Assembly (NCBI RefSeq): GCF_000014145.1
Contig: NC_008255.1
Coordinates: 4,170,001 to 4,234,000, forward strand
Length of the DNA stretch: 64,000 bases
Source of the DNA: Cytophaga hutchinsonii ATCC 33406
GTDB taxonomy: Bacteria > Bacteroidota > Bacteroidia > Cytophagales > Cytophagaceae
Direction of reading: 5' to 3'
In this document: positions 1-64,000 of the stretch, piece by piece
Position numbering within the stretch: position 1 is the first letter of the stretch
Layout of the letters: each line of letters begins with the position of its first letter
Program-made: the position numbers and the translations under genes
The notes under the pieces: model-generated
Databases searched by the model: none
The model's input: only the letters and a program-made list of their open reading frames with translations
What the model was told of the DNA's origin: nothing

Positions 1-291
1 CTCTCCGCCAATCAGAACAATGGAACCCGGCACAATGCCTCCGCCTAAAACACGGTTCAGTTCCCCGTCGGGTGTAATGATCCGCTGTTCCTGACTGTAT
101 GTAATTTCTTTGAGGTGACGCGGGCGCTGAGCAATTTTAGCAGAGCTGCTGTTCCACGAAGTTTTATCTTCTTTCTGAATAATTTCTTCTACATAGGTAT
201 TCCATTCTCCACAGGAAGCACAGCGGCCGACCCATTTGGGTGATTGGGCACCACAGCTTTGACAGAAATAGGACGATTTTACTTTAGCCAT
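1..291 (-). CDS. radA: DNA repair protein RadA, N-terminal part (cut by window edge)
   Basis: RadA is a RecA-like ATPase that helps process recombination intermediates and drives branch migration. Only the first 97 codons lie in the window. They begin MAKVKSSYFCQSCGAQSPKW and hold the N-terminal C4 zinc finger (Cys10, Cys13, Cys24, Cys27), which is typical of RadA. The reading frame leaves the window at VLIGGE, exactly where the Walker A loop should begin, so the ATPase and Lon-like domains are outside. The ATG at 289-291 is the only sensible start, because the zinc finger begins ten residues in. The call is firm from the zinc finger and the following conserved stretch; completeness of the gene cannot be judged. 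Confidence 0.93.
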   Translation of the reverse strand, partial: MAKVKSSYFCQSCGAQSPKWVGRCASCGEWNTYVEEIIQKEDKTSWNSSSAKIAQRPRHLKEITYSQEQRIITPDGELNRVLGGGIVPGSIVLIGGE

Positions 292-377
292 AAATACGTT
301 GTAAGTAATCTACAAAATACGAATAGTATAAGAGAAATGAAAAAATGCGCCTGCACGAATAACGAGCAGATAAAAAA

Positions 378-1211
378 TTATTCAATTGGTTTCAACACCT
401 CGCGTTTAAATGCTTTGAAAGGGTTTTCCCAAATAACATCCAGGGCAATGTAGCTTACGCTTTTTATATCCTCCTTGCCGATGAGATCGTTCATGTAGCC
501 AATGCTGTAGATAAAGGAAGAATTTTCAGGGTCAATGGAATAATAAAAACACAGCCGCGTTTCTTTGTACGTAAAAGGCGACCAGTGATTTTCGGGCACG
601 GTGGATTGTGTTGTTGACAGCAATGCTTCTATACTTGCCGTTAAGCGGTGTACTTTTGCTTCGTCCAGCGTTAGCGCTGCCTGCAAGCGGAACCGCGAAC
701 GTAATTGATACCGGCTGTCCTCAGGTTCAAAGTGCGGATCAAAAAAAGAACGAAACTCCTGCCTGTACGTTGCCACAAATTTTAAATTGTGCATTTTCAA
801 TTCATACATACCTCGGCCGTATAAGCGTATTTCCTGCTTGTGTGCAGGAGAGATTGCGTTGAATGACTTTCCTTCTCCATATTCATCCTGATTTCTGTAA
901 CTCACTGCCAGCGAATACTGCCAGTGTTTGTGAAACTTGTGATAGAATTCCTGATTCAAAACAAAGATATCCTGTAGTTTAAAAGGATTTTCAGATTGCG
1001 GACCGCTTATTCTGCCTATGCCGACATAACTGAACGATTGAATTTTGTTTGAGGAATCCAGAGATTGTCTCACGCCAAAAGCAAACCACGAGGCGGTATT
1101 GGATGCGCCTAAGCCCGGCGGGCTTATTTGTGCAGCGCTTTTATTTGTTAAAGCAGCAGCTAACCACATAAAGAATAAAAAGAATACGTGGCTCAACAGT
1201 TGCTTTTTCAT
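378..1211 (-). CDS. DUF2490-like outer-membrane beta-barrel protein
   Basis: This is a 277-residue exported protein of unknown function. The N-terminus is a clear signal peptide (MKKQLLSHVFFLFFMWLAAA, ending near SAAQ). The rest is a run of alternating polar and aromatic strands with many Arg, Tyr and Phe residues, ending in a short hydrophobic strand, as in the DUF2490 family of predicted outer-membrane barrels. I start it at the ATG at 1209-1211. A longer in-frame start at 1268 would place 19 charged residues ahead of the signal peptide and would begin almost at the end of the insertion sequence. The IS ends about 60 bp upstream, so the native promoter may be displaced or replaced. The family call is from overall pattern only. 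Confidence 0.65.
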   Translation of the reverse strand: MKKQLLSHVFFLFFMWLAAALTNKSAAQISPPGLGASNTASWFAFGVRQSLDSSNKIQSFSYVGIGRISGPQSENPFKLQDIFVLNQEFYHKFHKHWQYSLAVSYRNQDEYGEGKSFNAISPAHKQEIRLYGRGMYELKMHNLKFVATYRQEFRSFFDPHFEPEDSRYQLRSRFRLQAALTLDEAKVHRLTASIEALLSTTQSTVPENHWSPFTYKETRLCFYYSIDPENSSFIYSIGYMNDLIGKEDIKSVSYIALDVIWENPFKAFKREVLKPIE

Positions 1212-1271
1212 ACGGTCAATGTTTGTATCTCTAAAGTATCTATCAAATCCGGAAAAAAACAGGAACAATGA

Positions 1272-1293
1272 ATCGTCCTGAAATAGGTTGACA
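1272..1293. repeat. IS terminal inverted repeat, left
   Basis: This is the left end of the IS3-family element. Its 22 bases match the reverse complement of 2561-2582 with one mismatch, at position 15. Confidence 0.8.
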
Positions 1294-1306
1294 GATTTTA
1301 ATACTA

Positions 1307-1333
1307 ATCCCAGTTATCAAAAGTAACTGGGAT
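1307..1333. terminator. Hairpin inside the IS left end
   Basis: Ten-base arms (ATCCCAGTTA and TAACTGGGAT) flank a 7-base loop. On the plus strand the hairpin is followed by TTTTTG, so it may stop transcripts entering the element from the flanking gene side and protect the transposase from outside promoters. It also lies just after the orfB stop codon and may end the transposase transcript. Confidence 0.55.
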
Positions 1334-1339
1334 TTTTGT

Positions 1340-2095
1340 TTAATGCACCATTTCTGGCGTTTTCATTTTTAATGATAAATGAGGTCTTACGTTATTATAT
1401 AATTGTATTGCTTGCTCAGTAAGCTCTTTTGCTACTTGTCTGGTTATTATTTTTTGACCTAATCCAAATTCTTCTTTGAGCGTTCTATTCATCCTTTCAG
1501 CTAACGCATTTTCATAAGGGTCAGATTGTTCGGTCATACTTATGCTTACTCCATTGCTATTTGACAATGCTACATATTCTTTACTGCAATACTGAAGCCC
1601 TCTGTCAGAATGATGAATCAATTTTGAATCAGGATACTTTCTATTTTTCAATCCCATTTCAAACGCTTTTATCATGGATTCTGTATCCATAGAGTCTGCT
1701 ATAGAGTAGCCCATTATTTTTCTGCTGTAGGCATCAGTGACCATATTTAAATAGCAGTTTCCTTCATCTGTTTTTATGTATGTGATGTCACTAACCCATA
1801 CCTGCTCAGGTCTATGTATGATGAGCCCTTTCACTATATTGGGATATTTCCTGAGCCAATGCTTAGACATCGTTGTTTGAATATATCTGCGCCTGGGCTT
1901 AATAAGCATATCATAAAACCTTAATATTGAGAAGAGTTTATCCCGGCCAACTTTGAGTTCTGCCTGATCAATAAACGGCTTTATAATATGGTAAGTCTTT
2001 TTTCCTCCTAATCTAGGAAGCTGCTTTCTTTGTGTATCTACCAGTTGTTTGATAGCCTTTCTTCTGTCAATGAGTATCAACTCCTGCTTGAGCAT
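1340..2095 (-). CDS. IS3-family transposase OrfB (DDE catalytic subunit)
   Basis: This is the catalytic part of the IS3 transposase, which cuts and joins DNA ends through an RNase H-like fold. The 251-residue frame shows an HTH_21-type N-terminus followed by the rve integrase core: Asp103 in WVSDITY, Asp164 in HHSDRG and Glu200 in ENALAER, a DD(35)E spacing. The reading frame stays open upstream of the ATG and overlaps the end of orfA. It is -1 relative to orfA, so in life it is probably made as an OrfAB fusion by ribosomal frameshifting. A GGGG run (2167-2170) within the overlap is a possible slip site, though no classical A6G heptamer is present. The gene appears intact. Confidence 0.92.
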   Translation of the reverse strand: MLKQELILIDRRKAIKQLVDTQRKQLPRLGGKKTYHIIKPFIDQAELKVGRDKLFSILRFYDMLIKPRRRYIQTTMSKHWLRKYPNIVKGLIIHRPEQVWVSDITYIKTDEGNCYLNMVTDAYSRKIMGYSIADSMDTESMIKAFEMGLKNRKYPDSKLIHHSDRGLQYCSKEYVALSNSNGVSISMTEQSDPYENALAERMNRTLKEEFGLGQKIITRQVAKELTEQAIQLYNNVRPHLSLKMKTPEMVH

Positions 2096-2142
2096 TTTGT
2101 ATAAATACTGACGACTATAACCTAACGTTGAAGCTATACCTT

Positions 2143-2544
2143 TTACTGTGATAAATCTTCTTTGTTCCCCTTCTCTTTGAAAGCGGCTTCTGAGAGGGGC
2201 AAATACTTTTTTCTGATTTCTGTATCAAACAGCTCATCTGCTATGTCAATAGCGGCATTGAGAATTTCTTTCTCGGCTTCCAGGCGTTTTAGTTTACGCT
2301 CCAGTTCTTTGATTTGCTTATTGGGGGCCTTCTTTTTCATCTGGTCAGATTCTTTCCAATCCAATCTACCATGTTTTCGTAACCAAGTCAATACGGTACT
2401 TCTTCCCTGGATACCATATTTCAATTGTGCCTGCTTGTAGGTTAAGTCCCCTTTTTCTACTTCATCTACTAATTGTAGTTTAAAGGCTAAACTGTAATCT
2501 TTTTGAGTCCGCTTTACATAAACTCTTTTTCCTGTCTTTTCCAT
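2143..2544 (-). CDS. IS3-family transposase OrfA (DNA-binding subunit)
   Basis: This 133-residue protein is the helix-turn-helix subunit that recognises the IS ends. Residues about 15-60 form the HTH_Tnp_1-type domain (YSLAFKLQLVDEVEKGDLTY, then GIQGRSTVLTWLRKHG). Residues about 75-105 form a Leu/Lys/Glu coiled coil (ELERKLKRLEAEKEIL) of the kind used for OrfA/OrfAB pairing. It ends at a TAA that overlaps the upstream extension of the orfB frame. No Shine-Dalgarno sequence is visible, as expected in this phylum. A promoter within the right inverted repeat is likely but not demonstrable by eye. Confidence 0.9.
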   Translation of the reverse strand: MEKTGKRVYVKRTQKDYSLAFKLQLVDEVEKGDLTYKQAQLKYGIQGRSTVLTWLRKHGRLDWKESDQMKKKAPNKQIKELERKLKRLEAEKEILNAAIDIADELFDTEIRKKYLPLSEAAFKEKGNKEDLSQ

Positions 2545-2560
2545 AAGTTTGACTATTTTG

Positions 2561-2582
2561 TGTCAACTTATTTCAGGACGAT
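2561..2582. repeat. IS terminal inverted repeat, right
   Basis: This is the right end of the IS3-family element. Its reverse complement matches 1272-1293 in 21 of 22 positions. Confidence 0.8.
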
Positions 2583-2597
2583 ACACAATGAAAATAT

Positions 2598-2633
2598 AAA
2601 AAAGCGTCTCTGATTATTATCAGAGACGCTTTT
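2598..2633 (-). terminator. Rho-independent terminator
   Basis: A perfect 11-bp stem (GCGTCTCTGAT with ATCAGAGACGC, loop of 4) is extended by A/T pairs. On the minus strand it is followed by TTTTTTATATTTT. It lies 20-55 bases past the stop of the T9SS cargo gene at 2653 and should end the amidotransferase-cargo transcript. Readthrough into the adjacent IS would thus be limited. Confidence 0.9.
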
Positions 2634-2652
2634 AACAGGAACGTAAAAAAGA

Positions 2653-3753
2653 CTATTTTATAAACTTGCCCGTCCAGGCTTGTCCGTTACCTGTCAGTGT
2701 TAACACGTAAACGCCGGCTTCAAGATCAGCAACAGTTATTTTGTTCAGGTCTGTATTTGTGCCATTCTTAATAGCTAAGCCTGTTATAGAAGTGATAGAC
2801 CAGGATTGGAAAGAACAATCTGCAGGAATATGAATCAGATCCTGAACCGGATTAGGATATAATGTAACCGTTGAAACGGTTGTCTGAGAAAGGATGCCTA
2901 AACTTGGCTCCTGACCAAAATCATAATAGAAATTATTTTCATACTTGCCATTAGATGAATTATAGCTGGCGCCTATTGCTTCTGTTATTTCACTGTTTGT
3001 ATTCAGTGTATAAGAAAATTTTGTATTCAGAACCGGATTAGAACCTATTTGGCTATAAAAAGTGGAATCTATTTTAAGCGCGTTTGAACTTTTATAAAAA
3101 TGATCCTGGTAAATGGAAACGTTGACTTTTCTGTTTCCCAGACCATCATACCCAAATTTAAATAAGGTATCGGTTTTTAAGGTATTGTTTGCATTGTAAA
3201 CAACGGAAACACCTGCAAAAAACAAGTCAGATCCGCTGTATATATCTTTTAATTTGATGCGCTCAACTTTTCCATTCGAATGATAAGTTACATCATACTG
3301 TGCATACGTGTCAACTGTATTGTCTTCTGTATCATAAATAGTTTCACTGATGGACGTAATAGTTGTACCTGAAAGGAAGAAGGTATCTTTTGCATAGACT
3401 GCATACGGACCGGAATCACTTGATCGCACTTCAAGCGTGTAGGCAACATATCCGGTTTTTCTTGATACGGTTGTTTTACTTTCCACATAACTGAAGAACT
3501 CAGACTTTTCGCTGAACATGTCATAAATAGGCAAATCAGCATATTTACGCAAAACGACCGAACCGATTTCAAGAACAAAAGGTTTTTGCCCGAAGTATTG
3601 GGTGCGTTTTGTATAACCTGCTTTTAATGCAGGACTGGTAACTTCATAGCCAAAATATTCTAAAGGAGTTTTAGGAAGTTGTGTCAAGGTTACCTGCGCA
3701 GAGGCTGCGGTGCAGAAACAAACAACAAAAGCAAGAAGTAAAATTTTTTTCAT
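2653..3753 (-). CDS. Secreted protein with T9SS type A sorting domain
   Basis: This 366-residue protein has a signal peptide (MKKILLLAFVVCFCTAASAQ) and a C-terminal sorting domain of about 75 residues. The sorting domain starts VTLYPNPVQD, continues with the ITGLAI and DLEAGVYVLTL segments and ends GKFIK, the typical Por-secretion tail recognised by the type IX system. The middle (about residues 25-285) has repetitive Ser/Thr/Tyr-rich strands (for example SGSDLFFAGVSVVYNANNT) and no recognised catalytic motif. Its role is therefore unknown: it is surface-attached or released. It begins 10 bases after the stop of the amidotransferase gene at 3764, so the two are likely co-transcribed. A strong terminator follows. 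Confidence 0.85.
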   Translation of the reverse strand: MKKILLLAFVVCFCTAASAQVTLTQLPKTPLEYFGYEVTSPALKAGYTKRTQYFGQKPFVLEIGSVVLRKYADLPIYDMFSEKSEFFSYVESKTTVSRKTGYVAYTLEVRSSDSGPYAVYAKDTFFLSGTTITSISETIYDTEDNTVDTYAQYDVTYHSNGKVERIKLKDIYSGSDLFFAGVSVVYNANNTLKTDTLFKFGYDGLGNRKVNVSIYQDHFYKSSNALKIDSTFYSQIGSNPVLNTKFSYTLNTNSEITEAIGASYNSSNGKYENNFYYDFGQEPSLGILSQTTVSTVTLYPNPVQDLIHIPADCSFQSWSITSITGLAIKNGTNTDLNKITVADLEAGVYVLTLTGNGQAWTGKFIK

Positions 3754-3763
3754 GAGCAGAAAA

Positions 3764-4453
3764 TTAAGATTGAGTAAACTTATTTAATAGTTGATACATC
3801 CATTGATTGGCCTTAACAGTATTGTCGTCGTTGTAAAAGGTGTCTTCCTTATGAATATAAGGACCTTCAATTAATTCATCCTGGCAATATTCGCTGATAA
3901 GTTTAATGGCATCGTGTGTCATTTCCATATGGAACTGCAAGGCCAGTACGTTGTCTCCGTACAAGAAAGCCTGGTTCACACACGCTTCAGAAGAAAGAAG
4001 GTGTGTAGCGCCTTCAGGCATGTTAAATGTTTCCCCGTGCCAGTGAAATACATTCATTGTATCCGGAAGGTCTGAAAACAAACCAACTGTTTTAGCCGCA
4101 GTCGTTTTTGTAACAGGCATCCAGCCGATTTCTCTGTAGGTGTTTTTAGAAACTGTTGCGCCTAATACTTCGGCAATCAGCTGGGCACCGAGGCAGATCC
4201 CAATTACTTTTTTGCCGCGTTCAATCGCTTTTTTAATTAATTGTTTTTCCTGAACCAGCCATGGATATTTTTTTTCATCGTGCACACTCATTGGTCCGCC
4301 CATCACAATCAGCGTATCAAAAAGTTCTACAAACGGCATGCGCTCATCTTCATAGAAACGTGTGGCAGTAACTTTATTGCTGGGTCGTCTAACCCAATCT
4401 TCCATGCAAGCCAGTCCCTCAAAAGGGACATGTTGAAAATAATGAATATTCAT
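3764..4453 (-). CDS. Type 1 glutamine amidotransferase (GMP synthase-like class I)
   Basis: This 229-residue cytoplasmic enzyme is a stand-alone class I (triad) glutamine amidotransferase. The nucleophile Cys87 sits in the GICLGAQ elbow, and the His175/Glu177 pair lies in QFHMEMT. The oxyanion strand MGGPMSVHDE (about 51-60) is typical of the YfeJ/GuaA-like group. Such proteins release ammonia from glutamine or, in some members, cleave gamma-glutamyl bonds; the acceptor here is unknown because no synthase partner is adjacent. A well-formed Bacteroidota promoter lies just upstream (4482-4513). The next gene downstream, a T9SS cargo, follows after 10 bases. Confidence 0.85.
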   Translation of the reverse strand: MNIHYFQHVPFEGLACMEDWVRRPSNKVTATRFYEDERMPFVELFDTLIVMGGPMSVHDEKKYPWLVQEKQLIKKAIERGKKVIGICLGAQLIAEVLGATVSKNTYREIGWMPVTKTTAAKTVGLFSDLPDTMNVFHWHGETFNMPEGATHLLSSEACVNQAFLYGDNVLALQFHMEMTHDAIKLISEYCQDELIEGPYIHKEDTFYNDDNTVKANQWMYQLLNKFTQS

Positions 4454-4481
4454 TCGAACGAATTGTAATAGGTACTAACTT

Positions 4482-4513
4482 CAAAAGTACGGTTTAATGC
4501 TTTATTATTCAAA
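4482..4513 (-). promoter_or_regulatory. Bacteroidota-type promoter for the amidotransferase gene
   Basis: Read on the minus strand, TTTG (4510-4513) is followed after 20 bases by TACTTTTG (4482-4489), matching the -33 TTTG and -7 TAnnTTTG consensus. The predicted transcript start lies roughly 20-25 bases before the ATG at 4453. Confidence 0.65.
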
Positions 4514-4627
4514 TTTGTTCGACGGGCATCGGAATTGCCGTATGAAATACAGGTTGTGTGGGATTTATACAAGTAATTTTAAAATAAGTGTAATAATTTG
4601 AAATGTATAGAATTTTCTCCTACACGC

Positions 4628-5383
4628 TTATTGAAGATTTTTTAAATACACCTCTATTGCTGCGAGTCTTTTATTGTCGCTGGAGACAAATACCGGGCAT
4701 GCTTTGGCTTTATTAAAGGATGCAATCGCCTGTTCGTTTTTATTCCAGTATTTGTAAAGCAAACCCTGTTCATACCAATGACGCATGATCGTGGGGTTTA
4801 ATGCAATGGCTTTAGCAAAAGCTTTTTCTGAATCTTCATATGTTCCATCGGGAATCTTTCCGATAAATGTCATGGCAAGCTGTTTCTCAAGCCAGCTTAT
4901 GTTGCCTATCTCGCGGTAAAAAGAACCTAAAATAGAATACGCAATATCATCTTTAGGGTTCAACGCTATTGCACGGTTCAACTCTTTTTTTATTTGCGTA
5001 CATAAACGAACTTTTGTTTTACTGCCTTCATACATAGCTGTATTGCCAAGTGCCGCAGCAAGCCAGGTGTGGCCGTTGGCATTGGTTTCTTCCAGTTCGA
5101 TGCATTTATTTGCCGCACGTACAGCATTTCTGAAATTATATTCTTTCTCTGCCGGCACTGCGTTGTCCCCGTAGCAAACATATGCACGGGCAATTTTCCA
5201 TTGGGCCTCAGCCTTTGTGGAATCCAGCTTATACCAGGCAATCGCATCGCGGTAGCGCATTAAACCAAAATACACATCTCCGCGGGCAATGCTTTCACTC
5301 GTTTGACCAAGCGCGGAAACACAAATTGCATTTACCAGTAATAAACCTATTGTAAGGATAATTAATAAAGAGCGTATTCTCAT
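4628..5383 (-). CDS. Exported TPR-repeat protein
   Basis: This 251-residue protein has a signal peptide (RSLLIILTIGLLLVNAICVS) and a tail made of helical TPR units. Examples are the segments around YFGLMRYRDAIAWYKLDSTK, then AIALNPKDDIAYSILGSFYR, AFAKAIALNPTIMRHWYEQG and NKNEQAIASFNKAKACP. TPR proteins usually act as docking scaffolds. I chose the ATG at 5381-5383, which overlaps the SDR stop codon in an ATGA arrangement and so suggests translational coupling. A longer start at 5434 would put 17 charged residues ahead of the signal peptide. It is the last gene of the PhyH-SDR-TPR unit. No function can be assigned. Confidence 0.75.
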   Translation of the reverse strand: MRIRSLLIILTIGLLLVNAICVSALGQTSESIARGDVYFGLMRYRDAIAWYKLDSTKAEAQWKIARAYVCYGDNAVPAEKEYNFRNAVRAANKCIELEETNANGHTWLAAALGNTAMYEGSKTKVRLCTQIKKELNRAIALNPKDDIAYSILGSFYREIGNISWLEKQLAMTFIGKIPDGTYEDSEKAFAKAIALNPTIMRHWYEQGLLYKYWNKNEQAIASFNKAKACPVFVSSDNKRLAAIEVYLKNLQ

Positions 5384-6156
5384 TTTTTGTACAGATCGTT
5401 TGCAATTTTTTCGGTTACATATTTTGGCAGCCATGCCGTAGCAGCAACAATAATTTTATTTAACAGTCCCGGAATAATTTCTGCCTTATGGTTATACATA
5501 CCGCGCACACCAATACGTGCCACGGCTTCGGAAGTCATACTGAAAGTATCAGATTTTTTCTGGATTGCCAAACTCATACCTGCGCGTGTAACAAAATCAG
5601 TAGATGTTGGTCCGGGGCATAAACAACTTACGGAGACGCCTGTACCTTCAAGCTCAAGCCGGATGCCTCTTGTAAACAGCAAGACAAACGATTTACTTGC
5701 AGCATACAAACTGAGTGTAGGCACGGCCTGATAAGCGGCAGTACTTGCAACATTCAGAATATAGGAAGAAGCATGTTTTTTTAACTCAGGTAATAATGCA
5801 TAAGTAAGCTGTACAACCGTAAGCATGTTCAGCTGCAGCATTTCCTGGTGGCTTTCAAGAGAAACTTTTTCAAAAGGCCCCCAAAGTCCATAACCGGCAT
5901 TATTAACAAGCACATCAATGCTGTAGTTATTTGATGTGCACCAGTTTGAAACAAGTTGTGGCGCCTCGGCTGCAGACAGATCAATGGCTAAATACGCTAC
6001 ATGAACATTATAGCGCTGTATAAGTGATAAACGTAATTCGTTGAGGGTTTCTTCAGAACGAGAAACCAATAACAGATTTTTGCCCTTAGCTGCAAGCTCC
6101 TCTGCTATTGATTTCCCTATTCCTTTGCTTGCCCCCGTTATGAGTGCATAGGTCAT
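5380..6156 (-). CDS. Short-chain dehydrogenase/reductase (SDR family)
   Basis: This is a 258-residue classical SDR, a cytoplasmic NAD(P)-dependent oxidoreductase. The cofactor motif is TGASKGIG (7-14), NNAG is at 85-88, and the catalytic Ser138, Tyr151 and Lys155 (YAASK) are all present. An Arg after the second beta strand (VSRSE) favours NADP. The sequence resembles the YqjQ/DltE-like group of broad-specificity reductases, and a hydrophobic C-terminal stretch (IIVAATAWLPKYV) may associate with membrane. It starts 15 bases after the PhyH oxygenase stop and overlaps the TPR gene by 4 bases, so the three form one operon. The substrate is unknown. Confidence 0.88.
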   Translation of the reverse strand: MTYALITGASKGIGKSIAEELAAKGKNLLLVSRSEETLNELRLSLIQRYNVHVAYLAIDLSAAEAPQLVSNWCTSNNYSIDVLVNNAGYGLWGPFEKVSLESHQEMLQLNMLTVVQLTYALLPELKKHASSYILNVASTAAYQAVPTLSLYAASKSFVLLFTRGIRLELEGTGVSVSCLCPGPTSTDFVTRAGMSLAIQKKSDTFSMTSEAVARIGVRGMYNHKAEIIPGLLNKIIVAATAWLPKYVTEKIANDLYKK

Positions 6157-6171
6157 GTATGGGGTAATGTG

Positions 6172-7011
6172 TTAACGTACAAATTTTGAAAGTCTTTGGT
6201 ACAGTTGTGTAGAACTGTTCTCATCTTTAGGCTGGTATTCACCGCCGATAAATGGAATATACATTACCCGTCTTCTGCTGGCTTCACCAGTAATTGGCGA
6301 GCGCTCCACGCGATGCCACGATCTTCCGTCGTGTACGGTTAAATCACCAGCTGTTATATTAAAACCGATCTCATCCGGATCAGGCTTATGACTTACATAA
6401 TATTTTTTTCTGAACAGCAGATTAAGCAGATCCTGTTTGTGTGTACCCGGAATAATACGCAGACCGCCATTTTTCGGATCGTAGTTGTCAAGATGTATAC
6501 CTACATTCAACATAGGCATAATTTTTTTACCGTAAAACACATCACGTAAACAATCGGTATGCCAGCCCATTTTTGTAAAGCTGCTAGCATCGCTGTTTAT
6601 ATAATGGTTTACCACCAGACCATCTTTTTCAAATTCACCAATGCGTTCGTCTTTAGCTTGCAGGAGTGGATATAACGCTTTTAATCTGGGATCTTTTAAT
6701 AGTTCATGCAGTACGTTGCTGAACAGTGAAGCAAAAGCAAAGCGCTGAACAATTTTTTTACCATCCAGATCAACGCCGTACTTTATCGGTACACCATTAA
6801 CTTTTTCTCTGTTTTCCGCAATCCACTGTTCCTGTACATCTTCGAGTGCTTTTATAACTGCAGGCACTGTTTCAGGGTTAAGAAAATTTTTGAAATGTAT
6901 ATATCCATGCGTTTCAAAGAAGTCCAGCTGCTCTTGCGTCAGTTTTTCTCCTAATGTAAATACCGGTTCTTTATCTTTTATTTTAATGCTGAAGTTTTTT
7001 ATAGCTACCAT
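6172..7011 (-). CDS. Phytanoyl-CoA dioxygenase (PhyH) family oxygenase
   Basis: This 279-residue protein is a predicted non-haem Fe(II)/2-oxoglutarate dioxygenase. The iron ligands are visible as His151-x-Asp153 (GWHTDCL) and His233 (GRSWHRVE), and Arg246-248 downstream can bind 2-oxoglutarate. The double-stranded beta-helix core runs from about residue 130 to 260. Family members hydroxylate lipids or small metabolites. Pairing with an SDR in the same operon suggests hydroxylation followed by oxidation or reduction of a lipid-like substrate, which is an inference. The start is the ATG at 7009-7011. No clear promoter was found in the AT-rich region upstream. Confidence 0.83.
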   Translation of the reverse strand: MVAIKNFSIKIKDKEPVFTLGEKLTQEQLDFFETHGYIHFKNFLNPETVPAVIKALEDVQEQWIAENREKVNGVPIKYGVDLDGKKIVQRFAFASLFSNVLHELLKDPRLKALYPLLQAKDERIGEFEKDGLVVNHYINSDASSFTKMGWHTDCLRDVFYGKKIMPMLNVGIHLDNYDPKNGGLRIIPGTHKQDLLNLLFRKKYYVSHKPDPDEIGFNITAGDLTVHDGRSWHRVERSPITGEASRRRVMYIPFIGGEYQPKDENSSTQLYQRLSKFVR

Positions 7012-7583
7012 AAGTGAAAACGAAGATTTAAATTGTAAAACATGCAGTGGTTTTTGCCACGTTACTTAACTGAGAGGCGTATCCCGTATGCAACAGAATA
7101 TAATCAGGGTTTATGTAAATGTTTTTTGACTCCGGATGTTAAGATGAATAATTATTTATATAATCTATATAGATTTAGTATAGATTAAGAAACAGCTTTG
7201 TAATGTTCATATCATATGGGTAAGCGTTAGGGGTGAATGAATTTTTTAAATGACTTGGTTTCTTTTCTGCTAACAGATAAAAAGTAGCTTAAGTACCATT
7301 CGTTTACGTTCCTTGAACCCGAATGTTGAAACAAATGTATCTGGTGGAATTGAAAAACCCAAATTTATTTAACAAAATTTTATTTGGCATATATCAAAAA
7401 AATACATTTTACAGATTATTATAATCTGTTAAACTTATTAATTCAAAATAAAATATTATAAAAATAGTAAATACTATATTTATAAGCGGTAGTATTTTCG
7501 ATATTCAGAATAAAAAATTTAAGCAAATAATTATTAGATTCGGACAGGGAAATCAGTCAAAATTCATTTTATCATATTTAATT
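7012..7583. other. AT-rich intergenic region with two palindromes
   Basis: No credible gene is seen in these 572 bases, which separate divergent genes. Two inverted repeats stand out: TAATCTATA/TATAGATTA (7161-7187, spacer 9) and ACAGATTAT/ATAATCTGT (7411-7429, spacer 1). Either could be a repressor site. No good TTTG/TAnnTTTG pair was found. Confidence 0.5.
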
Positions 7584-8429
7584 ATGTTCTGGGGAAAGAA
7601 ATCAATAGAAGATAAGATCAAGGCAAAAGTGAAAGCTACGTTGAGCAAAAAGGTAGCAGAGCTTATAAATAACAACCTTGCTGTATGTATTGAATTTGAC
7701 GGAGATGGCAAGATAGAAGCTTCGCTGGGTGACACAAAATATGGTGGTTCCCCACATTTTATTACTGCCGATAAAGTGCCGGTATACGAAAATCGTCCCT
7801 TGAAACTGCTTGCTCAGATCAACTGCAAAGATCTCAGCCCCCTTGAGAATTTTCCGCATGAAGGGATGCTGTATGTTTTTATGGATGTTGAAGAAGAGCC
7901 AACTGCTTTTCCTGAAAAACGGGGCCAGTTTAAAGTATTGTATATACCTATGATTGATTTGTCTGATACGGCAGGTTCACTGCCGGAGAAAGATGCCTAT
8001 AAGCTGATTCCGATTCAAACCTATAGCATACATGAAAACCAATCGTATATTTTTGACGGAATTGACGTTCCCGAAGAAGATGTGTACAAGATTATCGATC
8101 TGCAATATGGTTTGATAGCAGAGATTGTCGGGCAGTTTGGCAGCCAGACAATAGGCGGTGTACCCGATATGCAGGCATTGTGGGGCTGGGCATATCAGCA
8201 CCTTGGTTATGTAGATGCTGATGGTGTGCTTGACTGGAAAAGGGTTGAAGCATCTGAAGGTGAAGCGGCGAATAAAGCGGAGCAGATTTTAAAAGATTTT
8301 GAGCTTGTGTATACAACTATTCTGGATAGCCACGGGCACACCGATTCCTGGATTCACATCGGCATTCATAAAGAGGATCTTAATAACAGAAATTTTTCAA
8401 ATGTATACGCAACGTTTGTTTCCACATAA
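7584..8429 (+). CDS. DUF1963 (YwqG-like) protein
   Basis: This 281-residue soluble protein belongs by motif to the YwqG/DUF1963 family. That family's hallmark is a segment KYGGSP, then a pocket strand with PLKLLAQINCKDL and PLENFPHEGMLYVFMD (about residues 52-100). It has no signal peptide. The C-terminal part contains the family's LGGVPDMQ-like turn (IGGVPDMQALWGWAY, about 190-205). The biochemical function of the family is not established; members are often found near toxin-type or uncharacterised loci. The gene stands alone on the plus strand, after a 570-bp AT-rich region, and converges with the HxlR regulator gene with only 9 bases between stops. Confidence 0.75.
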   Translation: MFWGKKSIEDKIKAKVKATLSKKVAELINNNLAVCIEFDGDGKIEASLGDTKYGGSPHFITADKVPVYENRPLKLLAQINCKDLSPLENFPHEGMLYVFMDVEEEPTAFPEKRGQFKVLYIPMIDLSDTAGSLPEKDAYKLIPIQTYSIHENQSYIFDGIDVPEEDVYKIIDLQYGLIAEIVGQFGSQTIGGVPDMQALWGWAYQHLGYVDADGVLDWKRVEASEGEAANKAEQILKDFELVYTTILDSHGHTDSWIHIGIHKEDLNNRNFSNVYATFVST

Positions 8430-8438
8430 AAACGTACG

Positions 8439-8786
8439 TTATTTTTTTAAAATTTTCTTACGGTGCTGGATACCCCACTCGTATAATGCATTGATCACAT
8501 CATCCAACGTATCTGCATAGGGCTCAATCGTGTACTCTACCAGCACAGGCGAATCATCATACACCGTGCGTTTGATCAGTTCATGTTCTTCCAGGTCTTT
8601 TAATTCTTTTGCTAAAACCTTTGAAGAAATTTTAGGAATGCTGCGTTCAATTTCTCTGAAACGATGGTTACCGGTACGGATTGAAATAATGATCTGGAGT
8701 TTCCATTTTCCGCTTACGACATCAAGTGCATCCCGGACAGCCAATAAGGCCGAACCGCATTCTTTGTGACTGTGTTTAACTACCAT
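8439..8786 (-). CDS. HxlR-family winged-helix transcriptional regulator
   Basis: This 115-residue DNA-binding protein has the HxlR layout: an N-terminal helix with Cys10 (KECGSALLAVRDALDV), the VSGKWKLQII helix, and the recognition region FREIERSIPKISSKVLAKEL followed by a beta wing. Cys10 matches the position of the redox-sensing cysteine in YodB/HypR-type members, so it may sense thiol-reactive compounds, though this is inferred. It is divergent from a DoxX gene across a 92-bp gap holding two tandem operator-like repeats (8796-8830). Repression of both itself and doxX is the natural reading. Confidence 0.9.
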   Translation of the reverse strand: MVVKHSHKECGSALLAVRDALDVVSGKWKLQIIISIRTGNHRFREIERSIPKISSKVLAKELKDLEEHELIKRTVYDDSPVLVEYTIEPYADTLDDVINALYEWGIQHRKKILKK

Positions 8787-8795
8787 AATTTATTG

Positions 8796-8830
8796 TGCTT
8801 ACTTTTTGGTAACTGCTTACTTTTGGTAAT
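8796..8830. promoter_or_regulatory. Tandem operator-like repeats between hxlR-type gene and doxX
   Basis: Two near-identical direct copies sit head to tail: TGCTTACTTTTTGGTAAC (8796-8813) and TGCTTACTTTTGGTAAT (8814-8830). Each contains a TTAC-N5/6-GTAA inverted repeat fit for a dimeric winged-helix regulator. They lie between the divergent starts at 8786 and 8879. Confidence 0.6.
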
Positions 8831-8878
8831 CAAATTTACGTAAATTGCAGCATCAATCAAATGAAAAAATAAACGAGT

Positions 8879-9247
8879 ATGAAAAAGGATAAAATTATTT
8901 ACTGGGTAGCAACAGGTATTTTCGGTGCCATGATGCTAATGAGCGGATTCATGTATTTTACAGACCCTAAAATTGTGGAAGGCTTTAAATTTATGGGTTT
9001 CCCGGATTATTTCAGAGTAGAGCTTGGTACAGCAAAATTGCTTGGCGCACTGGTATTGCTGATTCCTCAAATACCAACACGCGTTAAGGAATGGGCGTAT
9101 GCAGGTTTCGGGATTAATTTGATTGCCGCTGCCATCACACACGTAGCGATTGATGATACAAAAGGAATAACCATGCCGATTATATTGCTGGCAATTTTAG
9201 TAGTGTCAAATATATATCTGCATAAAATAAAACATTCAGCAGTATAA
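8879..9247 (+). CDS. DoxX-family integral membrane protein
   Basis: This 122-residue protein has four predicted transmembrane helices (about residues 6-24, 46-63, 73-92 and 96-114), in the DoxX/DoxD small-membrane-protein pattern with the conserved KLLGALVLLIPQIP and KEWAYAGFGINLIAAAITH segments. DoxX-like proteins are linked to quinone, thiosulfate or redox-stress roles in some bacteria, but the reaction of this subgroup is unknown. It is transcribed divergently from the HxlR regulator and is probably its target. A strong terminator follows at 9269-9304. Confidence 0.85.
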   Translation: MKKDKIIYWVATGIFGAMMLMSGFMYFTDPKIVEGFKFMGFPDYFRVELGTAKLLGALVLLIPQIPTRVKEWAYAGFGINLIAAAITHVAIDDTKGITMPIILLAILVVSNIYLHKIKHSAV

Positions 9248-9268
9248 TCGCCGGAATGAATATCCGAT

Positions 9269-9304
9269 AACGGTCGCTCCATATTATGGAGCGACCGTTT
9301 TTTT
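9269..9304 (+). terminator. Rho-independent terminator after doxX
   Basis: Arms AACGGTCGCTCCAT and ATGGAGCGACCGTT flank a 3-base loop and are followed by seven T residues. It lies 22 bases after the doxX stop. Confidence 0.93.
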
Positions 9305-9397
9305 ATACGTATTTTCACAACCTGCCACTACCAATAAACACTTAGGACGCACTTATTGGCATGCTATTTTCTGCATGTTCTGTTTAACTTAACTAAC

Positions 9398-9805
9398 ATG
9401 AGAACAATAATTAACAAACTGGATTATTCACGGATTCAACAATGTATTAATGAGGCGAAACAATTTAAATCGATCTCTGTTGTTGAAGCAAACAGTTTAA
9501 TGAACGAACTTAAATTAGGAAAACTGGTTGAACCAGAAGAAATTCCGAACAATGTTGTTACCATGCATTCGATTGTAACAATTGTTTTTATGGATTCAAA
9601 CAAGCGGGTGGAATTTCAATTGGTTTATCCGGATAAAGCAGATGTGAAAAATAATAAGATCTCAATTTTTTCTCCCATAGCAACTGCATTGATTGGTTAT
9701 CAGATAGGGGACGAAATTGAATGGTGTGTACCGGCCGGAATGACAAAAATAAAAATCGAATCGATTGCATACCAGCCGGAAGCTGCCGGGCATTTTAATT
9801 TATAA
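9398..9805 (+). CDS. Rnk/GreA C-terminal domain protein
   Basis: This 135-residue protein ends in the GreA/GreB C-terminal (FKBP-like) domain: VTMHSIVTIVFMD, then FQLVYPDKAD, FSPIATALIGYQIGDEIEW and PAGMTKIKIESIAYQPEAAG. It lacks the long N-terminal coiled coil of GreA. That arrangement is the one seen in Rnk-type regulators, which bind RNA polymerase without cleaving transcripts. I start at the ATG at 9398, since an upstream in-frame ATG at 9356 adds 14 hydrophobic residues not expected in the family. The gene stands alone between two hairpins. An RNA-polymerase-binding role is inferred from the family. Confidence 0.8.
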   Translation: MRTIINKLDYSRIQQCINEAKQFKSISVVEANSLMNELKLGKLVEPEEIPNNVVTMHSIVTIVFMDSNKRVEFQLVYPDKADVKNNKISIFSPIATALIGYQIGDEIEWCVPAGMTKIKIESIAYQPEAAGHFNL

Positions 9806-9836
9806 GTAAAATAATTTTTGCATGTTGAAAAATTTA

Positions 9837-9871
9837 ACATTCTTCAGGCCATCAAATGGTCTGAAGAATGT
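9837..9871. terminator. Hairpin between convergent genes
   Basis: Imperfect 16-base arms (ACATTCTTCAGgCCAT and ATGGtCTGAAGAATGT) around a 3-base loop sit between the stops at 9805 and 9919. There is no strong T run on the plus side; the minus side has AAATTTTTC. It may terminate both genes. Confidence 0.6.
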
Positions 9872-9918
9872 GACTAACCCAAAACAGTTAGCTTTTAAGC
9901 ATTCAGCTTTAAAGATGA

Positions 9919-12852
9919 TTAATCAAAGATCGACTGAATATCCTCTTTGCTTAGCGCTTTAAAGAATGTTTCTTCTGAGCTGATCAGATCGTTTGCCAGC
10001 TTTAATTTATTTTTTTGCAGGTTGAGGATTTTTTCTTCAACGGTATTCTTTGTAATAAATTTATAGGTGAACACCGTATTTTTTTGTCCGATCCGGTACG
10101 CTCTATCAACCGCCTGTGCTTCCACGGCCGGGTTCCACCACGGATCAAGCAGGAACACATAATCTGCAGCAGTTAAATTTAAACCTAAGCCACCGGCTTT
10201 TAACGAAATTAAAAATACACGAATGCCTTCTTCATTCTGAAAGCGTTCTACCTCTGCCTGTCTGTCGCGTGTTTGTCCATCCAGGTATGCATATTTAATA
10301 CCTGCTTTATCCAGCAACTTTGCATACAGATGCAGGTGTTTTACAAACTGAGAGAACACCAGAATTTTGTGACCAAGCTCCAGCGCATTATCCAGCATGT
10401 AATTTACGTCTTCCATTTTACCGGAAGTTCCTTCAAACGTATCTTCAACCAGACTCGGGTGATTCGCGATCTGGCGCAGCTTTGTCAAACCCTGCAGCAA
10501 TAAAATCTGACTGCCGGCTAAGCCCTTTTCATCGATTGATTCAAGAATTAAATTCCGGTAATTTGATTTTGTTTTTTCATACTCCTGTTCCTGTTCCGGA
10601 GACATCGTACAATAATGTACGTTCTCAATTTTTTCAGGAAGGTCTTTTACAACCTGCGATTTTTGTCTGCGCAGTATAAACGGTTTGATGATGCTGTATA
10701 AACGTTTCGTTTTTACTTCATCGTGTTTTTTCTCAATCGGATTTAAAAACTCATTTCTGAAAAACTGCTGACTGCCTAATAAGCCCGGGTTTACAAAGGT
10801 CATTTGTGACCACAGATCCATCGTGCTGTTTTCAACAGGCGTACCCGTTAAGATAAGCCGGTGTTTGCTGTTAAGTTCTTTAACGGCTTTTGCAATAATT
10901 GATTCCGGATTTTTGATCACTTGCGATTCATCCAGAATGGTATAATAAAACTGATATTGTTTAAACAATTCAATATCGATACGCACCGTACCGTAAGATG
11001 TGATTATGATGTCGTAATTGTGAAACTGTTCAACATTTTTATCGCGGTTGATACCTGTAAAGTTCAGGATTTTCAGATCAGGCGTAAACTTCCGTGCTTC
11101 CATTTCCCAGTTGTATACCAGTGATGTAGGCATAATTAATAAGCTTGCTTTTCCGTCTGCAGTTTTTTGCAGCGATTGCAGCAGTGCCAATGTCTGCACG
11201 GTTTTACCCAAACCCATATCATCTGCCAGGCAGCCGCCAAAATTATATTGGTTCAGAAAGCGCATCCAGTTGTAACCCGCTTTTTGATAGGGCCTTAATT
11301 CACCTTTAAACTCAGCGGGCAGATCGTAATCTTCAATTTCCTGGAAGTCGCGCAGACGCTCTAATTTGCGGTCCATTGAAACCTCTGCCAAGCGGTCATT
11401 CTGCAGTTCTTTAACCAGCGCCATATGGTGTTTGCGCAGCTTCAGATCATCTGAATCATCTTCAATAAAGGCAAACAGATCTGAATACTGACTGAACCAT
11501 TCTTCCGGTATAACCGCAATTTCTCCATTTGGCAATACAAACTCTTTTTTCTTTTTCAGAATGTATTGCTTCAATTTTAAAAATGGAATTTCAAATTCAC
11601 CAAAGCGCACAACAGCATAGATATCAAACCAGTCGTTATTTTCTTTTACTTCCAGGCTTATAGAAGAGGCACCTACAAAGTAGCGTTTACCATCTTTTAA
11701 ATTCTGCCGTACAACCAGGCCCTGGGCTTCAAGAGCAGCGCGGTTTGCCGAGAGCCACGAAAATATCTTTGATTTGTCGAGTGTTACTTTTCCGCTTTTA
11801 AATTCCAGATCGGAGTTGCGTAACAGGTCCAGAAAATCTTTTTCTTTATCCGAATCGCGTTTTACTTTATGGAAAATATACGAATCATCGGTTTTCTCCA
11901 TTTTAACAAAAGAAGGAGAAAGCTTATCGGAGGAAAAGATAAAGGTGCCGTATTGGAAATCCAGACTGACCAGTATTTTATTTTCTTCAACGGTATCAAC
12001 CGCCGTATCCTGTCCGGCGGTATCAAATAGCGAAACCGGTGCTTTGGCAACTGCCAGCTCCGTAAGTGTCAATACAGGCTTGGGCGCATACTCTTCAGCA
12101 TGTATGGTAAAGCCTTTTGCGTGTACATCAAAAGAAGAAACAATCTGGGTAACAAATTTTTCATAATAGGTTTCCTCCATTTTACGGGGAACCAATATAA
12201 ATTTTTTGTTCAGAAAAGGTTTCAACTTATTGCCATCAACATCTTTATTGAAATGGTATACGGTATTGTCAACCAGCAGCCACGCGGGCATGCTGCAGAC
12301 AATGATGGCATTTTTATACTGGAAGTCGATCTTTTGCCCGTCATACTTAATCGTAGGAAAATAATGCGTATTATCTTCGTTACGCATGAAGTGAAATAAA
12401 ATATTTGCTTTTTGCGGAGCAAGCGCCAGGCGTTTCCAGGTCGGCTCGCCATCATGCCCCATTTCAAACAACATTTTATTTTCAAGCAGACATAAGATCT
12501 GGTTTTTCTTTAATTCAATATAGGAGCGGATCGCATCCTGTATCAGTTCATCCCCTTTTTCTTTGTGGTAAATTTTTAGAAAAAATTCAGCGGGTGTAAT
12601 TTTCTTGTTATAGAATTTTTTAACAATAGCTTCCTGCTGAATAGAGTCAATTAAATCGATCAGTTTAAAATCAACATCATCTAATTCACGCGCAAATTCA
12701 TCCGCATTTTTGGCAGAAATATTTTGATGCTTGAGCGTAAGCCTGCGTTGGTGATCCAGTTGAATTACAAAAGATTCAAACAGATACCCCAGATACTCAT
12801 GCTCAAATAATGAGTATATAATTTGAAACGGTTCAGTGGTTGATACTTTCAC
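9919..12852 (-). CDS. SNF2-family DEAD/DEAH helicase-like ATPase
   Basis: This 977-residue protein is a bacterial SNF2/Swi2-type DNA translocase. The C-terminal half holds the motor. The Q-like motif ELRPYQKAGYNWM is followed by Walker A DDMGLGKT at about residue 540, motif II DESQ at about 640, motif III LTGTPVENS, and motif VI QAVDRAYRIGQ at about 917. The N-terminal 500 residues are a poorly conserved all-alpha/beta region without the SWIM zinc finger often found in bacterial members. Its role in nucleoprotein remodelling or RNA polymerase recycling is unproven. It is a single-gene unit with a hairpin after its stop. Confidence 0.9.
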   Translation of the reverse strand: MKVSTTEPFQIIYSLFEHEYLGYLFESFVIQLDHQRRLTLKHQNISAKNADEFARELDDVDFKLIDLIDSIQQEAIVKKFYNKKITPAEFFLKIYHKEKGDELIQDAIRSYIELKKNQILCLLENKMLFEMGHDGEPTWKRLALAPQKANILFHFMRNEDNTHYFPTIKYDGQKIDFQYKNAIIVCSMPAWLLVDNTVYHFNKDVDGNKLKPFLNKKFILVPRKMEETYYEKFVTQIVSSFDVHAKGFTIHAEEYAPKPVLTLTELAVAKAPVSLFDTAGQDTAVDTVEENKILVSLDFQYGTFIFSSDKLSPSFVKMEKTDDSYIFHKVKRDSDKEKDFLDLLRNSDLEFKSGKVTLDKSKIFSWLSANRAALEAQGLVVRQNLKDGKRYFVGASSISLEVKENNDWFDIYAVVRFGEFEIPFLKLKQYILKKKKEFVLPNGEIAVIPEEWFSQYSDLFAFIEDDSDDLKLRKHHMALVKELQNDRLAEVSMDRKLERLRDFQEIEDYDLPAEFKGELRPYQKAGYNWMRFLNQYNFGGCLADDMGLGKTVQTLALLQSLQKTADGKASLLIMPTSLVYNWEMEARKFTPDLKILNFTGINRDKNVEQFHNYDIIITSYGTVRIDIELFKQYQFYYTILDESQVIKNPESIIAKAVKELNSKHRLILTGTPVENSTMDLWSQMTFVNPGLLGSQQFFRNEFLNPIEKKHDEVKTKRLYSIIKPFILRRQKSQVVKDLPEKIENVHYCTMSPEQEQEYEKTKSNYRNLILESIDEKGLAGSQILLLQGLTKLRQIANHPSLVEDTFEGTSGKMEDVNYMLDNALELGHKILVFSQFVKHLHLYAKLLDKAGIKYAYLDGQTRDRQAEVERFQNEEGIRVFLISLKAGGLGLNLTAADYVFLLDPWWNPAVEAQAVDRAYRIGQKNTVFTYKFITKNTVEEKILNLQKNKLKLANDLISSEETFFKALSKEDIQSIFD

Positions 12853-12871
12853 GTAAAACGGGTTAAAGGAA

Positions 12872-12917
12872 TATAGAAAACAGTAATCAAGTAAGCCCGG
12901 AATACGGGTTTTCTATA
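12872..12917. terminator. Two-part hairpin between the permease and helicase genes
   Basis: Outer arms TATAGAAAAC (12872-12881) and GTTTTCTATA (12908-12917) enclose a small CCCG/CGGG stem. It lies downstream of the permease stop at 13002 and just upstream of the helicase start at 12852. It could be a weak terminator or a leader structure. Confidence 0.4.
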
Positions 12918-13001
12918 GAAATGTAATCTACAATATAGTAAACAACCCTTTTCCTTGTGCGATGTTTGAAGATATTTTATTCACAAAAAATGTGTAAAAG
13001 C

Positions 13002-14225
13002 TTACAGGTGTTTTTTAACATCAATTCTGGATGCTATGATAGAAGGTCTTATAGAAGCTAAAAATGAAATACAAATTACGGTACCGGCAATCCAGAATAA
13101 ATCAGTATACCGTAATTCTACCGGATACTCTTCAATAACGGATGTTTCGGTGCCTATAGTAACAAATCCAAAATATTGCTGAAGCAAACAAATGCCGATG
13201 CCAAGGCCCATACCAATAACGGCCCCGGAAAGCGCGATCAGCATGCCTTCAGTCATAAATAAATTACGGATAAATGCTTTTGTACTTCCCATTGCTTTTA
13301 ACACAGCAATGTCTTTACGTTTATTCAATGTGAGCATGGTTAAACAAAAAAAGATTCCTACGGAAGAAATAGCAAGGATAAAGCTAAGCATAACATTCAC
13401 CACAAACTTTTCTACCTTGATCGCTTTCAATAAACCCTTATGCTGCTCATCGCTGTTGAGTACTAAAAATGTATCGCCTAAACGTTCTTTAAGCGCAGAC
13501 TGCACGTCTTCTACCTCATAACCGCTGGAAACTTTTATTTCAAGCGATGTGCGTTCGTTTTCATAATTCATTAATTCTTTTGCAAAAACCAAGGGTACAA
13601 AAACAAAATTATCGTCGTATTGTTTTTCAATAGCAAAAACGCCGCCTGCATGAATGCTTTTTATTCTGAAAGCATCAAGCGCATCCGGACGTTTGATCTT
13701 ATCGCGATCGGGGTAGAAGATCTGTACAGGAGAAAATTGATTATTGATCGGAATGGATAATTTATATTGAATGCCGCGCCCAATGATGGCAAAATCTCTG
13801 CCTTGCTTAAACATGCTCATAGAGCCGGACACCAGAAAAGAATCCATACGGTGCTGCGCTGTAAAATTTTCAGAAACACCTTTTATTTTAATAACATCGG
13901 TTTCATTTTTATAACTGATCACAGCATTATCTTCGATCACTTCAGTTAAAATAAAAACACCTTCGGCAGACTGCACCAGCTTATGCAGACTATCAGTCAT
14001 TTCAAAGGTTTTGCCTGTTCGGGGAGAGATTTTAATTTCAGGGTCAAATGAATTGTATAAGGAACGGATCAGGTTTTCCATACCATTAAACACAGACATG
14101 CCGATTACTAAAGACATGGTAATAATGGCAACAACTAAAATAGAAAGTATGGATATAACATTGATAAGAAGTAAATTCTTACCGGAAAAATAATAATGAC
14201 GCGCAATGAATAAAATAGCCTTCAA
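13002..14225 (-). CDS. FtsX/LolC-E-like ABC transporter permease
   Basis: This 407-residue inner-membrane protein follows the MacB/FtsX topology. One N-terminal helix (about 18-42, INVISILSILVVAIITMSLV) is followed by a periplasmic domain of about 230 residues, then three C-terminal helices (about 275-298, 325-350 and 375-395). The first cytoplasmic loop after helix 2 reads NKRKDIAVLKAMGSTKAFIR, a hallmark of LolC/LolE and FtsX permeases that couple to an ATPase. Its role may be lipoprotein release from the inner membrane, which is inferred from the family; no ATPase gene is adjacent. It begins 22 bases after rbfA stops, so the two are probably co-transcribed. Confidence 0.85.
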   Translation of the reverse strand: MKAILFIARHYYFSGKNLLLINVISILSILVVAIITMSLVIGMSVFNGMENLIRSLYNSFDPEIKISPRTGKTFEMTDSLHKLVQSAEGVFILTEVIEDNAVISYKNETDVIKIKGVSENFTAQHRMDSFLVSGSMSMFKQGRDFAIIGRGIQYKLSIPINNQFSPVQIFYPDRDKIKRPDALDAFRIKSIHAGGVFAIEKQYDDNFVFVPLVFAKELMNYENERTSLEIKVSSGYEVEDVQSALKERLGDTFLVLNSDEQHKGLLKAIKVEKFVVNVMLSFILAISSVGIFFCLTMLTLNKRKDIAVLKAMGSTKAFIRNLFMTEGMLIALSGAVIGMGLGIGICLLQQYFGFVTIGTETSVIEEYPVELRYTDLFWIAGTVICISFLASIRPSIIASRIDVKKHL

Positions 14226-14247
14226 GGAAATGCGGATTGATTTGCAG

Positions 14248-14649
14248 CTATTCTTTCAAGCCGGGATATTGATTGGGATCGAAATTCTCGTCTTCTTTTT
14301 TAGGAATCGTAATTTTAGACAGCACATCATCCATGTGATTTGCATAATCAACGTTATCATCCAGATAAAAGATAATTTCAGGAATGATACGCACCTGCTT
14401 CCGGATACGCTCGCCTAATAATTTGCGCAATTCTTTTGTATGCACCTTGATTTCTTTCAGAATAGCGTTTTTGTCTTCCTGAAGCATAATACTCAGGTAT
14501 AATTTTGCCACACTCAGATCCGGGCTCATACGTACAACCGTAATGGAAATAAATACGTTACCAAAAAGCACACGACTTTCTTTCAGAAATATGTCTGCCA
14601 TTTCTTTCAGAATTAATCTTGCTACCTTTTGTTGTCTTACACTTTCCAT
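14248..14649 (-). CDS. rbfA: Ribosome-binding factor A
   Basis: RbfA is a KH-fold protein that binds the 30S subunit and assists late 16S rRNA maturation. The 133-residue product shows the usual layout: N-terminal helix ESVRQQKVARLILKEMADIF, the VFISITVVRMSPDLSVAKLYLS strands, the helix around KEIKVHTKELRKLLGERIRKQVRI, and the P-E-I-I-F-Y-L-D-D strand. An acidic tail with PKKEDENFDPNQYPG follows the core. Length is normal for the family. It is the first gene of a two-gene unit with the LolC/E-like permease. Confidence 0.93.
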   Translation of the reverse strand: MESVRQQKVARLILKEMADIFLKESRVLFGNVFISITVVRMSPDLSVAKLYLSIMLQEDKNAILKEIKVHTKELRKLLGERIRKQVRIIPEIIFYLDDNVDYANHMDDVLSKITIPKKEDENFDPNQYPGLKE

Positions 14650-14775
14650 AATATTCTATTAAATTACAAGCTCCTTATCAAAGGATACGTAAAAATACAA
14701 AAAAGAGCCGGTAATGTTTACTGTACTCCGTTTGAAACAGAAAAAATGCTTAATTTGGTTCAAAATTAATCGCCT

Positions 14776-16191
14776 GTGTTAGAATTTTTAAAAAGTTATG
14801 ACCCGTTTCGCTTATTAGTAATTACACTAATAGCCATTCTTGTACGATTATACTGGCTAACAGATGATATGTTGCTGATACCTTCGCTCGAATGGCTTTC
14901 GATCGGAGATATGATGACAGATGAGAAAGTACTCTATAAGGATATCTGGACCACATTAGAGCCGTTCAGTGCCGGAACCTATTATATCATTAACTATATA
15001 TTCGGCAAATCTGTACTTACGCTGCGTATCTGCTCTATGATCCTGGCAGTTGTACAGGCGCTCCTGTTCAATTATTATGTTTCTCAGACAAATATTTACG
15101 ATCAGAAAACGTCCTATCCGGCATTTTTCTATGTGCTGTTCAGTTCCATCAATTATGATTTTTTTGCGTTATCTCCGGTGCAGTTAGGCGTAACATTTAT
15201 GTTGCCTGTGATGTATTTTCTTTTTAAAGATGTACGTATGGGAGAGAAATCCCGGAATCACTTTTTTGCCGGCGTTAGTTTAGGTGTTGCCTCGCTGTTT
15301 TATTTGCCCTTTGCCTGTTTCATTATCTTTATCGTTTATTCGTTTGCCGTATTTAGCTCATTTGATGTGCGTCGATTCTTTCAGCTTCTTTCAGCAGTTA
15401 TGTTTCCCTGGTTAATGGTATTTTCATACTATTACCTGCAAGGATCTTTTTCTGAAGTATTTGAAAACTTAATACAGGGAACGTTTTACACAAATCACAT
15501 TTATTATGCTGACTTCTATTCCATCATTAAAGTCGGTATTCCATCAGCTTTGCTGGCGATCACAGCATTTTTATATACCATTTCAAAAAGCAATTTTCTG
15601 AACTACCAGTATTCATCGATGAAAATTATGGCTATGTGGTTTGTGAACGGCTTGCTTGCTTTTTTATTGATGAATGAATGGGGATATTTCAATTTGTACA
15701 TCATGGTTCCGGTCTTTGCTTTCTTCACCGTGTTTTTGTTTTTAGGTATTGAACGTTTCTGGTTAAAAGAAACAATCTTCTGGACGATCATTGCAGCATT
15801 TGTTTTCTTTCACATCAACAATAAATTTCTGGATAAAAGTAAAGCGCTTTCAAACAACTCATCTATTTTACTTGCCAGAGATACCGAGGTACGCTTTAAT
15901 GGAGATGCCGTACGGGAGAAGAAAGTACTGCTGCTGGGAGCAAATCCGGCTGCACTGATCCATAACAAACAGGTTACCGTGTATGCTAAATGGAATTTAT
16001 CACTAAGGCATTTCGGCGATTTAAATAATTACGGAAACATTTCGGCGATCTATACAAATATTATTGAGAACAAGCCGGAATACATATTTGACAACATAAG
16101 CATGATGCCGGATCTCATTCAGCGCATTCCCGAACTGAAAAATATGTACGAGCCTTCGTATGACAAAAAAGCATATAAGCTGGTAAAATAG
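14776..16191 (+). CDS. Polytopic membrane protein, GT-C-like (unknown function)
   Basis: This 471-residue protein has roughly nine to eleven transmembrane helices and only a short soluble C-terminal part from about residue 365. The first loop, between helices 1 and 2, holds acidic residues and the segment DEKVLYKDIWTTLEPFSAGT, which resembles the first extracytoplasmic loop of GT-C glycosyltransferases and mannosyltransferase-like proteins (PMT_2 type). I cannot name a substrate. The reading frame opens with a GTG at 14776; no better ATG precedes the first helix, so I keep it. A perfect 60-bp palindrome follows the stop codon by seven bases. Confidence 0.65.
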   Translation: MLEFLKSYDPFRLLVITLIAILVRLYWLTDDMLLIPSLEWLSIGDMMTDEKVLYKDIWTTLEPFSAGTYYIINYIFGKSVLTLRICSMILAVVQALLFNYYVSQTNIYDQKTSYPAFFYVLFSSINYDFFALSPVQLGVTFMLPVMYFLFKDVRMGEKSRNHFFAGVSLGVASLFYLPFACFIIFIVYSFAVFSSFDVRRFFQLLSAVMFPWLMVFSYYYLQGSFSEVFENLIQGTFYTNHIYYADFYSIIKVGIPSALLAITAFLYTISKSNFLNYQYSSMKIMAMWFVNGLLAFLLMNEWGYFNLYIMVPVFAFFTVFLFLGIERFWLKETIFWTIIAAFVFFHINNKFLDKSKALSNNSSILLARDTEVRFNGDAVREKKVLLLGANPAALIHNKQVTVYAKWNLSLRHFGDLNNYGNISAIYTNIIENKPEYIFDNISMMPDLIQRIPELKNMYEPSYDKKAYKLVK

Positions 16192-16198
16192 CAAAGGG

Positions 16199-16258
16199 CC
16201 CAGCGCATAACAAAACAGCCCATGGTTTAAACCATGGGCTGTTTTGTTATGCGCTGGG
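16199..16258. terminator. Perfect 60-bp palindrome between convergent genes
   Basis: Two 30-base arms are exact reverse complements with no spacer (centre GGTTT/AAACC at 16228/16229). The palindrome begins 7 bases after one stop codon and ends 8 bases before the other. It is not followed by a T run on either side, so its role as a bidirectional terminator is inferred from position. RNA from either strand would fold to a 30-bp-arm hairpin. Confidence 0.75.
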
Positions 16259-16266
16259 GGCGGGTA

Positions 16267-16704
16267 TTATGCGCAGGCAATTTTATTGACGCGGCCTTCG
16301 TGTCTGCCGCCTTCAAATGCTGTTTCTACAAACATTTTTACACAGGCAATTGCTTCTTCAATGGGAATAAAGCGTGCCGGAAGGCACAATACGTTTGCGT
16401 TGTTATGCTGGCGTGTAAGCATTGCTATTTCAGGAGTCCAGCATAAGCCTGCACGTATGTGCTGATGTTTGTTTGCTGTCATGCAAACGCCGTTACCACT
16501 TCCGCAGATCAGGATTCCAAACGTTGCTTTTCCGGTTTCAACAGCTTCTGCTACCGGATGAGAGAAATCAGGATAATCTACAGACGCTTCAGAGAATGGT
16601 CCGCAGTCGATCGTTTTATGACCCTGAGTCTCTAAGTATGCAATGATTTCTTTTTTATAGGTGTAACCGGCATGGTCACCACCTAATGCGATTGTATACG
16701 CCAT
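16267..16704 (-). CDS. rpiB: Ribose-5-phosphate isomerase B
   Basis: RpiB interconverts ribose 5-phosphate and ribulose 5-phosphate in the pentose phosphate pathway. The 145-residue product shows the LacAB/RpiB signature: GGDHAGYTYKKEI near the N-terminus, the phosphate-binding GSGNG loop with the preceding Cys (ILICGSGNGVCMTANK), and HNNANVLCLPAR. Length is standard. It lies 4 bases after tatC, as the third gene of a glyA-tatC-rpiB operon. It converges on the membrane-protein gene across the palindrome. Confidence 0.95.
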   Translation of the reverse strand: MAYTIALGGDHAGYTYKKEIIAYLETQGHKTIDCGPFSEASVDYPDFSHPVAEAVETGKATFGILICGSGNGVCMTANKHQHIRAGLCWTPEIAMLTRQHNNANVLCLPARFIPIEEAIACVKMFVETAFEGGRHEGRVNKIACA

Positions 16705-16708
16705 AATT

Positions 16709-17512
16709 TTATTCCGCTTCTTTTAATTTTCTTTTATAAACAACAGCGCTTACAAATATGCTTATCTCATAAAGCATATACATAGGCACCAGCATTAATA
16801 GCTGGCTTAATACATCCGGTGATGGTGTAAGGATAGCTGAAATAACAGCCATCACAACAATAGCATGTCTTCTGTATTGTTTCATATACATAGGCGTCAT
16901 GATACCCATTAATGAAAGGAAATAAACAACTACCGGTAACTGGAAAATAACCCCGCCTCCTAAGGCCATCATACATAAGGTGGAAATGTATGACGTAACA
17001 TCGAAGCTGTTTTCGATAGAAGGATCTAATTTATAATTAGCAAGGAAATCAATTGCCAGCGGCGAAATGATGTAGTAACCGAATAAAATTCCGATGAAGA
17101 ACAATATGGAAACACCCAGCACAACGCCGCGCACATTCTTGCGCTCATTTGGGTGTAACGCAGGAGCAATGAATTGCCACAGTTGATAGGCAATATAAGG
17201 GAATGCTACGATCGCGCCTGTAATTAAGGATGCCAGCAGGTGCATGGTAAACTGTCCTGTCATGGTGCGGCTCATTAATGTAAAATTCATTTCACCGATA
17301 CAATAATTAAAATATTTGCAAAGTATGGTAAAGGTTGGAAAATCAGGTCTTGACGGAGCCATTAAGATATCATGAAAGATAATATCCATATTAAAAAAAG
17401 CGATGATGGTTAAAACCATCACCGCTAATATTGCTTTTATTAAATGTTTCCTTAATTCCTCGAGATGGTCCAGGAAGGACATTTCTTTTTTTTCTTCTGT
17501 AGTATCGCTCAC
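16709..17512 (-). CDS. tatC: Twin-arginine translocase subunit TatC
   Basis: TatC is the substrate receptor of the Tat pathway, which exports folded proteins across the inner membrane. The 267-residue protein has six predicted helices and the family landmarks: an N-terminal EMSFLDHLEELRKHLI segment with the key Glu/His/Leu/Glu-Leu-Arg motif, the conserved FPYIAYQLWQFIAPALHPNERK loop region, and the final LTPSPDVLSQLLM helix. It is 12 bases downstream of glyA and 4 bases upstream of rpiB. No tatA or tatB is present in this window. A predicted Tat substrate (25513-26382) is encoded some 8 kb away. Confidence 0.95.
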   Translation of the reverse strand: MSDTTEEKKEMSFLDHLEELRKHLIKAILAVMVLTIIAFFNMDIIFHDILMAPSRPDFPTFTILCKYFNYCIGEMNFTLMSRTMTGQFTMHLLASLITGAIVAFPYIAYQLWQFIAPALHPNERKNVRGVVLGVSILFFIGILFGYYIISPLAIDFLANYKLDPSIENSFDVTSYISTLCMMALGGGVIFQLPVVVYFLSLMGIMTPMYMKQYRRHAIVVMAVISAILTPSPDVLSQLLMLVPMYMLYEISIFVSAVVYKRKLKEAE

Positions 17513-17524
17513 CGGATTCGGGAA

Positions 17525-18820
17525 TTAAATATATAATGGATATTGTGCCATCCAGTTGTTTACGTCTTTACGTACAGTTTCAATTACAGAATCTTTAGTC
17601 TGGTTCATTAAAACGGTATCGATCATTTCAACAATACGGATCATGTCATCACCAACCATACCACGGCTTGTAATAGCAGCTGTACCTACACGCATACCTG
17701 AAGTAACAAACGGAGATTTGTCGTCAAACGGAACCATGTTTTTGTTGATCGTAATATCTGCGCGGATCAGCGCGTTTTCAGCTTCTTTACCGGTTAAGTT
17801 TTTACTTCTAAGGTCGATCAGCATTAAGTGATTGTCTGTACCACCGGAAATGATATCGTATCCTTTTTTCAAAAATGCTTCAGCCATGATCTGTGCATTC
17901 TTTTGAATTTGTTTTGCATACTGTAAGTAATCCGTAGATAATGCTTCCTGGAAAGCTACCGCTTTAGCAGCAATAACGTGCTCTAACGGACCGCCTTGTG
18001 TACCCGGGAAAACGCCCATGTCTAATACATTAGACATCATACGTGTTTCACCTTTTGGTGTTTTTAAACCGAATGGGTTTTCAAAATCTTTACCCATCAT
18101 GATCACACCACCACGCGGACCTCTCAATGTTTTATGCGTTGTTGTAGAAACAATGTGGCAATGCGGGATCGGGTCGTTCAATAAACCTTTTGCAATCAAA
18201 CCGGCCGGGTGAGAAATATCTGCTAATAAGATAGCTCCAACGCTGTCTGCTATTTTGCGGAAGCGTGCATAATCCCAGTCACGTGAGTAGGCTGAAGCTC
18301 CGCAGATGATCATTTTAGGTTTTACTTTTAAAGCCGTTGCTTCAACAATATCCATGTTAATCAGACCGGATTCTTTTTCTACACCATAGAAATGTGCCTT
18401 GAAATATTTACCCGACATATTTACCGGTGAACCATGTGAAAGGTGACCACCGTGCGAAAGATCAAAACCTAAAATAGAATCTCCCGGATTCAGACACGCA
18501 ATCATGATCGCAGCGTTTGCCTGTGCACCGGAGTGTGGCTGAACGTTTGCCCATTCAGCACCGAATAATTTTTTCAAACGATCAATAGCAATCTGCTCAA
18601 CCTGATCAACAACCTGGCAACCTCCGTAATAACGCTTGCCCGGAAGGCCTTCAGCATATTTATTGGTAAGTACACTTCCCATTGCTTCCATCACTTGTTT
18701 TGAAGTGAAATTTTCTGAAGCAATTAATTCGATGCCTTCTTCCTGACGGTGAGCCTCTTTAGAGATTAAATCAAAAATTTGAGTATCTCTTGCTGTTGTG
18801 CGAATAGGTGCAGTAATCAT
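17525..18820 (-). CDS. glyA: Serine hydroxymethyltransferase
   Basis: GlyA is the PLP enzyme that converts serine and tetrahydrofolate to glycine and 5,10-methylene-THF, the main one-carbon source. The 431-residue product has the expected landmarks: [16 protein letters not shown], the [16 protein letters not shown] segment, the PLP-lysine stretch [16 protein letters not shown] and [11 protein letters not shown]. Length is typical. It is the first gene of the glyA-tatC-rpiB operon, and a promoter of the Bacteroidota type lies upstream (18846-18876), predicting a leader of about 20 bases. Confidence 0.97.
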
Positions 18821-18845
18821 ATGTTTGATTGGTGATTTTAGGCCT

Positions 18846-18876
18846 CAAAATTACGGCTTTTCGGGGAGCATAAAAA
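18846..18876 (-). promoter_or_regulatory. Putative promoter for glyA
   Basis: On the minus strand TTTT (18873-18876) is followed after 19 bases by TAATTTTG (18846-18853), a full match to the -7 TAnnTTTG box with one mismatch at the -33 element. The start codon is at 18820. Confidence 0.55.
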
Positions 18877-19042
18877 GGAAAGATTCAATAAATCGACATT
18901 ACTTTTAAATATCACGGGAACAGCATGTATGTTTGTGAATGTATACGTATGAAATTGGTGCACATGAATATTTTAATGGAAGTATAATATTCTATTAATC
19001 AAAGCCATATCATTAATTTCAGGAATTCTGTATATTTGAATT

Positions 19043-19720
19043 ATGAAAAAGAGGCTTCTTTCAATTCTTTTGTTAATACTTGTTTTCTCGTATTCTGCCT
19101 ATGCGCAACGGGTAGAAGATATTTTCTCAAATTCAGATTATACCGTCACCTGGTTCGGGATCGATTATTCCCATTCAAAAGTGATCGGTTATGTAAGCAC
19201 ATTTGGCGGCAATACACCGATTACAGCCACCGATTTGAGGGACAAATACTATCCTTCCTGGAATCACCTTATTCTGGACGAACCGGACAAATATGATGTT
19301 GCTTCGATGATCCGGAGAAAATCTGTTGCTGTAGACCTGAACCCGATAAAACAGGCTAATGCAGCCACACCGGTTGATTCTGTAGAAGCAGCCGTTACGC
19401 CGTATTACATGTTAGCAGACATACAGTCTTTTGTGTCTTTGTACGATACCAAAGACCGCGCGGGTATTGGTTTGGTTTTTATTGCTGAAAGCATGAATAG
19501 GCTGAAGAAAGAAGCCATCTATCATGTAGTATTTTTCAATATTGAAACGAAAGAAGTGCTGCTTCAGGAACGCATGCGCGGCGCACCTTTTGGTGCAGGT
19601 ATCAGAAATTATTGGGCAGGCTCTTACGGAAATGTTATGTCGCAGATCCGGGATGAGCAGTATAAAAAATGGAAGAGCAAATATGCAGTAAAAGCCACGA
19701 GCCAGAAGCCAACGTGGTAA
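19043..19720 (+). CDS. Secreted protein of unknown function
   Basis: This 225-residue protein starts with a signal peptide (MKKRLLSILLLILVFSYSAY, cleavage near YAQ). The mature part has no motif I recognise; it is a soluble alpha/beta protein with a long central region of TVTWFGIDYSHSKVIG and the later segment GAGIRNYWAGSYGNVMSQIR. No lipobox is present. It is a single gene with a TATATTTG box (19031-19038) very close to the start codon, which if real would give an almost leaderless transcript. It converges on the ABC protein gene, with 41 bases between stops. Confidence 0.7.
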   Translation: MKKRLLSILLLILVFSYSAYAQRVEDIFSNSDYTVTWFGIDYSHSKVIGYVSTFGGNTPITATDLRDKYYPSWNHLILDEPDKYDVASMIRRKSVAVDLNPIKQANAATPVDSVEAAVTPYYMLADIQSFVSLYDTKDRAGIGLVFIAESMNRLKKEAIYHVVFFNIETKEVLLQERMRGAPFGAGIRNYWAGSYGNVMSQIRDEQYKKWKSKYAVKATSQKPTW

Positions 19721-19761
19721 AATTGACCTCATGGCTTAGCCATGGATATGGTTGTGGTGTC

Positions 19762-21267
19762 TTAGTTTTCTTTCACCCGTCCGTTTTCAAGCATTAAGAC
19801 ATGATCAATACACGACGGCATATCGCTGGCATAGTGTGAAACATAGATCAATGTTTTTTCAATGTGATTGCAGACTGTATCAACCAATGAAGTAAAACGC
19901 TGGGTCTGTTCTTTATCCAGGCCCTGACAAGGTTCATCTAAAATCAGCACCGGTGGGTTTTTTACCAGAGCACGTGCAAGCAACAGCAAACGCTGCTGTC
20001 CTAACGATGTTTTATAAAAAGCTCTTTGTTTCAGGTGAATCACATCCAGCGCTTCCATCCAGTACGTAACCGTCTTTTGCTGCATAGCCGTTAGGCGCGT
20101 GGAAGAACCAACCTGGTCGTTTACACCTGAACTAACAATTTCAAAACAAGTGGTTTTATCCTGTGAAAACCCGCCCAGCGAATAATCGTTTTTAGCTAAT
20201 GCCTGCGATTGAATGTAGCTGCTGCCACGCAACACGTGGTTATGCATTTCCGGAGAAACATAACCGATCTTTTTTTTGATCTCCCAGATGCTTTCACCAT
20301 TTCCGCGTTTTTGATCAAAAAGAAATACATCATTCAGGTATACCTGCGGGTTATCTGCATTGATCAGACTCAGCAAGGTTGATTTACCCGAACCATTATG
20401 CCCAAGTAAGGCCCAATGCTCACCGCGTTTTACTGTCCACGAAATGTCATCGAGTATTTTTTTATTACCAAAAGAAACGTTCACGTGATTCATGTGTACC
20501 GCAACTTCAAACGGCGGAAATGCAGAGACAGAAATTTCTTTTAAATCTTCCCAGTTAACAGATCCGTTTTGTTGCTGTTGCATTTCTTCTATAATGCCAG
20601 GCGCATCTTTTGTTTGCGCACAAAGCGTTCCGGCTCTCATTAAAAAAATCTGATCGGCACATGCCGGAATTTCATCCGGTGTAGTAATGAGGATAACGGT
20701 AATTTTTTGTTCTTTAATCTTTTCCAGCAACTGATGCAGCTCACCGCGTGTTGCAGTATCCAGGCCTATAAATGGCTGGTCAAGAATTAATACATCCGGT
20801 TTTGTAAGCAGTGCCAGCGCAAGCTGCAGACGCTTGCCTTCTCCGTTTGACAGCTCAATAACAGGCTGCTGCAGTTTTTCAGATAAGTTTAATTGAGTAA
20901 CAACTCTTTGCAGATCAGTTGCCGCAGATTTTTCTTTTAACAGAATATCGTTTACCGTAGGGAAGTTGCCGCTGTAATTACGGTCGTAACGCTGACCAAA
21001 ATACGACTTTGTTTCGAATGCATACCTGAAATCATGCTGCTGCTGTACAATGGTTTTTTTTAAGTCAGGTGAAGAAAAATGTATCTCACCGGAAGACGCT
21101 TTCCAATGCCCGGCAAGTATTTTTGCAAGACTTGTTTTGCCGCTTCCGGAAGCACCTGTCAGAACAATACATTCCCCCGTATTGATAGAAAAGGAAATGT
21201 TGTTTAAGATATTTTCTGATTCGATGGAAAGAGAAAGGTTTTGTGCGTGTATGATGGGAGAGGGCAT
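19762..21267 (-). CDS. ABC ATPase with two nucleotide-binding domains (ModF/YlmA-like)
   Basis: This 501-residue cytoplasmic protein has two ABC domains in tandem. Domain 1 has Walker A GASGSGKT (38-45), an ABC signature altered to LSNGEGKR and Walker B LILDQPFIGLD, with Gln in place of the catalytic Glu of DEP. Domain 2 has Walker A GHNGSGKS at about 290, signature TSLGQQRL and a full Walker B LILDEPCQGLD. There is no membrane domain. The layout is like ModF/PhrA-type twin ATPases. The altered residues in domain 1 suggest one site binds but does not hydrolyse ATP well, which is inferred. No transporter partner is adjacent. Confidence 0.85.
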   Translation of the reverse strand: MPSPIIHAQNLSLSIESENILNNISFSINTGECIVLTGASGSGKTSLAKILAGHWKASSGEIHFSSPDLKKTIVQQQHDFRYAFETKSYFGQRYDRNYSGNFPTVNDILLKEKSAATDLQRVVTQLNLSEKLQQPVIELSNGEGKRLQLALALLTKPDVLILDQPFIGLDTATRGELHQLLEKIKEQKITVILITTPDEIPACADQIFLMRAGTLCAQTKDAPGIIEEMQQQQNGSVNWEDLKEISVSAFPPFEVAVHMNHVNVSFGNKKILDDISWTVKRGEHWALLGHNGSGKSTLLSLINADNPQVYLNDVFLFDQKRGNGESIWEIKKKIGYVSPEMHNHVLRGSSYIQSQALAKNDYSLGGFSQDKTTCFEIVSSGVNDQVGSSTRLTAMQQKTVTYWMEALDVIHLKQRAFYKTSLGQQRLLLLARALVKNPPVLILDEPCQGLDKEQTQRFTSLVDTVCNHIEKTLIYVSHYASDMPSCIDHVLMLENGRVKEN

Positions 21268-21457
21268 TGGAGCTTGTAATATATTAACTATTACTTTTCC
21301 CGGGACGGCACCCGGTTTTATTATGGCATGCTTTCAGCATTTTCGCATGGCTGTGACACACAGAGATTCTTAACTTTCAATAGCAGATTCCGGTGTGTGT
21401 GCCGCAGGCTATGGGTGAATGTTTGGAATTTGCATTTTGAATTGTGGAATTTGTCAG

Positions 21458-22402
21458 CTAGTCTTCCATCAGCACATCAATCAGCTCAATCACCGCTTTG
21501 CTCATGCTGTTGTTGTTATCAAGCAATGGATTTATTTCGGTAAATTCCCATAAACGGATATTCTTCAAACGTTTTAAGGTATCGACAACCTGCTTCGCTT
21601 CAGGCAAGAGCAGCCCGTTATACACAGGTGTACCCGTACCGGTAGAAACACTTGTGTCAAGCACATCAACATCGAAAGAAACATACACCGCATCGTAATC
21701 CGCAAAATAGGTTACTGCCTGATCCAGGATATAGGTTAAACCTTTTGCTTTTACATCATACGGGCTGTAATGATTTAATTTATAATCACGGATCAAATGA
21801 TATTCCTGAATTTCGAAATCGCGCAGACCAATAAAGAAAATATCTTCCGGACCAATCTTTGGTGTAAGGCGGCTTGCTCCGCAATGTTTCAATTCTTCCC
21901 AGAAAGGTTTCAAGCCCGCATCAATCGTACTTCTGGAAAGTTCAATATTATCATACCCCATAGATGCTGATAGCGACATGCCGTGTAAATTACCGGAAGG
22001 GGTAGTATAAGGTGTATGCAGATCGGCATGTGCGTCTACCCAAATCACGCCTAACTTTTTATCTGCACCGATTGCTTCACGGATACCGGCCATAATACCA
22101 ATAGCGTTACTATGGTCACCACTGATAACCAACGGATATTGTTTTTTTACGATCGCAGAAATTTCTTTCGCTGTATTGTTATTTAATTCAGACAAGAGTT
22201 TTGCATATTTTCCCTGTACATACGGGCCTGTTTCGCCTCTTTTTTCAGGAAAACTTGAAAGTGTTTTTTTAGAAAATTGTTTTAATACTGGTTGAGCTCT
22301 TTCTGCATCTGCTACCAACAGCGCATCCACGGCAAGTGAAGTGCCCATGCGCTGCGCGCCAATATCAGAAGGAACAGAAACAAGTATGTCCGGCTTTTTC
22401 AT
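21458..22402 (-). CDS. Arginase/ureohydrolase family enzyme
   Basis: This 314-residue enzyme belongs to the arginase-agmatinase superfamily, which hydrolyses guanidino compounds to urea with two Mn ions. All metal-binding motifs are present: SGDHSNAIG, WVDAHADLHTP and SFDVDVLD. The segment TPSGNLHGMSLS and the STGTGTPVYNG loop match arginase more than agmatinase or formimidoylglutamase. It ends near residue 314 without an obvious extension. It is a single gene, divergent from the META lipoprotein gene. Arginine breakdown is the likely role. Confidence 0.87.
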   Translation of the reverse strand: MKKPDILVSVPSDIGAQRMGTSLAVDALLVADAERAQPVLKQFSKKTLSSFPEKRGETGPYVQGKYAKLLSELNNNTAKEISAIVKKQYPLVISGDHSNAIGIMAGIREAIGADKKLGVIWVDAHADLHTPYTTPSGNLHGMSLSASMGYDNIELSRSTIDAGLKPFWEELKHCGASRLTPKIGPEDIFFIGLRDFEIQEYHLIRDYKLNHYSPYDVKAKGLTYILDQAVTYFADYDAVYVSFDVDVLDTSVSTGTGTPVYNGLLLPEAKQVVDTLKRLKNIRLWEFTEINPLLDNNNSMSKAVIELIDVLMED

Positions 22403-22479
22403 AAACGTATTACGATTAATTCTATTTGTAATGATACGAAAACCTTTCTACATTGGTCATACAATCAACAAAACTTGTT

Positions 22480-23355
22480 ATGAGAAAATCGGTATTCATT
22501 GGATTTTTATGCAGTATTATTTTGATAGCCAGTTGTACCAGCCAGAAAAAGAAATTGGCAAAGATGCATACAGAGGATACAATTGTTAAAGCTCAACTGA
22601 TACAGCATACAAAGGAAAGTCTGTTAAGTCCATATCAACATGTTAATTTTCAATTGGATTTAACAAAAAACAAAACTGCGTTTTACGGGTACAATACCGG
22701 CAGCAAATGGGAGTTGTGGGTAAAAACAGACAGTACCATTACCTTTAAATACGATGGAGAAGAAATGGTTTTTTCATCTGCAAAGACAACCGAAGCCCAG
22801 GATAACCCGGTTGTCAAATATCATTCGAAAACAATTGTATCCAATCCTTCTCAACCAGGATTAAAAAAATCAATCACCGTTATGATACGGGATGAAAAAT
22901 ACCTGGATGAAATACAAGGTACGTATGTGCCACTAAGTGTACGCATAGAAGTAGAAGACCATACCAACAAGACAACAGTAATTTATGCAGGCGGCGGTTT
23001 TTATGTAGTCAATCCAATCATCCATGATATATGGGTATTAGACAGTATGAGTAATGTAAAAGTATCTGCTGAAAATTTTCCGCTGGGCGCACCCAGGCTG
23101 GAATTTCATTTAGATGGCGGAAAGATTTATGGTTTTAGTGGGTGTAATGAAATTACCGCTACATTTTATACCATTCAAAATCAGATACAGTTAAACAGCG
23201 AAATTTCTACCCTTAAAAGCTGTGTGCATGTACCGCTGGAGCCTCTATTTATGGGTGCTTTGGCAAACAAACGGTATTACTATAGTTTTGAAGAAAGACG
23301 TTTGAAGTTAAAACATCGCGATGGATCAATACTGAGCTTTAAAAAAGTAGATTAG
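22480..23355 (+). CDS. Lipoprotein with META (HslJ-like) domain
   Basis: This 291-residue lipoprotein has a lipobox IASC (Cys19) after a typical signal sequence. Residues about 185-291 form a META domain: HDIWVLDSMSN, then PRLEFHLDGGKIYGFSGCNE, then EISTLKSC. The central GxSGCN and the later Cys are the family's key residues, as in E. coli HslJ. Residues 20-180 are a separate beta-rich region of no known type. I chose the ATG at 22480 over an upstream TTG at 22453, because it gives a standard lipoprotein signal. A bidirectional terminator follows. The role is likely in the envelope, perhaps stress linked. Confidence 0.82.
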   Translation: MRKSVFIGFLCSIILIASCTSQKKKLAKMHTEDTIVKAQLIQHTKESLLSPYQHVNFQLDLTKNKTAFYGYNTGSKWELWVKTDSTITFKYDGEEMVFSSAKTTEAQDNPVVKYHSKTIVSNPSQPGLKKSITVMIRDEKYLDEIQGTYVPLSVRIEVEDHTNKTTVIYAGGGFYVVNPIIHDIWVLDSMSNVKVSAENFPLGAPRLEFHLDGGKIYGFSGCNEITATFYTIQNQIQLNSEISTLKSCVHVPLEPLFMGALANKRYYYSFEERRLKLKHRDGSILSFKKVD

Positions 23356-23363
23356 AGCAATAT

Positions 23364-23402
23364 AAAAAAACCTCCCGGCAAATTCGCCGGGAGGTTTTTT
23401 TT
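23364..23402. terminator. Bidirectional terminator
   Basis: A perfect stem CCTCCCGGC/GCCGGGAGG with a 6-base loop is flanked by A7 on the left and T8 on the right, so it works for both the plus-strand META gene (stop 23355) and the minus-strand lipoprotein gene (stop 23423). Confidence 0.95.
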
Positions 23403-23422
23403 ATTCGGTTCAACACAATTAA

Positions 23423-24484
23423 TTAATAAGGTATATAAGAACTGGCTGAATAAATGGCCGAATTATCAGAAGCTTTCCGCAAAGAGAAGTCTATTTTATA
23501 CCCGGCGGAGTTACAGCTTCCATCATACGTATAAACAGCATTATCATATCTGTAACCGGCTTCACCACTCCAGTAAAACTTTGTATAACCTAATGCTACA
23601 TATACTGGTTTTGCCGTGTACGACGTATATTCCACTTTACCTTGTTTCAGCACATAAGGTCCATAATAATCAGGTCCGCAATCATACCATTTGAACGGAG
23701 TCGTTACATCACAGATAAATTTTTCATTTTCAGTGTTCAGCCCGATCTCACTTACGTTCGTAAAATTACCGCCTGAGCCATTGTTGAAATAATCAGCAGA
23801 AGCAAAGCTTGTATCACCCTCAAGTTTAAATGTAATACCGGTTTCAGTACCAGGTGTATTCTGGAAAGTACGTTTACGGAAAATTTTCCACGAACGTGTA
23901 AATGCAACTGCTGTATTTGTACCTGTGGTATCAAAGGTTAAGGTCATATCGCCACGCACTTTGTGAATCACCTCGGCATTTGGTGTATTGGTGAACAGGG
24001 TGATCAGCGAACCGCCGCTTGCGTTGGTGATGTAGGCAGTACCGTTGTAGATTACAGATTGATTTGAATTTGTGTACAACACTTTATAATTGGTAAAAAC
24101 TACTTTAAGTTTTGCATTCTGATCCGAAAAAGTAGTGCCGCTTATAAGTGTAACATCAATAGAACCGCTTATTACACGGTACGGATTGCAATTGGAACCA
24201 CTTTGCGAATAATCAATGGTAAAATTTTTCTTGTCGAATGTTACTTTACCGCAAGGCAATACGGTTCCTGAAGTTCGGAGAGAAGAGGTAGATGCATTCT
24301 CATATTCAGTTGAATTGTAGACGGTCTCTATATCATCATAGGCACGCTGCATTTCGCTTCTGGCAGAAGCATCATCTGCTTTTGTTTTTTGCTGGTAAAC
24401 AGGTTTTTCTTCTTCTGTTTTTTTGCAGCTAAAAATCAATAGGGGAAAGGATGCCAGTAAAATGGAATAAATGATTTTTTTCAT
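23423..24484 (-). CDS. Lipoprotein of unknown function
   Basis: This 353-residue protein carries a lipoprotein signal (MKKIIYSILLASFPLLIFSC, Cys20) followed by a Lys/Glu-rich linker (KKTEEEKPVYQQKTKADD). The rest is a large Ser/Thr/Gly/Tyr-rich beta-strand domain with about six cysteines, such as PCGKVTFDKKNF, FICDVTTPFKWYDCGPDYYG and YTYDGSCNSAGYKIDF. No family is recognised. It is likely outer-membrane anchored and perhaps surface exposed. It shares the terminator at 23364-23402 with the META lipoprotein. Its promoter was not identified. Confidence 0.7.
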   Translation of the reverse strand: MKKIIYSILLASFPLLIFSCKKTEEEKPVYQQKTKADDASARSEMQRAYDDIETVYNSTEYENASTSSLRTSGTVLPCGKVTFDKKNFTIDYSQSGSNCNPYRVISGSIDVTLISGTTFSDQNAKLKVVFTNYKVLYTNSNQSVIYNGTAYITNASGGSLITLFTNTPNAEVIHKVRGDMTLTFDTTGTNTAVAFTRSWKIFRKRTFQNTPGTETGITFKLEGDTSFASADYFNNGSGGNFTNVSEIGLNTENEKFICDVTTPFKWYDCGPDYYGPYVLKQGKVEYTSYTAKPVYVALGYTKFYWSGEAGYRYDNAVYTYDGSCNSAGYKIDFSLRKASDNSAIYSASSYIPY

Positions 24485-24719
24485 ACTATCTCTGATATCG
24501 GTTATGTTTACGGATGTTCAATAAATATGCCAGTAATCATATAACAAGCCCTATAAAAACAACAGCCTTCTTTTAAACGTATTGGAAAATAATTAGTTAT
24601 AAATTCGAAAATTTGAATAAAATCTACGCTGTTAGTAATTTAAAGGGTTTTAGTTTAAATACTGAATTAATTAAACCAATTAGATGTTATAACATCAAAT
24701 GCAAAGTAGCGTTGAAACT

Positions 24720-25448
24720 ATGAATAACATAAAATTCTATATCATTCTGCTGGCAATACTTTTTACAGGTTCAGGAAGTACGTGTGTTCAGAAACAAAAG
24801 GACTCAGAAAAAATGAAACTGCTCTATGTATACGATCCGTTATGTGGTTGGTGCTACGGGTTTGGGCCGGTAGTTGAAAAGATTGAAAAAAATTATAAGG
24901 GTACAGTTGACGTAGAGATAATCAGCGGAGGAATGGTCATGGGAAATAGAATAGCACCGATAGGAAATATGTCGGAATATATTCTGGATGCTATTCCAAG
25001 GTTACAGCGTATGACAGGCATTGAGTTTGGCCAACCCTATATTACTTTATTAAAAGAAGGCTCCTATGTGACATCTTCTGAAAAACCATCGATTGCATTG
25101 TGTGTGTATAAATCATTTACAGCGGAACGTGCGGTAGAATATGGCCATGCGATACAGACATCTTTTTACAAAGAAGGAAAAGATCTGAATCAGGATGTGT
25201 TGTATGCAGATCTTGCAACGTCTTATGGCATCGATCGCGCAGCATTTTTGAAACGCATGAAAGATTCGGTTTACTTCAATCAGGCACATGAAGAATTTAA
25301 ACGTGCTGCAGCTCTTGGTGTGACTGGTTTTCCCACCTTGCTGCTTAAACAGGAAAATGGATATACAGCACTTACCGAAGGGTATGCAACGTATGAATCA
25401 ATTGAAAAGCAACTGCAGAAACATGTAAAAGCTGCCGGAACAAAATAA
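24720..25448 (+). CDS. DsbA/FrnE-like thioredoxin-fold protein, exported
   Basis: This 242-residue protein has a hydrophobic N-terminus (KFYIILLAILFTGSGSTC) and a thioredoxin-type active site Cys42-Gly-Trp-Cys45 in YDPLCGWCYGFGPVV. The DsbA-like helical insertion and the later cis-Pro segment GVTGFPTLLLK (about 205-215) are present. The CxxC with W in the middle and the C-terminal helix layout match the FrnE/DSBA-like group rather than classical DsbA. I start at the ATG at 24720 because the upstream ATG at 24699 adds polar residues before the signal. A lipobox is not convincing, so it may be periplasmic or membrane tethered. Disulfide exchange is the likely role. Confidence 0.82.
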   Translation: MNNIKFYIILLAILFTGSGSTCVQKQKDSEKMKLLYVYDPLCGWCYGFGPVVEKIEKNYKGTVDVEIISGGMVMGNRIAPIGNMSEYILDAIPRLQRMTGIEFGQPYITLLKEGSYVTSSEKPSIALCVYKSFTAERAVEYGHAIQTSFYKEGKDLNQDVLYADLATSYGIDRAAFLKRMKDSVYFNQAHEEFKRAAALGVTGFPTLLLKQENGYTALTEGYATYESIEKQLQKHVKAAGTK

Positions 25449-25512
25449 CCGAAAGAGAACATTTGCTGTAAAATCAGAAACAGTTCGTTAAAAAATAGAA
25501 CGCATAGAGATT

Positions 25513-26382
25513 ATGCAACGGAGAAAATTCATTAAAAACGCCGCGCTTGCCGGTACCGCAATGATTGGTTTACATCAATTTGCCCGAGCCTGGGACAATG
25601 AGCCCAAGGTTAATGGGATTATGCCTGTATTGTTTGTTGGTCATGGAAGTCCAATGAATGCTATTGAACAGAATAAATTTAATGCAACCTGGAAAGAGTT
25701 AGCAGCTAAATTACCAACGCCCAAAGCGATCATGGTTGTTTCGGCACATTGGGAAACTGTAGGTACAAAAGTTACTGCCATGCCTAACCCGGCAACCATA
25801 CATGACTTCGGAGGCTTCCCCAGGGAATTGCATGAAGCAGAATATCCGGCACCCGGTTCCCCCGAGTTCGCGCGGATAACAAAAGAGTTACTGGCAAAAT
25901 GGGAAGTTCATGAAGATCAGGCCTGGGGTCTGGATCACGGTACATGGTCTGTATTGATGCCGATGTATCCGGAAGCAACTATTCCTGTTTATCAGATGAG
26001 CCTGGATGTGCGTAAAAAACCGGAAGAGCAGTTTGCCCTTGCACAGGATCTGTATGAACTTCGCAAGCGGGGTGTATTGATCATTGGCAGCGGAAACATC
26101 GTACACAACCTGCGCATGATGCAATGGAACGATACAGCGTATGACTGGGCAAGCGCCTTCAATGCAAATGTGAAAGACATTATTTCAGGAAGCGATTATT
26201 CAAAACTGATCCAATACCAATCGCTGGAAAATTATAAATATGCAATACCAACACCAGAGCATTATTTACCGTTGCTTTACACGCTGGCATTAAAGAAAAA
26301 CAACGACACCATTTCGTTTTTTAATGATGTTACAACGAACGGTTCAATTGCTATGACAGGGGTATTGATTCATTCCGTATAA
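25513..26382 (+). CDS. ygiD: DODA-type extradiol dioxygenase (YgiD-like) with Tat signal
   Basis: This 289-residue protein matches the 4,5-DOPA dioxygenase (LigB-superfamily, YgiD) group: VGHGSPMNAI (His44), VVSAHWE (His79), IHDFGGFPRELH (His97), HEDQAWGLDHGTWSVL and IGSGNIVHNLR (His198). Enzymes of this group use a metal bound by such histidines to open a catechol ring. Unlike E. coli YgiD, this one begins MQRRKFIKNAALAGTA, a twin-arginine (RRKFIK) export signal. It therefore should act in the periplasm after folding, using TatC from the same window. The symbol refers to the family; substrate is not established. Confidence 0.85.
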   Translation: MQRRKFIKNAALAGTAMIGLHQFARAWDNEPKVNGIMPVLFVGHGSPMNAIEQNKFNATWKELAAKLPTPKAIMVVSAHWETVGTKVTAMPNPATIHDFGGFPRELHEAEYPAPGSPEFARITKELLAKWEVHEDQAWGLDHGTWSVLMPMYPEATIPVYQMSLDVRKKPEEQFALAQDLYELRKRGVLIIGSGNIVHNLRMMQWNDTAYDWASAFNANVKDIISGSDYSKLIQYQSLENYKYAIPTPEHYLPLLYTLALKKNNDTISFFNDVTTNGSIAMTGVLIHSV

Positions 26383-26387
26383 GGTCA

Positions 26388-26460
26388 ACGCTCTGACAGG
26401 AAAAAAACGTCAGACTGTACTATCTGAACAGGTGCTCTGCGGTTTTTTCCGTCAGAGCGT
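26388..26460. terminator. Long hairpin between convergent genes
   Basis: Ten-base perfect arms (ACGCTCTGAC and GTCAGAGCGT) are extended by imperfect GGAAAAAA/TTTTTTCC pairs. The hairpin lies between the stops at 26382 and 26474 and probably serves both genes. Confidence 0.6.
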
Positions 26461-26473
26461 CTGCTGTTTCAGG

Positions 26474-27262
26474 TCAGTATTTACCGATCGAACAGTGTTT
26501 AATAAAGTTTTTTATAACGTCGAGCGTTTTTTCTTTTTGTTCAAACATACCCATGTGTCCGCAATTTTCAATCTCAGCACATTGAATGTGCCCTGAAAGC
26601 GAGGCTTGCTCTTTTAATTTATCGATCGGAATGGTTGCATCATTTTTTCCTCCAATCAATAAAACAGGTACAGATAAAGAAGCTAATACGGCAGTACGAT
26701 CCGGGCGATCTCTCATAGCAAGGGTTGTAGCAATGATGCCATGCCCGGAAGATTGCTTCGCTATCCGTTTTAGCATGGCTATTTCTTCTTTCATTGCCAA
26801 ACGGTTTTGCAATAAAAATAACGGCTCTATAAACGATTGGGTAAACAGGTCGGCATTGTATTTTTGAATGAAGGCAATAGTCTTATCACGGTTCGATTTG
26901 CGTTCTTCAGAATCAGCATAAGCTGTAGAATGAAACAGACAGAGGCCGCTGAGCGTCGCTGCGTATTTTTCTGCATAGGCCAAACCAACATACCCGCCCA
27001 GTGAATGACCGATGTAGGTAAAAGATGCAATATTTAATTGAAGCAGCAATCGACGCACTTCTTCGGCAAACCATTCCATACTCACAGATTCTTTGTCGAG
27101 CAGTGATTCTCCAAAGCCAGGCAAATCAAGGCATATCACACGATTGGAAACAGTTAAGGATTCTATAAAATCATTCCACATTTCTTTGCTTTCACAAAAC
27201 CCATGAACAAAAACCAGTGCAGCTCCGTTTCCTTTATCTGTGAATGTAATGGCTTTACTCAT
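26474..27262 (-). CDS. Alpha/beta hydrolase
   Basis: This 262-residue cytoplasmic protein has the alpha/beta hydrolase fold. The oxyanion HGF motif is at 20-22, the nucleophile Ser87 sits in GHSLGG, the acid is in GGKNDATIPID (about 220) and the catalytic His in ENCGHMGMFEQ. A cap region lies at about 115-200. The sequence fits the broad esterase/epoxide hydrolase/MhpC-like group, and the substrate cannot be named. It lies downstream of dxs, separated by a terminator, so it is probably a separate transcript. Confidence 0.85.
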   Translation of the reverse strand: MSKAITFTDKGNGAALVFVHGFCESKEMWNDFIESLTVSNRVICLDLPGFGESLLDKESVSMEWFAEEVRRLLLQLNIASFTYIGHSLGGYVGLAYAEKYAATLSGLCLFHSTAYADSEERKSNRDKTIAFIQKYNADLFTQSFIEPLFLLQNRLAMKEEIAMLKRIAKQSSGHGIIATTLAMRDRPDRTAVLASLSVPVLLIGGKNDATIPIDKLKEQASLSGHIQCAEIENCGHMGMFEQKEKTLDVIKNFIKHCSIGKY

Positions 27263-27312
27263 ACTAGTAGGTGCCAGGCAGAAACGAATCTGCCTAAAGC
27301 GATTAATCAGGT

Positions 27313-27344
27313 AATAAAAAAGCCGGGGAATAGACCACCGGCTT
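27313..27344 (-). terminator. Terminator after dxs
   Basis: On the minus strand AAGCCGG and CCGGCTT arms flank an 11-12 base loop and are followed by TTTTTTATT. It lies 25-56 bases after the dxs stop at 27369. Confidence 0.8.
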
Positions 27345-27368
27345 GTTATGTATATGTTTTGAAAAGAA

Positions 27369-29279
27369 TTATTTTAATACAACACCGGAAAGGTTACGAA
27401 CGGTTCTGGCAATGCTTTGCGGGTCGAAGCCGCATTCTTTGTGCAGTTCAGCCTGCTCACCATGTTCAACAATACGGTCGGGAATACCCAGCCGGATTAC
27501 TTGCGCCGCATAGTTGTTATCTGCCATAAATTCCAATACGGCCGAACCAAAGCCACCCATTAAGCAGCCATCTTCCACCGTAATTATTTTTTTAAATTTC
27601 TTAAACACCAGGTGAAGCATTTCTTCATCAATTGGTTTAACAAAACGCATATCAAAATGGGCAGGAGATAATTCTTCTTCGCGCAGTAATGCTTTTGCTT
27701 CAATAACATAATTACCGATATGGCCTATGCTGAGGATGGCAACATCATCTCCGTCACTTACTTTTCTGCCCTTGCCAATCGTAATTTCTTCAAAAGGTGT
27801 TTTCCAGTTGGGCATTACACCCTGGCCGCGTGGGTAACGGATAGAGAAAGGCCCTTTATTTTTTTGCAGTTGAGCTGTATACATTAAGTTCCGCAGTTCC
27901 TGTTCATTCATCGGAGCAGAAACCACTAAGTTTGGTATGCAGCGGAAAAAAGCAAGATCATAGGCGCCGTGGTGTGTTGGTCCGTCGACACCGGCAAAGC
28001 CCGCACGATCCAGGCAGAAAATAACATGCAAATTCTGAATACACACATCATGGATTACCTGATCGTATGCGCGCTGCATGAATGTTGAATAAATATTACA
28101 GAAAGGAATTAATCCCTGTGTGGCTAAACCGGCAGAAAAAGTAACGGCATGCTGTTCGGCAATGCCTACATCAAATGCCCGGTCGGGCATTTTTTCCATC
28201 ATTAAATTCAGCGAACATCCTGAAGGCATGGCAGGCGTAATACCCATGATCTTATCATTCTTTTCCGCCAGTTCAATAATGGTATTTCCAAAAACATCCT
28301 GGTATTTAGGAGCCTGAGGTGTATCGTAGGTCTTAACGTGAATTTGTCCCGTTACTTTATCAAATTTTCCCGGCGCGTGCCATTTAACCTGATCTTTTTC
28401 GGCAAGCGCATACCCCTTGCCTTTAACGGTCAGGGTGTGTAAGATCTTTGGTCCGGGAATATCTTTTAAATCATTCAGCACCTGTACCAGGTGGTTCAGG
28501 TCATGGCCATCTACCGGACCGAAATAACGTATATGCAGCGATTCAAATAAGTTGCTTTGCTTAAGCAACGATGCTTTTAACCCGCTTTCAACTTTAGAAG
28601 CTATTGCCTGCGCATTGGGTCCGAACTTACTTATTTTTCCAAGCATGTTCCATACTTCATCCCGCACACGGTTGTACGTGCGGGAAGTTGTGATGTCAAC
28701 CAGATAATCTTTCAGCGCACCCACATTCGGATCAATTGCCATGCAATTGTCGTTAAGCACGATCAGCAAATTTGAATTGGTAACACCGGCATGATTCATC
28801 GCTTCAAAAGCCATTCCGCCTGTTAATGCACCGTCACCGATTACGGCAATGTGCTGGCGGTTGTCTTTTTGATACTGACTGGCTACAGCCATACCCAGTG
28901 CTGCCGATATAGAGGTTGAAGAGTGTCCGACACCAAACGTATCATATGGGCTTTCGGAACGTTTCGGAAAACCCGAAAGTCCGTTATAGGTTCGGTTTGT
29001 ATGGAAATTTTCCATACGGCCGGTTAATATTTTATGCCCGTATGCCTGGTGGCCAACATCCCACACAAGCTGATCTACAGGTGTATTAAATACATAATGT
29101 AAGGCAACGGTCAGTTCAACCACACCTAGGCTCGCGGCAAAATGCCCGCCATATACTGAGACATTGTCTACAATAAATTGACGTAACTCTTCACTTACCT
29201 GAATGAGTTGAGTTTCATCGAGTTTTCTCAGCTCTTCGGGGGAATGAATCGTACGTAATAGTTCTCCAGGTTGAATCAC
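27369..29279 (-). CDS. dxs: 1-deoxy-D-xylulose-5-phosphate synthase
   Basis: Dxs condenses pyruvate and glyceraldehyde 3-phosphate, the first step of the MEP isoprenoid pathway, and needs thiamine diphosphate. The 636-residue product has the ThDP-binding motif GDGALTGGMAFEAMNHAG followed by NDN, the TLTVKGKGYALAE segment, the Pyr domain EQHAVTFSAGLATQG and DRAGFAGVDGPTHHGAYD. Length is standard. It is divergent from scpA, and the promoters of both lie in the 300-bp gap. A terminator follows at 27313-27344. Confidence 0.97.
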   Translation of the reverse strand: MIQPGELLRTIHSPEELRKLDETQLIQVSEELRQFIVDNVSVYGGHFAASLGVVELTVALHYVFNTPVDQLVWDVGHQAYGHKILTGRMENFHTNRTYNGLSGFPKRSESPYDTFGVGHSSTSISAALGMAVASQYQKDNRQHIAVIGDGALTGGMAFEAMNHAGVTNSNLLIVLNDNCMAIDPNVGALKDYLVDITTSRTYNRVRDEVWNMLGKISKFGPNAQAIASKVESGLKASLLKQSNLFESLHIRYFGPVDGHDLNHLVQVLNDLKDIPGPKILHTLTVKGKGYALAEKDQVKWHAPGKFDKVTGQIHVKTYDTPQAPKYQDVFGNTIIELAEKNDKIMGITPAMPSGCSLNLMMEKMPDRAFDVGIAEQHAVTFSAGLATQGLIPFCNIYSTFMQRAYDQVIHDVCIQNLHVIFCLDRAGFAGVDGPTHHGAYDLAFFRCIPNLVVSAPMNEQELRNLMYTAQLQKNKGPFSIRYPRGQGVMPNWKTPFEEITIGKGRKVSDGDDVAILSIGHIGNYVIEAKALLREEELSPAHFDMRFVKPIDEEMLHLVFKKFKKIITVEDGCLMGGFGSAVLEFMADNNYAAQVIRLGIPDRIVEHGEQAELHKECGFDPQSIARTVRNLSGVVLK

Positions 29280-29308
29280 AGGTAGCCTTTTCTTATTTTA
29301 TATCAAAA

Positions 29309-29336
29309 CAAAGATAAACAATATTTGTTTAACCAA
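29309..29336 (-). promoter_or_regulatory. Putative dxs promoter
   Basis: On the minus strand TTG (29334-29336) is followed after 17 bases by TATCTTTG (29309-29316), an exact -7 match. Spacing is slightly short. Confidence 0.45.
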
Positions 29337-29504
29337 TAGCAAACAAACAGGGTTGATTGCCTCTCTTAACGAAGAGGATACATGTTTTTGGTATTCTTGT
29401 AGGAAAACAATTTTCTGCCTGAAAAGGTTTATGCACATACTATCAACATTAATTAACGCAATTATCAACGCATAACGTGCAAAAGATGCTGATATTCAAT
29501 ATAG

Positions 29505-29532
29505 TTGTTCCCTTTATGAATAGGTATATTTG
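29505..29532 (+). promoter_or_regulatory. Putative scpA promoter
   Basis: TTG (29505-29507) precedes TATATTTG (29525-29532) by 17 bases. The -7 box is an exact TAnnTTTG match, and the ATG follows 48 bases later. Confidence 0.45.
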
Positions 29533-29579
29533 AAGTAGAAATTGATTGAATTATACAGGCCACCTCATCCAAAGAAGCA

Positions 29580-30368
29580 ATGTCGAAAGAAGCGAGTTTT
29601 GAAATACAGTTACCTCTGTTTGCTGGTCCCTTTGACCTGCTCTTGTTCTTTATTGAACGGGATGAACTGGATATTTATGACATTCCGATTTCTAAGATCA
29701 CCAACGACTTTTTAGAATACATTCATCGTCTGGAAAAGATGAATGTTGATATTGCCAGCGAATTCATACTGGTTGCGGCTACACTGATGCGTATTAAAGC
29801 AAAAACGTTGTTGCCCAGACCGGATATTGATCCGCAGGGCAATGAAATAGATCCAAGAGAAGAGTTGGTATCGCACTTGCTGGAATACAAGAAATATAAG
29901 TCGGTTATTGCAGAATTTTCTGAACTGGAAGAAACTTCGCTGAAGCGTGAAAAACGTGGAAATATAGCCAAAGAGTTAAAGCTATTGTCTGAAGTAAGCA
30001 ACGTTGAGACAGAACTGCAGGATATAGATTTATATAAATTATTAAAAGTGTTTGAAAAGGTCATTGTCCGCTGGAAAGAAGAAAAGACAAAACCTGTGCA
30101 CCATGTTGTTCAATACCCTTATTCTATTGAATTACAAAAGGAATACATCATCAACAAAGTGAGCCGCGGCCAACGTATATCATTCACGGAAATAATCAAC
30201 GACATTCCGGTGAAAATGGCTGTGATCTATAACTTCCTTTCCATATTGGAATTACTCGCATTGCAAAAAATTCAGCTTCATTTGGGAGAAGGCTTTAATA
30301 ACTTCTGGATTGCACAATACGACGGAGAGCACGCTGCGGTGAACGAATACGCAAACGACATAGAATAG
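29580..30368 (+). CDS. scpA: Segregation and condensation protein A
   Basis: ScpA is the kleisin that bridges SMC heads and, with ScpB, forms the chromosome-condensing complex. The 262-residue protein opens with the diagnostic FEIQLPLFAGPFDLLLFFIE and DIYDIPISKITNDFLEY. The MRIKAKTLLPRP segment follows at about 77-88, and a C-terminal winged helix around ISFTEIINDIPVKMAVIYNF closes the protein. Length is normal. No scpB or smc gene is in the window. It is a single gene followed by a hairpin. Confidence 0.93.
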   Translation: MSKEASFEIQLPLFAGPFDLLLFFIERDELDIYDIPISKITNDFLEYIHRLEKMNVDIASEFILVAATLMRIKAKTLLPRPDIDPQGNEIDPREELVSHLLEYKKYKSVIAEFSELEETSLKREKRGNIAKELKLLSEVSNVETELQDIDLYKLLKVFEKVIVRWKEEKTKPVHHVVQYPYSIELQKEYIINKVSRGQRISFTEIINDIPVKMAVIYNFLSILELLALQKIQLHLGEGFNNFWIAQYDGEHAAVNEYANDIE

Positions 30369-30377
30369 TTGTAAAAA

Positions 30378-30429
30378 ATAATTGGTATTAGGTGAAAAAT
30401 TTTTAATTATTTTATCTAATACCAATTAT
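30378..30429 (+). terminator. Hairpin after scpA
   Basis: Arms ATAATTGGTATTAG and CTAATACCAATTAT (14 bases each) are extended by AAAA/TTTT pairs. It begins 9 bases after the scpA stop. No long T run follows, so termination strength is uncertain. Confidence 0.6.
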
Positions 30430-30508
30430 ACTGGAATTCAATAATATTTTTATTATACTTGTTTTGTCGTTACCCTTATCTGTTTTACCCCATTACTTTT
30501 TACAAAAA

Positions 30509-32443
30509 ATGAAATTTAGTAAATCTATTCTGTCTGCACTGCTGCTGTGTAGTGTACATGTTCTTATTGCTCAAGTCAACACTCCTGAATCCATTAAGTT
30601 AGCAACGGATATCAGCAAAATTTATCCGGATGCAAATGTCTACATACAAGACAATGCAACAAAAGTCAGCTATACAGTCATTGACGGAAAATCCAAAGGT
30701 GCGCAGCTTAAAATCGGAACAGAAAACAATGCGGAATACCTTTCTTTAAAAGACAATACAGGTATCGGAGTAGATGAATCATACAATAGTTTTTCAACCA
30801 TTGACAAAATGCTTTCTTACAGCAAGTCAGGTTCAAAATATGTATTGAATTATAATATGGCAATTGATAAGGCCGTAGAGTCGGGTGGTATTTTCCATTC
30901 AGATGCGCGCTACAAATATTTTGAACTGGACTTCAGCAATAAAGGGTCGTATAAGAAAACGGAAATTGTTAAAAGTTATAACGACTATAAATTTATTGAT
31001 GCGCTGTATTTCCACACCAGTCATCCGCAAAAGAAACATGTAATATCCATTCAGACACCCTCTAATGTTGACATAGAACTGGTTGAATTTAATTTTGAAG
31101 CGTACAGGATCACAAAAAAAACAGACACCGATCCTAAAACACAAATTAAAACAATCAGTTACGAACTAAATGATATCAAAGCTTACCAGCGTGAGAGAGG
31201 TTCAACAGGAAGCGATATGAATCTGCCGCATGTTGTTATGGTAGTGAAATCGTATTCTTTTAAAGGCACAAAAACTACCTGCTTTGAAAGCTACAACGAT
31301 TTCTACAAATTTTTACATAAGCTGAACAGCGAAGTAGAACCGTATGAGGAAATGGTAAAGGATTATGCAGATAGAATTGTAAAAGGAAAAACAACCGATG
31401 AAGAAAAAGTCAAAGCTTTATACTATTGGGTACAGGACAATATACGCTACATCGCCTTTGAATATGGGATCGCAGGCTTTAAGCCAATGTCAACAAAAGA
31501 AGTTCTGGATAAAAAATACGGAGACTGTAAAGCTGTGGCAAATCTGTTAGCTACCATGCTGCGTTCGCAGGGTTATACAGCAAAATTTGTGTGGATCCAT
31601 ACCAATCATTCCAAATACACGTGTACGTTACCTTATTTAGGCATCTTTAACCATGCAATTTGTGTATTATACATGAACAACAAAACATACTTTTTAGATT
31701 GTACAGAAAGTTATGCAGCGTTTGGCGAAAACGCATACAGAATTCAAGGACGTCCGGTAATGGTTGAAGACGGAGATGTATATAAAATCGAAACAATACC
31801 GTTTGAAGATATTAACAGTTCAAAGTATGATGAAAAAGTTTCGATAAAAATTGTAAACGATAAATTAGCAGGTGAAGCAGAAACCACGGCAAAAGGAGAT
31901 TTAAAGAATTATTATATCCGTCAATACCACTTTGCTAAATCAGAAAACAAACCGGATTATTTTAAACAGTATTATACAAAAGCCAACAGCAACATTTCTG
32001 TTTCAACGGTTACAACATCTGATTTATTTAACAGAGAAATTCCGTTTTATTCCAAATATGCATTTGAGTTAAGCAACCAGGTATTTAAAGATGAAAATGA
32101 ATTGTTTGTAAATTTAGAATTTGACAATTCATTTGGCAGAAATTCTAAAGATACATCCAGGCTGACAGACTACACCTTTGACATGATCATCAACTATGAT
32201 ATTACGGTTAGCCTTACCGTACCTGCAGGATATAAAGTAAGCGAGCTTCCTCCGCCATTCAAAATAAATAATGAGTACTGCAAAATAAACCTGGAATACA
32301 CCGTTGCAGGAACAAAAGTAGTATACAAAAAATCATTTGTTTTTCCGTCGGGAGTTATTCCAAAAGATAAGGCTGCAGAATGGGTGAAGATCCAAAAGGA
32401 TTTAAAAAAATATTATACCAATCAAATAACACTTATTAAGTAA
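30509..32443 (+). CDS. DUF3857 and transglutaminase-like protein, exported
   Basis: This 644-residue protein starts with a signal peptide (MKFSKSILSALLLCSVHVLI). The central region holds a transglutaminase-like domain with all three catalytic residues: Cys340 in KYGDCKAV, His in IFNHAICVLY and Asp in YFLDCTES. The preceding YYWVQDNIRYIAFE is typical of DUF3857-associated transglutaminases. The first 300 residues and the C-terminal 200 are beta-rich. I chose the ATG at 30509 over an upstream TTG at 30464. The next gene encodes a paralogue after 23 bases, so they are one operon. Its substrate is unknown. Confidence 0.85.
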   Translation: MKFSKSILSALLLCSVHVLIAQVNTPESIKLATDISKIYPDANVYIQDNATKVSYTVIDGKSKGAQLKIGTENNAEYLSLKDNTGIGVDESYNSFSTIDKMLSYSKSGSKYVLNYNMAIDKAVESGGIFHSDARYKYFELDFSNKGSYKKTEIVKSYNDYKFIDALYFHTSHPQKKHVISIQTPSNVDIELVEFNFEAYRITKKTDTDPKTQIKTISYELNDIKAYQRERGSTGSDMNLPHVVMVVKSYSFKGTKTTCFESYNDFYKFLHKLNSEVEPYEEMVKDYADRIVKGKTTDEEKVKALYYWVQDNIRYIAFEYGIAGFKPMSTKEVLDKKYGDCKAVANLLATMLRSQGYTAKFVWIHTNHSKYTCTLPYLGIFNHAICVLYMNNKTYFLDCTESYAAFGENAYRIQGRPVMVEDGDVYKIETIPFEDINSSKYDEKVSIKIVNDKLAGEAETTAKGDLKNYYIRQYHFAKSENKPDYFKQYYTKANSNISVSTVTTSDLFNREIPFYSKYAFELSNQVFKDENELFVNLEFDNSFGRNSKDTSRLTDYTFDMIINYDITVSLTVPAGYKVSELPPPFKINNEYCKINLEYTVAGTKVVYKKSFVFPSGVIPKDKAAEWVKIQKDLKKYYTNQITLIK

Positions 32444-32466
32444 CGATCACTTTTTCTACATATACT

Positions 32467-34635
32467 ATGCGTTCTATTTTAATATCAATTGCTTTACTCG
32501 CGAGCCATATTACAATGGCACAGGTTCGTACAACTGTTACTGTCCGCAATGCAAAGGAGCTTGAACAGCTCTCTCAACGGTTTGACACGGAAGCGGCAAA
32601 AATAAAAGAAGTGCCTAAAAAATATGAAAATGAATCGGTTGTAGTTTTATTTCACTCCGCCAACTTTTTTATAGAAAGAGGAGAAGTTATTTATTTTGTT
32701 GAACGTGTTAAAACGCGCGTATACCTGAAGGATAAAGCTGCAGTAGAAAAATATTCTACCTATTATACGTCTGGTTATGGAGACAACAATTCTTCGGAAG
32801 TAACGATTATAAAACCAGACGGCACATCAAGTACACTGGAGTTAAAAGATGGGATTAAGGAAACCAATTCAGCTTCTATTCCTATTCATTACAGATCCAG
32901 CGTAACGCTAAACCAAACGTATTACAAATTTGCGCTGCCCGATCTGGAGCCTGGAGATATTATTGATTATACTCAGGTATCAAAAAATCCTATGGGAATA
33001 CTAACAGGAAACATTCCATTTTCACGTATTTACCTGGCATCAGACTTTCCAGTAGTGAGAACATTTATTACAATAGAAGTGCCAACAAAAGATGCGTACA
33101 TGTATCTTGAATCGTTGAATGGTGCACCGCTGCTAAACAGAAAAGGTGGAGATAATGGCTTGATCACGTTTTCTTTGCAGGATTCGCTGCGAGATAAAAT
33201 TTTAAACGACTGGAAATTGCCGCGTGAAAAATACGTTCCGCACATTAAGTTTATTCTTACAAGATATACAGGAGCAGATAATAACCAGGTGATTCCGGTA
33301 AGAACAGCGGATAGCCGCATTCATGGCAAATTGACAAACGATGAATTTGTGCGTGCTGCGAATCTTGTAAAAAACGTGGAAGGATTTGGAGCAGCAGCTG
33401 CCAAAATAGTTATATCCGAAGTAATTGCCGCTAACCCGGAAGCTAAAACCGACGTGAATAAATTAATGGAGTTGTCGTGGTATTATATCCGCCGGAAAGT
33501 AATTACAGAAGAACCGATTTATTATTCAGAAATGTATGTTCCAAGAGGACAATATGATTTGTATATCGCAAGTATTTTTATGCAGATCCTTACAAAGAAA
33601 AAAGAATCATTCGATTTTGTTTTAACAACAGGAAATAAAAATGCAGGCATTAAAAATGTGATAAGCCCGATGGAGATCAGCTGGGGCATACGCTGGAAAG
33701 GAAAATACCTGATGTATCCATCGTATTACATGCAGTTTGGCGAATTACAGAATGTGTATCAGGGAGGTGAAGCCATGATCGTTAAAAACTATAATTTAAA
33801 ACTTAAAACATTTTCATTTAACACTGAAGTATTGCCTAAACTTGATTATAAGGATAATCAGCTGATAGAAAAATACAACATATCAATTACGGAAGATTTT
33901 GATAAAATTGCCTGCACACGAACAATGACTGCAAAAAAAGGTTTTACCGGAACCTTCATTCAGGATTACTACATGCGCGATTTTAATGATGATCAGCTTA
34001 AATATATTAAGAAATACAAAGCAACAGATTCGACCACACTATACAAAGGATTAAAGGCTTCTGTGGCAGAAGAATTAAAAAGAAAACATAAAGAAGAGCA
34101 GGTGCAATACTTCAAAAATATTCGTGATGCACACATTGAATTGGTGAAAGATGAATATTATATGATGGATGAATATAAGTCATATAAGGTAAGCGGTTAT
34201 GCAATGACACCAAATTCTCCGGAATTTTTAATTGAAGAATCGTTTACTTTGAATGATTTGGTTAAAAAGGCAGGTAATGGATATATGGTCCGTATAGGCG
34301 CACTGCTGGGCGACTACGATAAAGTAGAAGAAGATTTTAGAAAACGCAATTACAGCGGCGCGCTGGATCTGCCTTCAACAAAAACGGCAACAATTACTTT
34401 CCAGATTCCGGATGGCTACAAAGTTTCTTCTCTTGATAAAGCAAACAGATCTTTTTCTAACGGATTTATGGATATGGAATCATCGCTGACAGTTGTAGAT
34501 AATACTGTGGTTCTAACCGTTACACGCAATATCAAGAAAACTGATTTCACGGTGGAAGAGTTTGCAACGATGGTAAAATATTATGATGAGATGTATGAAC
34601 TTACCCAAAGCCAAATAGTATTAAAGAAAAAATAA
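32467..34635 (+). CDS. DUF3857 paralogue with degenerate transglutaminase domain, exported
   Basis: This 722-residue protein has a signal peptide (MRSILISIALLASHITMAQ) and an N-terminal DUF3857-like domain (SANFFIERGEVIYFVERV, then LKDKAAVEKYSTYYTSGYGD and EVTIIKPDGTSSTLEL). The region where the upstream neighbour has its catalytic GDC segment reads VPRGQYDLYIASIFMQILTK here: the structural helix is kept but the Cys is absent, and no equivalent NHA or LDC motif follows. It is therefore probably non-catalytic and may pair with the neighbour. It sits 23 bases after that gene, and a terminator follows at 34653-34703. Confidence 0.8.
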   Translation: MRSILISIALLASHITMAQVRTTVTVRNAKELEQLSQRFDTEAAKIKEVPKKYENESVVVLFHSANFFIERGEVIYFVERVKTRVYLKDKAAVEKYSTYYTSGYGDNNSSEVTIIKPDGTSSTLELKDGIKETNSASIPIHYRSSVTLNQTYYKFALPDLEPGDIIDYTQVSKNPMGILTGNIPFSRIYLASDFPVVRTFITIEVPTKDAYMYLESLNGAPLLNRKGGDNGLITFSLQDSLRDKILNDWKLPREKYVPHIKFILTRYTGADNNQVIPVRTADSRIHGKLTNDEFVRAANLVKNVEGFGAAAAKIVISEVIAANPEAKTDVNKLMELSWYYIRRKVITEEPIYYSEMYVPRGQYDLYIASIFMQILTKKKESFDFVLTTGNKNAGIKNVISPMEISWGIRWKGKYLMYPSYYMQFGELQNVYQGGEAMIVKNYNLKLKTFSFNTEVLPKLDYKDNQLIEKYNISITEDFDKIACTRTMTAKKGFTGTFIQDYYMRDFNDDQLKYIKKYKATDSTTLYKGLKASVAEELKRKHKEEQVQYFKNIRDAHIELVKDEYYMMDEYKSYKVSGYAMTPNSPEFLIEESFTLNDLVKKAGNGYMVRIGALLGDYDKVEEDFRKRNYSGALDLPSTKTATITFQIPDGYKVSSLDKANRSFSNGFMDMESSLTVVDNTVVLTVTRNIKKTDFTVEEFATMVKYYDEMYELTQSQIVLKKK

Positions 34636-34652
34636 GCAACAGAATTTTAACC

Positions 34653-34703
34653 AATAAGCCTTCGCCAGCCTCGTAACAGGATTCGGCGAAGGCTTATTTT
34701 TTT
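34653..34703 (+). terminator. Rho-independent terminator
   Basis: Arms AATAAGCCTTCGCC and GGCGAAGGCTTATT (14 bases, perfect) enclose a 17-base loop and are followed by a T run. It ends the DUF3857 pair. Confidence 0.92.
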
Positions 34704-34767
34704 ATGCTTATAAATAAATACGATTTGCTTTCTCCTAACGTTTAAGAAACATAAAAGAAGCTATCTT

Positions 34768-35424
34768 ATGAAAAAAATCCTTTTTCCTATCCTTGTGCTG
34801 TTGGTATGTTTAACGGCCAGCGCACTATATCTACAGAATAAACAACAACACTTTTCCATTAAAGCACAAAATATTGTTTCAGATTACCTGGAAGGGGATA
34901 TTATATTTCAATCCTCTCAATCCAATCAGTGCAAAGCAGTAAAGCTTGCAACACATTCTGAATACAGCCATGTAGGTATGATTACCTTCGTTGACAAGAA
35001 GCCTTATGTACTGGAAGCTGTTGAACCCGTTCGTCTAACCGATCTGGAGACATGGAAAGCACACGGCACAGGCGGTCATTATACGGTTATGCGTTTAAAG
35101 AACAGAAGCACAGAAATACTGGATACAGAAATACCGGCTGCTCAGGCACTGGGTAAAAAAATGCTTGGCACACATTATGATTTGTATTTTAACTGGAGCG
35201 ATGAGCAATTGTATTGTTCTGAACTTGTATGGAAAATATATCAGCGCGGGTATAACGTGGAATTGTGTTCACTTAAAAAAATGAAAGAATTTGATTTGAC
35301 ATCCCCCGAGGTAAAGGCAATTATGAAACAGCGATACGGCAACAAGCCGCCGCTGGAAGAAGATGTGGTAGCACCTTCAGATTTATCACATTCAGCATTA
35401 TTGTATGAAGTTGAGAAAAAATAA
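34768..35424 (+). CDS. YiiX-like permuted papain-fold cysteine hydrolase
   Basis: This 218-residue protein has an N-terminal hydrophobic stretch (MKKILFPILVLLVCLTASAL) that may act as signal or anchor. The domain matches the YiiX/YebB type of circularly permuted NlpC/P60 hydrolases: EGDIIFQSSQSNQCKAVKLA, the catalytic His in YSHVGMI, then the acidic Glu in LEAVEPV and the Cys in QLYCSELVWKIY. In permuted members the Cys comes after the His in sequence, as here. Family members hydrolyse amide bonds of lipids or peptidoglycan; the substrate is unknown. It has its own terminator and converges with ndk. Confidence 0.85.
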   Translation: MKKILFPILVLLVCLTASALYLQNKQQHFSIKAQNIVSDYLEGDIIFQSSQSNQCKAVKLATHSEYSHVGMITFVDKKPYVLEAVEPVRLTDLETWKAHGTGGHYTVMRLKNRSTEILDTEIPAAQALGKKMLGTHYDLYFNWSDEQLYCSELVWKIYQRGYNVELCSLKKMKEFDLTSPEVKAIMKQRYGNKPPLEEDVVAPSDLSHSALLYEVEKK

Positions 35425-35470
35425 AAAGCCAAGCGCCTGAGAAGAATTTACCCGGGCGCTTGGCTTTATA
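35425..35470. terminator. Terminator between the YiiX-like gene and ndk
   Basis: Arms AAAGCCAAGCGCC and GGCGCTTGGCTTT (13 bases) enclose a 16-base loop; a T-rich stretch TATAAAATTTTTTG follows on the plus strand. It lies between convergent stops at 35424 and 35483, and its A-rich left flank also gives T residues on the minus strand, so it may serve both. Confidence 0.85.
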
Positions 35471-35482
35471 AAATTTTTTGAA

Positions 35483-35902
35483 TTAAAATTTCTCTAATGC
35501 ACTGAAAAAGAAACTTCCTTCAATCTGCGCATTTTCATCCGAATCAGAACCGTGCACGGCATTACGTTCCAGAGATTTTGCAAACAACTTGCGTATAGTA
35601 CCCGCATCTGCATTGGCAGGATTTGTTGCACCAATAAGTTTTCTGAAATCTTCAACAGCATTTTCTTTCTCTAAAATAAGAGCTATTATCGGGCTTTCAG
35701 ACATGATTGATTTCAGGCTGTCATAAAAAGGTTTACCTGTATGCACAGCATAAAATTCCCCTGCACGTTCAGCACTTAAATACGTTAACTTAATCGCAAC
35801 AATTCTAAACCCTGCGCCTTCAATCATTTTTAAAATACTACCACTATGCCCGTCTTTTACGGCATCGGGTTTGATCATTGAAAATGTTCTATTACCTCCC
35901 AT
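35483..35902 (-). CDS. ndk: Nucleoside diphosphate kinase
   Basis: Ndk transfers the gamma phosphate between nucleoside triphosphates and diphosphates through a phosphohistidine. The 139-residue product has [14 protein letters not shown] at the start, the [15 protein letters not shown] segment, FVG-type core and the active-site motif NAVHGSDS with the catalytic His. Length matches bacterial Ndk. It is divergent from nrnA across 150 bases. This adjacency is seen in other Bacteroidota near gldI, which is a recollection rather than something shown here. Confidence 0.96.
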
Positions 35903-36052
35903 ACAGCTACTAATTTATTTATACGAACAAAAATAGATAAATACTTGATATTCCATACGCTAAATTATTAAAATGAATATCAAACAGGTTGTTTTTTCTA
36001 CTATTTCTTTTGACCTTTGCCCATCTCTGCAATTAACCGGGATAAATACCAG

Positions 36053-37093
36053 ATGCAGCAACAGCTGATTGAATTAAAGCCGCTCTTAGATTCTCCTAAG
36101 AAAATTGTTATAACCACCCATCACAAGCCGGATGCCGATGCATTAGGATCTTCGTTGGCATTGGCCCGTTTTTTAAAAAAATTAAAGCACGAGGTTCAGG
36201 TTATAGTACCTTCAGATTATCCGTCTTTTTTAGACTGGATGTCAGGGAATGACAGTGTCTGGATTTACAATGAGGGGAAAGAAGAGCAATCAGCGCTGTA
36301 CATTGAAGCAGCCGACATTATTTTTTGTCTGGATTTTAATGCACTTGGCCGCATAAATGAACTGGGCGCACTCGTTGGGAAATCTCCTGCAATAAAAGTA
36401 TTGGTAGATCACCATCTCGAACCACAGGATTTTGCTGACATTTCAATTTCAGACATAAAAGCAGCAGCTACAGGGGTTTTAATTTATGAATTGATTATTG
36501 GCCTGAATGGAAGAGACCTTATGGATACCTACATAGCTGAATGTATCTATGCAGGTATCATGACAGATACAGGATCATTCCGCCATTCAAATACAGATAA
36601 AAAAGTTCACCAGATCATTGCAGACCTATATAGCTGGAATCTTGATTCCTCGCGTGTGCATCGATTAATATTTGATACCAATTCAGAAGAACGTCTGAGA
36701 TTGCTTGGCTTTTGTTTATCAGAAAAACTAGTTGTATTGGCAGATTGCTATACAGCGTTTATGTATTTAAGTGCAGAAGAATTAAAACGTTTTGATGCAC
36801 GCACCGGCGATACAGAAGGCCTTGTAAATTATGCTTTATCCATTGACAAGGTAGTGCTTGCAGCCATGATTATCGAGCGAGAAGATGGCGTAAAAATATC
36901 CTTCCGCTCCAAAGGTGATTTTAATGTGAATGAATTTGCCCGTACTCATTTTGAAGGAGGTGGCCACAAAAATGCTTCAGGAGGAAGATCGCTTAAATCT
37001 TTGTCTGAAACAGTGCGCAACTTCCGTGAAATAGTATCCACTTATAAAGAAGAATTACTCGAAAATCTACGTAAAGAAAAATTTCTATGTTAA
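36053..37093 (+). CDS. nrnA: DHH-family oligoribonuclease/PAP phosphatase (NrnA-like)
   Basis: NrnA-type enzymes degrade very short RNA oligonucleotides (nanoRNA) and can dephosphorylate pAp. The 346-residue protein has the DHH signature residues: ITTHHKPDADALGSS, FCLDFNALGR, VDHHLEP and the GIMTDTGSFRHSNT motif. The C-terminal DHHA1 domain contains GGGHKNASGG. I start at the ATG at 36053, since the upstream TTG at 36017 adds nothing conserved. The stop overlaps the first FKBP gene start by 7 bases, so it heads a four-gene operon with three FKBP genes. Confidence 0.9.
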   Translation: MQQQLIELKPLLDSPKKIVITTHHKPDADALGSSLALARFLKKLKHEVQVIVPSDYPSFLDWMSGNDSVWIYNEGKEEQSALYIEAADIIFCLDFNALGRINELGALVGKSPAIKVLVDHHLEPQDFADISISDIKAAATGVLIYELIIGLNGRDLMDTYIAECIYAGIMTDTGSFRHSNTDKKVHQIIADLYSWNLDSSRVHRLIFDTNSEERLRLLGFCLSEKLVVLADCYTAFMYLSAEELKRFDARTGDTEGLVNYALSIDKVVLAAMIIEREDGVKISFRSKGDFNVNEFARTHFEGGGHKNASGGRSLKSLSETVRNFREIVSTYKEELLENLRKEKFLC

Positions 37094-37974
37094 AGAAAAG
37101 TTTATCCCTGTTAGCGGGAGCAGTAATGTTAGCAAGCATCACGTCATGCAACAAGTTTGAAAAAACAGAAAGCGGTTTAGAATACAAAATCTTAAAAGAT
37201 TCTTCAGGTGAAGATTATCCTGAAAAAGGAGGCTTTATTACATTTTGGTTTGAAATTCAAAACGATAAAGATTCAACGCTTGATACTCAATTTAAAGACC
37301 CGAATCCGGTAGGAATTCCAACACCGGATGTTGCGCACAAACCTAGCATTGAAGAAGGTTTTATGTTGCTTACAGAGGGTGATAGTGCCGTATTTTTACT
37401 GAATGCAGATTCATTATATGCAAACACGTTTCACCAAAAATTACCTGCGCACATAAAATCAGGAAGCAATGTGAAAATGGTTGTTCGCATGGGCAAAGTA
37501 TATTCTAAATCTTTTGTTGATTCAGTAATGGCAGTTCAGGAACAACAGATGGCAAACCAAATGCTTGCTGAAACGGAAGTTTACAAAAAGGATAGTCTTG
37601 CTATTCAGAATTACTTAACAAAAAATAAACTTAAAGGCCAGCCAACTATTGGCGGTGTGTACGTTGTTAAGCTGAAGCAAAATAATGCTACAGATCTGTT
37701 CATTGCTCCGGGTGATTCAATTGAAACATCTTATGTAGGTAAATTATTAATTGAAGGAACAGAATTTGATAAATCACGTGATGGTCAGCCATTCAAATTT
37801 ACTGTAGGTATGGGCCAGGTAATTAAAGGCTGGGACGAAGGATTTCAAAAGCTAAAGCGTGGTGAAAAAGCATTGTTGTTAATTCCTTCACGTTTAGCGT
37901 ATGGTTCAAGAGGTGCTCAAGGTGCAATTCCTCCAAATTCTCCATTGCTTTTTGAAGTTGAAGTAAAAAAATAA
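37087..37974 (+). CDS. FKBP-type peptidyl-prolyl isomerase lipoprotein (GldI-like)
   Basis: This 295-residue lipoprotein (lipobox ITSC, Cys21) has two FKBP units. The first (about 28-130) is degenerate. The second (about 205-295) has the canonical pocket: GDSIETSYVGKLL, FDKS, GMGQVIKGWDEGFQKLKRGE and IPSRLAYGSRGAQGAIPPNS. It catalyses cis-trans proline isomerisation in the envelope. It overlaps nrnA by 7 bases (ATGTTAA). The nrnA-FKBP arrangement and lipoprotein signal make it a candidate orthologue of GldI, a gliding-motility lipoprotein of Flavobacterium, but that is an inference from context. Confidence 0.85.
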   Translation: MLKKSLSLLAGAVMLASITSCNKFEKTESGLEYKILKDSSGEDYPEKGGFITFWFEIQNDKDSTLDTQFKDPNPVGIPTPDVAHKPSIEEGFMLLTEGDSAVFLLNADSLYANTFHQKLPAHIKSGSNVKMVVRMGKVYSKSFVDSVMAVQEQQMANQMLAETEVYKKDSLAIQNYLTKNKLKGQPTIGGVYVVKLKQNNATDLFIAPGDSIETSYVGKLLIEGTEFDKSRDGQPFKFTVGMGQVIKGWDEGFQKLKRGEKALLLIPSRLAYGSRGAQGAIPPNSPLLFEVEVKK

Positions 37975-37982
37975 CACAATAG

Positions 37983-38900
37983 ATGAACCGTATATCTATT
38001 TTTCTTTTTTTATTCTGTGCATGTATACTTAATGTATATGCACAGAATAAAAAAACACCAGCTACAGGCAAAGCCGAACCCAGCTATCTAAAAACCGCAA
38101 GCGGTTTAGAATATAAAATAATTAAAGAAGGCCCGGGAAACCAGCGGCCCGAACAAGGAGGTTATATTTCTTTTTGGTTTCAGCTCCAAACGCTTCAGGA
38201 CTCAATCATTGACAGTCAGTTTGGCGATCCGAATCCCGTAGGAATTCCTACCCAGGAGGCTTTGCACAAACCCGGCATTGAAGAAGGGTTTCTGTTACTG
38301 ACAGAAGGAGACAGCGCTGTTTTTTTATTGAATGCAGATTCATTGTATATAAATTCATTTCATCAGAAAAGACCGGATTACCTGAAGCCACAAAGCAAGG
38401 TTAAAATGATTGTAAAAATGGGCACTGTCTATTCAAAACAATTTGTTGATTCAGTAATGGCGCAGCAAAAAATTGCGATGGCCGAGCAGTCGAAAGGTGA
38501 AACAGATGTTTATACGAAGGATAGCATTGCCATTCAAAACTATTTGAAACAAAACCATCTATCCGGAGTGGCAACACCCGGTGGTGCATATGTAGTCATA
38601 TTAGAAAAAAGCACATTCAGCAAAGCAGATCTTAAAGCCGGCGAAGACGTACAGACAACCTACATCGGAAGCTTATTAAGCAACGGTTCTGTATTTGATA
38701 AGTCTGCCCCGGGCGATTATTTTAAATTCCGTTTAGGTTCCGGACAAGTTATTCAAGGCTGGGATCAAGGCTTCCTAAAATTAAAACACGGCGACAAGGC
38801 ACTGATTTTAATTCCTTCCCGTTTAGCTTATGGTACCAGAGGTGCCGGAGGAAGTATTCCGCCGAATGCACCATTGGTATTTGAAGTTCAGGTAAAATAA
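37983..38900 (+). CDS. FKBP-type peptidyl-prolyl isomerase, second in tandem array
   Basis: This 305-residue protein closely resembles the preceding one through its whole length (for example NPVGIPTQEALHKPGIEEGF and LLTEGDSAVFLLNADSLY) and so is a recent tandem duplicate. It has a signal peptide (MNRISIFLFLFCACILNVYA) rather than a clear lipobox, so the first copy is membrane anchored and this one may be soluble in the periplasm. The C-terminal FKBP unit has GQVIQGWDQGFLKLKHGDKA and LAYGTRGAGGSIPPNAPL. It starts 8 bases after the first copy. Confidence 0.87.
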   Translation: MNRISIFLFLFCACILNVYAQNKKTPATGKAEPSYLKTASGLEYKIIKEGPGNQRPEQGGYISFWFQLQTLQDSIIDSQFGDPNPVGIPTQEALHKPGIEEGFLLLTEGDSAVFLLNADSLYINSFHQKRPDYLKPQSKVKMIVKMGTVYSKQFVDSVMAQQKIAMAEQSKGETDVYTKDSIAIQNYLKQNHLSGVATPGGAYVVILEKSTFSKADLKAGEDVQTTYIGSLLSNGSVFDKSAPGDYFKFRLGSGQVIQGWDQGFLKLKHGDKALILIPSRLAYGTRGAGGSIPPNAPLVFEVQVK

Positions 38901-38912
38901 ATTAAAACACCA

Positions 38913-39806
38913 ATGAATAAAGTATACATCATTCTGGGTTTTTGTTTTCTAAGCATATCTGTTTTTGCTCAGAAAAAACAAAAGACTCCAAGCAAGGCAT
39001 CTCTATTTCATGAAAAGGATGTAGCCTATACACCCTCAGGTTTGGCATACAAATACAGACTTGATGTGCCGGGTAAAACCGGGGCAGTAGGTGATGTTGT
39101 AAAACTGCATTTTGTATTGCGTAACAGTAAAGATTCAATTCTGCGCAGTACCATAGAGGAAGACAGGATGGTTATTACAACCATTCAAAAACCAAGGTAT
39201 GCAGCATCCTTTGAAGAAGGTCTGGGAATGCTTTCTAAAGGAGACAGTTGTGCATTCTGGATTTCAGCAGATTCACTTTTTAAAAAAGGTATTGGTGCTG
39301 AAATGCCGCCCTTTATTGAAAAAGGAAGCTTCCTTCGTTTTGAAGTAAAGATGTATGACGTATTAACAATGGCAGAATATGTTGAGGAACAAGAAATTAT
39401 GGCAAAAAAAGTAAAAGCAGATGAAGATGCGGCATTAGCATCATACATCAAAACAAATAATATTCCGGCTGTGTTAGACACGGCAACAGGTGTATATTAC
39501 CAGGTGGTTCAGGCAGGCACAGGTGCTAAACCTAAAAAAGGAAACAAAGTAATTGTTCATTATACCGGGCATTTATTAAACGGAGAAATTTTTGACAGTT
39601 CACTCGATCGGGGAGATCCGTTTGATTTTATCATCGGACAAGGCCGCGTAATTGAAGGCTGGGATGAAGGTATTCCATTGATGCGAAAAGGAGAAAAAGG
39701 AATTTTATACATTCCATCCTATCGCGGTTATGGAGAGCAGCGTGCCGGAAGCATTCCCCCTAATTCTACATTGATATTTGAAGTTGAATTGCTGGATATA
39801 AAGTAG
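38913..39806 (+). CDS. FKBP-type peptidyl-prolyl isomerase, third in tandem array
   Basis: This 297-residue protein has a signal peptide (MNKVYIILGFCFLSISVFAQ) and the same two-unit layout, but it is more diverged from the first two. The C-terminal FKBP unit is intact: GNKVIVHYTGHLLNGEIFDS, FDFIIGQGRVIEGWDEGIPL and YRGYGEQRAGSIPPNSTLIF. It begins 12 bases after the second gene and ends the operon before a terminator at 39849-39886. Envelope protein folding is the likely role. Three in a row suggests different clients or subcellular sites, which is inferred. Confidence 0.88.
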   Translation: MNKVYIILGFCFLSISVFAQKKQKTPSKASLFHEKDVAYTPSGLAYKYRLDVPGKTGAVGDVVKLHFVLRNSKDSILRSTIEEDRMVITTIQKPRYAASFEEGLGMLSKGDSCAFWISADSLFKKGIGAEMPPFIEKGSFLRFEVKMYDVLTMAEYVEEQEIMAKKVKADEDAALASYIKTNNIPAVLDTATGVYYQVVQAGTGAKPKKGNKVIVHYTGHLLNGEIFDSSLDRGDPFDFIIGQGRVIEGWDEGIPLMRKGEKGILYIPSYRGYGEQRAGSIPPNSTLIFEVELLDIK

Positions 39807-39848
39807 TAATAAGTACCTGGTAGAGAGTATTTAGTACAAAAGAATACG

Positions 39849-39886
39849 TAAGGGATTCTGTAAATAAGCAGAATCCCTTATTTTTT
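39849..39886 (+). terminator. Rho-independent terminator after the FKBP operon
   Basis: Arms TAAGGGATTCTG and CAGAATCCCTTA (12 bases, perfect) enclose an 8-base loop and are followed by six to eight T residues. Confidence 0.92.
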
Positions 39887-39918
39887 AACAATTGAAACAA
39901 TTTTTAGAGAAAATTTTA

Positions 39919-39950
39919 TACTGAATACTGAGTACTGAGTACTCTGTACT
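39919..39950. repeat. Short AGTAC/TACTGA tandem repeats
   Basis: Units of TACTGAG/AATACTG repeat about four times (CTGAATACTGAGTACTGAGT, then ACTCTGTACT). A related block with AGTAC at each end lies at 39812-39836 on the other side of the terminator, in roughly inverted orientation. Confidence 0.45.
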
Positions 39951-39991
39951 TTTTCATTATCTTTACATTTTCACTCCGGCAAAAAATATTT

Positions 39992-42208
39992 ATGAATCCC
40001 ACGATCGAACAAACAGACATTAATGTGCCGTTTGAAATGGCATGTCAATTTGTTGCCCATACAGCGAAATCTGTTTTTGTAACAGGTAAAGCAGGTACGG
40101 GAAAAACTACTTTTTTAAAACAGCTTAGGGAGCATACACCAAAAAAACTTGCCGTTGCTGCACCAACCGGTGTTGCGGCTATCCATGCAGGTGGTGTAAC
40201 GTTACATTCTCTTTTTCAATTGCCGTTTAAACCATTTTTGCCTACAGTTTCCAACGCGTTATTTCAGCAGGAACAGAATTTCTGTGATCAGAAAACACTT
40301 TTTACAACAACGCATTTAAGTGCTGCTAAAATCGATGTGATAAAAGAACTGGAAGTACTGATTATTGATGAAGTTTCAATGGTCCGTGCAGATTTGCTGG
40401 ATGCAATAGATACTATATTAAGACATTACCGGGGAAATGAAAGTCCGTTTGGTGGTTTACAAATGGTTTTCATTGGGGATCTCTATCAGCTGCCGCCGGT
40501 AGTTAGAAATGAAGAATGGAGCGTGATGCAGCTGTATTACGATAGTCCGTTTTTTTTCGAGGCACACGCGCTTCGTGCTTTAAATCCGCTGGTGATTGAA
40601 CTGCAAAAAACATATCGTCAGAAAGATGGTTTATTTCTGGATATTTTAAACAGAATCCGTGTAAATGGGGTACATCCAACAGATTTAGACCATTTAAATA
40701 CCTATTATAAACCAACTTTTCGCCCATCTCCCGGAGAAGCTTATATTACCTTAACAACGCATAACGACAAAGCCGAAACAATTAATAAGCATCAGCTTAA
40801 TCAATTAAAAACGGAAGAAAGAAAGTACAAAGCATTTGTAACCGGAGATTTTAACGAAAGAAGTTATCCGGTTGAATTGCAGCTGCAGCTGAAGGTGAAT
40901 GCACAGGTGATGTTTATTAAAAATGACAAAGGAGATAACCGGAAATTTTATAATGGCATGCTTGCGGTAGTTACCGAACTTGCAGATGAATACATTATGG
41001 TTAAACCTGTTTCCGGAGCCGATGTAATGAAAGTTGAACGGGAAACCTGGAAAAACATACGCTATCAGGCAAACAAAGAGCAGGATAAAATTGAAGAGGA
41101 AGAACTTGGTTCGTTTGTTCAGTTTCCATTGCGCTTGGCCTGGGCAATTACCATTCATAAAAGCCAGGGTTTAACCTTTGACCGCGCCATTGTAGATGCA
41201 GGAGATTCCTTTGCAGCCGGTCAGGTATATGTGGCGTTGAGTAGATTAACTTCTACAAAAGAACTCGTGCTGTATTCTAAAATTTCGACCCACAGCATCC
41301 GTGTAGATGAGCGGATCTTAAAATATCTGGAAGTTACACATCCGGTAAATGAATTAGAAGGGTATCTGAAAGTACAGCAACAGAAGTTTTTAGCCCAGTC
41401 ACTTAAAAAAGCATTCCAGTTTGATGATCTGGTACATGAAAGTTATGAGCAGTATATCTATGCAGGAGAGCGGCAAATTCCAGAGCAGCAGATGGCTGTT
41501 GATTGTCTGAAGGCTGTTCACACATGCCTGGCAGATTTACACAAAGTAGGGCTTAAGTTTATCGGAGAACTGGAGCGCATTCTTCCAGCAGTTGAAAAAC
41601 AAGGCTATGAACATTTGCATCAGCGTGTAAGCAGTGCATCAGCCTATTTTGACAGTAGATTAACACTTGAATGCATCACACCTCTCTGGGAACACATAAC
41701 ATTCATGATTCCTAAGAAGAAGACAAAAAAGTATGTAAAGGAAGTACAATTGATGCTGCAGCAGATTAAACGTCAAAAAGCTACGGTAGAACAGGCCAAA
41801 CACTATGCAGAAGGATTATTAGCCGGAACCGATGTAAAAGAGTTGTTGAAAAAGGGTAAACCAAAGCTTGACGAAGAAATAGTAGAAATTGTAAAAGAAA
41901 AGCCTAAAAAAGGAGAAAGTCACCGCATTAGTCTGGATATGTTTCTGGCAGGCAAAACGATTCAGCAAATTGCAGATGAACGGAATTACGCCGTTACAAC
42001 AATTGAAGGGCATTTATGCTCCTTTTTAAAGACAGGAGAAGTAATAATAAGCCAGTTAGTAGATCGTGATACACAAGAGAAAATAACAGCGATAATTGAT
42101 GAAATTGGTCCGTTATCTTCAAAAACAATTAAAGAAAGACTGGATGAGTCAATTACATATGGACAAATAAAGGCTGTTTTGGAAATATATAACAGCCCTT
42201 CCCGCTAA
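39992..42208 (+). CDS. Pif1/RecD2-like helicase with C-terminal HRDC/HTH region
   Basis: This 738-residue protein is an SF1B-type helicase. The motor shows Walker A TGKAGTGKTTF (about 31-41), motif Ia AAPTGVAAIHAGGVTLHSLF, motif II IIDEVSMVRADLLDAID, FIGDLYQLPPV and the late motifs TIHKSQGLTFDRAIVDAG and YVALSRLTS. The C-terminal third includes a helical HRDC-like segment (about 480-590) and a helix-turn-helix (about 645-735) with SLDMFLAGKTIQQIADERNY, as in RecQ-associated HTH_40 domains. This fusion is common in Bacteroidota. It likely unwinds DNA from 5' to 3'; the substrate is not known. It is a single gene. Confidence 0.88.
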   Translation: MNPTIEQTDINVPFEMACQFVAHTAKSVFVTGKAGTGKTTFLKQLREHTPKKLAVAAPTGVAAIHAGGVTLHSLFQLPFKPFLPTVSNALFQQEQNFCDQKTLFTTTHLSAAKIDVIKELEVLIIDEVSMVRADLLDAIDTILRHYRGNESPFGGLQMVFIGDLYQLPPVVRNEEWSVMQLYYDSPFFFEAHALRALNPLVIELQKTYRQKDGLFLDILNRIRVNGVHPTDLDHLNTYYKPTFRPSPGEAYITLTTHNDKAETINKHQLNQLKTEERKYKAFVTGDFNERSYPVELQLQLKVNAQVMFIKNDKGDNRKFYNGMLAVVTELADEYIMVKPVSGADVMKVERETWKNIRYQANKEQDKIEEEELGSFVQFPLRLAWAITIHKSQGLTFDRAIVDAGDSFAAGQVYVALSRLTSTKELVLYSKISTHSIRVDERILKYLEVTHPVNELEGYLKVQQQKFLAQSLKKAFQFDDLVHESYEQYIYAGERQIPEQQMAVDCLKAVHTCLADLHKVGLKFIGELERILPAVEKQGYEHLHQRVSSASAYFDSRLTLECITPLWEHITFMIPKKKTKKYVKEVQLMLQQIKRQKATVEQAKHYAEGLLAGTDVKELLKKGKPKLDEEIVEIVKEKPKKGESHRISLDMFLAGKTIQQIADERNYAVTTIEGHLCSFLKTGEVIISQLVDRDTQEKITAIIDEIGPLSSKTIKERLDESITYGQIKAVLEIYNSPSR

Positions 42209-42618
42209 AATGAGTTTTTCATAATTAATATAGGTGAAACTTGTTTTCAAAAACAACTGTAAATTTAAAAATCTATCTCAGCCGCCAACGAAAACCATAA
42301 AAAAAGGTTGCATTTTTATAAAATATTGAAAATTAAATGATTAATTGAAAAAATAATTTTTTTTAGTATTTTTTGATGTATAAATAGTAAAAAAAAGGGT
42401 GATTTGGCCTGTTACCTTTTAGTTAAGCAAGAGTATATATGTACAGAAATCACTAATAAGATTCATAATATGTTCATAAAGAGGGGAAAATAATTTCTAA
42501 CTTTTTTTATGCACATGTGATAATCCGTAAAAATTAGTGTAATTTCGTGGTTAAATACTATACAGACAAATGCTTTAAGTTATTTTGTTTGTATAAAATT
42601 TCAAAACGGACATATTAT
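42209..42618 (+). other. AT-rich leader upstream of the giant cargo gene
   Basis: No gene or RNA is evident in these 410 bases. There are poly-A/T runs near 42350-42400 and a weak TACCTTTT box at 42413-42420. A short GTTTT/AAAAC hairpin lies near 42240-42258, just after the helicase stop. No full TTTG/TAnnTTTG promoter could be chosen with confidence. Confidence 0.4.
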
Positions 42619-45600
42619 ATGATGTTAAAATCTACAAAAGGGCGTAACTGGTTGCTGTCAATTGGCTGCATGCTTACTTCATTTTTTGCTGTTGCGCAAA
42701 AGGATTTGGTTATTTCCGGAGGAAATAACGTATCCAGTTTTGTTTGTGAAAACAAAACGGCTTTTGTTTGGGGGAGCAATGTTGCAGGCCAATTAGGACT
42801 TTTTGATGCATCAGGCAATCCTATAACAGCCACTCCAATTACTTCACCTACAGCAATTACAAAATTTAATGGGCTTGCCTCTGCACCTGACGTTAAGCAG
42901 ATAAACTCTGGTTCAGGCTCTCACTTTGTTGCATTAACTTGTGGTGGCGACGTTTGGGCATGGGGAGTAAATGGAAGAGGACAAATTGGAACAGGAACTA
43001 CCGGAGGTGTAGTAACCATCCCAACAAGGGTTCTTGCCAATACATCTGTTAATGCTACAAACAGGGGGCCCGGTGATATATTAATAAATGCTTCGGTAGT
43101 TTATTCCGGTACGGTAAACTCATTTGCTATTTTGCAGGATGGAAGACTTGTTTCCTGGGGAGGAAATTCCGGAACAGATGAGTCGGATGGCGCACCTTTA
43201 GCTCAGGCAGGTCAGTTAGGTCAGGGCACTGTTACAGATGTTAACAGAGCTAATTATGTATTAACTGCGGCTGGAGTTCCGCTTGAAGGTGTTATTCAGA
43301 TTTTTGCTGGTGACAACGTTGCATATGCGCTGGCAGATCCGGATGGAGATGGGATAGGTACTGTGTATTCATGGGGATTTGGCCAAAAAGGAATGTTGGG
43401 AAGAAATGCCGCAGGAACAGCAAATCCTCTTGCCGGTACTACAGTACAAAGCAGTTTTGCAAGACCTGTTTACTATGCAAATGGTACACCAATGAACAAT
43501 ATTCAGCAATTACAGGCAGGTGACGTTTTTGGTATTGCTTTAGATGTAAATAATTATGTTTGGACATGGGGAAATGGTTATTGGAACAACTCTACAGGTA
43601 ATGCCCCTACAAATACCACTTCTGAACCGCGCAGAGTTATTGCGGGTGGAACAACAGGTGCAAGTAATGATGGCACGTATTTATTAGCTAAGGCAATTGG
43701 CGGCGGTCAGGGTTTTGGCATGGCTGTAACGATTGATGGCAAACCGGTTGCCTGGGGCGGAGGCGGTTGTACAGATGGAGGTGCTATTGGTAATGGTACA
43801 TTAACCGGCTCTACTACAGGTCCTCAATACATTAAATATGGTCCTGGAGCCACAGCTATTCACAGCAATGTTACGTTAATCAACAGAGGCGATACATGGG
43901 GCTTTTATGGCACCGCAGACAACAATTTATATGCCTGGGGATGTAATGCTGTAGGTCAGCTGGGAATTGGAAATACAACCAGTCAGGCTTATGCAACGTT
44001 AATTACTCCACCTACAGGCTGTAGTGTAAGAGATCCTGCACCAACAGTTAATTTAACTCCCGGTGATACAAAAGTTTGTCCGACATTCTCCTTGGTTTTG
44101 AATTCAGGTTTTGTTCCCAATACAGGTCTTGGAGCAAGTTACAGAATTACCTGGTATAGAGGTGCTGTAACGCCAGGCAATATCGTTAAGCAGGGATTGA
44201 CCTCTGTTGCTGCGAACTTAACTTATACAGCAACAGTAGCCGGAACATATACGGTAGTTGTAACATATATTGGCACAAAAGCAGGTTGTAATGTATATGA
44301 AGATGCTACTGACGATGTGGTAATTTCAGTTATTCCTACACCAACAGTAATTAAAAAAACGTTTTGTGGTAATGTAGGTACGGTACAACTGACACCAGAC
44401 CCTTCAGATCCGGCATCCGTAAAATACAACTTTTATGCAACCGCTTCAAGTACTCCTGTTATAGGAACAACTACAGGTTCTGCAGAAGGAACACTGGATC
44501 TTACAGGGATTGCAGCTGATGGCTCTGGCAATAAAACAGTTTATTACAGCAAGTCTTCAGATGGCGGTGGATTGGTATATAGAAGAACTCAAGCGTGTGA
44601 TCCTACATTTCAGCAAACAAATTTTGACCAGGGAAACATAGGCAGATTTAGTCAGGAGTATACGGCCGCAAAACCCGTAACGGTTACTGGCGTCTCTTTT
44701 AATTTACAATATAAGTTTGAAAACACACTGAATGTTGCAGGAACAATGACATTCAGCATTGTAGGTTCAAAATTTACTACTAACGGAACGGGAGGATATA
44801 TTCCGGACAACACCATTGTTTATGGAACACTAACTAAAACTTTCACGGGAACTTCAACTACTACCAACACAACTGTGTTTAAAAGAGACTCAGCAGTTGG
44901 AAGTGTAGCTGTACCGGCAGGAAGATTTTTTATTGTACCGACATCTCTGGTAAGAACTTCTACCGGCGACGGCCAATTTGGATTGGGAATGGGAAATTGT
45001 ACGCAATCATTTCCTATTGTTGATAATTTTGACGGATTAACAGTTTCCAGAACAGGTTCTGTTAAAGACGGCACTCCAAATGCTACTGATCCTGGATTTA
45101 CCTATGATGTAAAATTCCAGTTACCTGCTATACCATGTCCACGTATTGCAGTAGTATTAACACCAAACTGTCCCTGCACCAAACCGTCCGCGGTAACGAT
45201 CACGACCCCGTCTACGGGTACTGTAACGCTTTGTCAGGGTACGGCTCAGAATCTAATCGGCAGTGCAACAGTAACAGCTGCTGCACAGAACACCAACTTT
45301 ACGTATTCGTGGATCAAGGTTTTACCCACCCCTGTAACCACCCCGGTTGCAGCAACGGTAATTGCGCTTCCGGCCAATACACCTACGTCTACCCCGGCAT
45401 TTGCCTTAACGGGCGCGCTAACGGATGCGGGTACCTATACCTTACGTGTAGAGGATGGCAACACAGGGAATGCATCCTGTTATACAGAGGCCAGCGTAGT
45501 GGTAGTCGTGAACGCTACAACAGTTGCGGGTTCCATAGCCGCAGCGCAGACGATCTGTACGGGCGGCGACCCGGTAGCCTTTACCAGCGTAGCAGCTACC

Positions 45601-48600
45601 GGCGGCAACGGGACAACATATTCGTATGTATGGGAAAAATCGATCAACGGAGCAGCGTATGCCGATATCACACCTGCAGTTACTACAGCTACTTTTGATG
45701 AAGGCGTATTAACCAATGCAGGGACAACAGCCATGACGGTTGACTACCGCCGTAAAGTTACCTCGGGGGCCTGTCCGCAGGTCACCACAGCCGCTATCCG
45801 TATCACGGTTAACCCAGCCATTGTTGCGGGCATAGTTGCGGCCGACCAGACGATCTGTTCAGGCGGGGATCCGGCAGCCTTTACGGTAACGGCGGCCCCG
45901 ACAGGAGGCACAGGCACGTATACCTACCAGTGGCAGAGCGCTTCAGCCCTTGCAGGTACGTATACCAATATTTCCTCAGCAACAGGAGCCACCTACGATG
46001 TTCCATCGGGCTTAACAGCAACCACGTATTACAGAAGAGTAGATGCCTCAGGCACCTGTACAACAGTCAACACCAATGTTATCACTGTCACGGTTCAGCC
46101 GGCTTTGGTAGCAGGTTCCATAGCATCGGCCCAGACCATCTGTACAGGCGGCGACCCGGTAGCCTTTACCAGCGTAGCAGCTACCGGCGGCAACGGGACA
46201 ACATATTCGTATGTATGGGAAAAATCCATCAACGGGGCAGCGTATGCCGATATTACTCCAGCCGTAAGCACAGCGACCTTTGATGAAGGCGTATTAACCA
46301 ATACAGGTACAACCGCTATGACCGTAGACTACCGCCGTAAAGTTACCTCGGGAATGTGTTCTCAGGTGACCACCGCAGCGGTACGTATCACAGTTACTCC
46401 GGCCATTGTTGCCGGCGCTATAGCCACCGATCAGGCGATCTGTTCAGGCGGTGACCCGGCAGCCTTTACAGTTCCAACGGCAGCATCGGGCGGTACAGGC
46501 ACCTTTACCTACCAGTGGGAATCCTCGGTTTCACCGTTCACAACCTGGACAGCAATATCCACATCAGGCACAGGCTCTACCTATGATGCCCCATCAGGCT
46601 TAACAGCGACAACCCACTACAGAAGAGTTGTCTCATCAGGTACATGCACTGCAGCCAACACCAACGAAGTGATTGTTACCGTAACACCGACTGTTGCGCC
46701 AGGGGTAACAATCTCCACGCCATCAACGACAATCTGTGCGGGCACAAGCGTAACGTTTACCGCTACGCCAACCAACGCAGGTACGCCTCCGACTTATCAG
46801 TGGTACAAAGGAGCAGTAGGCTCAGGTACGGCGATAGGTTCAGCAACAGGCTCCACCTATACAACCAGTTCGGTAGCCAACAACGACAGCTATTATGTTG
46901 TTGTAACCAGTACGGCAACCTGCCCGAGCCCTGCCACAGCAAGCTCCACAGCGATAGTAATGACTGTAACCACGGTTGTAACCCCTGCGGTAAGCATTAC
47001 AGCAGCACCAGCCGGTACGATCTGCGCCGGCACAAGCGTAACCTTTACAGCGAGTCCGGGCAACGGAGGTACCGCGCCGACCTATGAGTGGTTTATAAAA
47101 AAGACCACAGATGCGGCCCCTGTAAGCCAGGGGGCAGCGAGCTCTGCAGCAGGATCCGATGAGTTCACGCGTTCCAACCTTGGAAACGGCGATGAAGTAA
47201 GCGTTCGTATGGTAAGTAACTCCGGCTGCGTAGTTGCTCCGGGTATAGCCAATTCGAATGTGATCACGATGACAGTTACACCGATCCCTGCCCCGTCGGT
47301 ATCGTTATCAGCCAACAAGAGCACGTTATGTCCATCCGAGACCATTATTTATACAGCCGTTCCGACAGCAGGGGGTGCCGCACCTACCTATGTATGGAAA
47401 AATAACGGCACAGTCATTACAGGCCAGTCGGGCTCAACGCTGACAACCACAGGTACAGCGATCGGCACACCAAACTCCATTACGGTAGAAATGGTAAGCA
47501 ATGCGCCATGCGCGCCTGCAACCCCGGCCGTCTCCACACCGGTAGCCGTAACGGTTACCCCTGTACCGACCTTATCGGTAAGCATCGCAGCAGATAAGAC
47601 CACGATCTGTTCAGGTAATGCGGTTCAGTTTACCGCTAGCGCAACGGGTTCAGGCTCCACACCAGCGCCAACCTATGAGTGGTTCATCGGAGCGGCAGGT
47701 TCAGAAACCAGCCAGGGAGCAGGTTCCACCACGGCGAACCCGTACAGCACAACATCGTTAACGACCACAGCAGCGTTAAGCCCTCAGACCTACAGCATTT
47801 ATGTAAGAGCGACCAGCAATGCAACCTGCGCGAGCACCACTCCGGCACAGTCCGCAGCGGTCACTGTTACGGTAAATGCCGGAGTTGGCGCGGGAACAAT
47901 CACAACAACGTTATTAACGATCTGCAACAACACCGTTCCCGGTGCGATTACTGAAGCAAGCGCTGCCAGCGGAGGCACTTCCCCGACCTATACGTGGGAA
48001 GAATCCATTGACAACGGGGCCTGGGGCCCTGCCACAGGCACTGTAAGCGGTACGGGCTTTACACCGAGCGGCGCCAAAACAGGCACCAAAGTATCCTACA
48101 GAAGAATTGTAACCTATACAAGCATCCCGGCTCCATGCAACACAGCCATGAGCAACATTATCGACATCACGGTTAACCCTGCTTTAGTGGCCGGCGTTAT
48201 CCAGGATGATCAGATAATCTGTTCAGGATTGGTTCCGGCAGCGCTTACCCAGGTAAGCGCGCCAACAGGCGGTACAGGCAGCTATACCTACCAGTGGCAG
48301 AGCAGCAGCACAGGCACAGCCGGTTCGTTCAGCAATATTGGCGGAGCCACCACATCTGGCTATGCACCGGGCGCATTAACGGCAACCACCTACTACCAGC
48401 GCGTGGAAACGTCCGGCACATGCGGGAGTGTCACCGGCAATATGGTAACCATCACCGTATCGACCCCCGAAGTAGTAACAGCCCAGATCAACGATCCGGG
48501 TCAGGTATGCGAGGGTTCAGTGCCGATGGTGTTTACGGCCACCACAACGGGATCCGGTACCTTAACGTATGCCTGGACACTTGACGGAGCACCGGTAGGC

Positions 48601-49782
48601 ACCAACAGCAGTACATACAGCTATAACCCAACCACAGCATCCGATGCAGGCAAAAAAGTAAAAGTAGTTGTAACGACCTCAATCGGCTGTAATGCCGGTC
48701 CTGGTATCTCCAATGAAGTAGCCCTGAATATTGTTGTATCAAGCATGCCTTCGGTAAGCATCACGGGAGCGCCTGCGGTACAGTGTTCCGGTTTACCGGT
48801 CCGCTTTACGGTAAGCAATACCACAGCCGGTGGCAACAATCCGACCTACCAGTGGTTCATCGAATCACAGGCAGGTGTAGCCACCGCAGTAAGCGGGGCA
48901 ACCAATACAAGCTTTACCAGCACAGGCTTAACTGCCGGGGATAAGGTGTATGTGGAACTTACTTCCAATCTTGGCTGCGCACTGGGTACCAACCCGCACG
49001 CTTCCAATAAGATCGCACCAGCGATCCTTGCTACACCGGCTCCGGTGATCAATGAGACACCGCTTCCGATCTGCAGCCCGGAAGGGTTTGAGTTCACCGC
49101 CACAGTAGGAAGTGCAACGCCTCCAAATACGCTGCAGTGGTATAAGGATGGCGTAGCGATAAGCGGAGCAACCACAAGCATCTACAAAGCCTTTGAAAGC
49201 GGACTTTATTCGATAGAGGAGAGCAATGCAGCATGCGGCACGATCTCCACGGAAGTACCGCTTACCGTAATCCAGACGCCGGTAGCCAATGCGGGTTCAG
49301 ATATCACGGTAAAAGAAGGAGAGCAGGTAACGCTGAACGGCAGCGGGGGAGTAATCTACAGCTGGAGCCCGGATACGGGTCTGGATGATGCCAGTTCAGC
49401 CAATCCGAAGTTAACAGCCGATAAGACAATCATGTATATCTTAACGGTTCGTGACGCCACAGGCCAGTGCCATGATGATGATGAAGTAATGGTGTTTGTG
49501 GAGCGTCCGATCAAGGTACCCAATGTAATAACAGTAAACGGTGATGGAGTGAACGATACCTGGGAGATTGAGAACATCGAGAGCTTCCCCAATGCCGAGT
49601 TCCTGATCTACAACCGCTGGGGGAACCTGGTGTGGAAGAGCACAGGGTATCCCAAGGAGTGGGATGCGACCAACTTCCGCAACGGGGAAGTATTGCCCGA
49701 CGGTACCTACTTCTACATCATCGACCTGCACAGTACCATCTATACAGAAGCATACACCGGGTATATACAGGTAGTGAAATAA
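42619..49782 (+). CDS. Giant RCC1-repeat/Ig-like protein with T9SS type B (CHU_C) tail
   Basis: This 2387-residue surface or secreted protein has a signal peptide (MLKSTKGRNWLLSIGCMLTS, then FFAVAQ). Residues about 25-460 are RCC1-type repeats (FVWGSNVAGQLGLFD, VWAWGVNGRGQIGTG, VYSWGFGQKGMLGRN, LYAWGCNAVGQLGIG). From about 470 on come many Ig-like beta modules of 80-100 residues. The last 85 residues are a gliding-motility CHU_C tail, IKVPNVITVNGDGVNDTWEI, then YNRWGNLVW, ending YTGYIQVVK. I start at the ATG at 42619 because the GTG at 42547 precedes a non-signal stretch. From about 45170 the DNA becomes clearly richer in G/C, and internal repeats appear. A PorP/SprF gene follows. Adhesion is likely; the ligand is unknown. 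Confidence 0.9.
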   Translation: MMLKSTKGRNWLLSIGCMLTSFFAVAQKDLVISGGNNVSSFVCENKTAFVWGSNVAGQLGLFDASGNPITATPITSPTAITKFNGLASAPDVKQINSGSGSHFVALTCGGDVWAWGVNGRGQIGTGTTGGVVTIPTRVLANTSVNATNRGPGDILINASVVYSGTVNSFAILQDGRLVSWGGNSGTDESDGAPLAQAGQLGQGTVTDVNRANYVLTAAGVPLEGVIQIFAGDNVAYALADPDGDGIGTVYSWGFGQKGMLGRNAAGTANPLAGTTVQSSFARPVYYANGTPMNNIQQLQAGDVFGIALDVNNYVWTWGNGYWNNSTGNAPTNTTSEPRRVIAGGTTGASNDGTYLLAKAIGGGQGFGMAVTIDGKPVAWGGGGCTDGGAIGNGTLTGSTTGPQYIKYGPGATAIHSNVTLINRGDTWGFYGTADNNLYAWGCNAVGQLGIGNTTSQAYATLITPPTGCSVRDPAPTVNLTPGDTKVCPTFSLVLNSGFVPNTGLGASYRITWYRGAVTPGNIVKQGLTSVAANLTYTATVAGTYTVVVTYIGTKAGCNVYEDATDDVVISVIPTPTVIKKTFCGNVGTVQLTPDPSDPASVKYNFYATASSTPVIGTTTGSAEGTLDLTGIAADGSGNKTVYYSKSSDGGGLVYRRTQACDPTFQQTNFDQGNIGRFSQEYTAAKPVTVTGVSFNLQYKFENTLNVAGTMTFSIVGSKFTTNGTGGYIPDNTIVYGTLTKTFTGTSTTTNTTVFKRDSAVGSVAVPAGRFFIVPTSLVRTSTGDGQFGLGMGNCTQSFPIVDNFDGLTVSRTGSVKDGTPNATDPGFTYDVKFQLPAIPCPRIAVVLTPNCPCTKPSAVTITTPSTGTVTLCQGTAQNLIGSATVTAAAQNTNFTYSWIKVLPTPVTTPVAATVIALPANTPTSTPAFALTGALTDAGTYTLRVEDGNTGNASCYTEASVVVVVNATTVAGSIAAAQTICTGGDPVAFTSVAATGGNGTTYSYVWEKSINGAAYADITPAVTTATFDEGVLTNAGTTAMTVDYRRKVTSGACPQVTTAAIRITVNPAIVAGIVAADQTICSGGDPAAFTVTAAPTGGTGTYTYQWQSASALAGTYTNISSATGATYDVPSGLTATTYYRRVDASGTCTTVNTNVITVTVQPALVAGSIASAQTICTGGDPVAFTSVAATGGNGTTYSYVWEKSINGAAYADITPAVSTATFDEGVLTNTGTTAMTVDYRRKVTSGMCSQVTTAAVRITVTPAIVAGAIATDQAICSGGDPAAFTVPTAASGGTGTFTYQWESSVSPFTTWTAISTSGTGSTYDAPSGLTATTHYRRVVSSGTCTAANTNEVIVTVTPTVAPGVTISTPSTTICAGTSVTFTATPTNAGTPPTYQWYKGAVGSGTAIGSATGSTYTTSSVANNDSYYVVVTSTATCPSPATASSTAIVMTVTTVVTPAVSITAAPAGTICAGTSVTFTASPGNGGTAPTYEWFIKKTTDAAPVSQGAASSAAGSDEFTRSNLGNGDEVSVRMVSNSGCVVAPGIANSNVITMTVTPIPAPSVSLSANKSTLCPSETIIYTAVPTAGGAAPTYVWKNNGTVITGQSGSTLTTTGTAIGTPNSITVEMVSNAPCAPATPAVSTPVAVTVTPVPTLSVSIAADKTTICSGNAVQFTASATGSGSTPAPTYEWFIGAAGSETSQGAGSTTANPYSTTSLTTTAALSPQTYSIYVRATSNATCASTTPAQSAAVTVTVNAGVGAGTITTTLLTICNNTVPGAITEASAASGGTSPTYTWEESIDNGAWGPATGTVSGTGFTPSGAKTGTKVSYRRIVTYTSIPAPCNTAMSNIIDITVNPALVAGVIQDDQIICSGLVPAALTQVSAPTGGTGSYTYQWQSSSTGTAGSFSNIGGATTSGYAPGALTATTYYQRVETSGTCGSVTGNMVTITVSTPEVVTAQINDPGQVCEGSVPMVFTATTTGSGTLTYAWTLDGAPVGTNSSTYSYNPTTASDAGKKVKVVVTTSIGCNAGPGISNEVALNIVVSSMPSVSITGAPAVQCSGLPVRFTVSNTTAGGNNPTYQWFIESQAGVATAVSGATNTSFTSTGLTAGDKVYVELTSNLGCALGTNPHASNKIAPAILATPAPVINETPLPICSPEGFEFTATVGSATPPNTLQWYKDGVAISGATTSIYKAFESGLYSIEESNAACGTISTEVPLTVIQTPVANAGSDITVKEGEQVTLNGSGGVIYSWSPDTGLDDASSANPKLTADKTIMYILTVRDATGQCHDDDEVMVFVERPIKVPNVITVNGDGVNDTWEIENIESFPNAEFLIYNRWGNLVWKSTGYPKEWDATNFRNGEVLPDGTYFYIIDLHSTIYTEAYTGYIQVVK
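45562..45641 (+). repeat. Internal DNA repeat, copy 1 (80 bp identical)
   Basis: These 80 bases are identical to 46147-46226. They are part of a longer similar unit of 585 bp (195 codons) covering two Ig-like modules, repeated head to tail as A-B-A'-B'. A later, more diverged B-type module begins near 48178. Confidence 0.9.
46147..46226 (+). repeat. Internal DNA repeat, copy 2 (80 bp identical)
   Basis: These 80 bases are identical to 45562-45641, offset 585 bases. The surrounding modules are similar but have several silent and coding differences, which points to duplication followed by drift or gene conversion. Confidence 0.9.
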
Positions 49783-49823
49783 AGAATAACAGAATAAATA
49801 AAAAACAATAGAATAATAATAAT

Positions 49824-49901
49824 AACCGGTAAAAGGCATTAAGCAGAGAAATCAATCCTGCAGTCTGCAGTGCTGATAGTGCTGATATTCTTTTACCGGT
49901 T
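49824..49901 (+). terminator. Hairpin between giant cargo and PorP/SprF genes
   Basis: Perfect 12-base arms AACCGGTAAAAG and CTTTTACCGGTT enclose 54 bases that contain the doublet GTGCTGATAGTGCTGATA. A short T run follows. It could partly stop transcription between the two genes or shield the mRNA end. Confidence 0.5.
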
Positions 49902-49939
49902 TTGATAGAGAGAGAAAAAACAATTAAAAGATCGCTTGA

Positions 49940-50896
49940 ATGAAAAAGTCTTATTTGTTATTGTGTTTCATGTTTTGTTGTGCAGTTGGCGCGTTTGCTC
50001 AGCAGCGTCCGCAATACACGCAGTATATGGTTAACCCGTTTTTGTTAAACCCGGCCGTTTCGGGAACAGAAGACTATGCAGATCTGCGGGCAGGTTACCG
50101 CAAGCAGTGGGCAGGTTTTGAAGGATCACCGCGTACCATGTATGTGAGTGCGCATACCAATATCGGCAAGCATTTAGTTACCAATAACCGTTCAAGAAGC
50201 AAGAAAAACGGTTTCCATGGAATCGGCGGTATTATAACCAACGATGCGATCGGAGCCACCAATACGACCACGTTGAGTGCAGCATATTCCTACCATTTGA
50301 AAGTATCCAAAAAGGTATTTGTATCGCTGGGTGCTATGGGTGGATTTAACCAGTTTTCGCTGGATGCCAACAAGCTTCAGCCGGCCTCTCAAGGAGATAA
50401 CCTGATCCAGAGCCAGTCGAAGATGGGTTTAGGGGATATCACAGTTGGTGGCTGGGTGTATTCAGATAAGTTTTACTTTGGAGCCTCTATGGCTCAGCTG
50501 GCACCGAGCTTAACGTTTACACGTACAGGGGAAGCGCTTAACTATCAGCTGGCGCACCATTATTTTGTGATGGCCGGCTATATGATCCCGCTGGGTTATG
50601 ATTTTAAATTCATTCCATCGGTTTGTATCAAAGGGTTAACGCCTGCGCCTTTATCGTTTGATATCAATGCGAAGATCCGTTACAAGGATTTTTTATGGGC
50701 CGGAGTATCGTACAGAAACCGGGATGCGGTAGCGGGTATGGTTGGGATCATCATCAACAATACCTTTGATATCAGCTATTCCTATGACTATGTAACCAGC
50801 GACATTCATAAATATACAGGAGGCTCCCATGAGATTGTGGTAGGGTACCGCTTACGCTCTCAGGGCAGAATCATCTGCCCCTCTAACTTCTGGTAA
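49940..50896 (+). CDS. PorP/SprF-family T9SS outer-membrane protein
   Basis: This 318-residue protein has a signal peptide (MKKSYLLLCFMFCCAVGAFA) and the PorP/SprF start QQRPQYTQYMVNPFLLNPAV, then GTEDYADLRAGYRKQWAGFE. It continues as an outer-membrane beta barrel with strands such as GGIITNDAIGATNTTTLSAA and ending HEIVVGYRLRSQG. In Flavobacterium johnsoniae, SprF supports secretion of SprB, which has a type B sorting domain. Its placement directly after a type B cargo gene implies the same job here, which is inferred from the known pair. Base composition matches the 3' half of the cargo gene. A strong terminator follows at 50917-50956. Confidence 0.9.
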   Translation: MKKSYLLLCFMFCCAVGAFAQQRPQYTQYMVNPFLLNPAVSGTEDYADLRAGYRKQWAGFEGSPRTMYVSAHTNIGKHLVTNNRSRSKKNGFHGIGGIITNDAIGATNTTTLSAAYSYHLKVSKKVFVSLGAMGGFNQFSLDANKLQPASQGDNLIQSQSKMGLGDITVGGWVYSDKFYFGASMAQLAPSLTFTRTGEALNYQLAHHYFVMAGYMIPLGYDFKFIPSVCIKGLTPAPLSFDINAKIRYKDFLWAGVSYRNRDAVAGMVGIIINNTFDISYSYDYVTSDIHKYTGGSHEIVVGYRLRSQGRIICPSNFW

Positions 50897-50916
50897 GAAT
50901 AATATACTCGCAAGAG

Positions 50917-50956
50917 AAAAAAGAGTGGTGCCTGGAATAGCACCACTCTTTTTTTT
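50917..50956 (+). terminator. Rho-independent terminator after PorP/SprF
   Basis: Arms AAAAAAGAGTGGTGC and GCACCACTCTTTTTT enclose an 8-base loop, with T8 at the end. It closes the cargo-partner unit. Confidence 0.94.
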
Positions 50957-50970
50957 GTAGGTGCTAATAA

Positions 50971-51378
50971 ATGTATAAGATGAAACTATTCAAAGATATT
51001 ACGGCGGAAGAAATTAAGCAGGAATGCATACTTGTTGAGGATTTACTGCAGGCATCATTGAATAAAGCATCATTACTACCTGTAGCGCGCCTTGTTGCAA
51101 TAATGACGCTGGAAAAAACATTACGTCATATTTTATATGCTGAGTACAAAACAATAACAAAAATAAAATTCTCTGTTTTAATTGATAAAGGCTGCCAGTG
51201 TGGATATATGAAAACAGACATTGCAGAAGAATTCAGAAAATTAAAAGAATATAGAAATGCGAGTGCGCATCACGGATTAATGTTATTAGACACGATTGAA
51301 ACATATATGCCTGTAAATGAAATTATCCAGCATATACATGACCTGCTGGATAATTTTGCTTTAACAAAAGAAGGGTAA
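50971..51378 (+). CDS. Small HEPN-like protein
   Basis: This 135-residue all-helical soluble protein is not recognised by name. It carries the segment FRKLKEYRNASAHHG, an R-x4-H motif (Arg92 and His97 counted from the ATG at 50980), the hallmark of HEPN domains, many of which are RNases or toxin parts. The surrounding predicted helices (ITAEEIKQECILVEDLLQAS, PVARLVAIMTLEKTLRHILY) also fit. Two ATG starts, 50971 and 50980, are possible. No nucleotidyltransferase (MNT) antitoxin partner lies beside it. It sits between a terminator and the convergent polA gene, with only 7 bases to polA's stop. Confidence 0.55.
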   Translation: MYKMKLFKDITAEEIKQECILVEDLLQASLNKASLLPVARLVAIMTLEKTLRHILYAEYKTITKIKFSVLIDKGCQCGYMKTDIAEEFRKLKEYRNASAHHGLMLLDTIETYMPVNEIIQHIHDLLDNFALTKEG

Positions 51379-51385
51379 TTTTTTA

Positions 51386-54226
51386 TTAGTGTGCTTCAAG
51401 CCAATTTTCACCAATTCCCATTCCGACTTCCATAGGAACATCTAAGGCAATTGCTTCTTTCATAAAAATTTCTACCTGGGTTTTTAACAGGTCAATTTCG
51501 TCTTTGTGTGCATCGAACAGTAATTCATCATGCACCTGAAGAACCATTTTGGATTTCAGGTTTTCTTTTTTCATCCAGTCATGAATGCGGATCATGGCTA
51601 CTTTGATCATATCAGCAGCACTTCCCTGAATCGGAGCATTGATTGCATTTCGTTCGGCAAACCCACGCATGGTCATGTTGCGGGAGTTAATGTCGCGCAA
51701 GAATCTTCTTCTGCCTAAAATCGTTTCAACATATTCAACTTCGCGTGCAGAGTTAACACAGGCATCCATATAAGCTTTAACAGCCGGAAATTCTGTAAAA
51801 TAAGCGGTGATTATTTCTGCCGCTTCTTTCCGGGGTATCGATAAACGTTGTGATAAACCAAAAGCACTAATACCATAAATAATTCCGAAGTTGACCATCT
51901 TTGCTTTGCGTCGCATATCAGCAGTAACGTCTTCAATAGGAACTTTGAAAACTTTGCTTGCGGTTGTGCTATGAATGTCAACGCCTTTTCTAAAAGCGTT
52001 CAGCATACTTTCATCTTTGCTGAAAGCAGCCATAATACGCAATTCGATTTGAGAATAATCGGCCGACAAGATAACATGGTCGTTGTCGCGTGCAACAAAT
52101 GCTCTTCTGATTTCTTTGCCTCTGTCTGTACGGATAGGAATATTTTGCAGGTTCGGATTGGTTGAGCTTAATCTGCCAGTGGCAGCAACAGCCTGGTTAA
52201 AGGATGTATGCACGCGTCCATCTTTTCCCAATAAAAGAGGAAGTGCATCTACATAGGTTGATTTAAGTTTTTGAAATTCTCTGTAATCTAAAATGTTTGC
52301 CAAAATAGGGTGGTCACTATCCAGTTTTGTAAGTACATCTTCACCTGTTGCATATTGACCTGTCTTCGTTTTCTTCGCGTTCGGGTCGAGCTTTAATTTA
52401 TCAAAGAGTATTTCACCTAATTGTTTCGGAGAAGAAATATTAAACTGTACACCCGCATGTTCATAGATTTCTTTTTCAACGGCAGTAATCTCTGTCTGCA
52501 ACAGCGATGAAAATTCGGACAATGCTTGCGTGTCAATTTTAACACCTTCCAATTCCATATCTGCAAGCACTTCGCTTAACGGCATTTCCACTTCATTGAA
52601 CAATGGATTAAGATTTTGATCTTTAACAAGCGGGCTGAAAAATTTATAAAGCTGAAAAGTAATGTCTGCATCTTCTGCCGCATATTCTTTTATTGCTTCA
52701 ATTTCAACATCACGCATGGTGCCTTGCTTTGCACCTTTTTTCCCGATAAGCTGCTCAATGGAAACGGGTGTATAATTTAAATAGACTTCAGCAAGTGTAT
52801 CCATGCCGTGGCGCATTTCAGGCTCAAGCAAATAGTGCGCAAGCATTGTATCAAACAACGGACCAGCTATGGCAAAATTATATTTTTTCAAAACCAACAG
52901 GTCGTATTTCAAATTCTGGCCGACTTTTGTAATGGATGACTTTTCAAAAGCCGGCTGCAGAAGGTCAAGGATACGTTGTGTCTGAATCTGATCAGACGTA
53001 AATGGTATATAATACGCTTCTTTGGCACGGAAGGAAATAGCAAGCCCGACAAGTTCTGCTTCAAGTGCGTTAAGAGAGGTAGTTTCTGTATCAAAACAAA
53101 AAGACTCCTGCAGCAACAGAAGATTGGTTAAACGGACAATCTCAGCTTCGGTATCTACCACATAATAATCGTGAAGGACTGTATCAATTGTGTCTCTCAC
53201 AATAGTTTCCTTTGACTCCCCCTTCTCGTCAAATTCTTCAGTAATAGTCTCGGCAGCCTCCATGCCAAAGAGCCCCATTTGTCCGGTTGATGAAACAGCA
53301 GCAGATTTTTTGGTCGCTTTTGTTTCCATTTTCTTTTCTGTTTCAGATGCAGAAGAGGAGTTGCCGAACAATCTTTTTTTAAGCGTCCTGAATTCAAGTT
53401 CATCAAACAATTGATCCAAGGCTTCAATATTATATTCTTTAACACGCAAAGCTTCTTCATCAAATTCAATCGGTACTTCGCAATGTATGGTAGCAAGCTC
53501 TTTAGACAGTAAACCTTGAGCAGCAAAGTTTATTACATTTTCTTTTTGCTTGCCTTTAAGCTGATCTGCATTTTTGATCAGATTTTCTACCGAGCCAAAA
53601 TCTGCAATAAGTTTTTGCGCAGTCTTTTCACCAATGCCTGGAATGCCTGGAATATTATCAACGGTATCGCCTTGCAGACCAAGAATATCACGCACCTGAT
53701 CTACTTCCTTGATATTAAACTTCGCCAATACTTTATTAATGTCATAAATTTCAACATCATTACCCATATATGCCGGACGGTATAAAAATACATGCTCATT
53801 TACCAGCTGCATGTAATCTTTATCCATGGTCATCATGTACACATCAAAACCAAGCGGGGGTGCGATTTTAGAAAATGTTCCTACAATATCATCCGCCTCA
53901 TACCCGGGAACACCAAGTATTGGAATATTCATCCCTTCCAGCAGGCGATAAATGTAGGGAATGGCAACGCTTATATCTTCGGGCTGTTCCTGGCGGTTAG
54001 CTTTGTATTCTGTAAAATTATCATGTCTGAATGTGGGACCCTGTAAATCAAAAGCAACACCAATATGAGTAGGTTTTTCTTTAAGTAGAATTTCTAACAG
54101 ACTATTTGTGAAGCCAAAAACCGCGCCGGTACTAATACCCGTAGACGTTACTCTTGGGTTTTTACTAAAAGCAAAGTGGGCACGGTATATTAGTGCCATG
54201 GCATCCAACAAAAACAATTTTTTCAT
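51386..54226 (-). CDS. polA: DNA polymerase I
   Basis: PolA fills gaps and removes RNA primers. The 946-residue product has all three domains. The 5' nuclease (about 1-290) shows DAMALIYRAHFAF and TMDKDYMQLV. The 3'-5' exonuclease (about 350-530) keeps FDTETTS, NLKYDLLVLKKY and YAAEDAD, so proofreading should be active, unlike in Bacillus-type enzymes. The polymerase shows LSADYSQIELRIMAAFS, the O helix RRKAKMVNFGIIYGIS and VHDELLFDA. A Lys/Ser/Ala-rich linker (about 288-315) separates the first two. Length is typical of Bacteroidota PolA. It is a single gene, convergent with the HEPN-like gene. Confidence 0.97.
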   Translation of the reverse strand: MKKLFLLDAMALIYRAHFAFSKNPRVTSTGISTGAVFGFTNSLLEILLKEKPTHIGVAFDLQGPTFRHDNFTEYKANRQEQPEDISVAIPYIYRLLEGMNIPILGVPGYEADDIVGTFSKIAPPLGFDVYMMTMDKDYMQLVNEHVFLYRPAYMGNDVEIYDINKVLAKFNIKEVDQVRDILGLQGDTVDNIPGIPGIGEKTAQKLIADFGSVENLIKNADQLKGKQKENVINFAAQGLLSKELATIHCEVPIEFDEEALRVKEYNIEALDQLFDELEFRTLKKRLFGNSSSASETEKKMETKATKKSAAVSSTGQMGLFGMEAAETITEEFDEKGESKETIVRDTIDTVLHDYYVVDTEAEIVRLTNLLLLQESFCFDTETTSLNALEAELVGLAISFRAKEAYYIPFTSDQIQTQRILDLLQPAFEKSSITKVGQNLKYDLLVLKKYNFAIAGPLFDTMLAHYLLEPEMRHGMDTLAEVYLNYTPVSIEQLIGKKGAKQGTMRDVEIEAIKEYAAEDADITFQLYKFFSPLVKDQNLNPLFNEVEMPLSEVLADMELEGVKIDTQALSEFSSLLQTEITAVEKEIYEHAGVQFNISSPKQLGEILFDKLKLDPNAKKTKTGQYATGEDVLTKLDSDHPILANILDYREFQKLKSTYVDALPLLLGKDGRVHTSFNQAVAATGRLSSTNPNLQNIPIRTDRGKEIRRAFVARDNDHVILSADYSQIELRIMAAFSKDESMLNAFRKGVDIHSTTASKVFKVPIEDVTADMRRKAKMVNFGIIYGISAFGLSQRLSIPRKEAAEIITAYFTEFPAVKAYMDACVNSAREVEYVETILGRRRFLRDINSRNMTMRGFAERNAINAPIQGSAADMIKVAMIRIHDWMKKENLKSKMVLQVHDELLFDAHKDEIDLLKTQVEIFMKEAIALDVPMEVGMGIGENWLEAH

Positions 54227-54388
54227 GCGTACAATTTTTTGAATAGGCAGCGCCTAAATAGATTTTCAATTTAATCAATAAAAAGTATAGATAACAGTCT
54301 AAAAAAACATCCGCCGGAAAAACAAAAATTTTATAAAAGCCGATCTAATTATTGCTAATTTTAAAGAACAGGACTGTTAAATACGTAT

Positions 54389-54916
54389 ATGGCTTTGATT
54401 AAATCTGTTTTGGGTAAAACGCCTCAATTTGGCGAAAATTGTTGGCTGGCGGATAATGCAACAGTCGTTGGAAATGTTGAAATGGGAGAATTTTGCAGTG
54501 TTTGGTTTAATGCAGTCGTTCGTGGAGATGTAAACCGTATCAAGATTGGAAACAAAGTAAACATCCAGGATGGCGTTTGTATACATTGCACGTATGAAAA
54601 ACATGCAACAATTATCGGAGACAACGTTTCTATTGGCCATAATGCGATTGTACACGGATGTATCGTGGAAGAAAATGTATTAATCGGTATGGGCGCAATT
54701 GTTATGGATGGCTGTTACATTGAAAAAAATTCGTTAATAGCTGCCGGAGCTATTTTATTGGAGGGTACACGTGTTGAAAGCGGCTCTTTGTATGCGGGTA
54801 TACCTGCAAAAAAAGTTAAAGATCTGGCTCCAGAACAATTCAATACGCTTATTGATCGTATTGCAAATAATTATGTTACCTATGCAGGCTGGTTTAAAGA
54901 GGAAGAAGAAAAGTAA
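54389..54916 (+). CDS. Gamma-class carbonic anhydrase-like protein
   Basis: This 175-residue protein is a left-handed beta-helix of hexapeptide repeats, in the YrdA/PaaY/gamma-carbonic-anhydrase group. The metal-binding histidines are visible as His66 (CIHCTY), His84 and His89 (IGHNAIVHGC). A trimer with Zn or Fe at the interfaces is expected from the family. The C-terminal helix contains the NNYVTYAGWFKEE segment. Many relatives show little carbonic anhydrase activity, so the reaction is uncertain. It is a single gene, with a 162-bp AT-rich gap to polA upstream. Confidence 0.85.
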   Translation: MALIKSVLGKTPQFGENCWLADNATVVGNVEMGEFCSVWFNAVVRGDVNRIKIGNKVNIQDGVCIHCTYEKHATIIGDNVSIGHNAIVHGCIVEENVLIGMGAIVMDGCYIEKNSLIAAGAILLEGTRVESGSLYAGIPAKKVKDLAPEQFNTLIDRIANNYVTYAGWFKEEEEK

Positions 54917-55004
54917 TATAAATAAAGCAGCTGTCGATTATTTTTCAGTTTCAGTTGATTAGACTTAATAATTGTAGTATCATTAAAAATAAACGTATAA
55001 TTCT

Positions 55005-55538
55005 ATGAAATATATTTTAGCAATAACATTCGTACTAAGCAGCCTGATTCTGGTAAATGCCCAAAGTGCGCTGCCGATTGATCCGCTTACAAACAAAGTT
55101 ACCTGGCAGGAAACAATTCCGCTGGATAGTGTTACACGCGATGAGATGTATGCCAGATGCAAACGCTGGCTGGCACATTATTACAAAGTTGAAACCCTGG
55201 CTATTGATAGTGAAGTAAATTATACTGTAGCAAATAACGCTAATTTCAGCATTAGCCTGACATACGATTTCAAGTATAAATCGGAAAATAACATTGCCTA
55301 TACAATCACGCTCAATCAAAAAGAAGGGAAATACCGCGTTACCATTACAGATTTTAGATTTTACAAAATTGCTTCCGGGGCAAAAACGCAGCTGCCGCTG
55401 GAACAGGCATATGCAAAGATGACAAGCCAGAACAAAACAGAAACCACAACACAAGTAAAAACAGAAATAGATAAAGTACTGGCAGACTTAAAACTATTTA
55501 TGGTGAAGGGTTATGTTAAGACCCAGGATGACTGGTAA
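55005..55538 (+). CDS. DUF4468 domain exported protein
   Basis: This 177-residue protein has a signal peptide (MKYILAITFVLSSLILVNAQ). The mature part matches the DUF4468 pattern: NKVTWQETIPLDSVTRDEMY, then RCKRWLAHYYKVETLAID, NFSISLTYDFKYKSENNIAY and YRVTITDFRFYK, a TBP-like fold of unknown function seen in envelope proteins of Bacteroidota. A Lys/Thr/Gln-rich C-terminal helix (MTSQNKTETTTQVKTEID) follows. It is a single gene, and its stop lies close to alternative hairpins at 55551-55596. Confidence 0.82.
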   Translation: MKYILAITFVLSSLILVNAQSALPIDPLTNKVTWQETIPLDSVTRDEMYARCKRWLAHYYKVETLAIDSEVNYTVANNANFSISLTYDFKYKSENNIAYTITLNQKEGKYRVTITDFRFYKIASGAKTQLPLEQAYAKMTSQNKTETTTQVKTEIDKVLADLKLFMVKGYVKTQDDW

Positions 55539-55550
55539 CATCGCTGCCTG

Positions 55551-55596
55551 TAAGGGCAAACTGCATTCGCCCTTATATAGATAATGAGCGAATGCA
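55551..55596. terminator. Overlapping alternative hairpins between convergent genes
   Basis: TAAGGGC (55551-55557) can pair with GCCCTTA (55569-55575), while TGCATTCGC (55562-55570) can pair with GCGAATGCA (55588-55596). The two stems share bases 55569-55570, so they cannot form at once. They lie between the stops at 55538 and 55605. Confidence 0.5.
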
Positions 55597-55604
55597 ACTT
55601 GCCG

Positions 55605-58600
55605 CTACTCCAGTACAATTGGAAAATCGCTTCCTCTTGAAAAAGTGTATGGGAACTGAATCTTCCCGCTATACTTTGAATTTAGCTCCGGCACCTGATC
55701 ATCCAGATACGATTTTAATTCATAAATAGTAATTTTACCATCTTTTGGTGCACCATCTGCTTTGCCGTTCAGGGCTTCCAGTAATACATAGGTGAACAAA
55801 CCATGTTTTAATTCCAGGATTTCTTTTGCGTTTTGCTCGCTTCCTGCAGAAGCCATTACGTGAATACCTGCGCCTCTTGAAAGTTGTGCAAAGGCTTTTT
55901 CTTCATTTGCTCCGCGCATGGCTAACACCTCAACCGACCCTCCTGACTGGCAGGCATCCATAATAATAATCTGTTTCAATGCTTTTATATTTTTAAACCC
56001 TGCCTGTATTGTTTCAGCTGATAACGCATTGTTTGCAGTTGCCTGATACATACTTGTGCATTCAGTAGGAATAAAATAAAAATTCTGATCTACCATGCTG
56101 CCATGTCCGGCGTAATAAAAAATAAAAACGTCATTTAGAGCGATATGCGCTTCAAGACTTTTTAGTGTATCTAAAACGTTTTGTCTGGTGGCGGCAGCAT
56201 CATACAACCCATGTACAATTACTTTCTGGTATAGATTAGCTCCGTTTCTTTTCACTGATTCTGCAAATGCTTCAGCATCTTCACGGGCGTAGTTTAATGT
56301 ATATGCAGGATTTTTATAGGTATCAATTCCGATGGCAAATACATGACAAACGGCAGCACTGGGTGCTTTATCAGAAACAACCGAAACAAGCGATGCAGCG
56401 GATTCAATTTTGCCCTTACTCACCGCAATGCCGCTAAACTGATTTGTTCCGCGAACCAATGATACAGGAACGGAATAAATATATGAATTGCCTTTTCCTT
56501 CTACGACCTTTTTAGGGTCTAATGCTACAGCCATATTTTTGCCATTATGCGCCAAACGAATTTCGCTCAGGCCACCGCCTTCATCCATCACTTTAATATT
56601 TAAGGTTGCCTGCAAACCATCTGCATTGGGTATGCATGCGAGCTTAATCAGTGGTGGAGGTGAGAGTTGCAAACTGTTTTCTACATTTTGCATACCGGTA
56701 GGTGAAGAACCTCTGTTAAGAAAAATCTGCTGAATAAGATCTGGTCTGTAGTATTCGAAAAACTGATCCGGAGCGTACACATCCATTCCTTTCACAAAAT
56801 GAATATCTGCACGCGCCTGTTCTGTTGCACTGAAGTAACCTTGGGGCGTTCGGGCCATCCACTCTCTTGAACTGATGTGAACATGCTCATAAAATTCCAG
56901 TCCCGACTCTAAATTCCAGAATTTAACAACACCATCTGTGCTGTATGAAACAAGCATCTTTCCATCTTTGCTTAAAGACAAAGAAGTAATCTCAGACTGA
57001 TGACCGTTTAAGGTCTTTAATACTTGGCCGGATTGTATATCCCAGATGCGGATGATACGGTCATCCCCTCCGGTAATAATTTTTTTACTGTCTGTGGAAT
57101 AAATTGCGCTGTGCAACATACCCCTGGCTCCCTTAAATTTTTGCAGCATCATGCCTGTAGTTACATCCCAGATGCGCGCGGTTCCATCCCATGAGGCAGT
57201 GAGTGCCTTATTCGGATCTGCTCCGAACGCAATAGATGAAACAACATCGGTGTGACCTATAAACGAAAGCACAACTTTTTTAGAATCCGGTTCACGCAAT
57301 TCCAGTGATTTATCTAATCTGCCGCAAAGCAGGTACAGTCCGTTGGGAGTAAAGGAAATGCTATAGCAGGAATTTTCTTTCAGATACATATCTGAGCTTA
57401 CTTCTCCCGTCTGAACATCATACACTTCAATGCTTGCATCCCACGAACCGGTTGCTACATATTTTCCATCTCTGCTCAACGACACATCAAAAATAGGTTC
57501 GGTATGTGGTTTAATGCGATTGATCAGCGCGCCTGTTTTTGTGTTCCAAAGAAATACTTCACCCGCACCGTCTGCTGTGGCTAATATGCTGCCATCAGCC
57601 GATTGATCCATGCTGATCACCGCTTTAGTATGTCCTTCGTATAATTTATTCGGAGCCCCGGTTGAGATATTCCATTGAATGGCATTTACCCCGGTTTTGC
57701 CTGTTATAAAATTATTGTCATCTTTTGTCAGCAGCAATTCATTTTTAAGTCGAAGATAACGCGCAATATTATATTCCCAGTAATTGTCTGCATTATAGTT
57801 AAGCCCGCCTTTATCCTGCTCCTGCAACGCCCCCTGATAGGTACGGATCACTTTTCCGCTAGCGGCCTCAAGTGCCCACGCAGTCATATTATCAGAGGCA
57901 ACAAGAATTTCTTTTTCATCCAATGAAAGCGCAATATCATTTACCGTTTCAGATAAATAAAGTTTGTAGGCAACAACAGTTTTTGACGTAATGGTATAAT
58001 TATACAACATACTGTCACTGGCGGCAATCACATGCTGGCCGTCTTTTGTAAGGGTTATGCCACGTAAATAATCAACGGGCTCGCCGAAGGTTTTGATCAG
58101 ACTGCCTGTTTGCAAATCATATTGTGATAATTTATCGTTATGCGCGATTTTAAAAAGTGATTTATTATCACGCGAAAATTCAACATACGTTCCACAGCCA
58201 CCGCACCAGCCTTCAGCGGGTTTAAAGGTGTATGCCAGATGCCAGTCACTTGTACGATATACATTTGCTGTTTTATTGTCTTCACCAATAGCCAGCCATT
58301 TACCATCATTGCTATACTTCAGGCTGATGCCATATCCTGATCCCTGATCTGCATTTACTTCCAGGCGTTTAATTAATTTCCCCGAGGGTATCGCATAAAT
58401 CGATGCAGAGTCCGGATAGCCGGCATATGCAAAAGATTTGCCATCGGGATTGAAGGCGACATCGGTAATGTATTTCGAATTTTTCGGAGAGGTGAAAATT
58501 TCTTTTCCTGTTAAAATGTCCCACACGCGCGCTGTGCCGTCTGCACTGCTGGTTGCGAGCAGTTTTCCATCTGGACTGAATGCCAAGCCGTTTACGGTAT

Positions 58601-58826
58601 GGTCATGGCCGATCAGACTGCGTATCTCCATACCGGATTGCTGATCCCATAATTTTACACTTTTATCCCGGCTGCCTGTAGCCAGTATTTTGCCGTCAGG
58701 GCTTACGGCAACAGCTTTCACCGAGGCGGAGTGACCTTTTTGAATCACAGTCTCAAGCTTCAATGTTTGGGCGTAACTACTTAAAGTCAGAATAAAAAAT
58801 AATAAGACAAACGTACGTTGTTTCAT
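55605..58826 (-). CDS. Exported WD40-repeat/caspase-like (peptidase C14) fusion
   Basis: This 1073-residue protein has a signal peptide (MKQRTFVLLFFILTLSSYAQ). Residues about 25-640 hold WD40 repeats (for example KAVAVSPDGKILATGSRDKS with VKLWD, VNGLAFSPDGKLLATSSADG with ARVWD, and KKIITGGDDRIIRIWDIQSG), enough for two propellers. Residues about 700-810 contain a FHA-less beta region. The C-terminal 250 residues are a caspase-like domain with the catalytic dyad His near 907 (YYAGHGS) and Cys near 960 (DACQSGG). I start at the ATG at 58826; a longer start at 58898 adds no signal. Targets and function are unknown. Confidence 0.88.
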   Translation of the reverse strand: MKQRTFVLLFFILTLSSYAQTLKLETVIQKGHSASVKAVAVSPDGKILATGSRDKSVKLWDQQSGMEIRSLIGHDHTVNGLAFSPDGKLLATSSADGTARVWDILTGKEIFTSPKNSKYITDVAFNPDGKSFAYAGYPDSASIYAIPSGKLIKRLEVNADQGSGYGISLKYSNDGKWLAIGEDNKTANVYRTSDWHLAYTFKPAEGWCGGCGTYVEFSRDNKSLFKIAHNDKLSQYDLQTGSLIKTFGEPVDYLRGITLTKDGQHVIAASDSMLYNYTITSKTVVAYKLYLSETVNDIALSLDEKEILVASDNMTAWALEAASGKVIRTYQGALQEQDKGGLNYNADNYWEYNIARYLRLKNELLLTKDDNNFITGKTGVNAIQWNISTGAPNKLYEGHTKAVISMDQSADGSILATADGAGEVFLWNTKTGALINRIKPHTEPIFDVSLSRDGKYVATGSWDASIEVYDVQTGEVSSDMYLKENSCYSISFTPNGLYLLCGRLDKSLELREPDSKKVVLSFIGHTDVVSSIAFGADPNKALTASWDGTARIWDVTTGMMLQKFKGARGMLHSAIYSTDSKKIITGGDDRIIRIWDIQSGQVLKTLNGHQSEITSLSLSKDGKMLVSYSTDGVVKFWNLESGLEFYEHVHISSREWMARTPQGYFSATEQARADIHFVKGMDVYAPDQFFEYYRPDLIQQIFLNRGSSPTGMQNVENSLQLSPPPLIKLACIPNADGLQATLNIKVMDEGGGLSEIRLAHNGKNMAVALDPKKVVEGKGNSYIYSVPVSLVRGTNQFSGIAVSKGKIESAASLVSVVSDKAPSAAVCHVFAIGIDTYKNPAYTLNYAREDAEAFAESVKRNGANLYQKVIVHGLYDAAATRQNVLDTLKSLEAHIALNDVFIFYYAGHGSMVDQNFYFIPTECTSMYQATANNALSAETIQAGFKNIKALKQIIIMDACQSGGSVEVLAMRGANEEKAFAQLSRGAGIHVMASAGSEQNAKEILELKHGLFTYVLLEALNGKADGAPKDGKITIYELKSYLDDQVPELNSKYSGKIQFPYTFSRGSDFPIVLE

Positions 58827-58979
58827 GTTGTATATGGTTTCAAAGCAGTAAGTTAAAGAAAAGATTTCATATGGTTTGTCCGGAATATATACCTGCAAAT
58901 AATTGAAGTAAAAATATTGCTTCAGGAATCTGAATTATGAATACTTTGAGTTATTTTAGAAGAGTACTTTAGAAGGCAC

Positions 58980-59447
58980 ATGTATTCAATATTTGTATTT
59001 ACCCATTCAACACTACGCTGGCTTGTTTTAGCAGCAATTTCCTATTTGCTGATCAGAAGCTGTTATGGCTGGCTGAAAAACAAACCTTATACTTCCGCAG
59101 ATAACAACGTCAGGCTTATTACACTGATCATTGTTCATATCCAGGCTTTACTCGGGATAACGTTGTATGCGATCAGTCCTGTTATCCGGTATTTCCTGAC
59201 ACATTTCAAAGAAGCCGTACATGAGAAAGAGTTTCGCTTTTTTGGCATGGAGCATTCGCTGATGATGATTATAGCAGTAACATGTATTTCAATCGGATTG
59301 ATTAAAAGCAAAAAGAAAGCGACTGACAAAGAAAAATTCAAAACGATTGCAATCTGGCTTAGTATTTCCTTACTTATTATTCTTACATCCATCCCCTGGA
59401 ATGTTGGTGAATTTACAGCAAACAGGCCTTTGCTGAGAGGTTTTTAA
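58980..59447 (+). CDS. Four-helix membrane protein with conserved histidines
   Basis: This 155-residue protein has four predicted transmembrane helices (about 9-27, 45-70, 92-110 and 126-142). Histidines lie at or near the helix ends: His9 (VFTHSTLRW), His53 (TLIIVHIQALLG) and His94 (FGMEHSLMMI). Paired histidines in such positions may bind haem, which would make it a cytochrome b-like protein, but no other haem marker is visible. It lies 36 bases upstream of corA, so the two may be co-transcribed. The function is unknown. Confidence 0.6.
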   Translation: MYSIFVFTHSTLRWLVLAAISYLLIRSCYGWLKNKPYTSADNNVRLITLIIVHIQALLGITLYAISPVIRYFLTHFKEAVHEKEFRFFGMEHSLMMIIAVTCISIGLIKSKKKATDKEKFKTIAIWLSISLLIILTSIPWNVGEFTANRPLLRGF

Positions 59448-59483
59448 AATGCCCGTTTCAATCCGTTTATTTGAAGATATACT

Positions 59484-60560
59484 ATGAGCCGTAAACATAA
59501 AAATAAAGCACGAAAACCAGGCCTTTCTCCGGGAGAGTTGAGCGGTTTCGATCATTCAGATGAAAATGATATTGCAGATATTTATCTCATACGGTATGAT
59601 GAAAATGAAGTAGTCGAGGGAAAGATTGAATCGGTTGAAGATATGATTGTGCCACCTGCAGATAACAATCAGGTATACTGGTACAACATAGATGGTGTAA
59701 ACAATCCCAATCAGCTGGCTGATATAGAAAAAAAATACAGACTGCACCCTTTGTTGATGGAAGATGTTGCCAGTGCAGAGCAGCGGCCAAAGCTGGATGA
59801 TTACGACGATTGTCTTTTTCTTACTGTAAAGATGATCCGGCACGATGACAAAACAAATGAAATTTTTTCTGAACAGGTAAGCTTTGTTATTAAGCCAAAT
59901 TTAATTTTATCGTTTCAGGAAAAAAATAAAGAGGGGGATGTCTTTAATCCCAATAGGGAAAGGCTGCGCCAGAACAAAGGTAAAATGCGAAGGAAGGGAG
60001 CAGATTATTTGCTGTACAGTTTGCTGGATACCATTGTTGATCATTACTTCGAGATTATGGAATATGTTGGCGACACACTTGAAGTTATTGAACAGGAAAT
60101 GCTTACAAACCCGGAACCTGTTAAACTTAAAGAATTATATAAATTCAGGAGAGATCTGATTTACCTGCGAAAGTCTGTATGGCCGCTGCGTGAAGTGATA
60201 GTAAAGCTGGAGCGGGATGAATGTTCTATGATCGGCGAAGATGTAAAACCCTTTTTACGCGATGTATACGATCACACCATTCAAGTGATTGAAACTGTAG
60301 AATCTACACGCGATATTTTGTCCGGCATCGTAGATGTTTACTTATCTTCCGTAAGTAACCGCATGAATAGTGTAATGAAAGTATTGACAGTGATATCAAC
60401 TATTTTTATGCCCTTAGCCTTCATTACAGGTTTATATGGAATGAATTTCGACAACATGCCTGAACTGCATACGCAAAATGGGTATTACGCTGTGCTCGTT
60501 TTATGTGGAACAATTGCGCTCGGGATGCTTATCTATTTTCAGCGTAAAAAATGGCTTTAA
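59484..60560 (+). CDS. corA: CorA-family magnesium/cobalt transporter
   Basis: CorA is a pentameric divalent metal channel of the inner membrane. The 358-residue protein has a long cytoplasmic domain (about 1-295) with DVASAEQRPKLDDYDDCLFL and the long helix region, then two C-terminal transmembrane helices. The signature YGMNF lies at about 318-322 at the end of the first helix, and the loop MPELHTQNG follows, as expected for selectivity. Length is typical. The stop codon lies inside a 56-bp inverted repeat (60555-60610). Confidence 0.93.
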   Translation: MSRKHKNKARKPGLSPGELSGFDHSDENDIADIYLIRYDENEVVEGKIESVEDMIVPPADNNQVYWYNIDGVNNPNQLADIEKKYRLHPLLMEDVASAEQRPKLDDYDDCLFLTVKMIRHDDKTNEIFSEQVSFVIKPNLILSFQEKNKEGDVFNPNRERLRQNKGKMRRKGADYLLYSLLDTIVDHYFEIMEYVGDTLEVIEQEMLTNPEPVKLKELYKFRRDLIYLRKSVWPLREVIVKLERDECSMIGEDVKPFLRDVYDHTIQVIETVESTRDILSGIVDVYLSSVSNRMNSVMKVLTVISTIFMPLAFITGLYGMNFDNMPELHTQNGYYAVLVLCGTIALGMLIYFQRKKWL

Positions 60561-60610
60561 ACAGTTGTCCGGTTTTAATGTGGAAGTTAAAACCGGGCAA
60601 CTGTTTAAAG
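60555..60610. terminator. Long hairpin overlapping the corA stop codon
   Basis: Two 24-base arms (CTTTAAACAGTTGTCCGGTT and TTAA, mirrored on the right) pair with a single mismatch around an 8-base loop. The stem includes the corA stop codon at 60558-60560 and ends 4 bases before the FKBP stop at 60615. It probably serves both converging transcripts. Confidence 0.65.
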
Positions 60611-60614
60611 CGTT

Positions 60615-61024
60615 TTATTTGATCGCGAGCAATTGAATATAATAAGACAAGGTAGTATTTGGAGCAACATCTCCTTTAATACCTTTTTCTCCATGACCTA
60701 ATTCAGAAGGAATAATGCAATAGATAGATTCTCCTATGCTCATTTGTTTAACGATTTCATTCAAACCATCAATTACATGAGTGTTATCGACTCTGAACCT
60801 GAAAGGATCATGCATTTGGTTGGAGTCAATAATTTCTCCCTCCGGTGATTTTATGCAGTACATGATACTTACAAGTTGATGGGAGTTAGGGTGAACACCA
60901 TCACCTTTTTGGATTAGTACATATTTAATTCCACTTGCAGTGGTTAATGTATCGTTTGCAGAAGCTGAAAACTCCCGGCAAATAAGCTAGCAGAAAATAT
61001 GCTTAATAATAATAAGATTCTCAT
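60615..61024 (-). pseudogene. Small FKBP-type isomerase gene disrupted by a one-base frameshift
   Basis: The open part (60615-60863) encodes the C-terminal FKBP half: FRFRVDNTHVIDGLNEIVKQ, then CIIPSELGHGEKG. Reading upstream in that frame continues the family sequence: ANDTLTTASGIKYVLIQKGD, GVHPNS. A signal peptide (MRILLLLSIFSASLFAGS) is found in the neighbouring frame, starting at the ATG at 61024. A switch between frames at the A4 run at 60968-60971 (T4 on the coding strand) would join them. The locus is 410 bases, while the intact paralogue (61344-61754) is 411, so one deleted base explains it. Sequencing error or an inactive gene are both possible. Confidence 0.8.
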
Positions 61025-61065
61025 CAGAGTGCTTTTAAATTCTATGTATTAGATGTTTAAACGCC

Positions 61066-61105
61066 ATATATTTAACAATTGTTAATTAACAATTGTTAAA
61101 TATAT
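61066..61105. promoter_or_regulatory. Perfect 40-bp palindrome, double operator-like site
   Basis: Two head-to-tail copies of the palindrome TTAACAATTGTTAA make a perfect 40-bp inverted repeat, extended by ATATA/TATAT. It sits 42-81 bases upstream of the frameshifted FKBP start (61024) and may be a repressor-binding site for a dimer or tetramer, or a very stable hairpin. Confidence 0.55.
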
Positions 61106-61299
61106 TACATCAATAAATTGAATAAAAAATTAGGAAACACCAGTAAAAGTGCATGCATGTATATATACCTATACTTTTTTAAAAAATTCATTACGTTGTA
61201 TAAACTACAGGGAAATGTGATTTAAATCAATTTTGGATAATTAAAAACAATAACGAGTACAATATTTCGAAAAATTACATATTCAATTAGAAAAATTAA

Positions 61300-61341
61300 C
61301 ATAAAAAATCCGCCTTATGTTAGCAAGGCGGATTTTTTATG
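61300..61341 (-). terminator. Terminator after the intact FKBP gene
   Basis: Perfect 17-base arms (CATAAAAAATCCGCCTT and AAGGCGGATTTTTTATG) enclose an 8-base loop. The stem's A/T part gives a T6 run on the minus strand, 2 bases past the stop at 61344. Confidence 0.92.
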
Positions 61342-61343
61342 TG

Positions 61344-61754
61344 TTATTTAATATCAACAATTTCAATTAAAAAGTATAAGGTTGAATTTGGAGCGACAAC
61401 ACCTTCAATTCCTTTTTTACCGTACCCAAGTTCAGAAGGAATGATGCAGTACCATTTTTCTCCTTTGCTCATGAGTTTTACAGCTTCATCCCATCCGGGA
61501 ATTACTTCATGGTTATCCACTTGAAATTTAAAGGGTTTTCCTCCTTCATTGGTTTCAACTACACGCCCTGTTGAAGATTTTCTACTGTAAATTACCTTTA
61601 CTGTTTGTCCGGCTTTTGGATGAATGCCATCACCTTCTTTTATGCGGACATATTTAATTCCACTGTTTGTTGTAAGGGTGTCTGCTGCTGAAGCACATAG
61701 GCTTATAATGCAGCAGAGGGCACAAAGCATGCCTGTTAAAATTTTTTTTATCAT
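61344..61754 (-). CDS. Small exported FKBP-type peptidyl-prolyl isomerase
   Basis: This 136-residue protein has a signal peptide (MIKKILTGMLCALCCIISLC, cleavage near ASA) and a single FKBP domain: GIKYVRIKEGDGIHPKAG, then FKFQVDNHEVIPGWDEAVKL, MSKGEKWYCIIPSELGYGKK and APNSTLYFLIEIVDIK. The Trp in PGWDEA, usual in the active site, is kept, though the paralogue upstream has Leu there. I start at the ATG at 61754; the open frame runs further to 61982 but overlaps the fumC start on the other strand and adds no signal. A terminator follows. Confidence 0.87.
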   Translation of the reverse strand: MIKKILTGMLCALCCIISLCASAADTLTTNSGIKYVRIKEGDGIHPKAGQTVKVIYSRKSSTGRVVETNEGGKPFKFQVDNHEVIPGWDEAVKLMSKGEKWYCIIPSELGYGKKGIEGVVAPNSTLYFLIEIVDIK

Positions 61755-61904
61755 GATTGTACGGTTAAAATTACTGGTTGATTTCTTGTACGTTAGAAAA
61801 GCCGATCCGTTTATTCCATGTATTGAATTATTGCGGCTGTAACACTTTCGTATTTGAAAAAAACTCTTCATATTAAGGTAGACAAACTTAACGTAAAAAT
61901 CAAT

Positions 61905-63293
61905 ATGTCTATTCGAATTGAAAAAGATACCATGGGTTTGGTGGAAGTGCCGGCAGATAAATATTGGGGTGCACAAACCCAACGTTCCATAGAAAATTTT
62001 AAAATCGGTGATGCTTCAACGCGCATGCCGATCGAAATCATACACGCCTTCGCTATCTTAAAAAAGGCAGCTGCACAAACAAATCTCGAATTAGGGATTT
62101 TAGATAAAGAAAAAGCAGGCAGTATCGCAGAAGTCTGCGATGAAATTCTGGCAAAAAAACTGGATGATCAATTTCCGTTGGTTGTATGGCAAACAGGTTC
62201 GGGTACACAATCAAATATGAATGTGAATGAAGTGATTGCAAACCGTGCACATGTTTTGCTTGGCGGAAATTTACTGGATGAAACAAAAAAAATTCATCCA
62301 AATGATGATGTAAATAAATCGCAGTCATCAAACGACACGTTTCCCACGGCTATGCACATTGCCGCTTGCCTGATGTTAAAAAAAGTAACGATTCCAGGAA
62401 TAGAGCAATTGCAGCATACGTTACGGACAAAAACAGAACAGTTTAAAGATGTTGTTAAAATAGGCCGTACGCATTTCATGGATGCAACGCCTTTGACATT
62501 GGGCCAGGAGTTTTCCGGATATGCTGCGCAATTAAGCTATGCATTAAAAGCAATTCACAATGCCTCGGCACATCTTTCAGAACTAGCGCTGGGTGGAACA
62601 GCTGTTGGTACGGGAATTAATGCACCCAAAGGATATGCGGAACGGGTTGCCGGGCACATTGCTGCGCTCACAGGTTTTCCGTTTACATCAGCACCCAATA
62701 AATTTGAAGCACTTGCTACACACGACGCATTGGTAGAAATGCACGGCGCGTTAAAAACGTCTGCAGTGAGTCTGATGAAAATTGCAAATGACATTCGCAT
62801 GCTTGCATCCGGTCCCAGAAGCGGGATTGGAGAAATCCACATTCCGGATAATGAACCCGGATCTTCAATCATGCCGGGCAAGGTGAATCCTACACAGGTA
62901 GAAGCCTTGACGATGGTTTGCGCGCAGGTAATGGGAAATGATGTAACATTGTCCGTTGCAGGTTCTATGGGACAGTTTGAATTGAATGTGTTCAAACCGG
63001 TGATTATTTATAATTTTCTGCAATCTGCACGGCTGATCGGTGATGCATGTGTTTCATTTAATGAAAAATGTGCAAAAGGAATAGAGCCTAATACAGCCAC
63101 CATTGAACGCAATGTAGAAAACTCGTTGATGCTGGTTACAGCCTTAAATCCGCATATTGGTTATGATAAGTCTGCAGAAATTGCAAAACATGCGCATAAA
63201 GAAAACACAAGTCTCCGGCAGGCTGCATTAGCATTAGGCTATGTTACCAACGAACAGTTTGATGCCTGGGTAAATCCTAAAAATATGATCTAG
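61905..63293 (+). CDS. fumC: Fumarate hydratase class II
   Basis: FumC converts fumarate to malate in the TCA cycle and needs no iron-sulfur cluster. The 462-residue product has the family landmarks [51 protein letters not shown] and the signature [12 protein letters not shown] at about 318-330. I start at the ATG at 61905, which gives the usual [12 protein letters not shown]-terminus; the open frame extends back to a TTG at 61854. Length is standard. It is a single gene divergent from the intact small FKBP gene. Confidence 0.97.
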
Positions 63294-63426
63294 ATATACT
63301 GTAAAACCTTAATTGGGAAGATGTTTTATGAATGAATGAACGTTTAATACCCTCATATACATAAAAGCTCTTTTCTTTCTCAAATAAAAAATATAATTTA
63401 CATCATACATACTATTGAATCTACTT

Positions 63427-63996
63427 ATGAAAAACATATTTTTACCACTGGCCCTGATGGTGAGCATTTCAATTTCTTCATTTGCACAAATGACTAAGGC
63501 AGAAGAAAAAGAATGGGCGCATAAAATTAAGTCCTTAACTCCGGCTTCATACAAGCAGCTTGTTGAAGATAAAAGTGCACTTGAAAACCAGGTAAATAAT
63601 CTGAAGCAGGAAAACGATGTATTAAAAGCACAGGTATCCGATTTAAATTCAAAATTAAAAGAAGCACAAGCATCACAGGAAGCAAAAAAAGTCACTTCAT
63701 CAGGTACTACAGTTCCTGCAAATGAAATGGCAGCAAAAGGTGTTGTATATAAAGTTCAGATCGGCGCATTTAAAAATAAAGACCTGAGCAAATACTTCAA
63801 CAACAACAAAAACTTTAGCGGCGAAGTGGATGCAGATGGTACAAAAAAATATACACTGGGTGCATTTCCAAGCTATTGGGAAGCGGACAATTTTAAAAAA
63901 TATTTACGCGAAATGGGTGTAAGTGATGCCTGGGTTGTTGCATACAAAGATGGTAAACGCATTGAATTGAAAGATGCATTAGAAGGCACATTATAA
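63427..63996 (+). CDS. Exported SPOR-domain protein with coiled coil
   Basis: This 189-residue protein has a signal peptide (MKNIFLPLALMVSISISSFA), a coiled coil at about 50-85 (EDKSALENQVNNLKQENDVL, KAQVSDLNSKLKEA) and a C-terminal SPOR-like domain at about 108-180: VVYKVQIGAFKNKDLSKYF, TLGAFPSYWEADNFKKYLRE, AWVVAYKDG. SPOR domains bind denuded glycan strands at the division septum. It starts at the ATG at 63427; an upstream TTG at 63415 is less likely. It ends four bases before the window edge region, complete. Confidence 0.8.
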   Translation: MKNIFLPLALMVSISISSFAQMTKAEEKEWAHKIKSLTPASYKQLVEDKSALENQVNNLKQENDVLKAQVSDLNSKLKEAQASQEAKKVTSSGTTVPANEMAAKGVVYKVQIGAFKNKDLSKYFNNNKNFSGEVDADGTKKYTLGAFPSYWEADNFKKYLREMGVSDAWVVAYKDGKRIELKDALEGTL

Positions 63997-64000
63997 TTCT

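Follow-up and report, generated by a model that had tools for sequence, protein, structure and literature searches.

A predicted, probably exported WD40-C14 protease of Cytophaga hutchinsonii with a conserved catalytic dyad and a signal-peptide-like N-terminus

Caspase homologues of the C14 family (orthocaspases or bacterial metacaspases) are established in prokaryotes, and some carry WD40 repeats in the same chain. One survey records WD40 in 73 of 671 prokaryotic metacaspases (10.9%), and mentions N-terminal helices as possible signal peptides, together with a possible extracellular action (Asplund-Samuelsson 2012, PMC3501461). The extra domains of orthocaspases are described as commonly lying C-terminal to the p20 part (PMC5756287), and passages of several reviews treat the bacterial homologues mostly as stress or cell-death factors that are cytoplasmic or at the membrane (PMC3501461, PMC5756287, PMC7475262). 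A search of titles and the beginnings of abstracts, mostly in non-subscription literature, found nothing on the WD40-caspase protein of C. hutchinsonii that is described here.

The window analysed is a 64,000-nucleotide stretch of the C. hutchinsonii ATCC 33406 genome (contig NC_008255.1, positions 4,170,001 to 4,234,000), and all coordinates count from its first nucleotide. The exported-type WD40-C14 protease gene is a minus-strand ORF at 55605-58826 with an ATG start, which is translated into 1,073 amino acids; its coordinates, strand, and length are as originally predicted. The protein is the single Peptidase_C14 match in the whole C. hutchinsonii genome, and the nearest named relative found is that of C. 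aurantiaca (79% identity). The gene and the parts of its product are as follows, with the basis of each in parentheses.

55605..58826, minus strand: WD40-WD40-Ig-C14 protease gene, 1,073 aa (translation, Pfam, full-length relatives)
58767..58826, minus strand: Sec signal-peptide region, residues 1-20, with cleavage between SYA and Q placed by eye (sequence; same type of N-terminus in relatives)
57837..58754, minus strand: first seven-bladed propeller, residues ~25-330 (AlphaFold2 strands counted by hand; WD40 match)
56877..57737, minus strand: second seven-bladed propeller, residues ~364-650 (AlphaFold2 strands counted by hand; WD40 match)
56373..56663, minus strand: Ig-like beta sandwich, residues ~722-818 (AlphaFold2 strand pattern)
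55605..56351, minus strand: caspase (C14) domain, residues ~826-1073, with H908 and C959 (Peptidase_C14; fold match to MALT1, metacaspase, and caspase-7; dyad in 78/78)
55605..55940, minus strand: post-Cys loop and p10-like part, residues 963-1073, with invariant R971-G972 (mean identity; 78/78)
55550..55608, no strand: inverted repeat between two convergent genes, probable shared terminator (repeat; fold z -6.5)

Both genes flanking the protease gene are on the opposite strand. A stable hairpin lies between the protease stop codon and the convergent DUF4468 gene, the 66-nt stretch that starts at the stop codon having a predicted fold of -31.4 kcal/mol (z -6.5), and the inverted repeat is a probable terminator for both genes. 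Upstream of the protease gene there is no match to a Bacteroidota-type promoter consensus.

The predicted order of two propellers followed by a peptidase C14 domain is upheld by Pfam scores and by an AlphaFold2 model. At 51.2 bits the Peptidase_C14 match (PF00656) exceeds its cut-off of 21.4, which places the protein in that family, and the WD40 match stands at 250.7 bits (cut-off 27). The full-length model, computed from a 78-row family alignment, has a mean pLDDT of 87.6 and a pTM of 0.80, and its strands, counted by hand, form two seven-bladed propellers. A short connector joins the second propeller to the Ig-like sandwich, over which no Pfam family reaches its cut-off, and the only stretches with pLDDT below 50 are residues 961-969 and 997-1000, both located after the catalytic Cys. 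Foldseek with the whole model was discarded as evidence on the protease, the 50 rows shown looking like WD40 or multi-propeller proteins, and the C-terminal 418 residues were therefore modelled separately (pLDDT 83.6). MALT1 fills the first 15 Foldseek rows obtained with this C-terminal model, and the structural matches include MALT1 (Z 21.1, rmsd 2.6 over 200 residues), procaspase-7 (Z 20.3), and Arabidopsis metacaspase 4 (Z 20.1), which are ties by the comparison tool's own note; GSU0716 of Geobacter sulfurreducens matches at Z 19.6. Because residues 169-418 of the C-terminal model align to MALT1 residues 340-563, a p10-equivalent part, which strictly defined orthocaspases lack, seems to be present in the caspase domain.

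Relatives were collected in two ways. A whole-protein search of 59 genomes of the group, the window's included, gives 17 full-length counterparts counting the window's own, and a scan of genome contigs gives 194 relatives, of which the best 80 loci were retained; 77 of these are aligned with the window protein, L077, L082, and L111 being left out. The His of YYAGHG is residue 908 and the Cys of DACQSG is residue 959, and this His-Cys dyad is invariant in all 17 proteins of the whole-protein search, a set that is unbiased for the Cys. It is also invariant in all 78 aligned proteins, together with D850, D957, R971, and G972, although the 80 loci were retrieved using two catalytic-part peptide patterns and one of these holds the Cys, so that conservation of the Cys there is partly by selection. 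The intact dyad of the original prediction is thus confirmed, and its loss in close relatives, named beforehand as one of two findings that would speak against the proposal, was looked for and not found in either set. A pseudoprotease was rejected on account of the invariant dyad. A viral or mobile origin was also considered and set aside, a single viral-contig scan having given three distant matches (25-27% identity), all to the catalytic part.

The best-conserved stretch of the protein is not a propeller or the p20 part but residues 963-1073, after the catalytic Cys. Mean identity to the window protein over this stretch is 74.6% among the 77 aligned relatives and 74.4% among the 16 from the whole-protein search, while the corresponding values are 50.8% and 55.0% in the p20 part and 39-43% and 45-49% in the propellers. 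In the pairwise comparison with C. aurantiaca, dN is 0.082 for the caspase domain, 0.176 and 0.100 for propellers 1 and 2, and 0.283 for the Ig-like part; dN alone is usable here, as synonymous sites are saturated in three of the five dN/dS comparisons.

The pocket of Trypanosoma brucei MCA2 that receives a basic P1 side chain is formed by Cys92, Asp95, Ser159, and Asp211, according to PMC6426788. Profile alignment to MCA2 equates D850 with D95 and Ala847 with Cys92, and D957 is equated with D211 by its position in the D-x-C motif, the profile alignment itself covering D95. The acidic pair of the pocket is matched by D850 and D957 in 78/78 proteins and predicts a preference for Arg or Lys. The pocket Cys is missing, its place being taken by Ala847 in all 78 proteins, which calls for caution about a putative Arg/Lys activity; mutation of Cys92 is reported to lower MCA2 activity markedly, and a Cys-to-Ala pocket change to remove 90% of the activity in one plant metacaspase (both cited in PMC5756287).

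The catalytic domain would thus be expected to cleave after Arg or Lys, and the protease is probably inactive until the post-Cys loop is rearranged or cut. The combination of low pLDDT and high conservation after the Cys is as expected of a mobile activation loop, and the invariant R971-G972 is a candidate self-cleavage site. That site is a guess from conservation, placed in a loop that is poorly modelled; a cyanobacterial orthocaspase described in PMC5756287 self-processes and offers a precedent.

The N-terminus of the protease is hydrophobic and of the Sec type, reading MKQRTFVLLFFILTLSSYA and then QT, with the cleavage point between the two read by eye. The export proposed from the window sequence is in keeping with the relatives, in which a signal-peptide-like N-terminus is retained in 70 of 78 by a home-made rule (78 of the 80 loci, L077 and L111 being omitted for a broken or cut N-terminus); seven of the eight misses are signal-peptide-like by eye, and the eighth, L082, has a misplaced start. 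A first rule, which gave 68 of 78 relatives, was discarded because it also fired on 237 of 499 neighbour ORFs. The second rule, which was adopted, was run on neighbouring gene families as controls, some of them named by eye, and fires on 0/35 folP, 0/33 kbl-like, 0/28 shikimate-kinase-like, 4/32 DUF1599, 2/41 cdaA, and 12/28 MauE-like proteins; it also fires on 26/26 members of an outer-membrane-type family, which are expected positives, and on 32/33 epimerases, which are false positives.

The hydrophobic N-terminal helix could instead stay uncleaved and tether the protein to the inner membrane, its propellers facing outward, as a membrane-bound sensor-protease, and membrane-bound WD40 orthocaspases have been proposed in cyanobacteria, albeit with the protease in the cytoplasm (PMC7475262). 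We consider this arrangement unlikely, as the SYA-Q junction suits signal peptidase I, short endings of the same kind before Gln recur at the N-termini of relatives, and the first propeller strand of the AlphaFold2 model begins only about five residues beyond the junction. A cleaved signal peptide is the preferred reading, with the protein exiting the cytoplasm by the Sec route.

The destination was originally given as the envelope or the outside, which can be narrowed to a probably periplasmic one. No type IX C-terminal sorting domain is found in the C-terminal part (Pfam at E up to 1; NCBIfam at E up to 0.1), and a lipoprotein was rejected as a candidate, with a lipobox-like pattern in only 1 of the 80 relatives. 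Because no type IX tail was found, the periplasm appears likelier than the surface, and the protein would most likely remain there. Type IX components are present in the genome, a PorP/SprF protein and a CHU_C protein being encoded in the same window, as would suit a surface protease secreted by the type IX route and used in the manner of gingipains; that reading is nonetheless very improbable, since the chain ends with the caspase fold and no sorting domain was found in it.

Export was also put forward originally as an oddity among bacterial caspase-like proteins, and this part of the proposal is not supported in this phylum. A C14 domain is encoded in 31 of 118 sampled genomes of the phylum, and 25 of 48 C14 ORFs pass a lenient signal-peptide rule; this count covers all but two of the 50 C14 places listed (left out are the window's own gene and its ortholog L014) and is rough in both directions, as the frame of at least one ORF, L128, is doubtful and some starts are probably misplaced, L145 for example looking exported and failing the rule. 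The WD40-bearing C14 ORFs other than the window's all pass (7/7), where WD40 was detected with a profile of this family's second propeller, which may miss other WD40-C14 proteins. The same seven proteins keep the His, the Cys, and both pocket Asp residues, and have Arg (six) or Lys (one) at position 971. Because all seven pass, export is, as judged from their N-terminal sequences, the usual state of WD40-C14 proteins in the sampled phylum genomes, and extracellular action of such homologues had already been suggested in the survey of prokaryotic metacaspases (PMC3501461).

The gene was described as standing alone, which is true in the window, where both neighbours are on the other strand, but not across relatives. 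At 41 of 80 loci the protease gene is preceded on its own strand by a cdaA-type gene (c-di-AMP synthesis), five other loci (L033, L052, L067, L106, and L111) being counted as without it, although less than 1.2 kb of upstream sequence makes them unable to show it. Of the 41 loci, 37 have a spacing of -47 to 111 bp between cdaA and the protease gene, and 35 of the 41 also contain a folP-type gene. Pfam confirms CdaA and the pterin-binding enzyme at locus L093 (eight genes run, two of them matchless), and the cdaA and folP identities at other loci are extended from it by blastp clustering. On a FastTree phylogeny the 40 rows labelled cdaA are confined to a single clade of 47, with 5 label changes compared with 24.7 in shuffles.

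This arrangement invites the proposal that the protein is an envelope-homeostasis protease tied to c-di-AMP, which one large clade makes together with CdaA and uses to adjust the envelope when turgor or the wall changes, free-standing copies doing the same task. The close same-strand spacing and the confinement to one clade favour it; against it, opposite-strand genes are conserved almost as frequently, so the association may be plain synteny, and the cdaA link is absent from the window's own lineage. A kbl-like aminotransferase gene, encoded on the opposite strand, recurs at 35 of the 41 cdaA loci, and shared ancestry of the region therefore explains much of the cdaA association; by clustering, DUF1599 and shikimate-kinase-like genes, also on the other strand, are present in 32 and 28 of the 80 loci, respectively. 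Taken together, we regard a c-di-AMP tie as unlikely. No partner gene is conserved in the window's own lineage, each of nine flanking genes occurring in at most 3 of the 80 loci, and where they recur it is chiefly in C. aurantiaca and one Cytophagaceae MAG.

A role in death or conflict, with an exported orthocaspase lysing its own cell or its neighbours on a signal, has a counterpart in what has been proposed for extracellular prokaryotic caspase homologues (PMC3501461). Among PADLOC models, the protein is hit by a caspase model (E 1.2e-16) and its propellers by a WD40-rich HEAT-ARM model (E 3e-27); of the three flanking proteins scanned, the only one with a match is the CorA-type transporter, whose weak hits to CorA-like models span a short C-terminal segment (best E 8e-05), and the other two have no PADLOC match. 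The match to the NCBIfam model for EACC1-associated caspases, NF047832, stays well under the 140-bit cut-off, at 78.9 bits for the C-terminal part and 76.5 for the whole protein. In the window's family a full-length ortholog is present in 14 of 19 genomes (one more copy is cut by a contig end), exactly one C14 match is found in 11 of the 19, and the commonest neighbourhood among relatives is a housekeeping one, so the gene looks like a stable housekeeping gene and an effector of death or conflict is improbable.

The reading that we prefer, and to which we give an even chance, is a periplasmic, Arg/Lys-specific C14 protease of the orthocaspase or paracaspase type whose propellers dock a substrate or sense a state. 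The two WD40 propellers, most simply docking surfaces, would form a platform that delivers an envelope protein to the protease domain or signals binding to it. A broader generalization, in which widespread periplasmic twin-propeller paracaspase-like proteases of Bacteroidota are housekeeping envelope regulators and not agents of cell death, and in one clade are co-transcribed with a c-di-AMP synthase, is quite improbable as a whole; if true, a second messenger of the cytoplasm would be tied to a caspase-type protease on the far side of the inner membrane. An apparently exported protein that is the sole C14 member of its genome, with a dyad kept in relatives, makes a case for asking if such enzymes do ordinary envelope work, and the cdaA neighbour in a sister clade is a concrete second lead.

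Compared with known systems, the protease belongs to an established bacterial group, of which it is a sound if unremarkable example, and its gene is real, intact, and conserved. The closest are the WD40-bearing prokaryotic C14 homologues, which have the same C14 domain, His-Cys dyad, and acidic pocket residues, with WD40 in the chain (PMC3501461 for the WD40 repeats); the C. hutchinsonii protein is unlike the known WD40 orthocaspases in having two N-terminal propellers, an Ig-like module, a C-terminal protease, and an N-terminal export signal. The type I metacaspase MCA2 of T. brucei corresponds in the dyad and in two pocket Asp residues, and differs in its Cys92. GSU0716 of Geobacter sulfurreducens (PDB 3bij) is the nearest solved C14 protein by sequence (profile E 5.5e-06) and has a similar fold, but its chain of 285 residues is too short for propellers. 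The human paracaspase MALT1 gives the highest fold score with the catalytic part, although procaspase-7 and metacaspase 4 tie with it, and by the titles of its structure entries also has an Ig domain beside the caspase domain. It is not known to carry propellers and has an intracellular role; identity over the aligned part is 17-18%, and in the solved MALT1 constructs the Ig domain comes after the caspase domain, whereas in the C. hutchinsonii protein it comes before.

A gene for a cdaA-type c-di-AMP synthase lies upstream of, and on the same strand as, the gene for the predicted exported WD40-WD40-Ig-C14 caspase-like protease at 41 of 80 loci examined, these being the best 80 of 194 relatives. 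The two genes are separated by 52 bp or fewer at 34 of the 41, and all of the cdaA-bearing loci fall within a single clade of the protease tree.

L093:4129-9210 (example; loci among L038-L109), same strand, cdaA-protease arrangement

Full-length relatives are also present at four loci (L092, L101, L102, and L105) from MAGs labelled Bacteroidales, Acetofilamentum, and Chlorobiota. These labels place them outside the Cytophagales, and they group as a single branch of the tree, which may reflect either transfer or mislabelled bins.

Elsewhere in the window, the interval 42547-50896 holds a PorP/SprF gene and, adjoining it, the gene for a 2,411-aa protein that carries both RCC1-like and Ig-like repeats together with a type IX (CHU_C) tail; G+C content is 47 to 54% at 44 to 50 kb, compared with about 39% in the surroundings. 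Three tandem genes (37087-39806) code for FKBP-type peptidyl-prolyl isomerases of about 300 aa each, and a fourth FKBP protein is encoded at 61344-61982. An open reading frame with an integrase core (rve; 1340-2095) probably belongs to an insertion sequence.

A strong hairpin at 55550-55608, between the convergent protease and DUF4468 genes, is likely a terminator common to both. Within the protease, the only stretches with a pLDDT below 50 in the AlphaFold2 model are in residues 961-1000 (window about 55827-55946), following the catalytic Cys959. Low confidence here, despite these residues lying inside the best-conserved part of the protein, suggests a loop that may change shape or bind something.
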